DNA of 64,000 nt from an uncultured Pelagibacteraceae bacterium (GTDB lineage: Bacteria > Pseudomonadota > Alphaproteobacteria > Pelagibacterales > Pelagibacteraceae). The stretch covers positions 62,001 through 126,000 of the forward strand of contig CACFGT010000001.1 of the NCBI GenBank assembly GCA_902565935.1, written 5' to 3'. Made by a program: the position numbers and the translations under genes. Shown here one piece after another: positions 1 to 64,000 of the stretch (position 1 is the stretch's first letter; the number at the start of each line of letters is the position of its first letter). Below the pieces are notes generated by a model, which had not been told where the DNA came from, ran no database searches, and saw only the letters and a list, made by a program, of their open reading frames with translations.

Positions 1-24
1 TCAGATTAAGTTCTGTTTAAATAA

Positions 25-1431
25 ATGATAAAATTACAACTTAAATATTTAAGTTTCTTTTTTGGTCTTATTTCAATTTTATCTTTTTTTAATATTATTT
101 ACTCTTATTATTTTAATTTATATCTTAATATAAATACTTATTATTTGAGTTTGATTATATCTTTTTTGATATCTATTCTTTTTTTTAAATTAAATTCTAA
201 TGAAAAAAAACAATCAATATTTGATAAAATTTTAACTGTCTTATTAGGATATATCTTTATTCCATTAATTTTATGTATTCCGTTTTATTACAGTATTTAT
301 AATCTAACATTGCTTAATTCATATTTTGAAACAGTTTCTGGATTTACTTCAACAGGTTTTACTATCTTTGAAAATATCAAAAATATTGATCAAAGTTTAA
401 TTTTATGGAGATCTTCTACCCAATGGATCGGAGGCCTATATTTTCTTTTTTCTATAATTTTTTTAATAGATATATACGATGAAAATTTTAAAAAGACTTT
501 AACAAATTTTATATCTTTTGATAGTTCAGAAGTTTTTAAACAAGCTTTAAAAATTTTTTTTTTATATTCTGGTTTGACATTATTAATTTTTTTAATTTTA
601 AATTTTTTTTCAATAAGATCTTTTAACTCACTCAATTTAGCTTTTACGCTTATATCTTCGGGTGGTTTTCTACCAGTTAATGATCTTTCAAATATTTTAA
701 AAGATAATACTCAAATAATAGTCTTATCAATATTAATGTTGTTATCTTTTTTTAGTATTTTTTTTAGCTATAACTTAATTTTTTTTAAAAAAAAGAACAT
801 GAATTTTTTTTATGAGGATTTTCACTTATTAGTTTACCTTCTTATAATAACGGGTATTTTTTTTCTTTTTTTTAGTTTAAATGTTGATTTTTCAATTAAT
901 TTTTTATCTATAACTAGTAGCATATCTAATATTGGATTTTCCTTAGAAAATGATCAACATAATTTATCTCTTTTATTCTTAATTTTAGTAATCATTGGCG
1001 GTTCCTTTTTTTCTACAAGTTCAGGTTTAAGATTTATAAAGATTTATTCTTTATTAAAGTATTCTTTGAACCAAATTTTATCTTTTAGTAGGCCGAAAAA
1101 TGTATTCACAAATAAATTAATATTCACAAAGATAAATTTTGATTTTCAAGAAATTAATAAATATTTCTTAACAATTCTTATTTTTATAATGTCACTTTTT
1201 ATTCTTACAATTTTATTAACTATAAGTGGCATTGGATTTGAGAGTTCATTCAAATTATCTATATTAACTTTAATGAATACAGTAAATTCCTCTATTTATG
1301 GTTTAAATGATTTTGATTTTGATAATCTCAATTTTTTTATTAAGTATTGTCTGATTTTATTCATGATTATCGGTAGAATTGAATTATTAACAATATTACT
1401 ACTTTTTAAAAAATTCTTATTTAAAAATTAG
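25..1431 (+). CDS. trkH: TrkH-family potassium uptake membrane protein
   Basis: 468 aa multi-TM protein; selectivity-filter-like TVSGFTSTGFT and WRSSTQWIGG motifs. Confidence 0.85.
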   Translation: MIKLQLKYLSFFFGLISILSFFNIIYSYYFNLYLNINTYYLSLIISFLISILFFKLNSNEKKQSIFDKILTVLLGYIFIPLILCIPFYYSIYNLTLLNSYFETVSGFTSTGFTIFENIKNIDQSLILWRSSTQWIGGLYFLFSIIFLIDIYDENFKKTLTNFISFDSSEVFKQALKIFFLYSGLTLLIFLILNFFSIRSFNSLNLAFTLISSGGFLPVNDLSNILKDNTQIIVLSILMLLSFFSIFFSYNLIFFKKKNMNFFYEDFHLLVYLLIITGIFFLFFSLNVDFSINFLSITSSISNIGFSLENDQHNLSLLFLILVIIGGSFFSTSSGLRFIKIYSLLKYSLNQILSFSRPKNVFTNKLIFTKINFDFQEINKYFLTILIFIMSLFILTILLTISGIGFESSFKLSILTLMNTVNSSIYGLNDFDFDNLNFFIKYCLILFMIIGRIELLTILLLFKKFLFKN

Positions 1432-1460
1432 TTTATTATTGTATATGTATATTTTCCAAT

Positions 1461-1537
1461 GCGCCCTTAGCTCAGCTGGATAGAGCATCGGTTTTCTAAA
1501 CCGAGGGTCGTAGGTTCGAATCCTTCAGGGCGCGCCA
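1461..1537 (+). tRNA. tRNA-Arg (anticodon TCT)
   Basis: GCGCCCT/AGGGCGC acceptor stem, D arm, TTTCTAA anticodon loop, GGTTCGAATCC T arm, encoded CCA. Confidence 0.95.
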
Positions 1538-1657
1538 TTTTTATTGATAATTTTGAACTTTTTTTTAATATTTTACTTGACGGGCATCTGTCCAAATTTC
1601 TAAATCCAATTAATTTTTTCTTGAAGAGGGTTTTTTATCATGGTTAAATTATGAATA

Positions 1658-1676
1658 TTCAAAACGAAGTTTTGAA
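1658..1676. promoter_or_regulatory. Inverted repeat TTCAAAAC-GAA-GTTTTGAA upstream of aapJ
   Basis: Perfect 8-bp arms, 3-nt spacer, about 36 nt before the aapJ ATG. Confidence 0.4.
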
Positions 1677-1712
1677 TTATTTGTTAACAAATAAATAACA
1701 GAAGGAAGAATA

Positions 1713-2753
1713 ATGTTTAAATACTTAAAACAATTAACTTCTTTAGTTGCTGTATTTGCTGTGTTGTTTGCTTTTACAACAGAGACTATGGCTGCTAAAA
1801 AATCAAAAACACTTAAAAACACTCAAAAGAAAGGTTTTGTAAGATGTGGAGTATCTCAAGGTCTTCCAGGATTTTCCAATGCTGATGCAGCGGGAAATTG
1901 GACTGGTGTTGACGTTGATGTATGTAGAGCGGTAGCTGCTGCGGTATTAGGTGATGCAAACAAAGTTAAGTTTACACCATTAAGTGCTAAAGAGAGATTT
2001 ACAGCTTTAACTTCTGGTGAGATTGATATCTTATCTAGAAACACAACTTGGACACTTTCTAGAGATGCTGATATCGGACTTACTTTCGTAGGTGTAAATT
2101 TTTACGATGGACAAGGTTTCATGGTAAGAAAAAGTTCAGGTATTACTTCAACAAGCCAATTCAAAAATGGTATCTCAGCTTGTACAAATATTGGTACAAC
2201 AACTGAGTTAAATATGAGAGACTTCTTTAATTCTAAAGGAATTTCTTATGAGCCAGTTGCTTTTGAAAAAGCTGACGAAGTTGTAGCTGCTTACGATGCT
2301 GGTAGATGTGATACTTACACTACTGATAAATCTGGTTTAGCTGCTCAAAGAACTAAAATGAAGAACCCTGATGAACACATTGTGTTACCAGAAACTATTT
2401 CTAAAGAACCTTTAGGACCAGTTGTAAGACAAGGTGATGCAGTTTGGGAAGATATCGTTAGATGGTCATTAAATACTATGATCGAAGCAGAAGAGTATGG
2501 AATTACTTCTGCTAATGCAGACTCAATGAAAACTTCTGATAATCCAGCTATTAAAAGATTAGTTGGAGCTGAAGGTGAGTTAGGTGCTGCTTTTGGTCTA
2601 GATAATGACTGGAGCCTAAGAATTATCAAGCAAGTTGGTAACTACGGTGAAAGTTATAAAAGAAATATAGCTGACACTGGAATTTTACCAGACAGAGGTC
2701 CAAACCAATTATGGACTAAGGGCGGAATACTTTACGTTCCACCTGCAAGATAA
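1713..2753 (+). CDS. aapJ: General L-amino acid ABC transporter, periplasmic binding protein
   Basis: Signal peptide; VRCGVSQGLPGFS and WTGVDVDVCRAVAAAVLGD motifs; followed by aapQMP. Confidence 0.93.
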   Translation: MFKYLKQLTSLVAVFAVLFAFTTETMAAKKSKTLKNTQKKGFVRCGVSQGLPGFSNADAAGNWTGVDVDVCRAVAAAVLGDANKVKFTPLSAKERFTALTSGEIDILSRNTTWTLSRDADIGLTFVGVNFYDGQGFMVRKSSGITSTSQFKNGISACTNIGTTTELNMRDFFNSKGISYEPVAFEKADEVVAAYDAGRCDTYTTDKSGLAAQRTKMKNPDEHIVLPETISKEPLGPVVRQGDAVWEDIVRWSLNTMIEAEEYGITSANADSMKTSDNPAIKRLVGAEGELGAAFGLDNDWSLRIIKQVGNYGESYKRNIADTGILPDRGPNQLWTKGGILYVPPAR

Positions 2754-2771
2754 TTGTAGCTTAAAACATTT

Positions 2772-2804
2772 AAAAAGGGCTAGATTTTTCTAGCCCTTTT
2801 TTTT
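2772..2804 (+). terminator. Intrinsic terminator between aapJ and aapQ
   Basis: AAAGGGCTAGA-TTT-TCTAGCCCTTT hairpin followed by T-run. Confidence 0.85.
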
Positions 2805-2827
2805 ATAAACTCATATATAATCATATA

Positions 2828-3979
2828 GTGAATTTTAGACTTAAAGATATAGTTCCTCAATTAATTACAGTTATAGCTGTAGTACTTATCTTCGGTTTTT
2901 TTACATACAATGCTCAAATCAATATGGAAAATAGAGGTATTGATTTTGGTTATGGTTTTTTATCTCAAGAGTCTTCATTTGATGTGCAGTTTTCTTTAAT
3001 AGAATATGATGGATCACATTCATATTTTAGAGCATATTTAGTTGGTCTTTTAAATACAATACTTGTCTCTGTTATAGGTATAATAATTGCAACCATTCTT
3101 GGAGTAATAGTTGGTGTCGCAAGATTATCTCCTAATTATTTAATAAATAAATTTGCAGCTTTTTATGTTGAATTTTTCAGAAATATTCCATTATTACTTC
3201 AGATTTTTTTTTGGTATTTTGCTGCATTAAGGGCTTTGCCATTACCACAAGATGCTGAAGCAATGTTTGGTGTTTTTTTCTTAACCATAAAGGGATTGTA
3301 TGTTCCAGCATTTATTTGGCAAAATTTTAACATTTTCTTTTATTCAATTGTTGCTGCAGTAATTGCGATTATCGTAATTAGAATTCATGCAAAAAAGGTT
3401 CAAGAAAGTCAGGGAAAACAAATTCCAGTTTTTTTAATTTCAATAGGATTAATATTTATTCTTCCTCTTTTAAGTTTTTTAATCGGTGGAGTAAGTCTTT
3501 CATTTGAAGTTCCAGTTTTAAAACAACTAGCAACAACATCATTTATCTATGAAGGTGGTGTAAGTTTGCCTCCAGAATTAATTGCTTTAACATTATCTTT
3601 ATCTTTGTATACAGCTACTTTTATTGCAGAGTGTGTGCGAGCTGGAATTCAAGGAGTGGGCAAGGGTCAAAAAGAGGCTGCTGCTTCTATAGGTCTTACT
3701 CCAAACCAAGTATTGAAACTTGTGATAATGCCTCAAGCTTTAAGAATTATAATTCCACCTACTACTAATCAATATTTAAATCTTACAAAAAATTCATCTT
3801 TAGCAGCAGCGATTGCTTATCCGGATTTAGTTTTGGTCTTTGCAGGAACTGCATTAATGCAAACTGGTAAAGCTATTGAAATAGTTTCTATTACAATGTT
3901 TACCTATTTAACTTTAAGTATTTCAATATCAATTTTAATGAATTGGTATAATAAAAAAATAGCTATTCAGGAGAAATAA
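2828..3979 (+). CDS. aapQ: Amino acid ABC transporter permease
   Basis: EAAASIGLTPNQVLKLVIMPQALRIIIPP permease loop; cluster context. Confidence 0.93.
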   Translation: MNFRLKDIVPQLITVIAVVLIFGFFTYNAQINMENRGIDFGYGFLSQESSFDVQFSLIEYDGSHSYFRAYLVGLLNTILVSVIGIIIATILGVIVGVARLSPNYLINKFAAFYVEFFRNIPLLLQIFFWYFAALRALPLPQDAEAMFGVFFLTIKGLYVPAFIWQNFNIFFYSIVAAVIAIIVIRIHAKKVQESQGKQIPVFLISIGLIFILPLLSFLIGGVSLSFEVPVLKQLATTSFIYEGGVSLPPELIALTLSLSLYTATFIAECVRAGIQGVGKGQKEAAASIGLTPNQVLKLVIMPQALRIIIPPTTNQYLNLTKNSSLAAAIAYPDLVLVFAGTALMQTGKAIEIVSITMFTYLTLSISISILMNWYNKKIAIQEK

Positions 3980-5421
3980 TGTCTAAAGTAAATTTTTTAA
4001 AACCTGATAAGGCTAATTTGAATACCTTTTTATATCTGGGTACATTTCTATTTTTCATTAGTATTTTTGATGTTTTTCTAAATTCTTTTTTTAACGTAAA
4101 TTTGACAGGTTTTTTACCTAACTTTTTAAGTTTTTTATTACCGTTAATACTTGGTTTTATCGGTCTTTATTTTATTAGAATAGAATACAGTGGTATAAAA
4201 AATTTAGATCTTTTAAACAAACATATAAATACTAATAATTTCAATGCCATCTTATCGTTATTAATAATATTTATAATTATTAAATCACTTCCACCTATAC
4301 TCAGTTGGTTTGTAATTGACGCAAGTTTTGCTGGAGACACCAAAGATGTTTGTACGGGTTCTGGGGCATGTTGGACCTATATCAAAGTCTGGATGAGAAG
4401 ATTTATGTATGGAATGTATCCAAATGCAGAACAATGGAGAATCAATCTATCATTTATCTCTCTAGTTTTGCTTGGCTCTGTAGGGTATTTTGCTACTGAT
4501 AGATTTAAAAAATATTTAACTTTATATTATGTTGTAATCTATCCATTAATAGCTTTTTTATTTATATTTTTCTTTATATCAGGTGGACCAGTATTTTTTG
4601 ATTTTTCATATGGAATAATTGCTGCAATTTTATCAATAATAATCGGTTTTTTTATACCAAGTAAGTTTAGATTTTATTATTTTCTAATAGTACCAATTTT
4701 ACTTTACATCGTATTAAAGTATTTCATTTTCTTTGAAGAATATATTGAACTAGGAAAATTGGATGGTTTAAATTGGGTAGAAACTGGAGCTTGGGGAGGT
4801 TTATCTTTAACATTTATAATTTCTTTTTTCTGTTTGATATTCTGTTTTCCAATAGGTATGGCTTTTGCTTTAGGTCGAAGATCAGGTTTTCCTTTAATAA
4901 GATATATTTCAGTTGGGTTTATTGAATTTTGGAGAGGAGTTCCTTTAATTACAGTGTTGTTTATGTCTGCTGTAATGTTTCCAATGTTTTTACCAGAGGA
5001 TTTTTTCATTGATAAGTTGGTTAGAGCAATAATAGCTATTTCATTATTTGAAGCTGCATATGTTGCAGAAGTTATTCGTGGAGGTTTACAAGCACTTCCA
5101 AGAGGTCAGTACGAAGCTGCAAAATCATTAGGTATGGGATACTGGAAAATGCATATTTTTGTAATTTTACCTCAAGCTTTAAAATTAGTAATTCCTGGAA
5201 TTGCAAATACATTTTTAGCTTTAGTAAAAGATACTCCATTAATTTTTGTAGTAGGTCTGTTAGAAATAGTTGGAATGTTAAATTTAGCTAAAACTAATCC
5301 AAAATGGTTAGGTTTTGCTATGGAAGGTTATGTTTTTGCTGCAATAATTTTCTGGATTATTTGTTATGCAATGAGTAAATATAGCTATAATTTAGAACAA
5401 AAATATAAAACCGATAGATAA
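3979..5421 (+). CDS. aapM: Amino acid ABC transporter permease
   Basis: [28 protein letters not shown] loop; overlaps aapQ stop. Confidence 0.93.
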
Positions 5422-5426
5422 GATTT

Positions 5427-6161
5427 ATGTCAGAAAATATCATTCAAATAAATAACATGAATAAATGGTTCGGTGATTTCCAAGTGCTCAAAGGAATAAA
5501 TTTAGAAGTAAAACCAAAACAAAAGATTGTAGTTTGTGGTCCCTCTGGATCAGGTAAATCAACTTTAATTAGATGCATTAATAGACTGGAAGAACATCAA
5601 GAAGGAAATATAGTTGTTGATGGAACAGAGCTTACTGAGGATACAAAAAATATAGAACAAATTAGAGCAGAGGTTGGAATGGTTTTTCAACAATTCAATC
5701 TTTTCCCACATTTATCTATTTTAGATAATTGTACGTTAGCACCTATATGGGTAAAAAAAATGCCCAAAAAAGATGCAGAGGAATTAGCTTTAAAACATTT
5801 AGAAAGAGTTCAAATACTTGATCAAGCTCAAAAATATCCAGGCCAATTATCAGGCGGACAACAACAAAGAGCTGCAATAGCTAGAGCATTATGTATGGAG
5901 CCAAAAATAATGCTTTTTGATGAACCAACTTCTGCATTAGATCCTGAAATGATTAAAGAAGTACTTGATGTTATGGTTAATTTAGCAAAACAAGGAATGA
6001 CAATGATAGTTGTTACACATGAAATGGGTTTTGCAAAAGAAGTTGCTGATCAAATGATATTTATGGATGAAGGTATGATCGTTGAAAAAGCTGATACTAA
6101 GGAATTTTTTGCTAATCCGAAGAGCGATAGGACCAAGCTTTTTTTGAGCCAGATACTATAG
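5427..6161 (+). CDS. aapP: Amino acid ABC transporter ATP-binding protein
   Basis: Walker [10 protein letters not shown], signature LSGGQQQR, Walker B IMLFDEP. Confidence 0.95.
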
Positions 6162-6324
6162 ATGTCAAAATAATCAAGCAAAATTTCTCAATTAATAGCA
6201 TAAGTAATGCTTGACATGAGATTTGACTATCCTCAAATTTTATTAAAAATAAATAAATTTATTGTTGCAGGAGGTATCAAAACCTAGTTGAATAAGTTTT
6301 TAAAAAAAATTAAGAGGGGTCTTA

Positions 6325-6693
6325 ATGGAAGATAATTTTAATAAGCATCTAGGTAATAAGCTTAAACTAAGAAGATTAGCCCTAGGTTTAACTCAAACAA
6401 AAGTAGCAAAAGCAATTAACGTAACGTTTCAACAAATACAAAAATATGAAAAAGGAACAAATGGAGTAAGTTCTTTGAGATTACTTCAACTTTCAAATTA
6501 TTTAAAAGTTCCAATAAACTATTTTTTTGAAGATTTTTCAGAATATTTAATTAACATGGAAAGATCAAAAGAAGGTCACATGAATGTAAACTATAATTTT
6601 TTAGTAAAATTGTATTCAGAACTTAATTCTGATCAAAAATTAAAATTCAATAAGTCTTTACAAGTAAATAGTAATATTTCGAAAGCTGTATAA
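6325..6693 (+). CDS. XRE/Cro-family helix-turn-helix transcriptional regulator
   Basis: GNKLKLRRLALGLTQTKVAKAINVTFQQIQKYEKG HTH domain. Confidence 0.88.
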   Translation: MEDNFNKHLGNKLKLRRLALGLTQTKVAKAINVTFQQIQKYEKGTNGVSSLRLLQLSNYLKVPINYFFEDFSEYLINMERSKEGHMNVNYNFLVKLYSELNSDQKLKFNKSLQVNSNISKAV

Positions 6694-6699
6694 TCAATA

Positions 6700-6775
6700 T
6701 GGCTCCTCGGGCAGGACTCGAACCTGCGACCAATTGATTAACAGTCAACTGCTCTACCAACTGAGCTACCGAGGA
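6700..6775 (-). tRNA. tRNA-Asn (anticodon GTT)
   Basis: Minus strand TCCTCGGTAGCTCAGTTGG...CTGTTAA...CCGAGGAGCCA; encoded CCA. Confidence 0.95.
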
Positions 6776-6826
6776 ATATTAAAGATCTCAACTTACTTTT
6801 TTTTAAAACTAAAACAAGATTTTTTT

Positions 6827-6900
6827 TGGAGGCAACGCCCGGAATCGAACCGGGATACAAGGATTTGCAATCCTCTGCGTAACCATTCCGCCACGTTGCC
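6827..6900 (-). tRNA. tRNA-Cys (anticodon GCA)
   Basis: Minus strand GGCAACG acceptor, TTGCAAA anticodon loop, CGTTGCCTCCA 3' end. Confidence 0.95.
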
Positions 6901-7020
6901 CTATGTCTTAGATGATAGCTACAAGGGTTTTATATTAAATATTTACAATTAGTCTATTAAATAACGATCTAATTTGATTATTGTTAATTTAGATTATTAA
7001 ATTATAAACTAATTAAACCC

Positions 7021-9648
7021 ATGATAAGCGATAAATATATACATTCTAAAGTAGAAGATAAAATTTATGCTTATTGGGAGAAAAACAAATTATTTAAACC
7101 TCAAAAAAACTCAAAAAAATTTTCTATTGTAATTCCACCTCCAAATGTGACTGGAAGTTTACATATGGGGCATGCTTTAAACAATTCAATTCAGGATTTC
7201 TTGGTTCGATATTATCGAATGAATAATTATGAAACATTATGGCAACCAGGTACAGATCATGCAGGTATTGCAACGCAAGCTCTTGTTGAAAGAAAATTAG
7301 AAAATGAAAATTTGAATAAAAATAGTCTTGGTAGAGAAAAATTTATTGAAAAAGTATGGGAATGGAAGAATGAGTATGGAGATATCATAATTAATCAATT
7401 AAAAAAACTTGGGTGTTCTTGTGATTGGTCACGAAATGCATTTACCATGGATGAAAATTTATCCAAATCTGTAATAAAGGTTTTTGTTGAATTACATAAA
7501 AAGAAATTAATCTATAAAGCTGAAAAATTGGTTAATTGGGATACTGTACTTAAAACAGCAATTTCAGACTTAGAAGTTGATCAAAGAGAAATGAACTCTA
7601 AAATATATTATATTAGATATCCAATCGAAAATTCTTCAGATTTCATTACAATTGCCACAACAAGGCCCGAAACTATGCTTGGAGATACAGCGATAGCAGT
7701 AAATCCAAAAGATAAAAGGTATAAAGAATATGTTGGCAAAACTGTCACAATCCCAATAGTTGGAAGAAAAATAAAGATTATTAAAGATAACTATGCAGAT
7801 CCTGAACAAGGAACAGGTGCATTAAAGATTACACCTGCACACGATTTCAATGACTATGATGTAGGTCAAAGAAACAAATTAGATATCATAAATGTATTTA
7901 CTGAAGAAGGAAAAATAAATGATAACGCGCCACAGGATTATGTAGGTCTTGATAGATTTGAGGCTCGTAAAAAGTTATTAGAAGAACTTAAGGAAAAAGA
8001 TTTTTTTGTTAAAGAAGAAAATATTAAGAATAAAGTTCCCTACGGTGATAGATCTAATTCAGTTATAGAACCTTTTTTAACTGAACAATGGTTTGTTGAT
8101 GCAAAAAAATTAGCTGTTAAAGCAAAAAAGATTGTTAAATCAAAAAAAACAAATTTCTTTCCAACTAATTGGTCTAAAACTTATTTTCAATGGATGAACA
8201 ATATTGAACCGTGGTGTGTTTCTAGACAACTATGGTGGGGTCATCAAATTCCAGCATGGTATGGACCTGATAAAAAAATATTTGTTGCAATAAATGAAAC
8301 AGACGCAAAAAAACAAGCTAAAAAATTTTATAAAAAAGATGTTGCGATAACAAGAGATCCAGATGTTTTGGATACATGGTTTTCATCTGGATTATGGCCC
8401 TTTGCAACATTAGGTTGGCCTGATAAAAAAGATTTTGTTAAGAAATTTTATCCTACTTCAGTTTTAGTTACAGGTTTTGATATTATCTTTTTTTGGGTTG
8501 CTAGAATGATGATGTTTGGAATGGAATTTTTAAATAAAGAACCTTTCAAAGATATATATGTTCATGCACTTGTAAGAGATGAAAAAGGACAAAAAATGTC
8601 AAAGTCTAAAGGTAATGTAATTGACCCTTTAGATTTAATAGAAAAATATAGCGCGGATGCTTTAAGATTTACTCTATTATCAATGGCATCGCCAGGAACA
8701 GATGTAAAACTTTCTGAAGATAGAGTTAAAGGTTACAGGAATTTTTTAAATAAATTATGGAATGCTAATAATTTTCTCATAACAAATAAATGTGATTTTA
8801 GTAAGACTGATAAAGTTCCAAAAACAACATTAAATATAAACAAATGGATCTATTCTGAATTAATAGAAATTAAGGACAAAATTCAAAAAAACATTGAGGA
8901 TTATCGTTTTGATGAGGCTGCTAAAAATGCCTATCAGTTTGCTTGGCATTCTTATTGTGATTGGTATATCGAGCTTTCAAAAACAATTCTTTATTCTGAC
9001 GATAAAAAAGCCCAAAAAGAAGTGAAAGAAGTATCTGCTTATATTTTTAAACAAATACTTGTAATGCTTCATCCATTTATTCCATTTGTAACCGAAGAAA
9101 TATGGTTAAAAAATAAGTTTGATAAATCAAATAAAAATTTTCTTATGTATAAAAACTGGCCATCTGGCAAAGTAAAAAAAGACCAATCTAGAAAAGATGT
9201 AGAAAAGATTATCAATATCATTTCAGAACTAAGATCGTTTAAAAACGAACTAAATGTAAGCCCTGGTTCATTTGTAGATATATCCTTAAATAAGATAGCA
9301 AAAAAAAATAAATCTTTGATGAATATTAATGAGGTGGTTCTGAAAAAACTTGGTCGTATAAATAATTTTTTTGATAAAGATCAAAACAAACCTGCTGCTA
9401 CACTTGTTATTTCTGGTGATATTTTTAAGATTTATTTTGATGAAAATGTGGATTTGAATTTGATCAAAGAAAATTTACAGAAAAGACAGAATAAATACCA
9501 GGAAGAATTAGATAAGATTTCACAACGATTATCAAATAAAGGTTTTGTAAAAAGGGCACCAAAAAATATTGTTCAACAAGAAAAAACTAACTATAGTAAT
9601 CTAAAAAATGATATCAAAAAAATATCTCTAACAATTGAAAGTTTATAA
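7021..9648 (+). CDS. valS: Valyl-tRNA synthetase
   Basis: [14 protein letters not shown] (HIGH region), KMSKSKGN (KMSKS), 875 aa. Confidence 0.97.
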
Positions 9649-11366
9649 TGCGGAAGTTTAACAAAAAAAAATTACCAAGTAGACACACATCCCTAGGTCC
9701 AGATAGAGCGCCCCATCGTTCTTTTTATTATGCAATGGGTGAAACTGAAAAAGATGTCTCTAAACCATTTATCGGTGTCGTATCAACGTGGAATGAGGCA
9801 GCTCCTTGTAACATTGCCTTAATGAGACAAGCTCAATCAGTCAAAAAGGGTGTTAGAGCTTCTGGTGGAACACCTAGAGAATTTTGTACAATTACTGTTA
9901 CTGACGGTATAGCAATGGGCCATGAAGGAATGAAATCTTCATTAATCTCTAGAGAAGTGATAGCAGATAGTGCTGAACTTACTGTTAGAGGTCATTGTTA
10001 TGATGCATTAGTGGGTATCGCAGGTTGTGATAAATCTTTACCAGGTTTGATGATGTCTATGGTTCGATTAAACGTTCCAAGTGTTTTTATTTATGGCGGA
10101 TCAATACTTCCAGGAAAATATAAAGGAAAAGATGTAACTGTTGTAGATGTTTTTGAAGCTGTTGGAAAACATTCTTCAGGTCAAATGTCAGCAAAAGAAT
10201 TAAGAAAATTAGAATTAGTTGCATGTCCTACAGCCGGAGCTTGCGGCGGACAATTTACAGCTAATACTATGGCCTGCGTTTCAGAAGCAATTGGTTTAGC
10301 TTTACCTTATTCAGCAGGAACACCAGCACCATATGAGGAAAGAGATAAGTATGCAAAAGCAAGTGGAAGAATGGTAATGGAATTACTTGCTAAAAAAATT
10401 AAACCAAGAGATATCGTTACAAGAAAGGCTTTAGAAAATGCTGCAACAATAGTTGCTGCAACTGGTGGTTCAACTAATGCAGCATTACACTTACCAGCTA
10501 TTGCAAATGAAGCTGGAATTAAATTTGATTTAATGGATGTTGCAAAAATATTTAAAAAAACTCCCTATCTTGCAGATTTAAAACCAGGTGGAAAATATGT
10601 TGCAAAAGATATGTGGTTAGCAGGTGGTGTACCAATGCTTTTAAAAACTCTTTATGATGGTGGTTATATTCATGGTGACTGTATGACAGTGACTGGTAAA
10701 ACAATGAAAGAAAATTTAAAGAAAATTAAGTTTAACCCAAAACAAAAAGTTTTAAGAGCATATAATAATCCATTATCTCCAGATGGTGGAGTTGTAGGAT
10801 TAAAAGGTAATTTAGCTCCTGATGGAGGAATTGTAAAAATTGCAGGACTTAAAAAATTACAGTTTACTGGAAGAGCAAGATGTTTTGATAATGAGGAAAG
10901 TGCAATGAAAGCTGTTCAAAGTAGAAAATATAAAGATGGCGATGTAATCATAATTAGATATGAGGGACCAGTAGGTGGGCCAGGTATGAGAGAAATGCTT
11001 TCAACAACTGGTGCAATATATGGACAAGGCAAAGGAGAGAAGGTTGCTTTAATTACCGACGGAAGGTTTTCAGGAGCTACTAGAGGCTTCTGTGTAGGCC
11101 ACATTGGACCAGAAGCCGCTTTAGGTGGTCCAATCGCTTTATTACGTAATGGAGATATGATTGATATCGATGCTAAAAAGGGAACTATAAATGTTCGATT
11201 AACTAGGGCTCAATTAGCTTCAAGAAAAAGAAAATGGAAGGCTAGAAAATCTGATTTTGGATCAGGCACACTTTGGAAATACGCACAAACTGTTGGACCT
11301 GCTTATTTAGGAGCACCAACACATCCAGGTAAGAAAAAAGAAGTTAAGGATTATTCAAAAATTTGA
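9648..11366 (+). CDS. ilvD: Dihydroxy-acid dehydratase
   Basis: [24 protein letters not shown] and [11 protein letters not shown] signatures. Confidence 0.97.
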
Positions 11367-12556
11367 TGAAAATTCGCCCAGTCATTTTATGTGGTGGAGC
11401 AGGAACAAGACTTTGGCCAAAAGCTAAAAAACATCAAGCTAAACAGTTTATAAATTTTGGTAATTGGACTTTATTGGGAAAAACTCTTGAGAGAGTTAAA
11501 GCATCTATATTTGATGTACCAATTATAAGTACTAATGCAAAATATTTAAGACAAGTAAAACAACACTTAAAAAAACATAAGATAAGAAAATTCAAAATAG
11601 TTTTAGAACCAGCTAAAAGAAATACTGCACCAGCTATTTTAAGTACGGCATTGATAAAGGATATACCTAACGAACAACCTTTAATGTTCTTGGCTGCCGA
11701 TCATTTGATAGAGAAGGTTGCATTATTTAATAAAGCTATCAAAAAAAATCAAAAGAAACTTACTCAAAACAATATTTTTATCTTTGGGATTAAACCCACA
11801 ATGCCTTCAAGTGAATTTGGCTATTTTTTAACAAAAAATAATAAAGTCTCTAGATTTGTAGAAAAACCACAAGAGGCTAAAGCTAAACAAATAATTAGTA
11901 AAAAAGGTTATTGGAATTCTGGAATGTTTTATTTGAGAAAAGACTCTATTATTAATAATTTTAAGAAATACCAACCAAATATTTATCGAAATTGTAACAA
12001 AGCTGTAACAAAAGCAAAATATAAAAGTAATGTGTATTATTTAAACAAACAAGCATTTACCAAAGCAACAGCTAAGTCTTTTGACTATGCAATATTAGAA
12101 AAAACTAAAGATATAAATGCGATCAAATTAGATATTCCTTGGTCTGATTTAGGATCTTGGAAAGAAATCTGTAAGATGTATGGACGAAATAAAAGACATT
12201 ATTATAAAAAGAAAAATGTATTTCATAGACCTTGGGGTAGTTATGTAAATCTATTTAATGGTAAAGAATTCTTAATTAAAGAATTATATGTAAAACCAAA
12301 AGGTATATTAAGTCTACAGAAACATCATCATAGAGCTGAACATTGGGTAGTTACTCATGGTAAACCTAAAATTACTTTAAATAAGAAATATTTTACAATG
12401 AAACCTGATGAAACTATCTTTATTCCATTAGGTGCAATTCATAGAATAGAAAATCCCTATAAAAAACCAGTTAAAATAATTGAAGCACAAATAGGCTCAA
12501 TTTTAAAAGAAACAGATATTGTAAGATTTCAGGATGTGTACGGAAGAGTAAAGTAG
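11366..12556 (+). CDS. manC: Mannose-1-phosphate guanylyltransferase / mannose-6-phosphate isomerase-like
   Basis: PVILCGGAGTRLWP; FVEKP; C-terminal cupin SLQKHHHRAEHWVV. Start set to ATG 11366 (track uses TTG 11363). Confidence 0.88.
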   Translation: MKIRPVILCGGAGTRLWPKAKKHQAKQFINFGNWTLLGKTLERVKASIFDVPIISTNAKYLRQVKQHLKKHKIRKFKIVLEPAKRNTAPAILSTALIKDIPNEQPLMFLAADHLIEKVALFNKAIKKNQKKLTQNNIFIFGIKPTMPSSEFGYFLTKNNKVSRFVEKPQEAKAKQIISKKGYWNSGMFYLRKDSIINNFKKYQPNIYRNCNKAVTKAKYKSNVYYLNKQAFTKATAKSFDYAILEKTKDINAIKLDIPWSDLGSWKEICKMYGRNKRHYYKKKNVFHRPWGSYVNLFNGKEFLIKELYVKPKGILSLQKHHHRAEHWVVTHGKPKITLNKKYFTMKPDETIFIPLGAIHRIENPYKKPVKIIEAQIGSILKETDIVRFQDVYGRVK

Positions 12557-12559
12557 TTT

Positions 12560-13717
12560 ATGGAACTTTTAACATTTGTTTTGTTAATCATAATAGCTAT
12601 TTTGTTATTTTTTCTTTTAAAAAAAGAAAGAGTCTTAGGTATAGATACTGAAGTTAAAATTGAAGATAAAAAGTTAGATGAAGATGAAAGTAAGAAATAT
12701 AGAGAAACTATTTATAATCTTTTAAATTACATTCCAGAAGGAATTATAATTTTAAACAAATCTAAGGAAATAATATTTAGCAATAGTTCAGCCAGTAAAA
12801 GATTTCAAACAAAGTTGAATGAAAATATAAGTGGTTTTTTAAGAAATCCTGACTTGTTAAGTTCAATTGAGAAAGCTTTCAATGGAGAAAATTCTAATGA
12901 TCTTGAAATAGAGCTACGAAACCCTTCAGTTCTTAGAATGAATGTAACAATTTACCAAGATAATAGTAATTTTTTCTTTGATGAGCCATCTTGCTTGCTT
13001 TTTATGAGAGATTTAACTGAATTTCATAAATTTCAACAATTAAAATCAGACTTTGTTGCAAATGTTTCCCACGAACTTAGAACTCCACTGCAATCTATTA
13101 AAATGGGACTTGAGACATTTGAAAATAATGCAGATTTAAAAAAGAACTCTGAAGTTACTAATTTATTACCAGTAATGAGCTCTCAATCTGAAAGAATGGA
13201 AAATTTAATAAGAGATTTGTTATCTCTATCGAAAATTGAGCTGCAAGAACATATAAGGCCTACACACGAAATAGATTTAATAGAAGTGCTTAGTTACGTG
13301 ATGAAGACTTATGAAAACATTGTTAAAAAAAATAACATTAGTTTAAATCTGCAAAAAACTGAGAATTTCAAAATTATTGGTGATCGGGATAAATTAATAG
13401 AAATTTTTACTAACCTTATTGATAATTCAATTAAATATAGTGAGAAGGGTAAAGAAATTAAAATCGCCACGAAAAAAGAGGGTGATTTAAATATTGTCTC
13501 TATATCAGATCAAGGCATAGGAATTCCCAAAGAACTTATTCATAGAATCACAGAAAGATTTTTCACTGTTGATCCTAGTAAAAGTCGGAGTGTTGGAGGT
13601 ACGGGTTTAGGGCTTGCAATTGTTAAGCATTTAGTTTCTCAACATAGAGGCGAAATGATTATTAATAGTGAGGAAAATCAAGGAACTACTATAGATTTGA
13701 AATTTAATTCAATTTAA
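12560..13717 (+). CDS. phoR: Phosphate regulon sensor histidine kinase
   Basis: FVANVSHELRTPL H-box, DQGIGIP, GGTGLGLAIVKH; precedes pst-phoB. Confidence 0.88.
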   Translation: MELLTFVLLIIIAILLFFLLKKERVLGIDTEVKIEDKKLDEDESKKYRETIYNLLNYIPEGIIILNKSKEIIFSNSSASKRFQTKLNENISGFLRNPDLLSSIEKAFNGENSNDLEIELRNPSVLRMNVTIYQDNSNFFFDEPSCLLFMRDLTEFHKFQQLKSDFVANVSHELRTPLQSIKMGLETFENNADLKKNSEVTNLLPVMSSQSERMENLIRDLLSLSKIELQEHIRPTHEIDLIEVLSYVMKTYENIVKKNNISLNLQKTENFKIIGDRDKLIEIFTNLIDNSIKYSEKGKEIKIATKKEGDLNIVSISDQGIGIPKELIHRITERFFTVDPSKSRSVGGTGLGLAIVKHLVSQHRGEMIINSEENQGTTIDLKFNSI

Positions 13718-13737
13718 TTCAACTAAAAAGTTAGCTT

Positions 13738-13766
13738 TTGTAACAAAACTTTAACTTTCCTTTAAT
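13738..13766 (+). promoter_or_regulatory. Candidate Pho box (three units) upstream of pstS
   Basis: TTGTAAC-aaaa-CTTTAAC-tttc-CTTTAAT: 7-mers in strict 11-bp phasing, 60 nt before pstS ATG. Confidence 0.75.
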
Positions 13767-13825
13767 AAAATATTTAAGATTCAAATTTATTTATTGATGC
13801 ATAACGAATCTAAAAAAGGAGAAAT

Positions 13826-14854
13826 ATGAATAGATTAGTAAAAATTTTATTAGGGTTTCTTTTAGTACTTAGTTTTACAACAACTAGTTACGCAAGAGAT
13901 CAAATAAAAATCGTAGGTTCTTCTACTGTTTACCCATATGCTACAGTTGTAGCTGAAAAGTTTGGTAAAGGTGGAAAATTCAAGACACCAATAATCGAGA
14001 GTACAGGAACTGGTGGAGGAATGAAATTGTTCTGCGCGGGTGTAGGAGCAAATCATCCTGATATAACAAATGCATCAAGAGCAATTAAAACAAAAGAAAA
14101 AGCTTTATGTGAAAAAAATGGAGTTGCTGAAATTATTGAAATAGTAATAGGCAATGATGGTATTTCATTTGCACACTCTGTGAATGCTCCAGATGCAGAT
14201 TTTACAAAAGAACAATTATGGAGAGCTTTAGCATCTAAAGTAGACATTGATGGAAAACTTGTTGAAAATCCATATAAAAATTGGAGTGATATAGACGCTA
14301 GTCTTCCAAACAAAAAGATTGAAATATTAGTTGCACCTCCAACATCAGGTACTAGAGATGCGTGGAATTCATTAGTTATGGTTAAAGGATGTACTAAAAC
14401 AGCCAAATCTCTTTATGATGCTGAAGGTAAAAAAGCTAAAAAAGAGTGTGCTAAAATTAGAGAAGATGGATACGCTGTTGAAGCTGGTGAAAATGATACT
14501 TTAATTGTACAAAAACTCTCATCTAATCCTGATGCATATGGTTTTTTTGGTTATAGTTACTTAGTTGCCAATAAGGATAAAATCAAAGCATCATCTATTA
14601 ATGGTGTTCAGCCATCATTAGAAGGTATCCAGGATTATTCTTATCCAATTGCAAGACCATTGTTCTTTTATGTAAAAAAAGCTCACATTGGAGTAATTCC
14701 AGGCATTAAAGAGTTTCTTAAAGAATTTACTTCAAAAAAAGCAATGAGTAACAGAGGATATTTAGCTGAAATAGGACTTGTTCCTTTAGCTTCAGATAAA
14801 TACAAAGTTACTAGAACTGCTGCTGTAGATCTGAATACAATCAAGTTAAAATAA
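13826..14854 (+). CDS. pstS: Phosphate ABC transporter periplasmic binding protein
   Basis: IKIVGSSTVYPYATVVAE, ESTGTGGGMKLFC; pst cluster. Confidence 0.95.
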   Translation: MNRLVKILLGFLLVLSFTTTSYARDQIKIVGSSTVYPYATVVAEKFGKGGKFKTPIIESTGTGGGMKLFCAGVGANHPDITNASRAIKTKEKALCEKNGVAEIIEIVIGNDGISFAHSVNAPDADFTKEQLWRALASKVDIDGKLVENPYKNWSDIDASLPNKKIEILVAPPTSGTRDAWNSLVMVKGCTKTAKSLYDAEGKKAKKECAKIREDGYAVEAGENDTLIVQKLSSNPDAYGFFGYSYLVANKDKIKASSINGVQPSLEGIQDYSYPIARPLFFYVKKAHIGVIPGIKEFLKEFTSKKAMSNRGYLAEIGLVPLASDKYKVTRTAAVDLNTIKLK

Positions 14855-14870
14855 TTTTCATTTATCCCCA

Positions 14871-14900
14871 AAAAAAGGCCAGTAATAACTGGCCTTTTTT
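14871..14900 (+). terminator. Intrinsic terminator between pstS and pstC
   Basis: AAAAAAGGCCAGT-aat-AACTGGCCTTTTTT hairpin and T-run. Confidence 0.85.
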
Positions 14901-14923
14901 ATTAATTCAATCTTAGATTTAAT

Positions 14924-14941
14924 TTGTAATATTTCTGTAAC
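14924..14941 (+). promoter_or_regulatory. Candidate Pho box (two units) upstream of pstC
   Basis: TTGTAAT-attt-CTGTAAC, 11-bp phasing, just after the pstS terminator and 25 nt before pstC ATG. Confidence 0.6.
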
Positions 14942-14966
14942 ATTAAAAATATATCACTCAGGGCGA

Positions 14967-16370
14967 ATGAACATCGTTCTAATATTTTTAATTACTATAT
15001 TTTCTGTCTCTTTGTTTTTCTATGGAAAATCAAAAACTAAAACTATTTCTATAAAAGATAATATCAAATTAAATGCTCTACCAAAATTTTATGGTTACTA
15101 TCTTGTTTTATGGTGTTCAATACCAGCATTAGTATTTTTATTAGTCTGGTCATTATTTGAACCTGTAATTATTAAATCTATAATTATTGAAACAGCTGCA
15201 AATCAAGGTGCAATTTTTAGTGATAAAAATGAAGCAAATTTAATATATGAAAAAATTAAAGCTATTCATTTAGGTACTTATTTTGGAGATATAGACAGTA
15301 TATTGAGAGAAAGTGCTCTTGCGTATTCAAAATTTATAAATCTTTTTACAAATTCAAAAGTAGTTTTAATTTTTGCTATAATTATAGCCTCGGTTATTTA
15401 CTCTTTAAAAAAAATAAAGAATAACAATAAAGCTAGAGACGATGTGGAAGTCATATTAAAAGGCTTATTGTTTGTATCTTCTTTAATAGCTATTTTAACC
15501 ACTCTAGGAATAATATTTTCACTACTTTTTGAAAGTATAAAATTTTTTTCAGTCATTAATGTTTTTGATTATTTATTTGGTACAAATTGGAGTCCTCAAA
15601 GAGCCTTTGTTAGAGATGCCTCCTCAATAACTGCAGCTGAATTTGAAGAATTAAAAGATGCTTTTGGCTTTATTCCATTAATTGCAGGGACATCTTTTAT
15701 AGCTTTTATTGCAATGTTGGTAGCTGTTCCTATTGGTCTATTTTCAGGAATTTACATGGCTGAATATGCTTCAATTAAAGTAAGAAGAATTTCAAAACCA
15801 ATTATTGAAATTTTAGCAGGAATACCAACTGTAGTTTATGGTTTCTTTGCTGCATTAACTGTTGGACCTTTTTTTAGACAAGTAGGTGAAAATTTAGGAT
15901 TAACTGTTTCATCTGAAAGTGCTTTAGCTGCAGGATTAATTATGGGAATAATGATTATTCCTTATGTTTCATCTTTATCTGATGATGTAATTAATTCTGT
16001 GCCACAATCATTAAGAGACGGTTCATATGCTGTAGGAGCCACTAAATCAGAAACAATTAAACAAGTCGTAATTCCTGCGGCTCTTCCAGGGATAATAGGG
16101 TCAGTTCTATTGGCAGTATCAAGAGCGATAGGTGAAACAATGATAGTTGTCATGGCAGCTGGTCTTGCTGCAAATCTTACAATTAATCCTTTAGAGTCTA
16201 CTACAACAATCACAACTCAAATTGTAATGATACTTGTTGGTGACCAAGAATTTGATAGTCCGAAAACTCAATCTGCTTTTGCTTTAGGACTTACATTATT
16301 TATAGCAACATTAATATTGAATTACATCGCTCAAAGAGCAGTCAAAAAATATAGAGAGAAGTATGACTAA
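14967..16370 (+). CDS. pstC: Phosphate ABC transporter permease
   Basis: PIGLFSGIYMAEYAS, SLRDGSYAVGATKSETIKQVVIPAALPGI. Confidence 0.92.
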   Translation: MNIVLIFLITIFSVSLFFYGKSKTKTISIKDNIKLNALPKFYGYYLVLWCSIPALVFLLVWSLFEPVIIKSIIIETAANQGAIFSDKNEANLIYEKIKAIHLGTYFGDIDSILRESALAYSKFINLFTNSKVVLIFAIIIASVIYSLKKIKNNNKARDDVEVILKGLLFVSSLIAILTTLGIIFSLLFESIKFFSVINVFDYLFGTNWSPQRAFVRDASSITAAEFEELKDAFGFIPLIAGTSFIAFIAMLVAVPIGLFSGIYMAEYASIKVRRISKPIIEILAGIPTVVYGFFAALTVGPFFRQVGENLGLTVSSESALAAGLIMGIMIIPYVSSLSDDVINSVPQSLRDGSYAVGATKSETIKQVVIPAALPGIIGSVLLAVSRAIGETMIVVMAAGLAANLTINPLESTTTITTQIVMILVGDQEFDSPKTQSAFALGLTLFIATLILNYIAQRAVKKYREKYD

Positions 16371-17625
16371 AGAAGAAAGATTAAAAAAAAGACACCAAGC
16401 AGAAAAAAGATTTAGATTTTACGGATTAACATCTATCTTTGTTGCTTTGTTGTTTGTTGTTATTCTAGTTCAAAATATTTTCTCAAAAGGAAGTTCAGCC
16501 TTTAAAAAAACAGTAATTACCACTGAAGTTTTCTTTGATCAGGAATTACTAGAAATTCAAAATGGTGCATCCCAAGAAGAAATAATGGAGGCTGATTTTT
16601 ACGATATAATGATTGAAAATTTAATAAAGGCTTATCCAGCAAAAGATAGAGATGAGGAAGATGAATTATTAAAACTATTTAGTGGTGATGCTGAAATTGA
16701 GATTAAAAAAGCTTTTTTAAATGATAATAACTTAATAGGTAAAACAATCACATTAGATTTAACAGCTTCTGATGACATTGATCAATTACATAAAGGTAAT
16801 TATCCAAGAGATTTACCCGAAGAAAGAAGAAGAATTTCTGACTTTCAATTAGTTATTTATGATTATTTTGTTGAAAATAAAAAGATAAGTAAAAATTTTA
16901 ATAATTATTTCTTTAACAATGGTGACTCTAGAGATCCAGAACTAGCAGGTATAGGTGGAGCTTTAGTTGGATCATTTTATAGTATTTTAATTTGTTTATT
17001 ATTAGCTTTTCCAGTGGCTGTTCTAGCATCGATTTACTTGGAAGAGTTTGCTCCAAAAAATAAAATTACAGATTTTATTGAAATCAATATAAATAATTTA
17101 GCAGCAGTGCCATCTATTGTTTACGGTTTGCTTGCTTTACAAATTTTGCTTGCAACTATCCAATTACCGAGATCAACACCATTAGTTGCTGGAATAACTT
17201 TAGCGCTAATGACTTTACCAAGAATTATTATTCCATGTAGAGCTTCATTAAAAGCTGTTCCACCTTCAATAAGAGAGGGCGCTCTAGCAGTTGGTGCATC
17301 TAAATTTCAATCTGTTTTTCATCATGTAGTGCCGTTAGCACTACCTGGCACCTTATCAGGAACTATAATCGGATTAGCTCAAGCATTAGGTGAAACAGCA
17401 CCACTTATATTAATTGGAATGGTAGCATTTGTTGTTGACATACCGTCAAGTCCAGTTGATCCATCATCTTCTTTACCTGTTCAAGTGTATTTATGGTCTG
17501 AGTCTGCAGAAAGAGGTTTTGTTGAAAAAACCTCAGCAACTATTATGATGCTTTTAAGCTTTTTAATTGTAATGAATTTTATTGCAGTTTACTTAAGACA
17601 AAAATTTGAAAAACGATGGAACTAA
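16363..17625 (+). CDS. pstA: Phosphate ABC transporter permease
   Basis: PVAVLASIYLEEFAP, IREGALAVGASKFQSVFHHVVPLALPGT; overlaps pstC. Confidence 0.92.
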   Translation: MTKEERLKKRHQAEKRFRFYGLTSIFVALLFVVILVQNIFSKGSSAFKKTVITTEVFFDQELLEIQNGASQEEIMEADFYDIMIENLIKAYPAKDRDEEDELLKLFSGDAEIEIKKAFLNDNNLIGKTITLDLTASDDIDQLHKGNYPRDLPEERRRISDFQLVIYDYFVENKKISKNFNNYFFNNGDSRDPELAGIGGALVGSFYSILICLLLAFPVAVLASIYLEEFAPKNKITDFIEININNLAAVPSIVYGLLALQILLATIQLPRSTPLVAGITLALMTLPRIIIPCRASLKAVPPSIREGALAVGASKFQSVFHHVVPLALPGTLSGTIIGLAQALGETAPLILIGMVAFVVDIPSSPVDPSSSLPVQVYLWSESAERGFVEKTSATIMMLLSFLIVMNFIAVYLRQKFEKRWN

Positions 17626-18387
17626 ATGAGCAACATTAAAATAAAATCAAAAAACTTGAATGTTTATTATGGTGATAAACAAGCATTGTTTGATGTGAAT
17701 TTAGATTTGAATGAAAAAGAGGTAACTGCATTAATTGGTCCATCAGGATGTGGTAAATCAACTTTCATAAGATGCATTAATAGAATGAATGATGTTATTG
17801 ATATTTGTAAAGTTACTGGAAATATCGAAATGGATGGTATGAATATAAATGATAAAGATTTAGACGTTGTCTCATTACGAGAAAGAGTTGGAATGGTTTT
17901 TCAAAAGCCAAATCCATTTCCAAAAAGTATATATGATAATATTTCGTATGGTCCTAAAATTCATGGAAAAGGTGAAACCAAAAGTGAACTAGATCAAATT
18001 GTTGAAAACAGTTTAAAAAAATCTGCTTTATGGGAAGAAGTTAAAGATAGACTAGATGAACCAGGCACAAGTTTATCAGGAGGACAGCAACAAAGACTTT
18101 GTATAGCGAGAGCTATATCTGTTAACCCTGAAGTGATCTTAATGGATGAACCATGTTCAGCATTAGACCCAATTGCTACTGCAAAAATTGAGGAATTAAT
18201 TGATGAATTAAAAAAAACTTATACGATTGTAATAGTGACACACTCAATGGCTCAGGCTGTACGTGTTTCACAAAAAACAGGGTTTTTTCACCTAGGAAAG
18301 TTAATTGAAGTTGGAAAAACTGAGAAAATTTTTAAAAATCCTGACAATAAAATGACACAAGACTATATTACAGGTAGATTTGGATAA
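17626..18387 (+). CDS. pstB: Phosphate ABC transporter ATP-binding protein
   Basis: [43 protein letters not shown]. Confidence 0.97.
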
Positions 18388-18390
18388 ATT

Positions 18391-19083
18391 ATGAGCAATG
18401 AACATACAGTAAAGTCTTACGAAGAAGAACTTCAGTTCCTTAAAGACTCGTTAATTAAAATGGGTAGCTTAACCGAGTCACAATTAAGTGATGCAATGGA
18501 TGCGGTGATTAAAGTTGATAAGGACTCAATTGATAAAATTATTAAAAGTGATGAAGAAATTAACAAATTTAGATCTAAAATAGATACTCAAATAATGAAT
18601 TTACTAGTTAAAAGAGCACCTATGGCAATCGATTTAAGAGAAACTATAAGTTCATTAAAAATCTCTCAAGATTTAGAAAGAATAGGAGATCTTTCAAAGA
18701 GTAATGCAAAAAAAGTTAAACCTTTACCACTAGATTTACCTGATGAATTATTGGGAAATTTGAAAAGACTTGGAGAGCTTGTTATGAAACAATTAACTGA
18801 TGTTCTTGATAGTTATGTGAACAAAAACTTTGATAAAGCTAAAGAAGTTTGGGAAAAAGATGAACAAGTTGATGACTTAACTTATATTGCAATGGAGAGT
18901 GTAATAGATTTTTTATCTAAAGATAAAAAGAATTTAGATTTCTCTACTCATTTAATTTTTGCCACAAAAAACCTAGAAAGAGCAGGAGATCATATAACTA
19001 ATATAGCTGAAACAGTTTGTTATTTAGTAAAAGGTGAATATCTAAAAGGTAGTAGACCAAAGGGCAAAGTAATCCAAGAATAA
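18391..19083 (+). CDS. phoU: Phosphate transport system accessory protein PhoU
   Basis: Two PhoU repeats (ISQDLERIGDLSKSNAKK; KNLERAGDHITNIAE). Confidence 0.95.
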   Translation: MSNEHTVKSYEEELQFLKDSLIKMGSLTESQLSDAMDAVIKVDKDSIDKIIKSDEEINKFRSKIDTQIMNLLVKRAPMAIDLRETISSLKISQDLERIGDLSKSNAKKVKPLPLDLPDELLGNLKRLGELVMKQLTDVLDSYVNKNFDKAKEVWEKDEQVDDLTYIAMESVIDFLSKDKKNLDFSTHLIFATKNLERAGDHITNIAETVCYLVKGEYLKGSRPKGKVIQE

Positions 19084-19087
19084 ATAG

Positions 19088-19768
19088 ATGAAAGGAAAAA
19101 TTTTTATTATTGAAGATGAAGCTTCAATAGTTCAATTAGTCCAACATAATCTAGAAAAAGAAGGTTTTGTTGTCTCTTCATCATTAAATGGAAATGAAGG
19201 TTTAAAAGAATTAAAAAAATTTGAGCCTAATCTACTCTTATTAGATTGGATGCTACCGGATTTATCAGGGATAGATATCTGTAAAAATATTAGAAGAGAC
19301 AGTAATTTTAAGAACCTTCCTATAATTATGCTTACAGCTAAAGGTGAGGAGGAAGACAAGGTAAAAGGTCTTGAAAGTGGTGTAGATGATTATGTTACAA
19401 AACCATTCAGTTTTAATGAGCTGTCTGCTCGAATAAAAGCTGTTCTAAGAAGATCTGATCCTAAAGTTGTTGCAAATGAATTAACATTTGAGGATTTAAA
19501 ATTAGATAGAATAGAAAAAAGAGTTTTTAGAGCAGATAAGGAAATTCAACTTGGCCCTACAGAATTTAGATTATTAGAGTTTTTCTTAACAAATCCAAAA
19601 AGAGTCTATTCAAGAGATCAAATTTTAGAAACTGTTTGGCCTAATAATGTAAATGTAGAAAGTAGAACTATTGATGTTCATATTAGAAGACTAAGACAAT
19701 CCATCAATATTGAAGGTAAAAAAGATTTAATTCGAACTGTTAGAGCTTCGGGTTATTCTTTAATTTAA
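19088..19768 (+). CDS. phoB: Phosphate regulon response regulator
   Basis: Receiver domain (LLLLDWMLPDLSG, TAKGEEEDKVKGLESGVDDYVTKPF) plus OmpR-type wHTH. Confidence 0.95.
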   Translation: MKGKIFIIEDEASIVQLVQHNLEKEGFVVSSSLNGNEGLKELKKFEPNLLLLDWMLPDLSGIDICKNIRRDSNFKNLPIIMLTAKGEEEDKVKGLESGVDDYVTKPFSFNELSARIKAVLRRSDPKVVANELTFEDLKLDRIEKRVFRADKEIQLGPTEFRLLEFFLTNPKRVYSRDQILETVWPNNVNVESRTIDVHIRRLRQSINIEGKKDLIRTVRASGYSLI

Positions 19769-19986
19769 ATAATTATTTTATAAATCCCCACTAAGAACAA
19801 TGGTATTTGTAATCCAAAGTTAGTAAGTATCGCTTTATCTTTGCTAACAAATCCAGCTATAGTCCATCCAACAACTCCTAATCCATGAAAATAAATATTT
19901 AAAGGATATATATTTAAGTTTGTAAGAAGTATTCCTACTAAAACTAAAAAAGTACTGATCCACTTTAGATATTTTTTTATAAACAT
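19765..19986 (-). CDS. Small two/three-TM membrane protein of unknown function
   Basis: 73 aa hydrophobic ORF, coding-like composition, RBS-like aaaGGAGAAAA upstream. Confidence 0.6.
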   Translation of the reverse strand: MFIKKYLKWISTFLVLVGILLTNLNIYPLNIYFHGLGVVGWTIAGFVSKDKAILTNFGLQIPLFLVGIYKIII

Positions 19987-20046
19987 ATTTTCTCCTTTTT
20001 ATTAATTATTACATCAATGTTATAAATTTATTAAGGTGTAACAGTA

Positions 20047-20388
20047 TTAGAGAAAATTAGTTATATATTTATGAATAAAAAAACCAACAACTATAAATCC
20101 TAAGCCTGTGCCATAAATTAGGAAGAAATTCATATTAAATGATTTCGCAAAAAAGAAGGGTAAAAAAAATAAATAACTCACAGGTACCGCAACTAGTATG
20201 CTTTTAGTAAAAAGAATTGTTTTTTCTATATCATTATGCTCATAGTAGGAAAAAGCTATAGCTATGAGTGATACAAGAGGTAAGGCGATAATAAAACCTG
20301 CAAGCTTTGGATTTTGCCCTGAAAGCCAACTGGCGAATGCTATTATTATTGCAGCTAGTATGATCTTTAAGGTAAAAAATATCATCAA
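20047..20388 (-). CDS. Small integral membrane protein of unknown function (DUF3147-like)
   Basis: 113 aa, about 4 TM; downstream of zur in the same orientation (10-nt gap). Confidence 0.65.
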   Translation of the reverse strand: MMIFFTLKIILAAIIIAFASWLSGQNPKLAGFIIALPLVSLIAIAFSYYEHNDIEKTILFTKSILVAVPVSYLFFLPFFFAKSFNMNFFLIYGTGLGFIVVGFFIHKYITNFL

Positions 20389-20398
20389 TAATTCAAAT

Positions 20399-20806
20399 TT
20401 ATTTGGTTATACATTTTTTGCATAAACCAAAAAATTCAAGATTATATTTACTATATTTCATACCAGCTTTGTCTTTAAAATTTGATAGATATTTTGAAAG
20501 GCTGGAATTATTAATTTCTGTTACTTTTTCGCAACTTTCGCATATTGAAAAAGCAGTAGCTTTTGACACCTGACAACTTGAATTTTGACAAGCTATGAAA
20601 GCATTTCTACTTTCAATTTTATGTATTTTTCCTATTTCAACTAACTTATCTAGTGCTCGATAAACTTGTAATGGAGCTTTGATGCCTTTTTTTTGAACAT
20701 TAAAAAGTATTGAATAAGCTTTAAGTGGCTCAGGTGATCTATCAATTATATCAAAAATAATTTGTTGATTTTTTGTTAGATTATGTTCTTTATGCATTTT
20801 ACTCAC
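20399..20806 (-). CDS. zur: Fur-family transcriptional regulator, probable Zur
   Basis: Fur-type wHTH (VYRALDKLVEIGKIHKI), CESCEKVTEI and CKKC zinc ligands; downstream of znuCB. Confidence 0.85.
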   Translation of the reverse strand: MSKMHKEHNLTKNQQIIFDIIDRSPEPLKAYSILFNVQKKGIKAPLQVYRALDKLVEIGKIHKIESRNAFIACQNSSCQVSKATAFSICESCEKVTEINNSSLSKYLSNFKDKAGMKYSKYNLEFFGLCKKCITK

Positions 20807-20821
20807 TTTACTGATTCCTCA

Positions 20822-21625
20822 CTAGTTTTTCAATTTAATAGATTGTTTAATTCTGAATAAAGAAAGAATGAACAATAATAAGGCAGCACTTATAATTGAA
20901 GGTCCTGATGATGTATTAAATTCTAATGATGAAAATAATCCTAAAATTACAGACAACAAACCTCCAATTATTGAATAGATAACCATTTTTTGCGGACTAG
21001 TTGAAATATTTCTAGCCATTGCGGCAGGAATAATTAACATCCCCGTTATTAATAATAGTCCTACCATTTTAATTGAGATTGCAATGATTGCTGCCATTAA
21101 GATTGTAAATATTGCTTTTGCTCGATCTGGATTCAATCCTTCTGCTTCAGCTAATTCATAATTTACAGTTGATGCAAATAAAGGTTTCCAAATTAACTTA
21201 AGAATTAAGAGAATTAATGCTCCTCCAATCCATATGATTAATAAATCATCCACTGTGACTGCTAGTATGTCACCGAATAATAATCCCATTATATCAAATC
21301 TGATAAATGTTAAAAAACCAATAACAACAAGTCCAACAGCTAGAGATGAATGAGCCAAAAGACCTAATAAAGCATCGCCAGGAAGATTAGTTCTTTTTTG
21401 AAGTTGTATTAAAGATAAAGCAATTAAAGAAGAAATTAAGAATACTGATAAAGCAATGTTGAATTCCATCGTAAAAGCTAATGTTACTCCTAATAGAGCA
21501 GAGTGGGCTAAGGTATCACCAAAATAAGATAATCTCCTCCAAATTACAAAACAACCCAGAGGCCCTGTCACAAAAGCAACTCCAATTCCAGCCACTAAAG
21601 CTCTTATAAAAAAATCATCGAACAT
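20822..21625 (-). CDS. znuB: Zinc ABC transporter permease
   Basis: ABC-3 family: GCFVIWRRLSYFGDTLAHSALLGVTLAF. Confidence 0.92.
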   Translation of the reverse strand: MFDDFFIRALVAGIGVAFVTGPLGCFVIWRRLSYFGDTLAHSALLGVTLAFTMEFNIALSVFLISSLIALSLIQLQKRTNLPGDALLGLLAHSSLAVGLVVIGFLTFIRFDIMGLLFGDILAVTVDDLLIIWIGGALILLILKLIWKPLFASTVNYELAEAEGLNPDRAKAIFTILMAAIIAISIKMVGLLLITGMLIIPAAMARNISTSPQKMVIYSIIGGLLSVILGLFSSLEFNTSSGPSIISAALLLFILSLFRIKQSIKLKN

Positions 21626-22372
21626 CTAATTTTTTTTTATTTCACCCTCATCTGTATGGATATGATCGTGTCTATGTTCATATCTTGATAATATTTGAGA
21701 AGCTTGCTCACCAAATAAAGCCTTGTACTCATTGTTTTTTGCAACATCCAGTGGAGAACCCGAGCAACAAACATGGCCGTTTAAACAAACAACATGATCA
21801 GTTGCACTCATTACAGTGTGCAAGTCGTGTGAAATCAACAAGATACCGCAATTTAATTCATCTGAAATTTTTTTTATTAATTCATACAAAGCAATTTCAC
21901 CAGTAAAATCTACCCCCTGAACTGGCTCATCAAGTACTAATAACTCTGGCTTTTTTGAAATAGCTCTTGCGAGTAATACTCTTTGAAATTCACCACCAGA
22001 CAAATCTCCTAAATTTTTATCTTTAAGATGAATAACGCCAGTCAATGATAAAGCTTCATCTATTGTTTCTTTATTAAGATTTTCAGTTAATACCATGAAA
22101 TCATTTACTCTTAGTGGCAATGTCCAATCTATAGAGATTTTTTGAGGAACGTATCCAATTTTATTTGTATATTTTTCGACTTCACCATCAATTTTTTTAT
22201 AAATGCCTAAAGCAATTTTAGCTGTTGTACTTTTTCCCGATCCATTTGGACCTATAAGAGTAACTATTTTACCTTTTTCAACTTGTAATGATACTCCCTT
22301 AACAAGTGATTTGTTATTAATGCGAAACCCTGCATTTTTTAATTTAACTAATATATTTTGATTAATACTCAT
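21626..22372 (-). CDS. znuC: Zinc ABC transporter ATP-binding protein
   Basis: GPNGSGKSTTAK, LSGGEFQRVLLARA, LLVLDEPVQGVD. Confidence 0.92.
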   Translation of the reverse strand: MSINQNILVKLKNAGFRINNKSLVKGVSLQVEKGKIVTLIGPNGSGKSTTAKIALGIYKKIDGEVEKYTNKIGYVPQKISIDWTLPLRVNDFMVLTENLNKETIDEALSLTGVIHLKDKNLGDLSGGEFQRVLLARAISKKPELLVLDEPVQGVDFTGEIALYELIKKISDELNCGILLISHDLHTVMSATDHVVCLNGHVCCSGSPLDVAKNNEYKALFGEQASQILSRYEHRHDHIHTDEGEIKKN

Positions 22373-22392
22373 TTTATTACTTGACTAAATAA

Positions 22393-22407
22393 TGTTATAT
22401 TATTACA
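22393..22407. promoter_or_regulatory. Candidate Zur box 1 (TGTTATATTATTACA)
   Basis: Near-perfect palindrome with one mismatch in the znuC/znuA divergent intergenic region. Confidence 0.75.
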
Positions 22408-22410
22408 TAA

Positions 22411-22425
22411 TGTTATATTATAACA
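22411..22425. promoter_or_regulatory. Candidate Zur box 2 (TGTTATATTATAACA)
   Basis: Perfect 7-1-7 palindrome matching the proteobacterial Zur core TGTTATA-N-TATAACA. Confidence 0.85.
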
Positions 22426-22442
22426 ATTTTAATAATTAAACC

Positions 22443-23498
22443 ATGAAAACAATTAAAAAACTCCCAATATTATTATCAATTTTATCATTCTTGACAATTT
22501 TTACACCAGCTAATGCTGAAATTAAAGTAGTTGCATCAATAAAACCAATTCATTCACTTGCAAGCTATTTAATGGATGGTGTTGGTAAACCTGATTTAAT
22601 TGTTGATGGTTATGCTTCACCACATGGATTTGCATTAAAACCATCCCATGCAAAAATGATTCAAAATGCCGATATTATATTTTGGGTAGGTGAAGACATA
22701 GAAAGCTTTTTAGAAAAACCATTAAAATCAATCGCAAAAAAAGCTGAAAAAATTGAATTAATGGAAATTAAAGGCATAACTAAACTTAAGTTTAGAGAAA
22801 GAAATATTTTTGAAGGTCATGACGATCATGATCATAAAGAAGACGATCACGATGATCATGCAAAGAAAGAGGACGATCATGATGATCACGATCATGACAA
22901 AAAAGAGAAAGAACATGGTCATGATGAACACGGACATGATGAAGATCATAAAAAAGATGGTCACGATGATCATGGACATGAAGGCCACGCACATGGTGAA
23001 TATGATCCACACATTTGGTTAGATCCAATGAATGCAAAAGTAATTTTAAGTGAAATGGCTGAACATTTAATTGAGAATGACACAAAAAATGAAGCTAAAT
23101 ATAAAGAAAATTTAAAAAAAGCACATAAAGATTTAGATAAATTAATAAAAAAAGTAAAATCGGAATTAAATAAAGATTTTAAATCAATAGTTTTTCATGA
23201 TGCGTATCAATATTTTGAAGAAAGATTTGGTGTAAATATTCTTGGTGCATTTACAGTAAATACCGACGTAATGCCTGGCGCTGAGCAATTAGCTGAAATT
23301 AGAGAAGTAATTGAGCATGATAAAGTAAGCTGTATATTTTCAGAGCCTCAATTTAATCCTGATATCATTAAAGCTGTAGCAAAAGATACTAATGTTGCAA
23401 CAGGGGTTATCGATCCATTAGGAGCTACTCTTAGCCCTGGCAAAGATTTATACTTCGATTTAATTGGCAATATGTCTAAATCTTTTAAAGGTTGTTAA
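22443..23498 (+). CDS. znuA: Zinc ABC transporter periplasmic binding protein with His/Asp-rich loop
   Basis: Signal peptide; SIKPIHSLASYLMDGVG; long H/D/E/K-rich loop; DPHIWLDPMNA; FSEPQFNPDI. Confidence 0.95.
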   Translation: MKTIKKLPILLSILSFLTIFTPANAEIKVVASIKPIHSLASYLMDGVGKPDLIVDGYASPHGFALKPSHAKMIQNADIIFWVGEDIESFLEKPLKSIAKKAEKIELMEIKGITKLKFRERNIFEGHDDHDHKEDDHDDHAKKEDDHDDHDHDKKEKEHGHDEHGHDEDHKKDGHDDHGHEGHAHGEYDPHIWLDPMNAKVILSEMAEHLIENDTKNEAKYKENLKKAHKDLDKLIKKVKSELNKDFKSIVFHDAYQYFEERFGVNILGAFTVNTDVMPGAEQLAEIREVIEHDKVSCIFSEPQFNPDIIKAVAKDTNVATGVIDPLGATLSPGKDLYFDLIGNMSKSFKGC

Positions 23499-23540
23499 AT
23501 AAAAATTGATCTTTAACCATTAATAATATCTAATATTGGG

Positions 23541-24539
23541 ATGAGTACAATTTCCCTCACATTAGATGAAATTTTTGATTTAGCTAAAAAGACTTTACTA
23601 GCTAATGGCTGTGATGATGAAACAGCATCTATTCTCTCTGATTTAATAAGAAATGCTGAAAGAGATGGATCTTTATCTCATGGTTTGTTTAGGTTGCCTG
23701 CATATGTGAGTGGTTTAAAAAGTGGAAAAATTAATGGCAAAGGAAAACCTGAAATAAAAAAAATTTCAGCATCAGTAATAAAAGTTCAAGGGAATAATTG
23801 TTTAGCCCCTGTAGTTTTAAATAAAGGATTACCTGAATTAGCAAAAGCTGCAAAAGAAAATGGAGTGGCCGTACTTGCTATAAATAACTCTCATCATATG
23901 GCTGCGATGTGGCCAGAGACAGAAAAATTAGCAGAAGAAGGTTTAGTTGCCTTTGCTTGCACATCATATAAACCTGCTGTAGCACCCGCTGGAGCTATCA
24001 AACCGTTGTTCGGGACAAATCCAATTTCTTTTGCATGGCCACGACCAGGAAAAACTCCTGTAGTTTACGATATGGCAACTGCATCAATGGCCATGGGTGA
24101 AGTTCAAGTTGCTAAAAGAGAAGGGCACAAAGTTCCACTGGGTACTGGTTTAACTAAAGATGGTAAAGAAACAACTGATCCAGGAGCAATAGCGGACGGA
24201 GGTGTGTTACTGCCTTTTGGTGGTTACAAAGGTTCAGCAATAGCAATGATGGTAGAATTAATGGCTGGCGCATTAGTTGGTGATAATTTTAGTTTCGAAA
24301 CTGCAGCGAAAGATAATAATGATGGTGGACCACCAAGTGGTGGAGAATTTATTATTGCAATTTCTCCAGATAAAACTTCAGGAACAAATTGGCAAAAACA
24401 TGCTGATGAATTTTTTGAAAAGATGAAATCTTTTGATGGAGTTAGACTTCCTGGTGAAAGAAGACATAAAAATAGATTAGACAAAGGTCCTCGAAATATT
24501 AATGAGGAGCTTGTAAATAAAATAAAGTCTTTAAGCTAA
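23541..24539 (+). CDS. Malate/L-lactate dehydrogenase (Ldh2/YlbC) family NAD(P)-dependent oxidoreductase
   Basis: NNSHHMAAMWPETEKLAEEGLVA, PLFGTNPISFAWP, LPFGGYKGSAIAMMVE. Confidence 0.88.
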   Translation: MSTISLTLDEIFDLAKKTLLANGCDDETASILSDLIRNAERDGSLSHGLFRLPAYVSGLKSGKINGKGKPEIKKISASVIKVQGNNCLAPVVLNKGLPELAKAAKENGVAVLAINNSHHMAAMWPETEKLAEEGLVAFACTSYKPAVAPAGAIKPLFGTNPISFAWPRPGKTPVVYDMATASMAMGEVQVAKREGHKVPLGTGLTKDGKETTDPGAIADGGVLLPFGGYKGSAIAMMVELMAGALVGDNFSFETAAKDNNDGGPPSGGEFIIAISPDKTSGTNWQKHADEFFEKMKSFDGVRLPGERRHKNRLDKGPRNINEELVNKIKSLS

Positions 24540-25307
24540 AGTTATTTCTATTGGAGTATGATCTGATGGTTTTTCACGACCTCTTGGATCTTTATTAATA
24601 TTTATTCTCTCTACTTGATCAATTAAAGAATTAGAAACCAAGAAGTGATCAATTCTCATGCCATTATTTTTTTGCCAAGCACCCCTCATGTAGTCCCAAA
24701 ATGTGTAGCCCTCTTTAGTTTCGTTGAAATGTCTGTACACATCATTAAAACCTAAATTAATCATTTCTCTTAGTTTTTTTCTTATCTCTAATCTGAATAA
24801 TGCATCATCTTCAAAACTTTTGGGATTATAAACATCTTCAGCGGATGGAATTATATTAAAATCACCAGCAAGAATTATATTTGAATTTTTCTTACCCAAG
24901 GTTTTTAACTGTTTGATTAAATTTTCTAGCCATTTTTTCTTATAATCATATTTTTCAGTATCAACTGGATTTCCATTTGGAGTATAAATATTAATTAGCT
25001 GAATATTTTTTTTCTTATACTCAAGTTCAGCTGAAATAATTCTTGATTGTTTTAATTTATCCTTAATTAAATCTGTTCTTATATTTTTTAATTTTTTTTT
25101 AGAAATAATTGCAACACCATTGTAGCTTTTTTGTCCAAACACGTGGCTTTCGTAATCCATGGCTGAAAAATCATCATAGGGAAAATTTATATCTTCAGTT
25201 TTGATTTCCTGCATCATTACAATATCTGGTTTATATTTTAAAAGGTAACTTTTGATATTTTCAATACGTGCTCGAACAGAATTTACATTCCATGAGGAAA
25301 TTATCAT
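24531..25307 (-). CDS. xthA: Exodeoxyribonuclease III
   Basis: IISSWNVNSVRARI, MMQEIKTED, LAGDFNIIPS, RIDHFLVS, PSDHTPI. Start at internal ATG (25307). Confidence 0.93.
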   Translation of the reverse strand: MIISSWNVNSVRARIENIKSYLLKYKPDIVMMQEIKTEDINFPYDDFSAMDYESHVFGQKSYNGVAIISKKKLKNIRTDLIKDKLKQSRIISAELEYKKKNIQLINIYTPNGNPVDTEKYDYKKKWLENLIKQLKTLGKKNSNIILAGDFNIIPSAEDVYNPKSFEDDALFRLEIRKKLREMINLGFNDVYRHFNETKEGYTFWDYMRGAWQKNNGMRIDHFLVSNSLIDQVERININKDPRGREKPSDHTPIEITLA

Positions 25308-25624
25308 TAAAGAGAAAAAGAGACACCACAACCACAAGATGATTTAGTTTGTGGGTTTGTTATCTTAAATTGTTCACCAATTAATTCTGAAACATAATCA
25401 ATTTCAGATCCTTTTAATAGATCAGCAGAGGTTTTATCAATAAGTATATTTTCATAACTTAAGTCTTCTTTGGTCTTTTCTCTATCAAAAGTAAACTCGT
25501 ATTGAAAGCCAGAGCACCCACCACCCTTTATAGCGATTCTAAAAAAAGACCCTTTATCTTTTTTCGCCAATAAAACATTGATCTGTTTTAAAGCTTTATC
25601 GGTAAATTTAATTTCTTTAATCAT
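25307..25624 (-). CDS. erpA: HesB/IscA-type iron-sulfur cluster insertion protein
   Basis: GGGCSGFQYEF and CGCG(V)SF cysteines. Confidence 0.9.
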   Translation of the reverse strand: MIKEIKFTDKALKQINVLLAKKDKGSFFRIAIKGGGCSGFQYEFTFDREKTKEDLSYENILIDKTSADLLKGSEIDYVSELIGEQFKITNPQTKSSCGCGVSFSL

Positions 25625-25674
25625 AATCGATCACTGATATTAGTAATATAATACTTAAAATTTTTTTTTAAAGG

Positions 25675-26793
25675 ATGAAAAAATACTCAAAGATAGGCTT
25701 ATTCAAAAGCAAAGGAAGATTATTCAAGGAGGCATCATCTAAATACCGAACCCCATTTCAAAGAGATAGGGATCGGATTATTCATAGCGCTTCATTTAGA
25801 AGACTTAAACACAAAACCCAAGTATTTGTTAATACGGAAGGCGACCATTATCGAACTAGAATTACTCATTCTATGGAAGTAGCTCAAATAGCAAGATCAA
25901 TAGCTAGGTATCTCAATTTAAATGAAGATTTATCAGAAACATTAAGTCTTGCTCACGATTTAGGCCATACGCCTTTTGGTCATGCTGGTGAGGATTCTTT
26001 AAATGAATGTATGGAGGAGCATGGTGGATTTGATCATAATTTGCAAACACTTAGGATTGTTATGTTTTTAGAAAATAAATATCTAAAATTCAGTGGACTA
26101 AATCTCTCAATTGAAACATTAGAGGGTCTATTAAAACATAATGGTCCAGTAGAAAACTTAGCTTTAGTAGATGAATTAATTGGAGTAAATAAATTTAAAA
26201 ACATGATAGATTTTAATACTTATCCATCTCTAGAAGCACAAATTTCAGCAATTTCTGATGATATAGCTTATAATAATCATGATATTCAAGATGGAATTAA
26301 TGCAAATCTATTTAGATTAGAGGAGTTGGTTGATATTGATTTTTTTAAAGATATTTACAGAAAATATAAAAAAAAGATTAATAAACACAATTATAAAATT
26401 GCGACATACCAAATTGTAAGAGATTCAATTGATTTTATGATTAAAGATTTAATAACTAATACTAAAAAAAATTTAAGTCTTAACAAGGTAAAAAATAATA
26501 ATGATATAAATGGCACAAGTTTTTTAATGGTAGATTTTTCTGATAAAGTAAAAGAATCTGAAGATGAAATTAGATATTTTTTAAAAATGAAAATGTATAA
26601 TAATAAGGATGTATTAAAAAAGAATAATGAAGGAAAATCAATTATTAAAAGATTGTTCAATAAGATTAAAAAAAATCCAAGAAAATTTATTTCTAAGAAT
26701 TATCTTGTTAATGACAAATATAGAGTAATTTCAGATTTCATTTCTGGAATGACGGATAGATATGCGATCAACCTTGATAAAAAATTAAAATGA
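25675..26793 (+). CDS. dgt: Deoxyguanosinetriphosphate triphosphohydrolase-like HD protein
   Basis: RTPFQRDRDRIIHSASFRRLKHKTQVF, RTRITHSMEVAQIARSIAR, LAHDLGHTPFGHAGE. Confidence 0.95.
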   Translation: MKKYSKIGLFKSKGRLFKEASSKYRTPFQRDRDRIIHSASFRRLKHKTQVFVNTEGDHYRTRITHSMEVAQIARSIARYLNLNEDLSETLSLAHDLGHTPFGHAGEDSLNECMEEHGGFDHNLQTLRIVMFLENKYLKFSGLNLSIETLEGLLKHNGPVENLALVDELIGVNKFKNMIDFNTYPSLEAQISAISDDIAYNNHDIQDGINANLFRLEELVDIDFFKDIYRKYKKKINKHNYKIATYQIVRDSIDFMIKDLITNTKKNLSLNKVKNNNDINGTSFLMVDFSDKVKESEDEIRYFLKMKMYNNKDVLKKNNEGKSIIKRLFNKIKKNPRKFISKNYLVNDKYRVISDFISGMTDRYAINLDKKLK

Positions 26794-28523
26794 ATATTTT
26801 TAATGATTATTTAGAGAAGATAAAAGAAACAATATTAAATCTTTCTCAGAAAGGGGAATTAATTTTACCTGATCAGCTTGATGGAATTACTGCTGAAATA
26901 CCACCCTCAAAATTTAATAGCGATATATCAACAAATGTTGCAATGGTTTTATCTAAAATTAACAAAAAAACTCCTGCTGATTTAGCTCAGATTTTGTCTG
27001 AAGCTTTAAAAGAAAATGACAAATTGATAGAAAATATTTCTATCGTTAAACCGGGTTTCATCAATATCAGTTTTAAACCAATTTTTTGGACAAATTTTAT
27101 TAGTGAAATTTTAAAAAATTCACAAACTTTTGGAATTAATTTAAAAGAAAAAAAGAACAATTATTTAATCGAATTTGTATCTGCAAACCCCACAGGTCCG
27201 TTACATGTAGGTCATTGCAGAGGAGCTATTCTAGGAGATGTAATTGCGAATGTTTTATTATTTAACAAGCATAAAGTCACAAAAGAGTATTATGTCAATG
27301 ATTATGGCAACCAGATTTTGAATTTTACTAAATCAGTTTATTTTAGAATAAGAGAAATAAAACTTAATGAACCATTCCCAATAGATAATGAAGATTTATA
27401 TCCTGGTGATTATCTAATTGATTTTGCAAAAAATATTTTAGTTTCTTATAAAGACATTGATCTAAAAAATTTTGATAAAATATCTGAAAAATTAACAATC
27501 TTATCTATTGAGGAAGCATTGAAATTGATAAAACAAAATCTCAATAGTCTTGGTATTGTTCATGATAATTTTGTAAGTGAAAAAAAGTTAGTGATCAATC
27601 AAGAAGTAAAAAAAGTTATTGATCATCTTAAAAAAGATAATTTTATTTATAAGGGTAAAATCAAAGCTCCTACAGGAGAAAATACAAATGATTGGACTGA
27701 ACGTGAGCAATTACTTTTTAGGTCAACAGATTTTGGTGATGATAAAGATAGAGCTCTTCAAAAATCAGATGGATCGTGGACTTATTTTGCTAGTGATGTT
27801 GCTTATCATAAAAATAAATTAGATAGAAAATTTGATTATTTGATAAATATTTTAGGTGCGGATCATACTGGATATATCAAAAGAATATCTTCCTCAGTTG
27901 AAGCCTTATCAAAATCTAAAGATAAATTAATTTGCAAGACGAGTCAGTTGGTTAAACTTATTAAAGATAAAAAACCTTTTAAAATGTCAAAACGAAAAGG
28001 AGATTACATTACAGTTAATGATTTAATCAAAGAAGTTGGAAAAGATGCAACAAGATTTATTATGTTAAATAGAAGTAGCGATGTCGAGCTTGATTTTGAT
28101 TTTGATAATGTTATTGAAAAATCAAAAGATAATCCACTTTATTATGTTCAATATTGTTATGCTAGAATATCATCTGTTTTTAGACATTTGGAAAAAGATT
28201 TGAATTCTAAAATTGAAATTTCAAATTATAAATTTGAATATTCTAAGGATGAGATAAATATTTTAAAAAAAATTTCTGAGTGGCCCAAGTGTATAGATAT
28301 TTCTTCTACAAAATTAGAACCACATAGGATACCAGTTTATCTTTATGATCTAGCATCTCTTTTTCACTCATATTGGAATTTGGGAAAAGATAATCCTGAA
28401 AAAAGATTTATTAATGAAAATAAAAAAATCGATGATGATAAACTTATTTTATTAAAAGCTATTTCTAATACAATTAAAACTGGGATGAATATATTAGGTG
28501 TCTCAGTACCTGATAAAATGTAA
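26790..28523 (+). CDS. argS: Arginyl-tRNA synthetase
   Basis: SANPTGPLHVGHCRGA, YVNDYGNQ, MSKRKGD. Confidence 0.97.
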   Translation: MNIFNDYLEKIKETILNLSQKGELILPDQLDGITAEIPPSKFNSDISTNVAMVLSKINKKTPADLAQILSEALKENDKLIENISIVKPGFINISFKPIFWTNFISEILKNSQTFGINLKEKKNNYLIEFVSANPTGPLHVGHCRGAILGDVIANVLLFNKHKVTKEYYVNDYGNQILNFTKSVYFRIREIKLNEPFPIDNEDLYPGDYLIDFAKNILVSYKDIDLKNFDKISEKLTILSIEEALKLIKQNLNSLGIVHDNFVSEKKLVINQEVKKVIDHLKKDNFIYKGKIKAPTGENTNDWTEREQLLFRSTDFGDDKDRALQKSDGSWTYFASDVAYHKNKLDRKFDYLINILGADHTGYIKRISSSVEALSKSKDKLICKTSQLVKLIKDKKPFKMSKRKGDYITVNDLIKEVGKDATRFIMLNRSSDVELDFDFDNVIEKSKDNPLYYVQYCYARISSVFRHLEKDLNSKIEISNYKFEYSKDEINILKKISEWPKCIDISSTKLEPHRIPVYLYDLASLFHSYWNLGKDNPEKRFINENKKIDDDKLILLKAISNTIKTGMNILGVSVPDKM

Positions 28524-28783
28524 TGATAAAAGAAATTAAATATTTAATATTTTTTTTTATAATTGTTATTTTCATTTTTTTTACAACAAAATATTATTTT
28601 TCAGACACTAATAAAAAGAAAACTTACAGAACTTTAAATAATTTTGATAAGCAGATTAATAATTATCAAAAAAAACTGCCAGTTTTGGATGATGATACAA
28701 AGAACATAATAGAGTATGTGGAGCAAAAAGATACAAAAAAAAAGAAATTTAATTTTTGGAAATTATTAGAGTCTGATGATTAA
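28523..28783 (+). CDS. Short single-TM protein at the usual alphaproteobacterial SPOR-protein position
   Basis: 86 aa; N-terminal TM then K/D-rich tail; overlaps argS stop and nagZ start. Confidence 0.7.
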   Translation: MIKEIKYLIFFFIIVIFIFFTTKYYFSDTNKKKTYRTLNNFDKQINNYQKKLPVLDDDTKNIIEYVEQKDTKKKKFNFWKLLESDD

Positions 28784-29723
28784 TCGAAAATCTTTTATTG
28801 TTGGTGTTAAATCTACCAAACTATCATTGAGTGAAAAAAATTTTTTAAAAAAATACAGACCTTGGGGTGTAATATTATTTTCTAGAAATATTAATAACAT
28901 TGATCAGGCTAAAAAATTAACCTTTTCTATAAGAAAAATTTTTAATGATCCTAACTACCCTATTTTGATTGATCAAGAAGGGGGTAGAGTTAACAGATTA
29001 AAAAAAATAATCTCTTTTGACAATCTTACGGCTGAATTTTTTGGTAAAAAATTTAGTAAAAATCATTTAGAATTTAAGATTTTCTTTAAACTTTTTATTG
29101 ATAAGACTTCATTTTTACTTAAATCGATTGGTGTAAACATTAATACTATGCCTGTTTTAGATTTAAAAATTAAAGGATCAAGCAATGTAATTGGTGATAG
29201 ATCTTACTCAAATGATCCTAAAATTGTTTCAAAAATAGGTGATATTTGTATAGATTTTTTTCGTCAAAATTCAATTGGAACCGTAATAAAACATATCCCA
29301 GGTCATGGCTTAGCTAAAGTGGACAGCCATCATTACACACCTGTAGTTAATAAAAAAATTAGTTATCTTTTAAAAAAAGATTTTTTACCTTTTAAGAAAA
29401 AAAAAGCTTTTTTTGCTATGACTGCTCATATAATTTTCAATAATTTAGATAAAACTAATACAGTAACCCACTCAAAAAAAATTATTAAATTAATTAGAAA
29501 AAAAATTGGTTTTAAAAATATTTTAATTTCCGATGACTTATCAATGAAAAGTCTAAAAGGAAAACTTAAAGATAACACAATTAATTCATTTAAAGCAGGT
29601 TGTAATTTAGCTCTTCATTGTAATGGCAATATGAGAGAAATGGAAATTATTGCAAATAATTCACCTTTTATTAACAATTTTATTATAAAAAAAACCTCAC
29701 AATTTTATAAAATTTTAAGTTAA
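28776..29723 (+). CDS. nagZ: Beta-N-acetylhexosaminidase
   Basis: PWGVILFSRNI, LIDQEGGRVNRL, VIKHIPGHG, ISDDLSMKS. Confidence 0.93.
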   Translation: MINRKSFIVGVKSTKLSLSEKNFLKKYRPWGVILFSRNINNIDQAKKLTFSIRKIFNDPNYPILIDQEGGRVNRLKKIISFDNLTAEFFGKKFSKNHLEFKIFFKLFIDKTSFLLKSIGVNINTMPVLDLKIKGSSNVIGDRSYSNDPKIVSKIGDICIDFFRQNSIGTVIKHIPGHGLAKVDSHHYTPVVNKKISYLLKKDFLPFKKKKAFFAMTAHIIFNNLDKTNTVTHSKKIIKLIRKKIGFKNILISDDLSMKSLKGKLKDNTINSFKAGCNLALHCNGNMREMEIIANNSPFINNFIIKKTSQFYKILS

Positions 29724-29731
29724 TATTAAAT

Positions 29732-30472
29732 ATGCTTAATAATGATTCATCCTTATTTGAAGTAAATATTGAAAATTATAGTGGTCCATTAGATGTTTTG
29801 TTAGATTTAGCTAAAGCTCAAAAAGTTAATTTAGAGAATATATCAATTACTAAATTAGCAGACCAATTCCATGAATTTATAACAAATGATAAAAATCTTA
29901 ATCTAGAAGTTGCATCCGAGTATCTATTAATTGCTACATGGTTGGCTTATTTAAAATCAAAATTATTATTACCTAGCACTCCTGAAGAAGAATTTAAGAT
30001 TCAAGAAGTTGCGGAAAAATTAAAGTTACAACTTAAAAAATTAGAATTAATTCGTTTACTATCTGAACAAATGCTAAAAAGAAAAAGGTTAGGAAAAGAA
30101 ATAAGAACAAGAGGTATGAAAGCTGGAATTAAACCTATTTATAATAGTGAATTTAAAGTTAATTTATTTGATTTGTTAAAGACTTATTCTGAAATTATAA
30201 TGACTAAAGATTTTCAAAGAATTAATATACCTAGATTACCTGTTTTTACTACAGAAGAGGGAATTAAAACAATTTCAAATTTTTTTGGTAAACTTTTTGA
30301 TTGGAAAAAATTAGACGATTTGATACCTAAAAATTTTAAAAATGACATTAAGTTTAGAAAAACAGGTAAAGCAGGTATTTTTGCTGGGTCATTAGAATTA
30401 GTAAAAGATGGAAAATTAAAGATTAAACAAAAGAATTTATTTGAGGATATTTATATAAAAGAAACAAAATGA
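29732..30472 (+). CDS. scpA: Segregation and condensation protein A
   Basis: YSGPLDVLLDLAKAQKVNLENISITKLADQF, ATWLAYLKSKLLLP. Confidence 0.92.
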   Translation: MLNNDSSLFEVNIENYSGPLDVLLDLAKAQKVNLENISITKLADQFHEFITNDKNLNLEVASEYLLIATWLAYLKSKLLLPSTPEEEFKIQEVAEKLKLQLKKLELIRLLSEQMLKRKRLGKEIRTRGMKAGIKPIYNSEFKVNLFDLLKTYSEIIMTKDFQRINIPRLPVFTTEEGIKTISNFFGKLFDWKKLDDLIPKNFKNDIKFRKTGKAGIFAGSLELVKDGKLKIKQKNLFEDIYIKETK

Positions 30473-31176
30473 TTAAAAAGAAAATAAGTAAAAAAAATAA
30501 TGTAATTGATTTTCCTGCTAAATTATCTCAAATTGAAAAAGAAATTGAAGCAATAATATTTGCAGCGGTTGAACCTTTAGATATTGAAACGATTCAAAGT
30601 AAAATTTCAAAAAGATCAGATGTTGAAAAAATTTTGAAAAAATTACAAATTGAATATTCAAATAGAGGTATAAATTTAGTTTGTATATCTAAAAAATGGT
30701 CATTTAGAACATCTCCAAATTTATCAAATTTAATGGCTCAAGAAAAAACAGTAGAAAAAAAATTATCTAAAGCTGCAATAGAGACCTTATCAATTATTGT
30801 TTATCATCAACCAGTCACTAGAGCTGAGATAGAAGAAATAAGAGGTGTTGCATTTGGCACAAATACAATTGAAATCTTAATGGAACTGAATTGGGTTAAA
30901 CCGGGAGGTAGAAAAAATGTACCTGGTAAACCTATTCAATATGTTACTACTGACGATTTTCTAAGTCATTTTAATTTACAAAAATTATCTGATTTACCAA
31001 CTGTAGATGAATTGGGTGCAGCAGGTCTAATAGATAGTACCAATATTGATAATGCAATATTTGGTACAGGTAAATTCTATAGAGAAAACCAAGAAAATAA
31101 AAAAGAAGATATATATTCTAACATTGATGAAATGCTCAGTAGCACTCTTAAGCCTGAGGATGATAAAAAATCTTAA
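30469..31176 (+). CDS. scpB: Segregation and condensation protein B
   Basis: EAIIFAAVEPL, LSKAAIETLSIIVYHQPVTRAEIEEIRGV. Confidence 0.93.
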   Translation: MIKKKISKKNNVIDFPAKLSQIEKEIEAIIFAAVEPLDIETIQSKISKRSDVEKILKKLQIEYSNRGINLVCISKKWSFRTSPNLSNLMAQEKTVEKKLSKAAIETLSIIVYHQPVTRAEIEEIRGVAFGTNTIEILMELNWVKPGGRKNVPGKPIQYVTTDDFLSHFNLQKLSDLPTVDELGAAGLIDSTNIDNAIFGTGKFYRENQENKKEDIYSNIDEMLSSTLKPEDDKKS

Positions 31177-31233
31177 ATTGAATTTTCTAAAAAAGCTTCT
31201 TTTAAATTATCAATAAAAAGGTTATAAACTAGT

Positions 31234-31434
31234 ATGAGTATAGGAATATGGCAAATAGCAATCGTTGTAATTTTAGTGGTATTACTATTTGGAAGAGGAA
31301 AAATTTCTAGTTTAATGGGTGATGTTGCTAAAGGTATAAAAAGTTTTAAAAAGGGTATGGCTTCAGACACCAATGAAGACTCCGAGCCTAAAAATATTTC
31401 TGATAATAATCAAGACACAGATAAAAAAGAATAA
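31234..31434 (+). CDS. tatA: Sec-independent protein translocase TatA
   Basis: [39 protein letters not shown]. Confidence 0.93.
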
Positions 31435-31439
31435 ACCAA

Positions 31440-31652
31440 ATGCCTACAATCGGTTGGTTTGAGATTTTAATAGTTGTTTCAATTGCAATAATTGTTCTAG
31501 GACCAAAAGATTTTCCAATCATGCTTAAAAAAGTTGGATCGTGGATTGGAACTGCAAAAAATTATATTAATAATATTCAAAAAGAAGTTTCAAATATAGA
31601 TATAGAAGATAACAAGATAGATAAACAAGAAGATAAAAAAGATGAATCCTGA
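31440..31652 (+). CDS. tatB: Sec-independent protein translocase TatB
   Basis: IGWFEILIVVSIAIIVLGPKDFP; between tatA and tatC. Confidence 0.9.
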   Translation: MPTIGWFEILIVVSIAIIVLGPKDFPIMLKKVGSWIGTAKNYINNIQKEVSNIDIEDNKIDKQEDKKDES

Positions 31653-32412
31653 GGAAAAAGATGGTGGCTTCATCAGTCATCTAACAGAACTAAGAAAAAG
31701 ATTAATTAATAGTTTTATTTTTTTAATTATTTTTTTTGTTGTTTGTTATTTTTTTGCTGAATATATTTATGGTTTTTTAGTTGATCCTTTTGCACAAGCT
31801 GTAAAAGATGATGGATCTAACAGACGATTAATCTTTACAGCACTTCAAGAAACTTTTCTAACCTATTTAAAAGTTTCTTTTTTTACTGCTTTTTTTGTTA
31901 CATGTCCTTTTATCTTAATGCAAATTTGGAAATTTATTGCACCTGGTTTATATAAACACGAAAAGATTGCTATTTTACCTTATTTGGTTTTAACACCAAT
32001 CTTATTTTTTTTAGGAGGAACGTTAGTTTACTATTTGATTATGCCTCTAGCTATCAAATTTTTCTTATCTTTTGAGAGCACAGGAATTCTTACAAGTTTA
32101 CCAATTCAACTTGAAGCTAAAGTAAATGAATATCTATCCCTTGTTATGAAACTTATTTTTGCTTTTGGTATAAGCTTTCAATTGCCAGTAGTTTTAAGTT
32201 TATTAGCAAGAGTTGGATTAGTTGATTCTATTTTCTTAAAAAAAAGAAGAAAATATGTAGTGGTAATGATATTTGCAGCCGCTGCTATTCTTACACCTCC
32301 AGACCCGATAACACAAATTGGCTTGGCCATACCCTTATTAATTTTATATGAATTATCTATATTTTCTGTAAAATTTATAGAGAAGAAAAATTTAGAAAAG
32401 TCTGATGCATAA
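31642..32412 (+). CDS. tatC: Sec-independent protein translocase TatC
   Basis: FISHLTELRKRLINS, SFQLPVVLSLLARVG, LTPPDPITQI. Confidence 0.96.
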   Translation: MNPEEKDGGFISHLTELRKRLINSFIFLIIFFVVCYFFAEYIYGFLVDPFAQAVKDDGSNRRLIFTALQETFLTYLKVSFFTAFFVTCPFILMQIWKFIAPGLYKHEKIAILPYLVLTPILFFLGGTLVYYLIMPLAIKFFLSFESTGILTSLPIQLEAKVNEYLSLVMKLIFAFGISFQLPVVLSLLARVGLVDSIFLKKRRKYVVVMIFAAAAILTPPDPITQIGLAIPLLILYELSIFSVKFIEKKNLEKSDA

Positions 32413-33664
32413 TTTAAAAGAAATTAGAAAAGATTTTGAAAATTTTAAGAAGTGTTTAGAAAAAAGATCAGTAGATGTTGATTTTGATAAGCTTAAAGAT
32501 TTAGATATAAAAAACAGAGAATTTATTCAAAAAAAAGAGTCTTTAGAAAAAGAAAAAAAAGAAATTTCGAAATCTAAGGATAAAGCTTTATTTTCTAAAT
32601 CAAAAGAAATATCAAAAGAAATAGATAAATTAATTGATCAACAAAACAAAATTAAAGATGAATTAGATATAATTTTATCAAATATTCCCAATATTCCTCA
32701 TAAAGATGTTCCAATAGGTGAAAATGAAAAAGATAATATTGAAGTTTTAAAATCTGGGAATTTACCTAAATTTGATTTTAAACCTAAATCTCATTACGAA
32801 TTAGGAGAAAGCTTAGGTATGCTTGATTTTGATCTTGCAACTAAAACTACTGGTTCTAGATTTGTATTTGTCAAGGATAAGCTTGCTTTACTAGAAAGAG
32901 CAATTTCAAATTTTATGCTTGATACTCATATTGTTAAAAACGGTTATCAAGAAATATCCCCACCTTTGTTAGCTTCTGATAATACCATGTTTGGAACTGG
33001 GCAATTGCCTAAATTTGAAAATGATCAATTTGAAATTAAACTTGATAAAGGTAGTGATAGAAAATTTTTAATTCCTACAGCTGAAGTAATTTTGACAAAT
33101 ATAGTAAAAGATAAAATAATTGATTTAAAATCTATGCCTTTGAGATTTGTTGCTTCAACTCCATGTTTTAGAAAAGAAGCTGGTAGTTATGGAAAAGATA
33201 CCAAAGGAATGATCAGACAGCATCAATTCTACAAAGTTGAATTAGTAAGTATTGTGGAACAGGACAAATGTTTAGATGAATTAGAGAGAATGACAAATTG
33301 TGCAATTGATATACTAGATCTTTTAGAACTTCCTTATAGAAAAGTAATTTTATGTAGTGGAGACATGGGTTTTAGTGCTGAAAAAACCTATGATATTGAA
33401 GTATGGCTTCCATCTGAAAACAAGTATAGAGAAATTTCTTCTTGTTCATCTTGTTCTACTTTTCAAGCAGTCAGAATGAAAGCGAGATACAAGAACCAAA
33501 ATAATGAAACTTTATATGTTGGTACTCTAAATGGAAGTGGTTTAGCTGTTGGCAGAACTTTAATTGCAATTTTAGAAAATTATCAGCAAAAAGATGGCTC
33601 GATAACTGTGCCTAAAGTATTGCGACCTTATATGAACAATCTAGAGAGAATTTCAGTTAATTAA
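32405..33664 (+). CDS. serS: Seryl-tRNA synthetase
   Basis: PTAEVILTNI, FRKEAGSYGKDTKGMIRQHQFYKVELV, NGSGLAVGRTLIAILE. Confidence 0.97.
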   Translation: MHNLKEIRKDFENFKKCLEKRSVDVDFDKLKDLDIKNREFIQKKESLEKEKKEISKSKDKALFSKSKEISKEIDKLIDQQNKIKDELDIILSNIPNIPHKDVPIGENEKDNIEVLKSGNLPKFDFKPKSHYELGESLGMLDFDLATKTTGSRFVFVKDKLALLERAISNFMLDTHIVKNGYQEISPPLLASDNTMFGTGQLPKFENDQFEIKLDKGSDRKFLIPTAEVILTNIVKDKIIDLKSMPLRFVASTPCFRKEAGSYGKDTKGMIRQHQFYKVELVSIVEQDKCLDELERMTNCAIDILDLLELPYRKVILCSGDMGFSAEKTYDIEVWLPSENKYREISSCSSCSTFQAVRMKARYKNQNNETLYVGTLNGSGLAVGRTLIAILENYQQKDGSITVPKVLRPYMNNLERISVN

Positions 33665-33718
33665 AGTTGTTTTAACCTAACAGATAGTATAAAAATTCAT
33701 CTTTAATTAAGGAGTTTT

Positions 33719-34006
33719 ATGGAAAGTTCAGGAATAGGCCAATTTATACCACTAATTTTAATTTTCGTTATTTTTTATTTTTTCTTAATAAGACCACAAC
33801 AAAAAAAAGTAAAAGAGCATAAAGCAATGGTTGAAGCTTTAAAAAAAGGCGACAAAATTGTTACTTCTGGAGGAATAACAGGGACAATTACCAGAGTTGT
33901 AGATAATGATAAAGTTGAAGTTGAAATTGCTGAAAATGTAACAGTTGAGGTTATTAGAGGCACAGGTGTTCAAAGCTTGATGAATTCTCAAGAAACAAAA
34001 AAATAA
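33719..34006 (+). CDS. yajC: Preprotein translocase subunit YajC
   Basis: FYFFLIRPQQKKVKEHKAMVEALKKGDKIVTSGGITG. Confidence 0.95.
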   Translation: MESSGIGQFIPLILIFVIFYFFLIRPQQKKVKEHKAMVEALKKGDKIVTSGGITGTITRVVDNDKVEVEIAENVTVEVIRGTGVQSLMNSQETKK

Positions 34007-34022
34007 ATTCCAATAATTTAAA

Positions 34023-35576
34023 GTGTTATATTTTTCAAAATTAAGAATTTTTTTTATTAGTTTAATCTCATTTTTTTTTATTTTAATTGCTTCATCTAAT
34101 TTATTTAATTCAGAATATTTTCTTTTAAAAAAAAAAATTAACTTAGGTCTTGATTTACAAGGTGGCTCATATCTTTTATTGGAAATTGATAACTCGCCAG
34201 TTATAGAACAAAAACTTCAAAATCTGAAAATTTCTTTGAGAAATTATTTTAAAGAAAAAAAAATCAGATTAAATAATCTTAAAATATCAAATCAATCTTT
34301 ATCATTTACAGTTTCGCAGGAATTTAAAGAGATTGTTTTAAATGAGTTTAATGATGAGGAGAGTAACATTAATCCTTATTATCAAAGATTTAAGATGCAT
34401 CAATATGATGTTACAGAAAAAGACAATCAACTTTTTTTAAAATTTTCACGTCAGGGCTTAGTTGAGCTTAAAACATCTTCCCAGGACCAAGCATTGGAAA
34501 TTGTGAGAAGAAGAATAGATGAAATTGGAACTAATGAACCAAATATTCTTAAGAGAGGAAATGATAGAATTTTAGTTGAACTTCCTGGCCTTGATGATCC
34601 AATGAGAATTAAATCGTTATTAGGTAAAACCGCAAATTTAACTTTTAGATTTGTAACAAATAATAATGAAGATTCTTTTGGTGCTGAAAAATTAGAATAT
34701 GAAGACTCAGAAGATGAAGCAGTTGTAAGTAAAAGAATAATTTTGAGTGGAGACAATCTTCTCGATGCACAACCACGAATGGATACAGAGACAAACGAAA
34801 CTGTAGTAACATTTACATTAGATAGAGTAGGGGCAAAGCGTTTTGGTAAAGCAACTTCTACAGGTATAGGTAAACAATTAGCAATTGTTTTAGATGGTAA
34901 GATTATAAGTGCACCAGTGATACGAGATACAATTGCAAGCGGATCAGGTCAAATTAGTGGAGGTTTCACTTTTCAATCTGCCACAGATCTAGCTTTGTTA
35001 TTAAGATCGGGAGCATTACCAGCTCCATTGAATATTATTGAAGAAAGAACTGTTGGTCCTGATTTAGGCCAAGACTCTATTAATGCTGGTGTGATCGCTT
35101 TAATTATTGGATTTCTTTTAGTGGTAATATTTATTTTGGTTAAATATAAGATATTCGGATTAATAACTAACATAGCACTAATTATAAACTTATTTTTATT
35201 AGTTGGTATATTAACAATATTTGAAGCAACTTTAACATTACCAGGAATAGCTGGAATTATTTTAACAGTAGGAATGGCTGTTGATGCTAATGTTTTAATT
35301 TTTGAGAGAATAAAAGAGGAGTTAAAAGGTGAAAAAAATAATCTAATAGCATTTGATAGTGGTTATTCAAAATCACGAACTGCAATTCTTGATGCTAATA
35401 TTACCACTTTGTTAGCCGCAATAATATTATTCTTTATGGGATCAGGTCCTATTAAAGGATTTTCTTTAACACTTGGAATTGGTATCTTTACAACATTATT
35501 TTCAGTTTATTTTATAGCAAGGTTATTAACAGTCATCTATATCTCAAGAAACAAAGAAAAGGGTATTAAAATCTAA
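34023..35576 (+). CDS. secD: Protein translocase subunit SecD (GTG start)
   Basis: LGLDLQGGSYLLLEID, LTLPGIAGIILTVGMAVDANVLIFERI. Confidence 0.95.
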   Translation: MLYFSKLRIFFISLISFFFILIASSNLFNSEYFLLKKKINLGLDLQGGSYLLLEIDNSPVIEQKLQNLKISLRNYFKEKKIRLNNLKISNQSLSFTVSQEFKEIVLNEFNDEESNINPYYQRFKMHQYDVTEKDNQLFLKFSRQGLVELKTSSQDQALEIVRRRIDEIGTNEPNILKRGNDRILVELPGLDDPMRIKSLLGKTANLTFRFVTNNNEDSFGAEKLEYEDSEDEAVVSKRIILSGDNLLDAQPRMDTETNETVVTFTLDRVGAKRFGKATSTGIGKQLAIVLDGKIISAPVIRDTIASGSGQISGGFTFQSATDLALLLRSGALPAPLNIIEERTVGPDLGQDSINAGVIALIIGFLLVVIFILVKYKIFGLITNIALIINLFLLVGILTIFEATLTLPGIAGIILTVGMAVDANVLIFERIKEELKGEKNNLIAFDSGYSKSRTAILDANITTLLAAIILFFMGSGPIKGFSLTLGIGIFTTLFSVYFIARLLTVIYISRNKEKGIKI

Positions 35577-36458
35577 ATGATTTCATTTAATAAATATTAC
35601 AATCAATTCAACATCCTTTCTCTGTCATTAGTTGTAATTTCATTATTTTTTTTAATCTTTAAAGGTCTTAATTTTGGAATTGATTTTAAAGGTGGAACTT
35701 TAATAGAACTTAGATCAACTGATGAAAAAATAAATGTTTCATCATTGAGAGACAACCTTAAACAAATGGATCTTGGTGATGTTTCTGTAAAAAATTTTGG
35801 TAATGAAACTGATTTTTTAATCAAATTTGAAAATGATAATAATAAGAATATCATTGAAGAAATAAAAGCAAATTTAGATAAATCATTTGGAAATACATTT
35901 AATTTTAGAAGAGTAGAAAATGTTGGTCCTAAAGTTAGTGCAGAATTATTAAGGTCAGGTGTTATAGCAATTTCAGTAGCTTTAGCTTTAATGCTTATCT
36001 ATATTTGGATAAGATTTGAATGGCAATTTAGTCTTGGTGCAATACTTGCATTATTTCATGATGTTATAGTTACTTTAGGTTTATTTTCATTGCTCAATTT
36101 AGAAATAAATCTGTCTATTGTTGCAGCAGTTTTAACAATAGTAGGATATTCCATGAATGATACTGTTGTCATTTTTGACAGAGTCAGGGAAAATTTAAGA
36201 AAATATTCAGATATCAAGATTTATGAATTAACAAATATTTCAATAAATGAAACATTATCAAGAACATTAATTACATCAATAACTACATTATTGGCCTTAT
36301 TTTCAATATTTTTCTTCGGTGGTGAAATATTAAAAGGATTTTCATTAGCCATGATATTTGGTGTTATTTTTGGTACTTATTCATCTATCTATATTGCTAA
36401 TACAGTATTAGTCAGATTGAATGTGTCACAAAAAACTATTCTTAAAGAAGATAAGTAA
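35577..36458 (+). CDS. secF: Protein translocase subunit SecF
   Basis: GIDFKGGTLIELRS, VAAVLTIVGYSMNDTVVIFDRVRE. Confidence 0.95.
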   Translation: MISFNKYYNQFNILSLSLVVISLFFLIFKGLNFGIDFKGGTLIELRSTDEKINVSSLRDNLKQMDLGDVSVKNFGNETDFLIKFENDNNKNIIEEIKANLDKSFGNTFNFRRVENVGPKVSAELLRSGVIAISVALALMLIYIWIRFEWQFSLGAILALFHDVIVTLGLFSLLNLEINLSIVAAVLTIVGYSMNDTVVIFDRVRENLRKYSDIKIYELTNISINETLSRTLITSITTLLALFSIFFFGGEILKGFSLAMIFGVIFGTYSSIYIANTVLVRLNVSQKTILKEDK

Positions 36459-36461
36459 TCT

Positions 36462-37364
36462 ATGCTTATATATATAAAGCTTTTTGAGGTCTTATTTCCT
36501 GTTTTTTTTGTTGTGGGTATTGGTTATTACTTAGGAAAAAAAAATCCAAAAATTGATACTACTTTCATAACTAATTTTGCTGCTAATGTGGGCACACCTG
36601 CAATGATAATTTATGCATTAAATCCAGTTAATATATCTTTTAATATTTTTATTAATTATTTTTGGTATTACGCATTGGCAATTGGTGGATTTATGATTAC
36701 TGGAGTAATTATATTATATCTTTTAAAAACCAAAGATATCATAAGAGAATTACCACCGTTAACAATGCCAAATACTGGAAATATGGGATTACCAATATGT
36801 TTATTTGCATACGGCTCTCAAGGTCTTGGTGTTTCAGCAGCTATATCTGCTTTAATCATTTTATGCCATTTCACTCTTGGTGTTTTTTTAGCTGACAGAA
36901 AATTTAGTTTAAATGTAATATTAAAAAGCCCTCCATTTTATGCAATAATAGTTGCTGTAATTTTACTTTATTACGATTTAGAGCTTCCTGGATTTGTTGA
37001 AAATACCACTTTCTTACTTATGTACGCAACAATATTTCTTATTTTGATGTCTTTAGGAATTGCATTAACAAGACTAAAAGTTTTTTCTCTAAATAAAGCT
37101 ATATTCTCCTCTATTGGACGAGTAATTGTTGGACCCATAATTGGATATCTATTAATTTTATATTTTGATTTAGAAGGTTTTGCTGCTGGTGTTTTATTAA
37201 TTCAATGTTCAATGCCTAGTGCTGTTTTAAATTACTTGGTGGCTTCAATATATTCACCTAAAAAAATTGTTGATAGTGTTGCTAGTACTATAGTTGTATC
37301 AACATTAATGTCATTTATAACCATTCCAATCGTTGTATTCTTAGCTTTAAAATACTTCAATTAA
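36462..37364 (+). CDS. AEC (auxin efflux carrier) family transporter
   Basis: 10-TM profile; NTGNMGLPICLFAYG motif. Confidence 0.85.
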   Translation: MLIYIKLFEVLFPVFFVVGIGYYLGKKNPKIDTTFITNFAANVGTPAMIIYALNPVNISFNIFINYFWYYALAIGGFMITGVIILYLLKTKDIIRELPPLTMPNTGNMGLPICLFAYGSQGLGVSAAISALIILCHFTLGVFLADRKFSLNVILKSPPFYAIIVAVILLYYDLELPGFVENTTFLLMYATIFLILMSLGIALTRLKVFSLNKAIFSSIGRVIVGPIIGYLLILYFDLEGFAAGVLLIQCSMPSAVLNYLVASIYSPKKIVDSVASTIVVSTLMSFITIPIVVFLALKYFN

Positions 37365-37384
37365 TCTATATCCTTCTTTACTGA

Positions 37385-38236
37385 ATGAAGGCTATAACTT
37401 TTAATTTATTGGCATGGGTAATGCTTCCTATAATGGATGGATTTGCAAAATATCTAAGCGCAGATCTTCCAGTATTACAAATTACATGGGCAAGATATTT
37501 TTTTACCGTGGCATTTACTTTTCCAGTTATGTTTTTCTTTTTTCGGAAAAATCTTGTATGGACAGATAAACCAAAATTACAATTCATTAGAGGCTTAATT
37601 CTTTTAACAGCTAATATTTGTTTTTTTTATGCAATTTCAGTTATTTCTTTAGCAAAAGCATTAACTTTAGCTTTTGTTGCTCCTTTAATTGTTACAGCCT
37701 TTTCCCCAATTTTCTTAGGAGAGAGGGTGGGATTTAGAAGATGGTCAGCGGTAATTATAGGGTTCATAGGTTCTTTAGTAGTTATAAGGCCAGGTTTTGT
37801 AGAAATTAATTTAGCAAGTATAGCTGCTCTTGGAACAGGTGTGATGTATGGGTTTTATTTAATTATTACTCGAAAACTTAGTACTTCAGACAATCCTTTA
37901 TTAACTTTATTGTTAACTGGTGTAGTAGGGGCCATAATTATATCTACTATAATGCCATTTGTGTGGGTGAAGCCTAGCTTAAATCAGTGGTCTATGATGG
38001 CTGCTATAGGTATATTTGCCTGTATTGGGCATTTATTTATAATATTGTCTCTCAAATATGCTGATGCGTCTAAATTAGCTCCATTTAGCTACTTTGAGAT
38101 CATTACAAACATTATTATTGGTTATTATTTCTTTAGTGATTTCCCAGATAATTGGACTTTTTTAGGCTTATTTATTATTGTATTAAGTGGTATCTACATC
38201 TCAAGAAGAGAGAACTTAGTTAAAAAAGTTAAATAA
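37385..38236 (+). CDS. EamA/DMT-family transporter
   Basis: Two EamA repeats; FLGERVGFRRWSAVIIGFIGSLVVIRPG. Confidence 0.88.
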   Translation: MKAITFNLLAWVMLPIMDGFAKYLSADLPVLQITWARYFFTVAFTFPVMFFFFRKNLVWTDKPKLQFIRGLILLTANICFFYAISVISLAKALTLAFVAPLIVTAFSPIFLGERVGFRRWSAVIIGFIGSLVVIRPGFVEINLASIAALGTGVMYGFYLIITRKLSTSDNPLLTLLLTGVVGAIIISTIMPFVWVKPSLNQWSMMAAIGIFACIGHLFIILSLKYADASKLAPFSYFEIITNIIIGYYFFSDFPDNWTFLGLFIIVLSGIYISRRENLVKKVK

Positions 38237-38686
38237 TAGGTAATATTTATTTACTATTATTTAAAGTATTACATTAAGTAATATATATAAACAATTGTAT
38301 TTATTATATTTTATTAATAATCAAATTATATCATATTTTTAATTATAAAAACTTAATTCGACTTAATATGCTCTATAAAAGTTAAAAATATTGCAAATAA
38401 TGGAAAACACCAAATAATCTATATAAATAGGGGTTTTTTAAACGATTATGGCTAGGAATTTACCTTAAAATGGGGGAGGCCAAAAGCATTGATATAGTTG
38501 AATAGTAGAGTGATGCGCTAATCGAATATACCATTTAAACGCCCATAGAGGGGTCTATTTTAGGTATAGTCACATATATGGTACAACTGAAGCGTGAATT
38601 TAATTATTATAGAAAAAAATACATAAAAATGGTAAAAAGTGTTGATTTTACTAACTTTTTTAACTTTAAGAAGCCTCAAAATAGGG

Positions 38687-38962
38687 CTAAATGGCTACTT
38701 TTTCAGACCTAAGTAATTTGAGTTTTTGCTTAATTCCACCTCTTCCAGAATAGCCTCCAAGGGTCCCATCAGACCTAATTACTCTGTGACAAGGTATTTT
38801 TGGGGCATATGGGTTTTTAGCACATGCATTAGCCACAGCACGGGCTGATTTCGGGCTTTTTATGCTTATTGCAACTTGTTTATAGGTCTTAACTTGACCT
38901 TTGGGTATACTTTTCAAGTATTTCCAGACTTTTATTTGAAATTTTGTACCTTTGAGCGTCAT
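38687..38962 (-). CDS. ogt: Short methylated-DNA-protein-cysteine methyltransferase (MGMT domain only)
   Basis: GTKFQIKVWKYLKSIPKGQVKTYKQVA, active-site PCHRVI, GGYSGRGGIKQKLKLL. Confidence 0.9.
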   Translation of the reverse strand: MTLKGTKFQIKVWKYLKSIPKGQVKTYKQVAISIKSPKSARAVANACAKNPYAPKIPCHRVIRSDGTLGGYSGRGGIKQKLKLLRSEKVAI

Positions 38963-38983
38963 TTAAGAAGAAAACCCCTGTTT

Positions 38984-39151
38984 CCTTGCACTTTTGAAGG
39001 TGCAAAGAACAGTTGTTTTTGGCACGTCGTTGATGCGCTACCGCCATGCCTCCCGCTCCACATGTTCAGCGATGCTTTGTAGAGCTTTCTGCCCCCTGGA
39101 ATTGTACCTCTCGGCTTTTCTCCAATTGGCCAGTTAAGAGTTGCCTCTTAA
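38984..39151 (-). ncRNA. Candidate structured RNA / 5' leader of ogt
   Basis: Local GC about 52% (39001-39120) in AT-rich surroundings; several hairpins, two of whose non-Watson-Crick pairs are G-U only on the minus strand; GCAA tetraloop on minus strand. Confidence 0.4.
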
Positions 39152-39249
39152 TTCATATTTAAATTAACAAAGTTAAATTAAATAGGGTATCACTAAATAG
39201 TTGTTTTTTTAAAATCTAGTATTTTTATGTGAATTACGGTGATAACTTC

Positions 39250-39423
39250 CTATTTAGTAAGCAAAATCAGGTAACTTACAAAAAATATGATTGCCATTAT
39301 AGACAAAAAAATTGTGTTGAAGCTTTTTCCAGTGTTTCGATATTGAATAATAGTTAAAATAATAAAACCAATTGAACTAATTAAAAACCATACTGCAGGA
39401 ATTTCTCCATCAATCGAACCCAT
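39250..39423 (-). CDS. 57-aa small membrane protein (not in supplied ORF track)
   Basis: MGSIDGEIPAVWFLISSIGFIILTIIQYRNTGKSFNTIFLSIMAIIFFVSYLILLTK*; two predicted TM segments. Confidence 0.55.
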   Translation of the reverse strand: MGSIDGEIPAVWFLISSIGFIILTIIQYRNTGKSFNTIFLSIMAIIFFVSYLILLTK

Positions 39424-39440
39424 AAATTTAATTTAAACTA

Positions 39441-39468
39441 TTGACATCAAAAATCACTTGATATATTA
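39441..39468 (+). promoter_or_regulatory. Candidate promoter of the integrase gene
   Basis: TTGACA, 17 nt, TATTAC. Confidence 0.5.
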
Positions 39469-39499
39469 CTAGTGATAATTAATTGTTATCAATAGTAAT
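39465..39499. repeat. Dif-like inverted repeat abutting the integrase start codon
   Basis: ATTACTAGTGATAA-TTAATTG-TTATCAATAGTAAT; arms match 13/14. Confidence 0.7.
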
Positions 39500-39502
39500 T
39501 GT

Positions 39503-40456
39503 ATGAATGAACTGACAACAGACCTAAAATCGCTTCATGAGGCAACTTTAAATAACCTCAAAAGCTCAAAAGCAAATAATACTTTAAGAGCGTATAAGTC
39601 AGACTTTAAAGATTTCGGAGCTTTTTGTGCAAAACATGGTTTTAATTCTTTGCCATCAGAGCCAAAAATTGTATCTCTTTACCTAACCCATCTTTCTAAA
39701 AATTCTAAAATCAGTACTTTAAGAAGACGATTAGTATCAATAAGTATGGTGCATAAACTGAAAGGTCATTATTTAGATACAAAACATCCGATTATTGTCG
39801 AGAATTTAATGGGAATTAAAAGGGTAAAAGGGAGCATACAAAAAGGCAAAAAACCTATATTAATCAATCATTTAAAATCAATAATTAATGTAATAGATGA
39901 GCAAAAAATTGAGAGCATTAAGAAATTTAGAGATAAGTCGATCATCTTAATAGGCTTTGGAGGCGGTTTCAGAAGGACTGAACTTACTTCAATTGATTAT
40001 GAAGATTTAGAATTTGTACCTGAAGGACTTAAAATCATAATCAAGAGATCTAAAACTGATCAATTTGGTGAAGGAATGATAAAAGGACTCCCCTACTTTA
40101 CCAATGAAAAATATTGCCCTGTATATAATCTCAAAAAATGGTTAGAGATTTCAAAAATCAAATCTGGATCTATTTTTAGAAGATTTTTAAAAGGCTCATC
40201 TTTGACTGATAAAAGATTAACAGATCAATCTGTCGTTTTATTAATGAAAGAATATTTAAATTTAGCAGGTATAGAAAATAAGAATTTTGCAGGTCATAGT
40301 TTAAGATCAGGTTTTGCTACAGTAGCAGCCGAGTCTGGTGCAGATGAACGAAGTATAATGGCTATGACAGGACATAAAACTACACAGATGGTAAGAAGGT
40401 ATATTAGAGAAGCAAATATATTTAAAAATAATGCTTTAAATAAAATTAAAATTTAA
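39503..40456 (+). CDS. Tyrosine recombinase / phage-type integrase
   Basis: SAM-like N domain; catalytic R (GFRRTEL), HSLR, GH (MTGHKTTQM), RRYIREA. Confidence 0.93.
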   Translation: MNELTTDLKSLHEATLNNLKSSKANNTLRAYKSDFKDFGAFCAKHGFNSLPSEPKIVSLYLTHLSKNSKISTLRRRLVSISMVHKLKGHYLDTKHPIIVENLMGIKRVKGSIQKGKKPILINHLKSIINVIDEQKIESIKKFRDKSIILIGFGGGFRRTELTSIDYEDLEFVPEGLKIIIKRSKTDQFGEGMIKGLPYFTNEKYCPVYNLKKWLEISKIKSGSIFRRFLKGSSLTDKRLTDQSVVLLMKEYLNLAGIENKNFAGHSLRSGFATVAAESGADERSIMAMTGHKTTQMVRRYIREANIFKNNALNKIKI

Positions 40457-41151
40457 AAAAATTTAGAAAAAAATTTTTTTATTTTATCAGAAAATTTTTC
40501 TTTAATATTATTTGGATAAAAATAATTTATACTTTCTCCCTTATGAATAAAAGCAATATTTTGATGAAAATAAATGGATTTAATTAATCCATCAGATTCA
40601 TTTTTTTTAAAAAAAGGACGATTGTTTTTTTCATAATTGATTGAGTCTGTTAATGATTTTAAAAAATTCATTGAAGATTCTTTTTTACTAAGATTTATCC
40701 TAGATCCACCATATCTTGGAATATAAGAAGTTTGAAGATCTTCAATTACATATAAACCATCATTATTTAAATAAGGAAAAAGATAATTAAACGAACTTAT
40801 AATATGTTTAGCCTGATGACTTCCATCATCAATAATGATGTCAAAATGTTTATATTCTGCCACTAATGTATTTAAAAATTTGTGATCAGATTGATCGCCT
40901 TGAAGTATATTTGTATCTTTTATTTCGAAATTTTTTTTATCAATATCTATCCCACAAATATTTGCTTTTGAAAAATATTCACGCCAAATTCTCAAACTGT
41001 CGCCATTATCGACTCCTATTTCAAGTATATTAATTTCTAAGTCTCTATAAGGTGTAAAATATTTATCGTATAATTGAATAAAACCAGAAATATTTTTACT
41101 TGAGGGATATTTTTTTCCAATGTCTACTAAATTCATGTTATCTTTATCCAT
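40453..41151 (-). CDS. Class I SAM-dependent methyltransferase (MycE/cephalosporin hydroxylase-like)
   Basis: NILEIGVDNGDSLRIWREYF, CGIDID, FDIIIDDGSHQAKHI. Confidence 0.8.
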   Translation of the reverse strand: MDKDNMNLVDIGKKYPSSKNISGFIQLYDKYFTPYRDLEINILEIGVDNGDSLRIWREYFSKANICGIDIDKKNFEIKDTNILQGDQSDHKFLNTLVAEYKHFDIIIDDGSHQAKHIISSFNYLFPYLNNDGLYVIEDLQTSYIPRYGGSRINLSKKESSMNFLKSLTDSINYEKNNRPFFKKNESDGLIKSIYFHQNIAFIHKGESINYFYPNNIKEKFSDKIKKFFSKFF

Positions 41152-42074
41152 TTTGTAGGCCAAAAATCTTTATTATTTATAAAAAAATCCGAAAAAAAAT
41201 TGTCGTCCGGTCTACATATAATTTTATTACTCTTTTGACAAAGCCAAGCACCCCACCAATTAAATGATGAAGGAATTGTTATATGATGGTTACATTTTGA
41301 AATTAAAAATAAATCAAGAGCTCTTTTATCAATATCTTCTATTTTTTTTGGATTATGAAAAACTTTTATTAATTTAGTATCAAATAAACTCATATCAATA
41401 TTATCTAAATCATTAGACCATAAATAAAAAATTGGATTACTTATATGTTTTTTTATGTAAAAAATAGATTTATTTATATAAGAAATTTGTTCATCTCTAA
41501 ATTTTATTGACTTTTCAACATTTTTTTTATTATAAGTGTTATTACCCTCTATAAATCTATTTTGTCTTAAACATACCGAAATAGAGTTTTTTTGATTTAC
41601 TTTAAGATAAAAAGGGTTTTTTTTATATTTTTCAAAATCTTTGAAATCAAATTCTCTTAAAATTTCTTCTTTGTAATGGGTAAAATACATTTCTGTCTCA
41701 AAATATCCCTCAAAAAATGTCTTGTCTGCTAAACTAATTAAATCAAAATTATTATTATATTTTGTTTTTTTGTATTCATCTTTTTCCTCTATATAGAAGT
41801 GTTTTTTTTGTGAAAAATAATCAATTTTTTTAAAAATTTTTCTTTTAATATATCCCAATAATCCTAAAAACTTATCCTCATCATTAGCTACAGCTGAGGA
41901 TATCTTAAAATTATTCAATCCATATTTACTAATATTTTTTTTGGTTTTAAATGATGTTTCATCATCTATAAGCAGTACTCTATCTAATTTTTTTGCAATA
42001 GCGTAGGTCGATGCATATATAAAAAGTTGATTTCCAATTTCATTAGAGATACGCGAAACAATCTTTTTTTTCAT
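41133..42074 (-). CDS. Glycosyltransferase family 11 (alpha-1,2-fucosyltransferase-like)
   Basis: EIGNQLFIYASTYAIAKKL; SVCLRQNRF; HHITIPSSFNWWGAWL. Confidence 0.85.
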   Translation of the reverse strand: MKKKIVSRISNEIGNQLFIYASTYAIAKKLDRVLLIDDETSFKTKKNISKYGLNNFKISSAVANDEDKFLGLLGYIKRKIFKKIDYFSQKKHFYIEEKDEYKKTKYNNNFDLISLADKTFFEGYFETEMYFTHYKEEILREFDFKDFEKYKKNPFYLKVNQKNSISVCLRQNRFIEGNNTYNKKNVEKSIKFRDEQISYINKSIFYIKKHISNPIFYLWSNDLDNIDMSLFDTKLIKVFHNPKKIEDIDKRALDLFLISKCNHHITIPSSFNWWGAWLCQKSNKIICRPDDNFFSDFFINNKDFWPTKWIKIT

Positions 42075-43099
42075 TTTTTTAATGAATATCTCATCTTTCT
42101 TAATGTTTTATCAAAATTTTTACTTGGTACTATAAAATCATATTTTTTATAATTAGGTTTAAATTCATAGAAGGCATTTTTATACCTCATGTAATCTTTT
42201 TTAGAGTTTATTTCACAAAGAAATAAATCCAAGACTCTATTATTATTAATTGATGCTAAATTGGTCATCATGCCATGAAAAGCAACTACAATGTATGAGT
42301 CATTTATTACATTTAATAAGTCACTTCCACTTATATTATTATAAAGATATATTTTTGAGTTATTAATTTTTTTTTCTCCATTAGAAAAATCAATAAAGTT
42401 AAAGTCTTTTTTATATGAATCTAAATTTTCATCATTTTCTATATCTTTTGTTAATATAACGTTATCACTATAATTTAAAAACTCATTTAATAATTTTTTT
42501 AATTCATCATACCCCCATCCTAATTTCTTAAAATTTTCTAATTTCAAATGAAAATAAATATAGTTTTTCAAATTTAGAGAATTATTATAACTTGGCAAAT
42601 TTGGTAATGTGTAATCACTTTTAAAATTTAAATCTTTAGTAAGATCGTTTTGTAGTTCCATTGTTGATTTTCTCTTATAATGTGTTCCTCTATCGTTAAT
42701 TGAATATTTATAGAGATATTTTCTTAGAAAAATATTAGGTCTTTTGTAATTATTTGCTGAATTTAAACAAATAGCATAAAACTTAATTTTTCTAAAAAAA
42801 AAAGGCAAGTAAAAATAAAAATTTTTAGGTGTTAAAATATAAATTGAATATATTGAGTTAAATAATAAATCATAAAAAATCTTTATTTTTTCTTTTATTG
42901 TGAGATTATATTTAACAATTTTTACTTTAACATTTTTGAAATTGAATAAAAAATCAAAATTTTTACTTCTTTCAGATAAATAAATTAATATTTCATTTTG
43001 AATATTATGATTAATGATATTATTAATGGCTGGTAAACTTTGAACAAGATCACCCACCGCATCATTCTTAAAAATGATGATTTTTTTATTCAAATTCAT
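42071..43099 (-). CDS. GT9/heptosyltransferase-like glycosyltransferase
   Basis: IIIFKNDAVGDLVQSLPAINNI N-terminal motif. Confidence 0.72.
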   Translation of the reverse strand: MNLNKKIIIFKNDAVGDLVQSLPAINNIINHNIQNEILIYLSERSKNFDFLFNFKNVKVKIVKYNLTIKEKIKIFYDLLFNSIYSIYILTPKNFYFYLPFFFRKIKFYAICLNSANNYKRPNIFLRKYLYKYSINDRGTHYKRKSTMELQNDLTKDLNFKSDYTLPNLPSYNNSLNLKNYIYFHLKLENFKKLGWGYDELKKLLNEFLNYSDNVILTKDIENDENLDSYKKDFNFIDFSNGEKKINNSKIYLYNNISGSDLLNVINDSYIVVAFHGMMTNLASINNNRVLDLFLCEINSKKDYMRYKNAFYEFKPNYKKYDFIVPSKNFDKTLRKMRYSLKK

Positions 43100-43101
43100 T
43101 A

Positions 43102-44187
43102 TTAAAAACTATTTAGTTTTCTTATAATATATGAAACTTCTTTATTAGTTAAGAGAGGATTTATTGGAATACTTATTCCATATTTTGCTAACATTTCAGA
43201 GTTTTTAAACTTTTCTTTTCCAAATTTTTTTTTAAAAATATCTAATTGGTGAATCGCATACGGATAGTGAAATCCATATTGAATTTTATTTTTTTTTAAA
43301 AAATTTATAAATTTTTGCCTTTCTTTTACAATAATTACATACTGATGATATACAGAATATTTGGAGTGTTTTATCTTAATTATTTTTTTATTACTCAGGT
43401 GTTTATCATATTTTGAGGCAATTTTTCTCCTCGATTGGTTTAATCTTAATAAATCTTTTAATTTATAATTTAAAATTAGTGCTTGCATGGTGTCTAATCT
43501 ACTGTTCATTCCAACTTCTTCATGAATGAATTTTTTTTCAGCACCTAAATTTCTTATTTTTCTTATTTTTTTATATAGATTTTTATCATTTGTAGTAATT
43601 ATACCTGCATCTCCATATGCACCTAAGTTTTTGCCTGGGTATAAGCTGAAAGTGGATATATCAGCCAATGAACCAACTTTTTTACCTATATCGCTTTTAG
43701 CACCATGTGCTTGAGCACAATCATCAATGATAAATATTTTACTATTCTTTATTATCTTTTTTATTTCATTTATATTTACAACTGAACCATATAAATGAAC
43801 TGGCATTATTACTTTTGTTTTTTGTGTAATTTTTTTTTTTAAATCATTAATATTGATTGTTGGTGATAAATAATCTGTATCAACAAGTATAGGTTTTAAA
43901 TTAGCATTTAATACAGAAAAAGCCGTTGAACAATATGTCATTGCTGGAATAATTACTTCGGAATTTTTTTTTAAATTAAGAGATTTTAAAGCAATAGTTA
44001 AAGCATCAGTTCCATTTGCACAACCAATTGAATATTTAGAATTACAAATTAAAGCAAAATTTTTTTCAAACTTTTCTACTTCACTCCCTAAAATAAAATC
44101 ACCTTTTTTAAAAAAATTCTTTAAATCCCTTAATATCAAATTATGATATTTCTTATCTTGATTATAAATATCTAAAAATTTTATCAT
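43102..44187 (-). CDS. DegT/DnrJ/EryC1/StrS-family sugar aminotransferase
   Basis: CANGTDALTIALKSL, PAMTYCSTAFSVLNANLKPILVD, DDCAQAHGA, FSLYPGKNLGAYGDAG; start set to internal ATG. Confidence 0.93.
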   Translation of the reverse strand: MIKFLDIYNQDKKYHNLILRDLKNFFKKGDFILGSEVEKFEKNFALICNSKYSIGCANGTDALTIALKSLNLKKNSEVIIPAMTYCSTAFSVLNANLKPILVDTDYLSPTININDLKKKITQKTKVIMPVHLYGSVVNINEIKKIIKNSKIFIIDDCAQAHGAKSDIGKKVGSLADISTFSLYPGKNLGAYGDAGIITTNDKNLYKKIRKIRNLGAEKKFIHEEVGMNSRLDTMQALILNYKLKDLLRLNQSRRKIASKYDKHLSNKKIIKIKHSKYSVYHQYVIIVKERQKFINFLKKNKIQYGFHYPYAIHQLDIFKKKFGKEKFKNSEMLAKYGISIPINPLLTNKEVSYIIRKLNSF

Positions 44188-44188
44188 C

Positions 44189-46315
44189 TTATTTAATATA
44201 TTTTTTCCAAATAGGTTTGCTTGAACCATACATTGATTCATTGATTATATATTTCGCTACTTCAATCTCATTAAATAATTTAAAATATTTTTCCTGACCT
44301 TTCTGGGCAATTTTTTTAGCTAAGTCAATATTTCGTTTATAAAAATTAATCTTATCTGAAAGATCATGTTTATTATGATAAAATATTATTTCATTATCTT
44401 TGAAAAAATGATTAAATTTTTTTTTATAGTCAATAAAAGTAAGTAGACCATTACCAATCAATGATCCTATTCTGTTACTTGAGGAGTATTTTTTTGGTTT
44501 TCCTCGATTTAGGTTAACAGCCATTGATGATCTTGATATTGCAGAATAAAAACTCTCTGACCATACTGGATTACGATCTTTGTATCCATAAATATCAAAT
44601 TTAACATCTTTATTTAAACTTATTAATTCCCTGATAAAATTTTCTCTTTCATCTTTTTTACCAGATTTAACTTTTCCACGATTAACACCATGGCTCATCG
44701 CAAAGAATACATCATAGGTATAATTGTTTGATTTATAGATATTTAGTTTTTCAATATTCCGGTCCACAGGTGTAGGAAGAAAATTATATCTAATATGTGG
44801 ATTTTTTTTACTTACATCGTCTGGATGTGTGGATATAAAAAAGTTATCAATATATTGAAAATTAGTTTTTAAATTAGAGTAATTTTTTTCAAAATCAGGT
44901 CCATTAATTGTTAAATTATCTTCATACCATTGAGAAATTTGAGTGTTTTTACATATTTTTTTTATATTATCAAAAGTTTCATTTTCAATCGTATTGACAT
45001 GCCCCATTAAAATTAAATCTGGACGATAATAAAGAGTTTTTTCTAAAAAAATTTTATTTAACAGTCCCTTCCCTTTTATTTTTGATGAGTAACTTAATAT
45101 ATCCCTATCACTAATTCCCTCAACATCATGTCCTAATCTAATCAAACCATTCTCTATTTTTTTTCCTGTAGAAATAAAATATATTCTACCTCCGATTTTT
45201 TCTGCTCTATTATAGACATGTAAAATTTTTAGTTTTTTATTTAAATTAACATTTATATTTTTCTTGTCTAAGATTTCTTTTCTATCTAAGTCCATAACTT
45301 TTATATTATTAGATATTAAATGAAGAGGATTCTTAAAATTATTATATTGATATAATTTGAGTAAAGTTTTATTTAAAATTAATTTTTCAATTTCATTAAA
45401 TATTTCTTTGGTATCAACTTTTTTAAGAAATATTGGCTCACGTATTGTTTCAGGTAAACCTCCACGTTTAGAAATTATGACAGCATTGCCTCTTGAACCT
45501 GCTTCTAATGATGAACGTCCAAAAGGTTCCTCCCATAAAGAAGGAGCAACAGTTATTGAGGATTTATTATAAAGATCTAGAACTTTATCTTGAGATATCC
45601 AACCTGTATAACTTAAATTTTTATGAGAAAAGTTGTAATTTTCTCTAGGCTCATCACCTATAGCAATTGCCTTCCAAGAGGAATATTTATCTAAAATTTT
45701 AGAAATTGCTGAACCAAACTTATCAAAACCTTTAGCGTTATTCAATTTTCCAGAAAAAATTATAATTTTTTCTTTTTTTGGAAATTTATTAATTTTATTA
45801 ATACTGGGGTATATTGTTTTGTAATTACTATAAAAATTTTTATCTAGTCCATCAAAAAATTTTTCTTCGACCCATGTACTTACAAAATAGATCTTATAAC
45901 AAATACTTAGCAATTTTTTTCTTTGTTCTATTGATATTGATCCCTTTAGATTAAGCGGATCATTGTGAATCACTAAAATAAATTTTGTTTTATTAAATGA
46001 TTTAGAAATATTGATTAAATAAGATGGTCTATTATGAATTTCAACTATAGATGGCTTTAACTTTTTACAATAATTTAGTAATTTATTTATATAAAAATTA
46101 GATTTACTCATAATCTTTATGGAAGGAATATCTATGTTTGTATAATTTCTTTTTATAAAAATATTCTTAGTATTTTTTGTTGAACCAAAAATAGTTATTT
46201 GTTTTTTAAAGATTGATTTTTTAAAGAAGTCTTTCACCCATATAGAGGCAGACCCTGCATAATTCTTAATAAATTGGTCTTTATGTGGTAAAATGATAAA
46301 TATTTTTTTATTCAT
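44189..46315 (-). CDS. Two-domain glycosyltransferase (GT4 + second CgeB-like domain), 708 aa
   Basis: GT4: IIFSGKLNNAKGFDKFGSAI, APSLWEEPFGRSSLEAGSRG; second N-domain KILHVYNRAEKIGGRIYF, C-term SSSNRIGSLIGNGLLTFIDY. Confidence 0.78.
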   Translation of the reverse strand: MNKKIFIILPHKDQFIKNYAGSASIWVKDFFKKSIFKKQITIFGSTKNTKNIFIKRNYTNIDIPSIKIMSKSNFYINKLLNYCKKLKPSIVEIHNRPSYLINISKSFNKTKFILVIHNDPLNLKGSISIEQRKKLLSICYKIYFVSTWVEEKFFDGLDKNFYSNYKTIYPSINKINKFPKKEKIIIFSGKLNNAKGFDKFGSAISKILDKYSSWKAIAIGDEPRENYNFSHKNLSYTGWISQDKVLDLYNKSSITVAPSLWEEPFGRSSLEAGSRGNAVIISKRGGLPETIREPIFLKKVDTKEIFNEIEKLILNKTLLKLYQYNNFKNPLHLISNNIKVMDLDRKEILDKKNINVNLNKKLKILHVYNRAEKIGGRIYFISTGKKIENGLIRLGHDVEGISDRDILSYSSKIKGKGLLNKIFLEKTLYYRPDLILMGHVNTIENETFDNIKKICKNTQISQWYEDNLTINGPDFEKNYSNLKTNFQYIDNFFISTHPDDVSKKNPHIRYNFLPTPVDRNIEKLNIYKSNNYTYDVFFAMSHGVNRGKVKSGKKDERENFIRELISLNKDVKFDIYGYKDRNPVWSESFYSAISRSSMAVNLNRGKPKKYSSSNRIGSLIGNGLLTFIDYKKKFNHFFKDNEIIFYHNKHDLSDKINFYKRNIDLAKKIAQKGQEKYFKLFNEIEVAKYIINESMYGSSKPIWKKYIK

Positions 46316-46404
46316 TAATTATATTTCTTGTATCAAATAAATTAGATTATAAAACAAATATGTTTTTTTAATGAAAATAATATTAAATATTATAATTTAA
46401 AACG

Positions 46405-46788
46405 ATGAGATTTCATCATATAGGTTATCTGACACATAATTTAAATAAAACCACTAATTATTTTAAAAAGTTAAAGTATAAAAAGTTCCAAAGTTTGATA
46501 ATTGATAAAAATTTTAAAGTTAAAATCCAGTTTTTAAAAAATGGAAATAATACATTAGAGCTTATTAAACCTGATGCCATCAACTATGGTTTAACAAATA
46601 TTTTAAATCAAAAAATTTATGCATATCATTTTGCCTATAAAGTAAAAAATTTGAACAAGACTATTTCTTATCTTCAAAAAAATTTTAAATTGATTGTTAA
46701 CCCAACTCCTGCGAAAGCATTTAATGGTAAAAAAGTAGCTTTTTTGACTTTACCCGATGGATTTATTATAGAATTGATTCAGTCATAA
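46405..46788 (+). CDS. VOC (glyoxalase/methylmalonyl-CoA epimerase-like) protein
   Basis: FHHIGYLTHNLNKTTNYFKKL; VAFLTLPDGFIIELIQ. Confidence 0.8.
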   Translation: MRFHHIGYLTHNLNKTTNYFKKLKYKKFQSLIIDKNFKVKIQFLKNGNNTLELIKPDAINYGLTNILNQKIYAYHFAYKVKNLNKTISYLQKNFKLIVNPTPAKAFNGKKVAFLTLPDGFIIELIQS

Positions 46789-47314
46789 CTTTAAATTTTT
46801 TTTTAAAAAGATTAAATCTTTTTTTATTAAAACTATATTCCACAGCATCAAATCTTTTATTATTTATCAAAAAAAATGATTTTCTTGTTTTTTTAAAAAG
46901 TGCTGTAGTATTTTTGTGAAAATTAACAACTCTTGTATTCATATTATTAGTTAGGGAATAAATATTTCTTAACCTTAAATTATTAAAACCATAATCCAAA
47001 AGTATTATTACTGACTCAATATTTTCAACAATGTTACCTTTTGATATCCATCTGCCCCATTCAGCATTTGATTTAGTAATTTTGTTTAAAGCAATTGTTC
47101 CTATTTTTCTATTATTACTTTTTTTAATAATCATAAAATCTAGAGTTTTTTTGTCTTTTATATTATTAATCATCCACTTTTTTTGGAATGATAAAGATTT
47201 AGGTGGGTTATGTAAGTATAAGCTAATATCCTTTTTTTTTCTTAAATTATAAATAAAATCAGCATCACTTAGATTCATTTTTTTTAGCAAAACAAATTTA
47301 CCACTAATTTTCAT
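46766..47314 (-). CDS. GNAT-family N-acetyltransferase
   Basis: LKKMNLSDADFIYNLRKKKDIS, KIGTIALNKI, GFNNLRLRNIYSLTNNMNTRVVNFHKN. Confidence 0.8.
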   Translation of the reverse strand: MKISGKFVLLKKMNLSDADFIYNLRKKKDISLYLHNPPKSLSFQKKWMINNIKDKKTLDFMIIKKSNNRKIGTIALNKITKSNAEWGRWISKGNIVENIESVIILLDYGFNNLRLRNIYSLTNNMNTRVVNFHKNTTALFKKTRKSFFLINNKRFDAVEYSFNKKRFNLFKKKFKVMTESIL

Positions 47315-47537
47315 TTATAATTTTTATTATCTCTTTGACACTTGTGATTTTATTTAGCTTATTTATGGACATTTTTTTTTTAATGTTTTTTTCTATAAAA
47401 AAAATTATTTGAAGATGAGTAAGAGAGTCCCAATTTACATAGTTTTTTTTTGTAATTTTTAATAATTTATTTTTATCTTTAACTTTTAAAATTTTTATCA
47501 ATTCCTTAATGGGTTTTAATTTTAATGTATTTTTCAT
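47304..47537 (-). CDS. Acyl carrier protein
   Basis: NWDSLTHLQIIFFIEK phosphopantetheine DSL motif. Confidence 0.8.
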   Translation of the reverse strand: MKNTLKLKPIKELIKILKVKDKNKLLKITKKNYVNWDSLTHLQIIFFIEKNIKKKMSINKLNKITSVKEIIKIINEN

Positions 47538-48981
47538 ATCTAGAGGCAATTTTATATACTTTATTTAAATTAACAAAATAATTTGTTTTATTTTTTTTGG
47601 ACTTAATTGTTTCTGCAAATTTAATAAATGGTTCATTACGATCTGTTTTAATATAACAAATGATTAATTTTTTAATTGAAAATTTTTTAACAATTTGATT
47701 AACAAATACATATTCTAGCCCTCTACCCAGCGCTCTACAAGAAATAAGAAATTCAACAATAAAATTTATTCCTTTAGATTTGTTTACTATTAAAGATGCG
47801 ATAATACCTGAATCTGAATATTTATCTGATACAGAAAAAGAAATTAATTCAGAATTTTTATCCTTATAATGAAATTTAAGTTTATCGATACTTAATCTTT
47901 GGTAGTTAGAGTTAAATTGATTTGTTTTATTTGACATTTCAGAAAATCTTTTAAAATCAATTTTTTTAATTTTAAAATCAATTTTAACATTTGATGACTT
48001 AACATAATTCAAGATTCCTTTACTTTCAGCAACCTCATTTCTCTGAATATTACTTTTTATATCATTAAATCTTTTAAGATTTTTTTCCTTATTGATATTC
48101 GATATAAATATACTTTTCGTATAAAGATAAAAAACATATGAATTGCTAATCCAAAAACAATTTTCTTTAATTAAAAACTTATTTAACTGTTTTATCTCAG
48201 AAATATTATCATCAATGTATACAATATTTTTTTTTGAAAAATTAACTAATTTTGTAATATATTTAATTGATTTTAGTTTTGGATCCCAATTAATATATTT
48301 GAAAGATTTTTTTACCAAAGAAGAGTATTTAGATAGTTTCTTTTCAATACCTTTTTGAGCCAACTTCTTTTCATTTTTTGAGTGAAATGAAACTATTAAA
48401 CCAGTTTTAGAAATCAATTTGTTTATATATGTGAGAGATTTTTTTTGATGATTATCTAAAAAAATTTTCTTGATGCCATCTTCCCCAATAACTCCGTTCC
48501 AACAAGTATTATCTAAGTCTAAGGAAATTAATCTGATATCCCTATTTAACAAAAGATTGATCATATTTTTGATTATATTTGACAATGCTATTTGTGTATC
48601 AAATGACAAGTAAGACTTATAAATTTTTTCTCTTTTAACATCTATAATTTTTTTAATATTCAAATTATTTAAATTGATAATAATAAGATTAGGTATTTTT
48701 TTTTTTTCAATTTGTGTAACAAAATTTTCGAGTTTTTTTTTAATCTTAGAAGAGGGAATAAAAATTACCTTATTATCTTTATTTCTGAAAATTTCTAAAT
48801 CTTTTTTAATTGTTTCTAAATTATTAAGCCTATCTAAATCAAAAAAAATTAAAACCAATTCATCGTCTATAGCAGTTGTAATATAATCACTGTAAGGTAA
48901 ATCAAATAGTTGTTTTTTATGAATAATATTAGTTTCTAATAATACATTTTCTATAAAATAATTTCTTTGAATATTTATCAT
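47506..48981 (-). CDS. FkbH-like HAD-IIIC family protein
   Basis: LISLDLDNTCWNGVIGEDG (HAD motif I), VSFHSKNE, VYIDDNISEI, C-terminal GNAT-like domain (EFLISCRALGRGLEYVF). Confidence 0.88.
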   Translation of the reverse strand: MINIQRNYFIENVLLETNIIHKKQLFDLPYSDYITTAIDDELVLIFFDLDRLNNLETIKKDLEIFRNKDNKVIFIPSSKIKKKLENFVTQIEKKKIPNLIIINLNNLNIKKIIDVKREKIYKSYLSFDTQIALSNIIKNMINLLLNRDIRLISLDLDNTCWNGVIGEDGIKKIFLDNHQKKSLTYINKLISKTGLIVSFHSKNEKKLAQKGIEKKLSKYSSLVKKSFKYINWDPKLKSIKYITKLVNFSKKNIVYIDDNISEIKQLNKFLIKENCFWISNSYVFYLYTKSIFISNINKEKNLKRFNDIKSNIQRNEVAESKGILNYVKSSNVKIDFKIKKIDFKRFSEMSNKTNQFNSNYQRLSIDKLKFHYKDKNSELISFSVSDKYSDSGIIASLIVNKSKGINFIVEFLISCRALGRGLEYVFVNQIVKKFSIKKLIICYIKTDRNEPFIKFAETIKSKKNKTNYFVNLNKVYKIASRYEKYIKIKTH

Positions 48982-49042
48982 CTTAGATATTGTGTATTAT
49001 ATTATTTATAATAAATAGATTAACTTTATCAAACATATAAAT

Positions 49043-50017
49043 ATGAAAAAACATGTTATAGCAATAATTGGATTGGGATATTGGGGAACGATTGTAACTA
49101 ATACACTTGTTTCAATGAAAATATTCAAAAAAATCTTCATATATGACACTGACTATGAAAAAGTTAAAATTATTAAAAAAAAATTTGGTAATAAAGTTTA
49201 TTATCTTAACTTAGATAAAATTAAAAAAGACAGACTTATTAAAAATATTTTTTTAGCAACACCACCTAAAATAAACTTTAAGTTGTTAAATTTACTTATA
49301 GATTTTGAAAAAAATATTCTAATTGAAAAACCTGGTCTAATTAATCTTAAACAATATAAAAAAATTAAAGATAAGATTGTCAATAAAAAAAATAAAATAA
49401 GTTTTGGTTATATCTATATTTACAATAATTATGTTAGATATATTAAAAAAATTATTAAAACAAAAAAATTAGGTGAAATAAGATATGTGAATCTTCAAAG
49501 ACAAAATTTCGGTCCAATTAGAAACAAAGTTTCAGCTGTATATGATCTTGCGACTCACGATATAAGTATTCTGAATTACCTATTCGATAAAAAGATACTT
49601 TTAAAGAGATTCATTAATCATGATATTTTAGGAAAGAATAATTTTGATATATCTTACTTAAATTTGATGTCTGGCGATATTAAAATTGATATTAACGTAA
49701 GCTGGCTCAATCCAGAAAAGATAAGAAAGATAATTATAATTGGAAGTAAAAAGATGCTAGTTTTTGACGAAATGAATTCAAAACAACCTTTAAAAATTTA
49801 TAATAATTACGTTAGTTTTCCTAAAATAAAAAAATTCACTAAATACTATTTTAATCATTCAAAATATATATTTAAAGGTAAATCAAATTCTATAAAACTA
49901 AAAGAAACAAAACCCTTAAATAATGAAATATTAGAATTTTTACATGATAAAAATAATATTACAGATATTAATTTTTCTGAAAATATAATCAAAGTGATTA
50001 AAGATATTAATAAATAA
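49043..50017 (+). CDS. Gfo/Idh/MocA-family oxidoreductase
   Basis: IAIIGLGYWGTIVTNTL Rossmann motif; ILIEKPGLI; YDLATHDISILNYLF. Confidence 0.87.
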   Translation: MKKHVIAIIGLGYWGTIVTNTLVSMKIFKKIFIYDTDYEKVKIIKKKFGNKVYYLNLDKIKKDRLIKNIFLATPPKINFKLLNLLIDFEKNILIEKPGLINLKQYKKIKDKIVNKKNKISFGYIYIYNNYVRYIKKIIKTKKLGEIRYVNLQRQNFGPIRNKVSAVYDLATHDISILNYLFDKKILLKRFINHDILGKNNFDISYLNLMSGDIKIDINVSWLNPEKIRKIIIIGSKKMLVFDEMNSKQPLKIYNNYVSFPKIKKFTKYYFNHSKYIFKGKSNSIKLKETKPLNNEILEFLHDKNNITDINFSENIIKVIKDINK

Positions 50018-50270
50018 GCTTTGATTTTGAGGTTAATTTTTTTCTCAATGATTTATTCTTTTTTAAAAAATATTCAAATTTCATTGCATCACCTTTTGTA
50101 AGAAATTTTTTTTTGAATATTATCTTCCATGTGTAACCTCGTGTAGCTTTAGCGCCTTTACCAGAGTTATGAAGTAAAATTCTTTTTTTTAAATTGCTTG
50201 TATATCCTACATATGTTTTTTTGAATTTTGAGCCTACAGTACAAATTAAATATACGTGGTAATTTTTCAT
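50007..50270 (-). CDS. GIY-YIG nuclease domain protein
   Basis: YHVYLICTVGSKFKKTYVGYTSNLKKRILLHNSGKGAKATRG. Confidence 0.87.
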   Translation of the reverse strand: MKNYHVYLICTVGSKFKKTYVGYTSNLKKRILLHNSGKGAKATRGYTWKIIFKKKFLTKGDAMKFEYFLKKNKSLRKKLTSKSKLIY

Positions 50271-50272
50271 TA

Positions 50273-50347
50273 TGGCGGTCCCTAGGGGAATCGAACCCCT
50301 CTTTCGAGGATGAAAACCACGTGTCCTAACCGATAGACGAAGGGACC
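50273..50347 (-). tRNA. tRNA-Glu (anticodon TTC)
   Basis: Minus strand GGTCCCTTCGTCTATCGG...TTTTCAT...AGGGACCGCCA; encoded CCA. Confidence 0.95.
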
Positions 50348-50392
50348 AAAAAGCTTTTTTTTATTGCAAAAATTATTATTTATCAAGCTTTA

Positions 50393-51334
50393 TTAAATAT
50401 TTTGTTTTTTTTTAATTATTTTTTTTAAACCTGTTGATTTATGAGTAATAAGTGTTTCTGATATAAATTCATTATCTAAAATTTCAATTCCAGACACTAA
50501 ATCACCAGTGGTTATACCTGTCGCACAAAATACTGAATCACCTGATATTATTTCATTTAACTGATATTTTTTATTTAAATCTTTAATTCCCATTTCATTA
50601 GCTCTTTTTTTATCTTTGTCTTTATCGAAGATAAATCTTCCTTGAAAAAAACAACTAAAAGAGTCAAGAGCTGAAGCTGCTAAAACACCCTCAGGTCCTC
50701 CACCAATACCCATAAAGAGATCAACGTTATATTTTTCATCTGTTACTAATAAAGCACCTGAAACATCACCATCAGTTATCAATTTAAGATTAACACCCAG
50801 TTTTTTTAATTCTTCGATAATTTTTTTATGTCTTGGTCTTTCCAATAAGCAAACTGTGGTATTATTTGGTTTTTTATTTTTATATTCACATAGATTATAA
50901 ATATTTTTTTTTACAGAAAAATCTAAATCAACAATTCCCTTTTCTCTTACATTAGCAGAAATTTTATTCATATATGTTTCAGGTGCATTGAATAGATTAT
51001 TTTGGCTTGCAACAGCAATAACAGCTAAAGCACCAGGAAGATTATTAGCTGCAAAATTTGTTCCTTCTAATGGATCAACTGCAATGTCTAAAAATGGCCC
51101 ATTAGAAGTACCTACTTTTTCACCAATAAACAGCATGGGTGCTTCATCAAGTTCACCTTCACCGATTACTATTTCACCGTTCATGTCAATTTTATTTAAT
51201 TGGGATCTCATTGTATCTACAGCAGCTTTGTCTGCTGCTATTTTATCTTTTTTTCCAACTAGGTATTTTGCAGATAAAGCTGCTCTAGAAGAGACATTTA
51301 ATATCAAATCTTCAAATTTTTTTTCTATAATCAC
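50393..51334 (-). CDS. glpX: Fructose-1,6-bisphosphatase class II
   Basis: GEIVIGEGELDEAPMLFIGE, AVDPLEGTNFAANN, GIGGGPEGVLAASAL. Confidence 0.95.
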   Translation of the reverse strand: MIIEKKFEDLILNVSSRAALSAKYLVGKKDKIAADKAAVDTMRSQLNKIDMNGEIVIGEGELDEAPMLFIGEKVGTSNGPFLDIAVDPLEGTNFAANNLPGALAVIAVASQNNLFNAPETYMNKISANVREKGIVDLDFSVKKNIYNLCEYKNKKPNNTTVCLLERPRHKKIIEELKKLGVNLKLITDGDVSGALLVTDEKYNVDLFMGIGGGPEGVLAASALDSFSCFFQGRFIFDKDKDKKRANEMGIKDLNKKYQLNEIISGDSVFCATGITTGDLVSGIEILDNEFISETLITHKSTGLKKIIKKKQNI

Positions 51335-52326
51335 TATTTGGCTATTTCAATTGACCGATTTATTTCTAATTTTGCTTCAAATTCTCTTAATCTTTTCCAA
51401 ACAGAAATTAATTCAACTATGATTGGCCAACTTCTAACGAGATATTGTAGAGAGGTTTCAACTCTTCCAAAAGCTCTAATTATTTGTTGAACAAAACCTA
51501 AAGTAATTGCTCCTGTAACAATTGTTGGTGCTAATGCTAAATAAGGAACAATTACCATGCCCTGTAAATAGCTCCATTTGACTGCGTTAAAATAAAGATA
51601 ATGAAAATACATTCTGTAATGTATTTTTCTTACTCCACCATATAGGTCAGTTATTTTTTCTGGTTTTGCACTTTCTTTAAAATCTTCACCTAAAACAAGT
51701 TCTTTTCTATATGCAGCCTCTTCTTTTTGTATATCATATTCTATACCAGGTAATTTAATTCCTACACTTGCTAATAATAAAGTTCCACCTAATGCAGAAA
51801 GTATCGCAACCCATACTAAAGCATGTTCTACCTCACCTATCCATGGAAGCACAGTAATACTTTTTGATAAACCCCATAATATTGGTGTAAATGCAATTAA
51901 AGTCATTAAACTCCTTAAAAGTTCAGCACCAAGTCCTTCCATTATTCTAGCAAATTTAAGAGTGTCTTCTTGTACTCTTTGTGAAGCACCCTCAATTGAA
52001 GAAGCATCGCCCCAATAATCATGATAATAATCAGCCATTGCAGTTCTCCATCTAAAAGTCCAGTGACTTGTAAAATAATCACTAAAAATAACTACAAGAA
52101 TATAAACGGCAGCTATTTTGGCAAATGTAAATAAATAGGAAATAAATTCTTTTTCTGAAACCGAATTAGGTTCAGTTAAAGCTTTTTGTAAAGTGTCATA
52201 AAATTCACCAAACCATTCATTTATTCTGACATCTAGTTGGACTTGATACCATGTTGCTGATAAAATTAATAAGGTACCACCAATACTCCATAAAAACCAT
52301 TTTTTTTGTGTAAAAAATTTAAACAT
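51334..52326 (-). CDS. SbmA/BacA-family transporter
   Basis: QVQLDVRINEWFGEFYDTLQKAL, FRWRTAMADYYHDYW, EGASQRVQEDTLKFA, GMVIVPYLALAP. Confidence 0.9.
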   Translation of the reverse strand: MFKFFTQKKWFLWSIGGTLLILSATWYQVQLDVRINEWFGEFYDTLQKALTEPNSVSEKEFISYLFTFAKIAAVYILVVIFSDYFTSHWTFRWRTAMADYYHDYWGDASSIEGASQRVQEDTLKFARIMEGLGAELLRSLMTLIAFTPILWGLSKSITVLPWIGEVEHALVWVAILSALGGTLLLASVGIKLPGIEYDIQKEEAAYRKELVLGEDFKESAKPEKITDLYGGVRKIHYRMYFHYLYFNAVKWSYLQGMVIVPYLALAPTIVTGAITLGFVQQIIRAFGRVETSLQYLVRSWPIIVELISVWKRLREFEAKLEINRSIEIAK

Positions 52327-52608
52327 CTATTTCAAAAAATTATCTGCGTAAGATTTTTTAACTATTTTTCTTTTTTTTGGTTCAATTATTTCGTAATCAA
52401 TTTTCATTTTCTTAGCATAATTTAAAGCATTTTCTTTTGATGAAAATTCAAGTTTTAATTCTCCAAGTGTATCATTTGAACTTTCCCAACCCATTAAAGG
52501 ATTTGATGTGGGATCATTAGTCTCATATTCTAATATCCATTTATCTGTTTTTCCTAATCCTGATTGCATAGGACTTTTGTTAGGAATATATATTTTTGCT
52601 TTTCTCAT
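52327..52608 (-). CDS. Complex I accessory subunit NDUFS4 homolog
   Basis: AKIYIPNKSPMQSGLGKTDKWILEYE...PLMGWESSNDT. Confidence 0.88.
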   Translation of the reverse strand: MRKAKIYIPNKSPMQSGLGKTDKWILEYETNDPTSNPLMGWESSNDTLGELKLEFSSKENALNYAKKMKIDYEIIEPKKRKIVKKSYADNFLK

Positions 52609-52616
52609 AATATAGA

Positions 52617-52693
<77 letters not shown>

Positions 52694-52788
52694 AGTGATG
52701 TACTAATACAGTACTTATTAATTTTTTCAAAGTATAAAGGTGTTGGAATTTGACAGAATTTTAATAAAAATCTGCTATATAAGTCTAT

Positions 52789-53262
52789 ATGATTATAAAC
52801 TGTCCTTGTGGAGAAAAGAAATTTCAAATTGATGATAAGCTTATTCCAATAAATGGTAGGTTGCTACAATGTGGTTCGTGCGACAAATCCTGGTTTTTTA
52901 AACCTCAAGAAAATAAAGAAATTATAAAGACAGAAGTGGTAGATATACCTCAAAACATTAATAAACAGATTGAAGAAAATAATATTAAAAAGAAAAAAAT
53001 AGATAAAAATAAGAATCATAATAATAATATAACTCGAAACTATGAACTTACAAAATATAAGAAAAAAACAAAATTTTCTTTTACAAAGCTTTTATCTTAT
53101 TTAGTTGTTTTTATAATATCTTTTATAGCTTTGATCATCATAATTGATACTTTTAAAAAACCCCTTTACTCAAATTTTCCTGTTTTAGAATTGATAATGT
53201 TTAATTTATTTGAAACCTTAACTGATGTAAAACTTTTTGTAAAAGATCTATTTGAATTATGA
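52789..53262 (+). CDS. Zinc-ribbon (MJ0042-type) protein with one TM segment
   Basis: MIINCPCGEKKFQIDDKLIPINGRLLQCGSCDKSWFF; C-terminal TM helix. Confidence 0.8.
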   Translation: MIINCPCGEKKFQIDDKLIPINGRLLQCGSCDKSWFFKPQENKEIIKTEVVDIPQNINKQIEENNIKKKKIDKNKNHNNNITRNYELTKYKKKTKFSFTKLLSYLVVFIISFIALIIIIDTFKKPLYSNFPVLELIMFNLFETLTDVKLFVKDLFEL

Positions 53263-54431
53263 TTAATTATATATCAAAACCCTTTAAATGGTTTTTTAAA
53301 TTAGAAGCTGCAAGTGGGCTTGTCTTATTATTTGCTGCAATTATCGCATTAGTAATTAGTAACTCAAATTTATCAACAATCTATTTTTCTACTTTAGATA
53401 AATATATCTTTATAGGTATTGATAAATTTGGATTAAAACTTTCAGTTTTACATTGGATCAATGATGCTTTAATGGCAATATTTTTCTTTTTTGTCACCTT
53501 AGAAATTAAAAGGGAATTTTTACAAGGAGAGTTATCCGATATAAAACAAGCATTACTTCCAATAATAGCGGCCGTTGGGGGAATGGTCGTTCCTGCGCTA
53601 TTTTATGTTTTTGTAAATTTTGGAGATAGTGAAACCCTAAATGGTTGGGCGATTCCCTCAGCAACTGATATCGCTTTTTCTCTTGGAGTTCTCTCACTAC
53701 TAGGTAAAAGAGTTCCATTATCTTTAAAAGTCTTTTTAACAGCACTAGCAATCATAGATGACCTTGGAGCGATTGTAATTATAGCTTTATTCTATTCAGG
53801 AGATTTAAGTATAAAATATTTATCTTTAATGCTTTTAGCTTTTTTAATTTTACTAGTAATAAATAAATTTAATGTAAAGAAATTTTTACCTTATCTAATT
53901 GTTGGAATTTTCCTTTGGGATTTTACTCATAATTCTGGAATTCATGCAACTATTGCAGGCGTTTTATTGGCTATGACTATTCCACACAGAAAAAAAGAAA
54001 AAGATTTCTCATTATTATTAAAAGTTGAACACGCAATCAGTCCATATGTAGCTTTTTTAATTATGCCATTATTTGCTTTTGCTAATGCTGGTGTTTCTTT
54101 AGAAGGACTTTCATTAAACTCTTTGTTAGATAAAGTGCCACTTGGTATAGTTCTTGGTTTATTTATTGGAAAACAACTAGGTGTTTTCGTATTTTCATAT
54201 ATTTCGATAAAATTAAAAGTTGCCAGAATGCCTAATAATTCTAATTGGTATAATTTTTATGGTGTAGGTGTTTTAACTGGAATAGGATTTACGATGAGTT
54301 TATTTGTTGGCAACTTAGCATTTGTAGAAAATATGCAATACATGGATGGTGTAAAAATAGGTGTGTTGACTGGGTCACTATTATCCACCTTATTTGGATA
54401 CTTTTTGATATTACTTACTCCAAATAAATAA
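53259..54431 (+). CDS. nhaA: Na+/H+ antiporter NhaA
   Basis: AIPSATDIAFSLGVLSLLG, ALAIIDDLGAIVIIALFY, NSGIHATIAGVLLAMTIP. Confidence 0.96.
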   Translation: MINYISKPFKWFFKLEAASGLVLLFAAIIALVISNSNLSTIYFSTLDKYIFIGIDKFGLKLSVLHWINDALMAIFFFFVTLEIKREFLQGELSDIKQALLPIIAAVGGMVVPALFYVFVNFGDSETLNGWAIPSATDIAFSLGVLSLLGKRVPLSLKVFLTALAIIDDLGAIVIIALFYSGDLSIKYLSLMLLAFLILLVINKFNVKKFLPYLIVGIFLWDFTHNSGIHATIAGVLLAMTIPHRKKEKDFSLLLKVEHAISPYVAFLIMPLFAFANAGVSLEGLSLNSLLDKVPLGIVLGLFIGKQLGVFVFSYISIKLKVARMPNNSNWYNFYGVGVLTGIGFTMSLFVGNLAFVENMQYMDGVKIGVLTGSLLSTLFGYFLILLTPNK

Positions 54432-54441
54432 TAATTTTCAA

Positions 54442-54984
54442 ATGAAAAAAAATTTAATATTTTTTATATTTATAATTATGTTTTTTTTTAAAAATACAGC
54501 TTACTCTAATGATAAAAATTTTTATGATTTTCAGATAAATGATATATCAGGTGAGGAAATAAATTTTAAAGATTACAAAAATAAAGTTATACTTATAGTA
54601 AACACTGCAAGTTATTGTGGTTTTACAAAACAATATACTGATCTACAAAATTTATGGGAAAAATATAAAACGCAAGGTCTAATTGTTCTTGGTATACCAT
54701 CAGATTCATTTAATCAGGAAAAAAAGTTAAATAAAGAAGTAAAAAAATTTTGTGAAGTTAATTTTAATATTAGTTTTCCATTATCTGAAATTACTAATGT
54801 TAAGGGAGAAAATGCTCATCCTGTTTTTAAATGGGCAAAAGAAAGTTTTGGAAATAGTGCTGTACCAAAATGGAATTTTCATAAAATTTTGGTAAATAAG
54901 GATGGACAAATAATTGATACATTTGCATCTTTTACAAGCCCAATGTCTAGTAAGATAATAAAAAAGATTGAAAAAGCTCTTTAA
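54442..54984 (+). CDS. Glutathione peroxidase family protein (Cys type)
   Basis: NTASYCGFTKQYTDLQNLWEKY; PKWNFHKILVNKDG. Confidence 0.92.
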   Translation: MKKNLIFFIFIIMFFFKNTAYSNDKNFYDFQINDISGEEINFKDYKNKVILIVNTASYCGFTKQYTDLQNLWEKYKTQGLIVLGIPSDSFNQEKKLNKEVKKFCEVNFNISFPLSEITNVKGENAHPVFKWAKESFGNSAVPKWNFHKILVNKDGQIIDTFASFTSPMSSKIIKKIEKAL

Positions 54985-55865
54985 TTATTATCATCAATAA
55001 TTCGATCTATATAATCTTTTAATCTTTTTTTTCCAAAATATTTATAAACTTTATTTGATAAATTCATATTTGTAAGAGCAGATGCATACCTTTCACCAGG
55101 TCTTTTCTTAAGGAATTTAATTTTTCTTTTAAACATTTTTGCAACATCTAAAATAGAATAACTCACTTTATTTGATATACTATAATGTCTACATTTATTT
55201 TTTCTCCATGCCAGGTAACAAATTTCAATTGTATCATTTATATGAGTAAATCTTCTAGTTTGACTTCCAGGCCTTACAACGGGCAATGGTCTTTTATTTT
55301 TAAAAGCCTGTTCAAAAATACCAATGACAGTTGACATTTTGCCTTTTGATATTTGCTTTGGTCCATAAACATTATAGAAGTAAATAACCTCATATTTAAA
55401 ATTGTACCATTTTTTAAGATTTTCGAGTAACTCAAGATTTTTTGATTTAGTAAAAGCGTATGGAGATAAATTTTTATCTAAGCCTTTATTGCCTAAAGAT
55501 GCAGATGTAGCTGAATATATTAATTTAATCTTGTTTTTAAGACAAAAATTGAATACAGAGTTTGTGCCAATGGTGTTTGAGTTAATACATTCATTCATAT
55601 TTAAAAAACTTTGATAAATTCTAGCAAATTCACCAAAATGAAAAATTGCATTTATTTCATGCGGTCTATTTAAAAGTTTATCAATATTTTTAGTATCACC
55701 TTTTATGTATTTAACCCTGGAACTTATAATATGATTCTTTTTATAACCTGATGAGTAATTATCTAAACTGATTAAATTATAATTAGTTTTTTTTAAAAGA
55801 AATTCAATTAGGTTAGAACCTACAAAACCTGCTCCTCCTGTTATAATTATTTTATTTTTTTTCAT
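54981..55865 (-). CDS. NAD-dependent epimerase (UDP-glucose 4-epimerase-like)
   Basis: IITGGAGFVGSNLIEFLL; YSATSASLG; YAFTK; RRFTHINDT. Confidence 0.88.
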   Translation of the reverse strand: MKKNKIIITGGAGFVGSNLIEFLLKKTNYNLISLDNYSSGYKKNHIISSRVKYIKGDTKNIDKLLNRPHEINAIFHFGEFARIYQSFLNMNECINSNTIGTNSVFNFCLKNKIKLIYSATSASLGNKGLDKNLSPYAFTKSKNLELLENLKKWYNFKYEVIYFYNVYGPKQISKGKMSTVIGIFEQAFKNKRPLPVVRPGSQTRRFTHINDTIEICYLAWRKNKCRHYSISNKVSYSILDVAKMFKRKIKFLKKRPGERYASALTNMNLSNKVYKYFGKKRLKDYIDRIIDDNN

Positions 55866-56624
55866 CTAAATATTTAAAGACAAACCATCATATGCTGGTT
55901 TAATATTTTTTGGTAATATATCTAATAATTGATTATAGTCTAGATCAGAATGTAAGTTCGTTAATATCATTTTTTTGGGTTTTAAAAAAAAATTTAACTT
56001 AATAATATCTTCAAAATTAAAATGTGATGGATGTCTAGTATATCTTAAACAATCTACGATCATATATTGAAGACTTTTAAACTTAGAGAAATCTTTTTTA
56101 TATATACGGTTAGCATCAGGAAGATAGGCTAATTTATTATTGATTATAAAACATAAACTATTTATTGACCCGTGTTTTACTTTAATTGGTACAAGTTTTA
56201 TTGATTTATCAAAAAGAAAACTTTTTTTCATATTTTCAAATTTTAATATAGGAGGGTAATCACTGTTTTTATCAAAACAGTATGAAAAAGATCGTTTTAG
56301 ATATCTTTTTGTTAAATTATCTGCATAAATTGGAATTCTTTTTTTCGTTTTTAAATAAAAAATTCTTAAATCATTAATTCCATGTGTTTGATCAGCATGC
56401 ATATGTGTATAAAATACTCTATCAATATTCTTTATTTTGTTTGATAACAATTGACTTCTAAGATCCGGCGAAGTGTCTATTAATATATTTTCTGATTTAC
56501 CTTTAATTATTGCTGAACATCTAGTTCGATAATTTTTTTTATTCTTTGGGTCACATTTTCCAAAAAAACCGTCTGATCTAGGAACACCCATAGAGCTTCC
56601 ACATCCTAGTAAAACAAATTTCAT
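55866..56624 (-). CDS. MBL-fold metallohydrolase (PhnP-like)
   Basis: LGCGSSMGVPRSDGFFGKC, TSPDLRSQLL, THMHADQTHGINDLR. Confidence 0.9.
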   Translation of the reverse strand: MKFVLLGCGSSMGVPRSDGFFGKCDPKNKKNYRTRCSAIIKGKSENILIDTSPDLRSQLLSNKIKNIDRVFYTHMHADQTHGINDLRIFYLKTKKRIPIYADNLTKRYLKRSFSYCFDKNSDYPPILKFENMKKSFLFDKSIKLVPIKVKHGSINSLCFIINNKLAYLPDANRIYKKDFSKFKSLQYMIVDCLRYTRHPSHFNFEDIIKLNFFLKPKKMILTNLHSDLDYNQLLDILPKNIKPAYDGLSLNI

Positions 56625-57388
56625 TTATTGTGTGTAAAAAGATTATTAAAGTTACTTGTGGTGCTTTGCACAATTTTTGCATAAGAAACACCTTTAATTG
56701 AAGCTAATTTTTCAGCTATATACTTAATAAATGAGGGTTCATTCTTTTTTCCTCTATTAGGTGCAGGTGCTAGATAAGGGCTATCTGTTTCAATTAACAA
56801 TCTTTCAAGAGGAATAATCTTAAAAGTATTTTGAAGATCAATTGAATTTTTAAAAGTTATAATTCCACTAGCAGAAAAGAAAGTATTAAAATTCATCAAT
56901 TTTTCAGCAAAATTTTTTGAGCCAGTAAAACAATGCATAAGAATTTTGAGTTTTTTATTTTTGTATTTATTCAAAATTTCAAATGTTTCTAATTCAGCAT
57001 TTCTAGAATGAACAATGATCGGAACATCAAGATCAATTGCTGCTTTAATGTGTTTATCAAAACTACTGATTTGAACATCTTTATCACTATGATTGTAATA
57101 AAAATCTAAACCAGTTTCTCCTATACCAATAATTTTATCATTTTCAGTAATGTTTTTTTTTATCAATTCAACAGTTATAGAATTATCTCTGGTTTCGTGT
57201 GGATGAATACCAAATGTTCCATAAACAATTTCATTATACTTTGTTATATCTAATATTTTTTCAAAACTTTTATGAGTGGTAGATATAGTAAGAATTTTTT
57301 TAACACCTATTTCAGTAGATCTTTTAATGATATTTTCGATATCAGAATAAAGTGGATCATGATCTAAATGACAGTGTGAATCAATCAT
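56621..57388 (-). CDS. tatD: TatD-family DNase
   Basis: MIDSHCHLDHD, GIGETGLDFYY, ERLLIETDSPYLAPAPNRGKKNEP. Confidence 0.95.
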   Translation of the reverse strand: MIDSHCHLDHDPLYSDIENIIKRSTEIGVKKILTISTTHKSFEKILDITKYNEIVYGTFGIHPHETRDNSITVELIKKNITENDKIIGIGETGLDFYYNHSDKDVQISSFDKHIKAAIDLDVPIIVHSRNAELETFEILNKYKNKKLKILMHCFTGSKNFAEKLMNFNTFFSASGIITFKNSIDLQNTFKIIPLERLLIETDSPYLAPAPNRGKKNEPSFIKYIAEKLASIKGVSYAKIVQSTTSNFNNLFTHNK

Positions 57389-58922
57389 TTTTTTTTTCTA
57401 TTTTTTTAAAAAGAATATCTATCATATTTATTTTTTGACCGTGTTTTAAATATTTATTTTCTGAAATAGTTGAAAATTTAATTTGGCTTTCTTTAATACC
57501 AAAAATATCTAATGCTTTTAAAGAAGAATTAGGGATTATTGGATACAATAAAAAGCTTAATTTCCTTACAATTTCTAGCGTGGTGTATACAATTGTATTT
57601 AATCTTATTTTGTTATTTTTTTTGTTCCATGGTTCTTGATCATTGAAATATTTATTAGCATCAAACAAAGAATTTACGATAAACTCAATATAAAAATTAA
57701 TATTTTGTTCATCAATTTTTTTACGAATAATTTCTTTATTTAATTCAAATTTATTAAGAATTTCTAAATCTTGTTTCATAAAATCAATTTTTTCTGGAAT
57801 TTTACTATCACAATTTTTTACTGCAAAACTTGTTACTCTTTGACATAAATTACCATAATTATTTGCTAAATCACTGTTAATACAATCTTCTAATCTATCT
57901 TGTGATATATTTCCGTCATTTCCAAAGGAAACTTCTTTGATTAAATAATATCTCAGAGGATCGAGTCCGTATCTTTTAATTATATCAATTGGATCAAGAA
58001 TATTTCCTTTAGATTTAGACATTTTTTCTTCACCTGATAGTATCCAACCGTGTCCGTAGACTTTTTTAGGTAATTCAATTTTTGCAGCTAAAAGAAAAGC
58101 TGGCCAATATACAGCATGAAATCTTAATATATCTTTACCTATTAAATGTAGAGAAGCTGGCCAAAAATTCTTAAATAATTCATCATCTGTATCTGGATAA
58201 TTAAGTGCGCTTAGATAATTTGTTAATGCATCTAACCAAACATATATAACATGATCATCATTATTCGGAACTTTAATACCCCAGGAAAAACTTTTTCTAC
58301 TTATTGATAAATCTTTTAATCCATTTTTTACAAAGCTTATTACCTCATTTCTTTTAGACTCTGGACATATGAAATCTGGGTTATCTTCATAAAATTTTAG
58401 CAGAGGCTTTTCCCATTTTGATAATCTAAAAAAAAAAGATTCTTCGTCGACCCATTCAACAGTTGATCCAGAGGATATAGCAATTTTTTTTCCTGCAATT
58501 TCTTCAAGCTCATCTTCATTGTAAAAAGCTTCATCTGAAACTGAATACCAACCTGAATATTTAGATAAATAAATTTCATCATTTTGTTTAAGTTTGTCCC
58601 ATAAATTTTGAACAGATTTGATATGTCGTTGTTCTGTTGTTCTTATAAAGTCAGTATTAGTTAAATTAAGTGTTTTTGATAAATCCCTAAATGTCTGACT
58701 TATCTCATCACAAAATTTTAAAGGATCAATTTTTTTATTCTCAGCTGCTCTTTGTATTTTTAAACCATGTTCATCAGTACCAGTTAAAAAATGAACTTTA
58801 TAACCATCAATTCTTTTAAATCTTGCAAAAAAATCTGCAACAATACTAGAGTATGCATGTCCCATATGTGGATTAGCTGAAGGATAATATATTGGGGTAG
58901 TAATGTAATAGTTTTTATCCAT
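57381..58922 (-). CDS. metG: Methionyl-tRNA synthetase
   Basis: [33 protein letters not shown]; start set to internal ATG. Confidence 0.96.
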   Translation of the reverse strand: MDKNYYITTPIYYPSANPHMGHAYSSIVADFFARFKRIDGYKVHFLTGTDEHGLKIQRAAENKKIDPLKFCDEISQTFRDLSKTLNLTNTDFIRTTEQRHIKSVQNLWDKLKQNDEIYLSKYSGWYSVSDEAFYNEDELEEIAGKKIAISSGSTVEWVDEESFFFRLSKWEKPLLKFYEDNPDFICPESKRNEVISFVKNGLKDLSISRKSFSWGIKVPNNDDHVIYVWLDALTNYLSALNYPDTDDELFKNFWPASLHLIGKDILRFHAVYWPAFLLAAKIELPKKVYGHGWILSGEEKMSKSKGNILDPIDIIKRYGLDPLRYYLIKEVSFGNDGNISQDRLEDCINSDLANNYGNLCQRVTSFAVKNCDSKIPEKIDFMKQDLEILNKFELNKEIIRKKIDEQNINFYIEFIVNSLFDANKYFNDQEPWNKKNNKIRLNTIVYTTLEIVRKLSFLLYPIIPNSSLKALDIFGIKESQIKFSTISENKYLKHGQKINMIDILFKKIEKKND

Positions 58923-59835
58923 GTAATATTTTTTCCTTAAAATGAATAAACAAAGACTCTTCATCTAAATTAAATTTTTTTACATTATATTTTCTCTTAA
59001 AAAAATCATTTGCTTCAAAAAAATTATTATCTTTTTTTAAATTTCTTTTTAAAAAATCTTCTATAGAATCATAAAGTATAGAATTCATAGAAGTATTTTT
59101 TCTATGAAATTTTTTATCGATAAGAAGTAATAAAAAATCATTTAAATCAATATCTTTAATATTGATATTGTTTTCATAACAAAGATGATATAAATTATAA
59201 ATTTTTCCAGGCGTAAGATAATAATTTAATAAGTCTTTATTAATAAGATTAAAGACATCTTCATTTAATAATTTGCTTGAAATATCTAAAATTTCATTAT
59301 TAGAAAAAAAAATCTTAAATTCTAAACATCTTGATCTTAAAGTATTTGGTATGTCTTTATGGTTATGTATTAATATAAAATAAGTATTTGCTGAAGGCTC
59401 TTCAAGAAATTTCAATAATGCGTTAACAGAACTTATGTTAAGTAATTCAATATTATCTATTAAAATAAACCTTGGTTTTGAATTAAAAGATGATTTATTA
59501 AATTTTGATAATAACTGTCTAATTTGATCAATATCAATGTTTTTTTTTTCAGGCATAACATCAATTAAATTAAAATTTGGATGAGTTTTGTTTTGTATCA
59601 ATTTAAATGATCTATTTTGATTATTTATCGAAAAATTTTTAAGTTCGTAGGAAAATTCTTCATCTTTTGATAAGATAAAATTTATTAGATGATATGAAAA
59701 AGTAGCTTTTCCTAGACCTTTCTGACCTGAGAAAAGTATTTTATTTGGAAATTTTTTTAAATCATATAAATTTGTAAATTCTTTAAATATTTTATTGAAA
59801 CCAAATAATTTTGTCTGATTGCATGGGTCCAACAT
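58915..59835 (-). CDS. holB: DNA polymerase III delta' subunit
   Basis: GQKGLGKATFSYHLINFIL; LLKFLEEPSANTYFILI; between tmk and metG. Confidence 0.87.
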   Translation of the reverse strand: MLDPCNQTKLFGFNKIFKEFTNLYDLKKFPNKILFSGQKGLGKATFSYHLINFILSKDEEFSYELKNFSINNQNRSFKLIQNKTHPNFNLIDVMPEKKNIDIDQIRQLLSKFNKSSFNSKPRFILIDNIELLNISSVNALLKFLEEPSANTYFILIHNHKDIPNTLRSRCLEFKIFFSNNEILDISSKLLNEDVFNLINKDLLNYYLTPGKIYNLYHLCYENNINIKDIDLNDFLLLLIDKKFHRKNTSMNSILYDSIEDFLKRNLKKDNNFFEANDFFKRKYNVKKFNLDEESLFIHFKEKILHG

Positions 59836-60452
59836 TATCTTATTAATCTTTCAATCTTATTTATTATTAACAATTTATTTGTCTCAATATTTAAATTTGA
59901 ATTAATTATTTGATATTTTCTAGCATTTTTTTTTGCGATTTTTAAATATCCTTTTTGTACTTTATCATAAAAAGCACTTTTAAATTTATCATATCTGTTA
60001 AGATTTTTTCTTAGCTTAAGTCTTTTATGCATATTTGTTTTATTAACTATATTCAAGAAAGTAAAATCTATTTTAAAAGATTTTAAGATAAATGAATTCA
60101 ATTTTTGGATTATAGATAAATCAACACCTAGGCCATAATGTTGATAGGCTATAGTTGAATCTATAAATCTATCAATAATTATTACTTTTTTTCTATAAGA
60201 TTTCTTTAATCGAACTATATTTTCATTTCTTGCTGCCATATAAAGTAAAAGATCGGTATTTTTATGAAAGTTTGAGTTATTATTTAAAATAAGTTTTCTA
60301 ATTTTTTCTGAATTTAAGCACCCTCCAGGTTCTCTAAGTTTTATATAATCAATTTTCTTTTTTTTTAGATATTTTGCTAAATTATCACTATGATAGGTTT
60401 TTCCACTACCCTCTATTCCTTCAAAAATTATTACGGGTTTCTTATACATCAC
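59835..60452 (-). CDS. tmk: Thymidylate kinase
   Basis: IIFEGIEGSGKTYHSDNLAKYL, REPGG, IIIDRFIDSTIAYQHYGLG. Confidence 0.95.
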   Translation of the reverse strand: MMYKKPVIIFEGIEGSGKTYHSDNLAKYLKKKKIDYIKLREPGGCLNSEKIRKLILNNNSNFHKNTDLLLYMAARNENIVRLKKSYRKKVIIIDRFIDSTIAYQHYGLGVDLSIIQKLNSFILKSFKIDFTFLNIVNKTNMHKRLKLRKNLNRYDKFKSAFYDKVQKGYLKIAKKNARKYQIINSNLNIETNKLLIINKIERLIR

Positions 60453-61593
60453 CCCAGATCAAATAATTCAGTGATTTCATTAATCTTGAAAAAATATTTA
60501 CTTTATTTATACTTTTTACAGCTAATAAATCATATTCACCAATATTATTATCATTAAAAATAATTTTTAATTTTGCAACTTTTTGATCTTTTTTAATTGG
60601 TGCTTCTATAGGGCCTTCATATTCGATCTTTACTTTTAAAGATTTTTTTTGTCCTTTTTTTATAGTTTTATAAATATTTTCTTTAGTATAAACTTTTACA
60701 AAATTTTCTTTACCTAACCAAACATCAACAGTATCAATTGGTTGATCAGATTTTGAAATTTCTACTAAATCAAAATGAGTTAAACCATAAATTAATAACT
60801 TTGAACTTTCTCTAGATCTTTGATTTTTTGTTTGAAAACCGCTTCCAACTGCAACTAATCTTCGACCTTTTTTTTTAATTGAAGAAGCTAATGAATATTT
60901 TTCTACTGCAAGATAGCCAGTTTTAATACCATCGGCTCCAATGTTTTTATATAAAAGAGGATTCCGGTTTCCTTGAGTTATAGGGTCACCTCCTGTTCTA
61001 TCCCAAGTAAATTCTTTTTCTTTAAACCACTCATAATAATCAGGATGTTCTTTAATTAAATAATTAGACATAATCAAAATATCTCTGACTGTAGAATAAT
61101 TATCAGGATCATTTATACCTGATGAATTAGCAAAATTAGTATTCATCATTCCCAGTTCTTTTGCTTTTGCAGTCATCATTATAGCAAATTCTTCCTCTGT
61201 TCCTGCAATACCTTCGGCTAAAGCAATGCAGGCATCATTGCCTGAAGCTACAATTATTCCTTTAAGTAAATTTTCAACAGAAACTTCATCCCCAACCATT
61301 ACAAACATGGATGAATAACCTGCTGTTGAAAGCCTCCATGCTTTTTCAGAGATAATGAATTTTTCGTCTAATTGTAAGTCACCTGATTTAATTAAATCAA
61401 AAGCAATAATACTTGTCATAATCTTTGTCATAGACGCTGGATAAATTGAGTCATCAGCTTCTTTCTCGTATAAAATTTCACCTGATAAAAAATCTTGTAA
61501 TATTGCTGTTCTCGCTTTTATGTCAATTTTTGCATATGAAAATTGGTAAAATAAAATATTCAAAAGAATTATAGATAAGATTTTTTTAAGCAT
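60442..61593 (-). CDS. D-alanyl-D-alanine carboxypeptidase
   Basis: YPASMTKIMT (SxxK), SGNDACIALAE, GIKTGYL. Confidence 0.95.
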   Translation of the reverse strand: MLKKILSIILLNILFYQFSYAKIDIKARTAILQDFLSGEILYEKEADDSIYPASMTKIMTSIIAFDLIKSGDLQLDEKFIISEKAWRLSTAGYSSMFVMVGDEVSVENLLKGIIVASGNDACIALAEGIAGTEEEFAIMMTAKAKELGMMNTNFANSSGINDPDNYSTVRDILIMSNYLIKEHPDYYEWFKEKEFTWDRTGGDPITQGNRNPLLYKNIGADGIKTGYLAVEKYSLASSIKKKGRRLVAVGSGFQTKNQRSRESSKLLIYGLTHFDLVEISKSDQPIDTVDVWLGKENFVKVYTKENIYKTIKKGQKKSLKVKIEYEGPIEAPIKKDQKVAKLKIIFNDNNIGEYDLLAVKSINKVNIFSRLMKSLNYLIWGDV

Positions 61594-62338
61594 TATTTAA
61601 TATTTCTAAATTTTCAAAATTCAAGACATCTATTTTTTCAAAAGATTCTCTTAAACTTTTTATATCACTAAAAGGACCTATTAATACCCTATATTTTGTT
61701 TTTGAAATTTTGACTATTTTTAAATTTTTCAATGAAGTTTCATTCTTAATTCTATCAACTAATAAAATTGCACTATTCTTGTAATAAAAATCAGCAACTT
61801 TGATTGAATATGAAAAAAAATTTTGTTTTTTTATTTTTTTTTTTGTTTTCTTTTTATTTAGATCATTAATTTGAATTCCATCAATTGGAGCTTTTTCTGC
61901 TACTGATCTTTCTTCATCAAAAGTTTTAGCTTTTTTTGCAACAAAGGTCGAGCCTTTGGGTATTAAAACAATTTCAACATATGGTTCCATTAAATCTAGA
62001 TCTAAATCTTTAGCAATTCTAGGACTTAAGATTGCATTATAAAAATTTGAAAATCTAACTTTATTAGATTTAACATTTGCAATCAAAAAATTTCCATTTT
62101 TTGGATTAGTAATTTTAACAATTGATTTTCTTTTTAGAGATTTATGAAAAATATCTAGTGATCTGTCATCAAGCTTCTTAATTTTCATCAAATCTTTATC
62201 ATAAACTAGGGCAAAACCTAAATTTTTGTATTTATCCTCCAGATTTAAATCATTTTTTTTTGATGATATTGAAATATTTTGTTCACATCCAAATAGAAAT
62301 AAAGATAGTAAATATATTATTACAAGATTAAGTTTCAT
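61586..62338 (-). CDS. RlpA-like lipoprotein with C-terminal SPOR-like domain
   Basis: Lipobox LFLFGCEQ; position between mltB and dac; degenerate DPBB; C-terminal YRVLIGPFSDIKSLRESFEKI. Confidence 0.7.
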   Translation of the reverse strand: MKLNLVIIYLLSLFLFGCEQNISISSKKNDLNLEDKYKNLGFALVYDKDLMKIKKLDDRSLDIFHKSLKRKSIVKITNPKNGNFLIANVKSNKVRFSNFYNAILSPRIAKDLDLDLMEPYVEIVLIPKGSTFVAKKAKTFDEERSVAEKAPIDGIQINDLNKKKTKKKIKKQNFFSYSIKVADFYYKNSAILLVDRIKNETSLKNLKIVKISKTKYRVLIGPFSDIKSLRESFEKIDVLNFENLEILNNA

Positions 62339-63329
62339 TTTTTATTTTGTCTTTTAGAGTACATACAGCTAAAGCAAATCGCAAAGATCTGTTCCATTGT
62401 AAGATTATTTCATAGTTTTCAAAAACTATGTAAGCAGGATTTAGAGTTTCGGCATTTGGTATTATATCTTTGTCAGGAGTAATTACTGCAACTTTTAAAT
62501 TTTTATCTATTTCACCAAGATCGTTAAAATTTCTAATATATTTTTCAAAAAATTTAATTTTCTTTTTATTATGTAATTTTTTTGCTGACACATTTAAATA
62601 TTTTCTTGGAATTTCGTTGTTCAAATCAATCTTATAAAAGCATGGAGTATTTTTATTCCATCCCATCTTTTTTAAATAATTAGCAGCTGATGCATATGCA
62701 TCTTCTGGGTTTTTAAGATCAATATGGTTGTCTTTATTATAATCTATCGCATGATTTTTAATAGTTGATGGCATAAATTGAAAAAAACCAAATGCACCTG
62801 CCCAAGAACCATATAAAGTTCTATAATCAACTATATTTGTATCTATCAATTTTAAGAGTATTAAAAGTTCATTTGTAAAAAATCTAGATCTTCTTTGGTC
62901 AAAACTTAAAGTAGCCAATGATGATAAAATGTCCATTTTACCAACATAAGTTCCGTAATTCGTTTCAATGCCCATTAAAGCTAACAAAAGTTCTTTTTCT
63001 ATTTTGTATTTTTTTTCTACGGTATTTATTAACTTAAAATTGTTTTGATAAAAATCTAATCCTTTTTTTACCTTTTTTTTTGAGCTTCTTTTAGAAACAT
63101 AAGTTTTAGTATCTTCATAAAATTCAGGTTGAAACCGGTCATATTCTATCACTTTAGGTAAAAATTTTACATTGGACATCACCGTATTAAATGTTTCTTC
63201 TGAAATATCATAACTTAATGCCTCTTTTTTAAAATTTTTTTTCCAATCTTCGAAATTCTGATGAGTGTCAGCGTAAGAAAAATTAAAATACAAAAAAAAA
63301 GCAAAAACAAAAATATTAATTTTTTTCAT
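62328..63329 (-). CDS. mltB: Lytic murein transglycosylase (MltB/SLT_2)
   Basis: LLALMGIETNYGTYVGKMDILSSLATLSFDQRRSRFF, GSWAGAFGFFQFMPSTI. Confidence 0.92.
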   Translation of the reverse strand: MKKINIFVFAFFLYFNFSYADTHQNFEDWKKNFKKEALSYDISEETFNTVMSNVKFLPKVIEYDRFQPEFYEDTKTYVSKRSSKKKVKKGLDFYQNNFKLINTVEKKYKIEKELLLALMGIETNYGTYVGKMDILSSLATLSFDQRRSRFFTNELLILLKLIDTNIVDYRTLYGSWAGAFGFFQFMPSTIKNHAIDYNKDNHIDLKNPEDAYASAANYLKKMGWNKNTPCFYKIDLNNEIPRKYLNVSAKKLHNKKKIKFFEKYIRNFNDLGEIDKNLKVAVITPDKDIIPNAETLNPAYIVFENYEIILQWNRSLRFALAVCTLKDKIKNET

Positions 63330-64000
63330 ATAGATCTTTAAGGTATATAATTACAGCAATCCAAATGATAATAAAACTTACAAATTTTGTTATAGAAAAA
63401 GGTTCATTATAATAAAAATATCCCAAAATAAACTGTAATGTTGGAGTTATATAAAAAATCATGCCTGTGGGGCCTAGACCAATTAATTCAACACCTCTCA
63501 CATAAAGAAATAAAGGAATCACAGTCATTGGTCCTGCTAAAATTAGAAATAAACTTAGTCCTATGTTTGAAAAATTGAAATCATTAAAACCATTCACAGA
63601 GATAAGGTAAAACGAAACAACAGCAAAAGGAAGTATATATAAACTTTCTATTAATAATCCTATGTCAGTATCAACATTTATTTTTTTTCTAACAAGATTA
63701 TAGAATGCCCAGCTTAAAGCAACAATTAAACCAAGGTATGGCAAACTTTTTAGATTAAAAAAGATTAAATAAAATATTGAAAATAAAACTAAAAAAATTG
63801 ATAAAATTTTTTTTTTATTCAAATTTTCTTTAAAAAAAACATAACCCAATAATACGCTGATGATTGGCATTATAAAATATCCAAAACTTGCATCAATAAT
63901 TCTATTAGTGGCAACAGCATAAATCCATACAGCCCAATTAATAAAAATTAGAAAACCTGAAATAAACAAAAAAAATAATTCTTTTTTATTCTTTAGGATC
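63316..64000 (-). CDS. rarD: RarD/EamA-family transporter, 5' end beyond window
   Basis: Reading frame stays open to base 64000 (LKNKKELFFLFISGFLIFINWAVWIYAV...); track start is only an internal TTG. Confidence 0.82.
   Translation of the reverse strand, partial: ILKNKKELFFLFISGFLIFINWAVWIYAVATNRIIDASFGYFIMPIISVLLGYVFFKENLNKKKILSIFLVLFSIFYLIFFNLKSLPYLGLIVALSWAFYNLVRKKINVDTDIGLLIESLYILPFAVVSFYLISVNGFNDFNFSNIGLSLFLILAGPMTVIPLFLYVRGVELIGLGPTGMIFYITPTLQFILGYFYYNEPFSITKFVSFIIIWIAVIIYLKDLYEKN

Follow-up and report, generated by a model that had tools for sequence, protein, structure and literature searches.

A minus-strand element upstream of ogt in a Pelagibacteraceae genome is an IMES-2 RNA and very probably a self-contained RNA gene

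In a 64,000-nucleotide stretch of DNA from an uncultured Pelagibacteraceae bacterium (the whole of which is called the window here), the minus strand between a 57-aa ORF and an ogt-like gene carries an RNA of the IMES-2 family, very probably as a self-contained gene whose folded product is likely separate, trans-acting and probably protein-bound. Based on cmscan, minus-strand positions 39158-39019 are IMES-2 (Rfam RF02035; 145 bits, E 1.1e-37), and the match spans the full model, positions 1-141, with a posterior of about 1.0 along its whole length. As this full-length match lies above the gathering score, a cut-off of 54.7 bits, the element belongs to the catalogued family. R1, a covariance model made in this analysis from diverged IMES-2 members, gave 144 bits on the window copy, and RF02035 was the sole non-tRNA Rfam match within the 64-kb window. 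An earlier, sequence-only reading had proposed a candidate novel ncRNA; the Rfam search bore out a structured RNA but not its novelty, the IMES-2 identity being already catalogued, and the same reading was right that the element is not a tRNA, SRP RNA, RNase P or tmRNA. What is added here is the full definition of the gene, a loop-loop contact and natural empty sites.

IMES-2 was reportedly first described, from marine metagenomes and without a function, by Weinberg et al. 2009 (Nature 462:656), and that original report is said to present the family as transcribed as abundant RNA. A literature search on IMES returned no paper discussing IMES-2 and nothing informative. Weinberg et al. 2009 is cited in PMC2864571. 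The parts of the locus are as follows.

38687-38962, minus: ogt-like gene with a methylguanine-DNA methyltransferase domain (Pfam PF01035, E 1.8e-32), a neighbour judged not to be part of the RNA
38965-38977, minus: U-rich tail of the terminator, GGGTTTTCTTCTT, ending right before the ogt ATG; T runs in homologues
38978-39012, minus: intrinsic terminator hairpin, CTGTTCTTTGCAC...GTGCAAGGAAACAG; two-sided change in all 7 modelled pairs, 94.5% paired; -16.9 kcal/mol alone
39019-39158, minus: IMES-2 RNA core, RF02035 model positions 1-141 (cmscan 145 bits, R1 144 bits)
39021-39050, minus: P4 hairpin, GGCATGGCG/CGACGTGCC; 98.4% of cells paired, two-sided change in 6 of 8 pairs
39035-39072, minus: kissing helix, P3 loop (39072-39067) with P4 loop (39040-39035); 94.9% of cells paired in 46 homologues
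39055-39085, minus: P3 hairpin, GCTCTACA/TGTGGAGC; two helix segments with 96% and 88% of cells paired, two-sided change in all 8 pairs
39089-39133, minus: P2 bulged hairpin; 98.9% of cells paired
about 39115-39106, minus: P2b, inner tetraloop hairpin of P2; 91.5% of cells paired
39134-39151, minus: P1 hairpin, TTAAGAG-GCAA-CTCTTAA, with GNRA loop; 100% of cells paired (n=46), 4 of 7 pairs change on both sides
39159-39169, minus: presumed -10 region, TGTTAATTTAA; weakly conserved
39188-39203, minus: upstream block B, CAACTATTTAGTGATA, presumed -35 or activator region, about -44 from the RNA start
39228-39245, minus: upstream block A, TTATCACCGTAATTCACA (family consensus TTATCCaCAcaATTcACA); motif in 46 upstream regions
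39250-39423, minus: 57-aa ORF, which in the empty-site alignment abuts ogt directly in relatives lacking the cassette

The GC elevation that first drew attention to the element is real: positions 39001-39120 have 52.5% GC against 27.2% in the window, only 0.06% of 120-base windows (10-base steps) are as high, and all those with at least 50% GC fall at this element. The four hairpins named in the sequence-only reading are all present on the minus strand at exact coordinates; its list missed the bulged hairpin P2 (39133-39089), however, and its fourth hairpin (39007-38984), real in itself, proved to be the inner part of the terminator hairpin (39012-38978), beyond the 3' end of IMES-2. Minus-strand 38960-39180 folds at -69.1 kcal/mol, whereas shuffles average -50.0 and none of 200 did as well. 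The argument for a minus-strand RNA was correct, as the minus strand folds with a z of -4.5 and the plus strand with a z of only -1.5.

Covariation across IMES-2 homologues is very strong. In an alignment of 46 non-redundant homologues (A1), in which 49 base pairs were scored, the stems are kept and covary, P1 to P4 included: 96.6% of pair cells form standard pairs and 39 of the 49 pairs change on both sides, whereas partners slid by 1-3 columns pair in just 34-39%; the covariation score is 0.57 against 0.22 in shuffles. P2 together with P2b contributes 11 of 13 pairs that change on both sides, and the P2b tetraloop, GAGA in the window copy, is GCAA or UUCG in relatives.

A helix between the loops of P3 and P4 is well supported, because two-sided change is seen in 22 cells, against 4.4 in shuffles, and the helix pairs in only 5-55% when slid. 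Most homologues have AGCGCU in both loops, and the exchanges include AGAACU/AGUUCU (locus L042), its reverse AGUUCU/AGAACU (L041), AGUACU/AGUACU and, in genera g7 and g9, AGCACU/AGUGCU; variation on both sides is limited to 3 of the 6 pairs. Five of the six pairs form in the window copy, the sixth being a U-C mismatch. This helix is not drawn in the model as displayed by cmscan, whose printed consensus omits pseudoknots, and it therefore cannot be concluded that the authors of the family missed it. The kissing helix has few pairs, and AGCGCU, the form seen most often, can pair with itself, so the two loops may also serve in dimerisation or in some other way.

The 3' end of the gene is marked by an intrinsic terminator, a stable hairpin followed by a U run, which lies outside the RF02035 model. 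At the loci inspected, about 10-20 bases 3' of IMES-2, a hairpin precedes a T-rich run; the hairpin sequence varies freely while its pairing is retained, and a run of at least four T follows it in 43 of 46 homologues, compared with 33% of control stretches. A strict-consensus terminator scan of 38600-39600 reported none, probably because the U run of the window copy is interrupted. On the 5' side, motif finding in 46 non-redundant upstream regions recovered block A (19.8 bits against 6.5 in shuffles) and block B, with the family motif CAACTAaAAAGTGATA (18.9 against 5.7), the latter at -45 to -42 in all 46, and a weaker -10-like block (6.9 against 4.1), whose median distance upstream is 10 bases. 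That the promoter is used at other sites as well was considered and rejected: in the genomes searched, block B occurs at IMES-2 and elsewhere only as isolated matches. In the window, 287 bases separate the 57-aa ORF from ogt, and since the terminator covaries and the upstream blocks are conserved, we regard promoter, RNA and terminator as one unit of ~290 bp.

Block A may also be read as two abutting DnaA-box-like 9-mers, TTATCCACA and, immediately after it, a second one, NNATTCACA. If Pelagibacteraceae have kept these as a tandem DnaA-box pair, IMES-2 transcription could be tied to the replication initiator, and the RNA would report or couple the replication state of cells that have very few regulators; we hold this to be unlikely. 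An RNA of the replication origin or terminus was rejected after a GC-skew check in complete genomes, prompted by block A, in which the position of the locus is not conserved: it lies near a skew maximum in one (G043, genus g1) and at neither extreme in another (G009, g9). With the G009 locus so placed and no extra DnaA boxes found in 20-kb stretches around the locus, a link to replication of this kind is not conserved. Within the window itself (36000-44000), plus-strand GC skew turns negative near 39-40 kb after being positive, and gene orientation switches with it, a pattern like that of a replication terminus.

The sequence-only reading had favoured a minus-strand RNA running into ogt. Under such a view the element would be a cis-regulatory leader, riboswitch or attenuator that senses something and whose terminator switches read-through into ogt, and two features of the window's genus (g1) fit it: ogt, the 3' neighbour there, is co-oriented and immediately downstream of the terminator, and the cassette interrupts what appears to be a 57-aa ORF-ogt operon in relatives. 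Outside g1, however, this RNA with its promoter and terminator precedes convergent or unrelated genes. Most of the other genera checked have a gene that we take to be mnmA on the 5' side and a convergent gene for a membrane protein on the 3' side; in the 3' position, g9 has a convergent, presumably SRAP-like gene and g7 a presumably RmuC-like gene, these three names being recognised from translated sequences and not from profile search. Because the 3' neighbour changes among genera, there is no stable cis partner, and ogt is present without IMES-2 in relatives. The conserved intrinsic terminator before the ogt start argues against a leader in its own right, and as its helix stands apart from the conserved core, no alternative pairing is evident. 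A riboswitch or attenuator for ogt is thus disfavoured and a leader role improbable, and the option that fared best among those listed by the sequence-only reading is the independent sRNA: the varying neighbours and mostly convergent downstream genes, with the terminator and promoter blocks, favour a stand-alone RNA gene.

Empty sites are found in close relatives within the window's genus. In four genomes (G180, G149, G105 and G003), the 57-aa ORF lies next to ogt and the whole cassette is absent as one block. On a tree of 107 ogt sequences, presence and absence require about five changes, a rough count since ogt is short, and starred branches force just one. Beyond the 57-aa ORF in the window lies a tyrosine recombinase gene (Pfam Phage_integrase; 39503-40456, plus), the start region of which is also found upstream of the ORF in the cassette-less relatives L188-L191. 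The DNA between the recombinase start and the ORF (about 39428-39502, minus) is well conserved at L188-L191 and contains the repeat-like TGATAACAATTAATTATCACTAGTAATATATCA, perhaps an operator or a recombination site.

In the family of the window, IMES-2 is present as a single copy in 258 of 397 genomes, spread over 12 of 14 genera; of 140 good genomes, 76 have a match and 64 do not. A sample of the order gave 139 carriers in 297 genomes, the matches listed all being inside this family, and an R1 search of 289 genomes sampled across the class found only two, both in this family; no IMES-2 outside Pelagibacteraceae was thus found among the matches listed for these two samples. IMES-2 is dispensable in some lineages, given the many good genomes without it. 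Hidden diverged copies in these genomes were considered and rejected, as the more sensitive R1 gave weak matches only, the best (G063, 23 bits) at an apparent rpoA-rplQ coding junction. Viral carriage was likewise rejected: 11 exact core-pattern matches were found in viral contigs, and the sequences inspected were not IMES-2.

The clean empty site in close relatives, the neighbourhoods that differ between genera, the patchy presence within the genus (with its five or so changes on the ogt tree) and the recombinase next door in the window would all suit a mobile or selfish element that encodes the RNA and integrates as a cassette. Each carrier genome has a single copy, however, and never more, and the empty-site alignment showed no noticeable terminal repeats. 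The neighbour is mnmA (as we take it to be) in most other genera checked and ogt within g1, and this constancy indicates vertical inheritance with losses; we consider mobility very unlikely.

A diverged housekeeping RNA (6S, SRP, tmRNA or RNase P), or a replacement for one, is just as hard to credit. The 6S model (RF00013) had no match in 27 SAR11 genomes, namely the window's whole genome and 26 relatives, with controls such as Caulobacter positive, which may leave room for an RNA in a 6S-like niche; SRP RNA, too, had no match in the window's draft genome. On the other hand, complete genomes without IMES-2 likewise have no 6S match, and as 6S was found in neither carriers nor non-carriers, IMES-2 was not simply exchanged for it. 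Both tmRNA and RNase P were found in the window's genome, so IMES-2 is not a stand-in for either, and SRP RNA was found in three IMES-2 carriers (G043, G018 and G009). 6S RNA is a long single hairpin, and the serial hairpins of IMES-2 do not resemble it. Loss in many good genomes also sits poorly with a core housekeeping role. IMES-2 itself does not match RF00013, and on this result and the searches for tmRNA, RNase P and SRP RNA an identity with 6S or another housekeeping RNA was rejected. As to the unmatched RNAs themselves, SAR11 may have lost 6S or may have a 6S too diverged for the model; for SRP RNA, the absent match in the window's draft genome (G000), with a sub-threshold match only in G003, may reflect an assembly gap or a diverged RNA.

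We therefore return to the self-contained RNA gene. The unit of ~290 bp would be transcribed from its own promoter, with two conserved upstream sites, into a compact RNA of about 140-195 nt whose four hairpins would be locked by the P3-P4 contact; the intrinsic terminator would end this RNA just before ogt, most likely releasing it as a separate small RNA, and the folded product would act in trans, probably with protein bound. The most plausible product is a trans-acting RNA or an RNA-protein particle, and its benefit is presumably conditional, as the gene is single-copy and compact, with its own control region, kept in most lineages and lost in several. Transcription in this strain, action in trans and a protein partner are thus what we infer from the arrangement of the locus. 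SAR11 bacteria rank with the ocean's most abundant cells, and many carry this structured RNA, for which natural presence/absence pairs at the same site, mutable base pairs and a defined promoter offer experimental handles.

Among known systems, the closest is the IMES-2 motif (RF02035) itself, with which the window element shares four hairpins, a full-length 145-bit match and occurrence in marine bacteria, here SAR11/Pelagibacteraceae genomes; beyond that model, the element has a downstream terminator, conserved promoter blocks, a covarying P3-P4 loop-loop helix and empty sites. With 6S RNA (RF00013) it has in common that it is a structured bacterial RNA, independent, single-copy and about as long, but it has serial hairpins and no RF00013 match, and relatives without it do not have 6S in its place. 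Candidate structured RNAs in GC-rich intergenic regions of SAR11, a setting shared by IMES-2, were described by Meyer et al. 2009 (PMC2704228), who thought separate transcription likely for their fourth minor motif, too; the genes that they list as flanking the minor motifs include neither ogt nor mnmA, and ogt does not occur in the text, which sets those candidates apart from the element described here.
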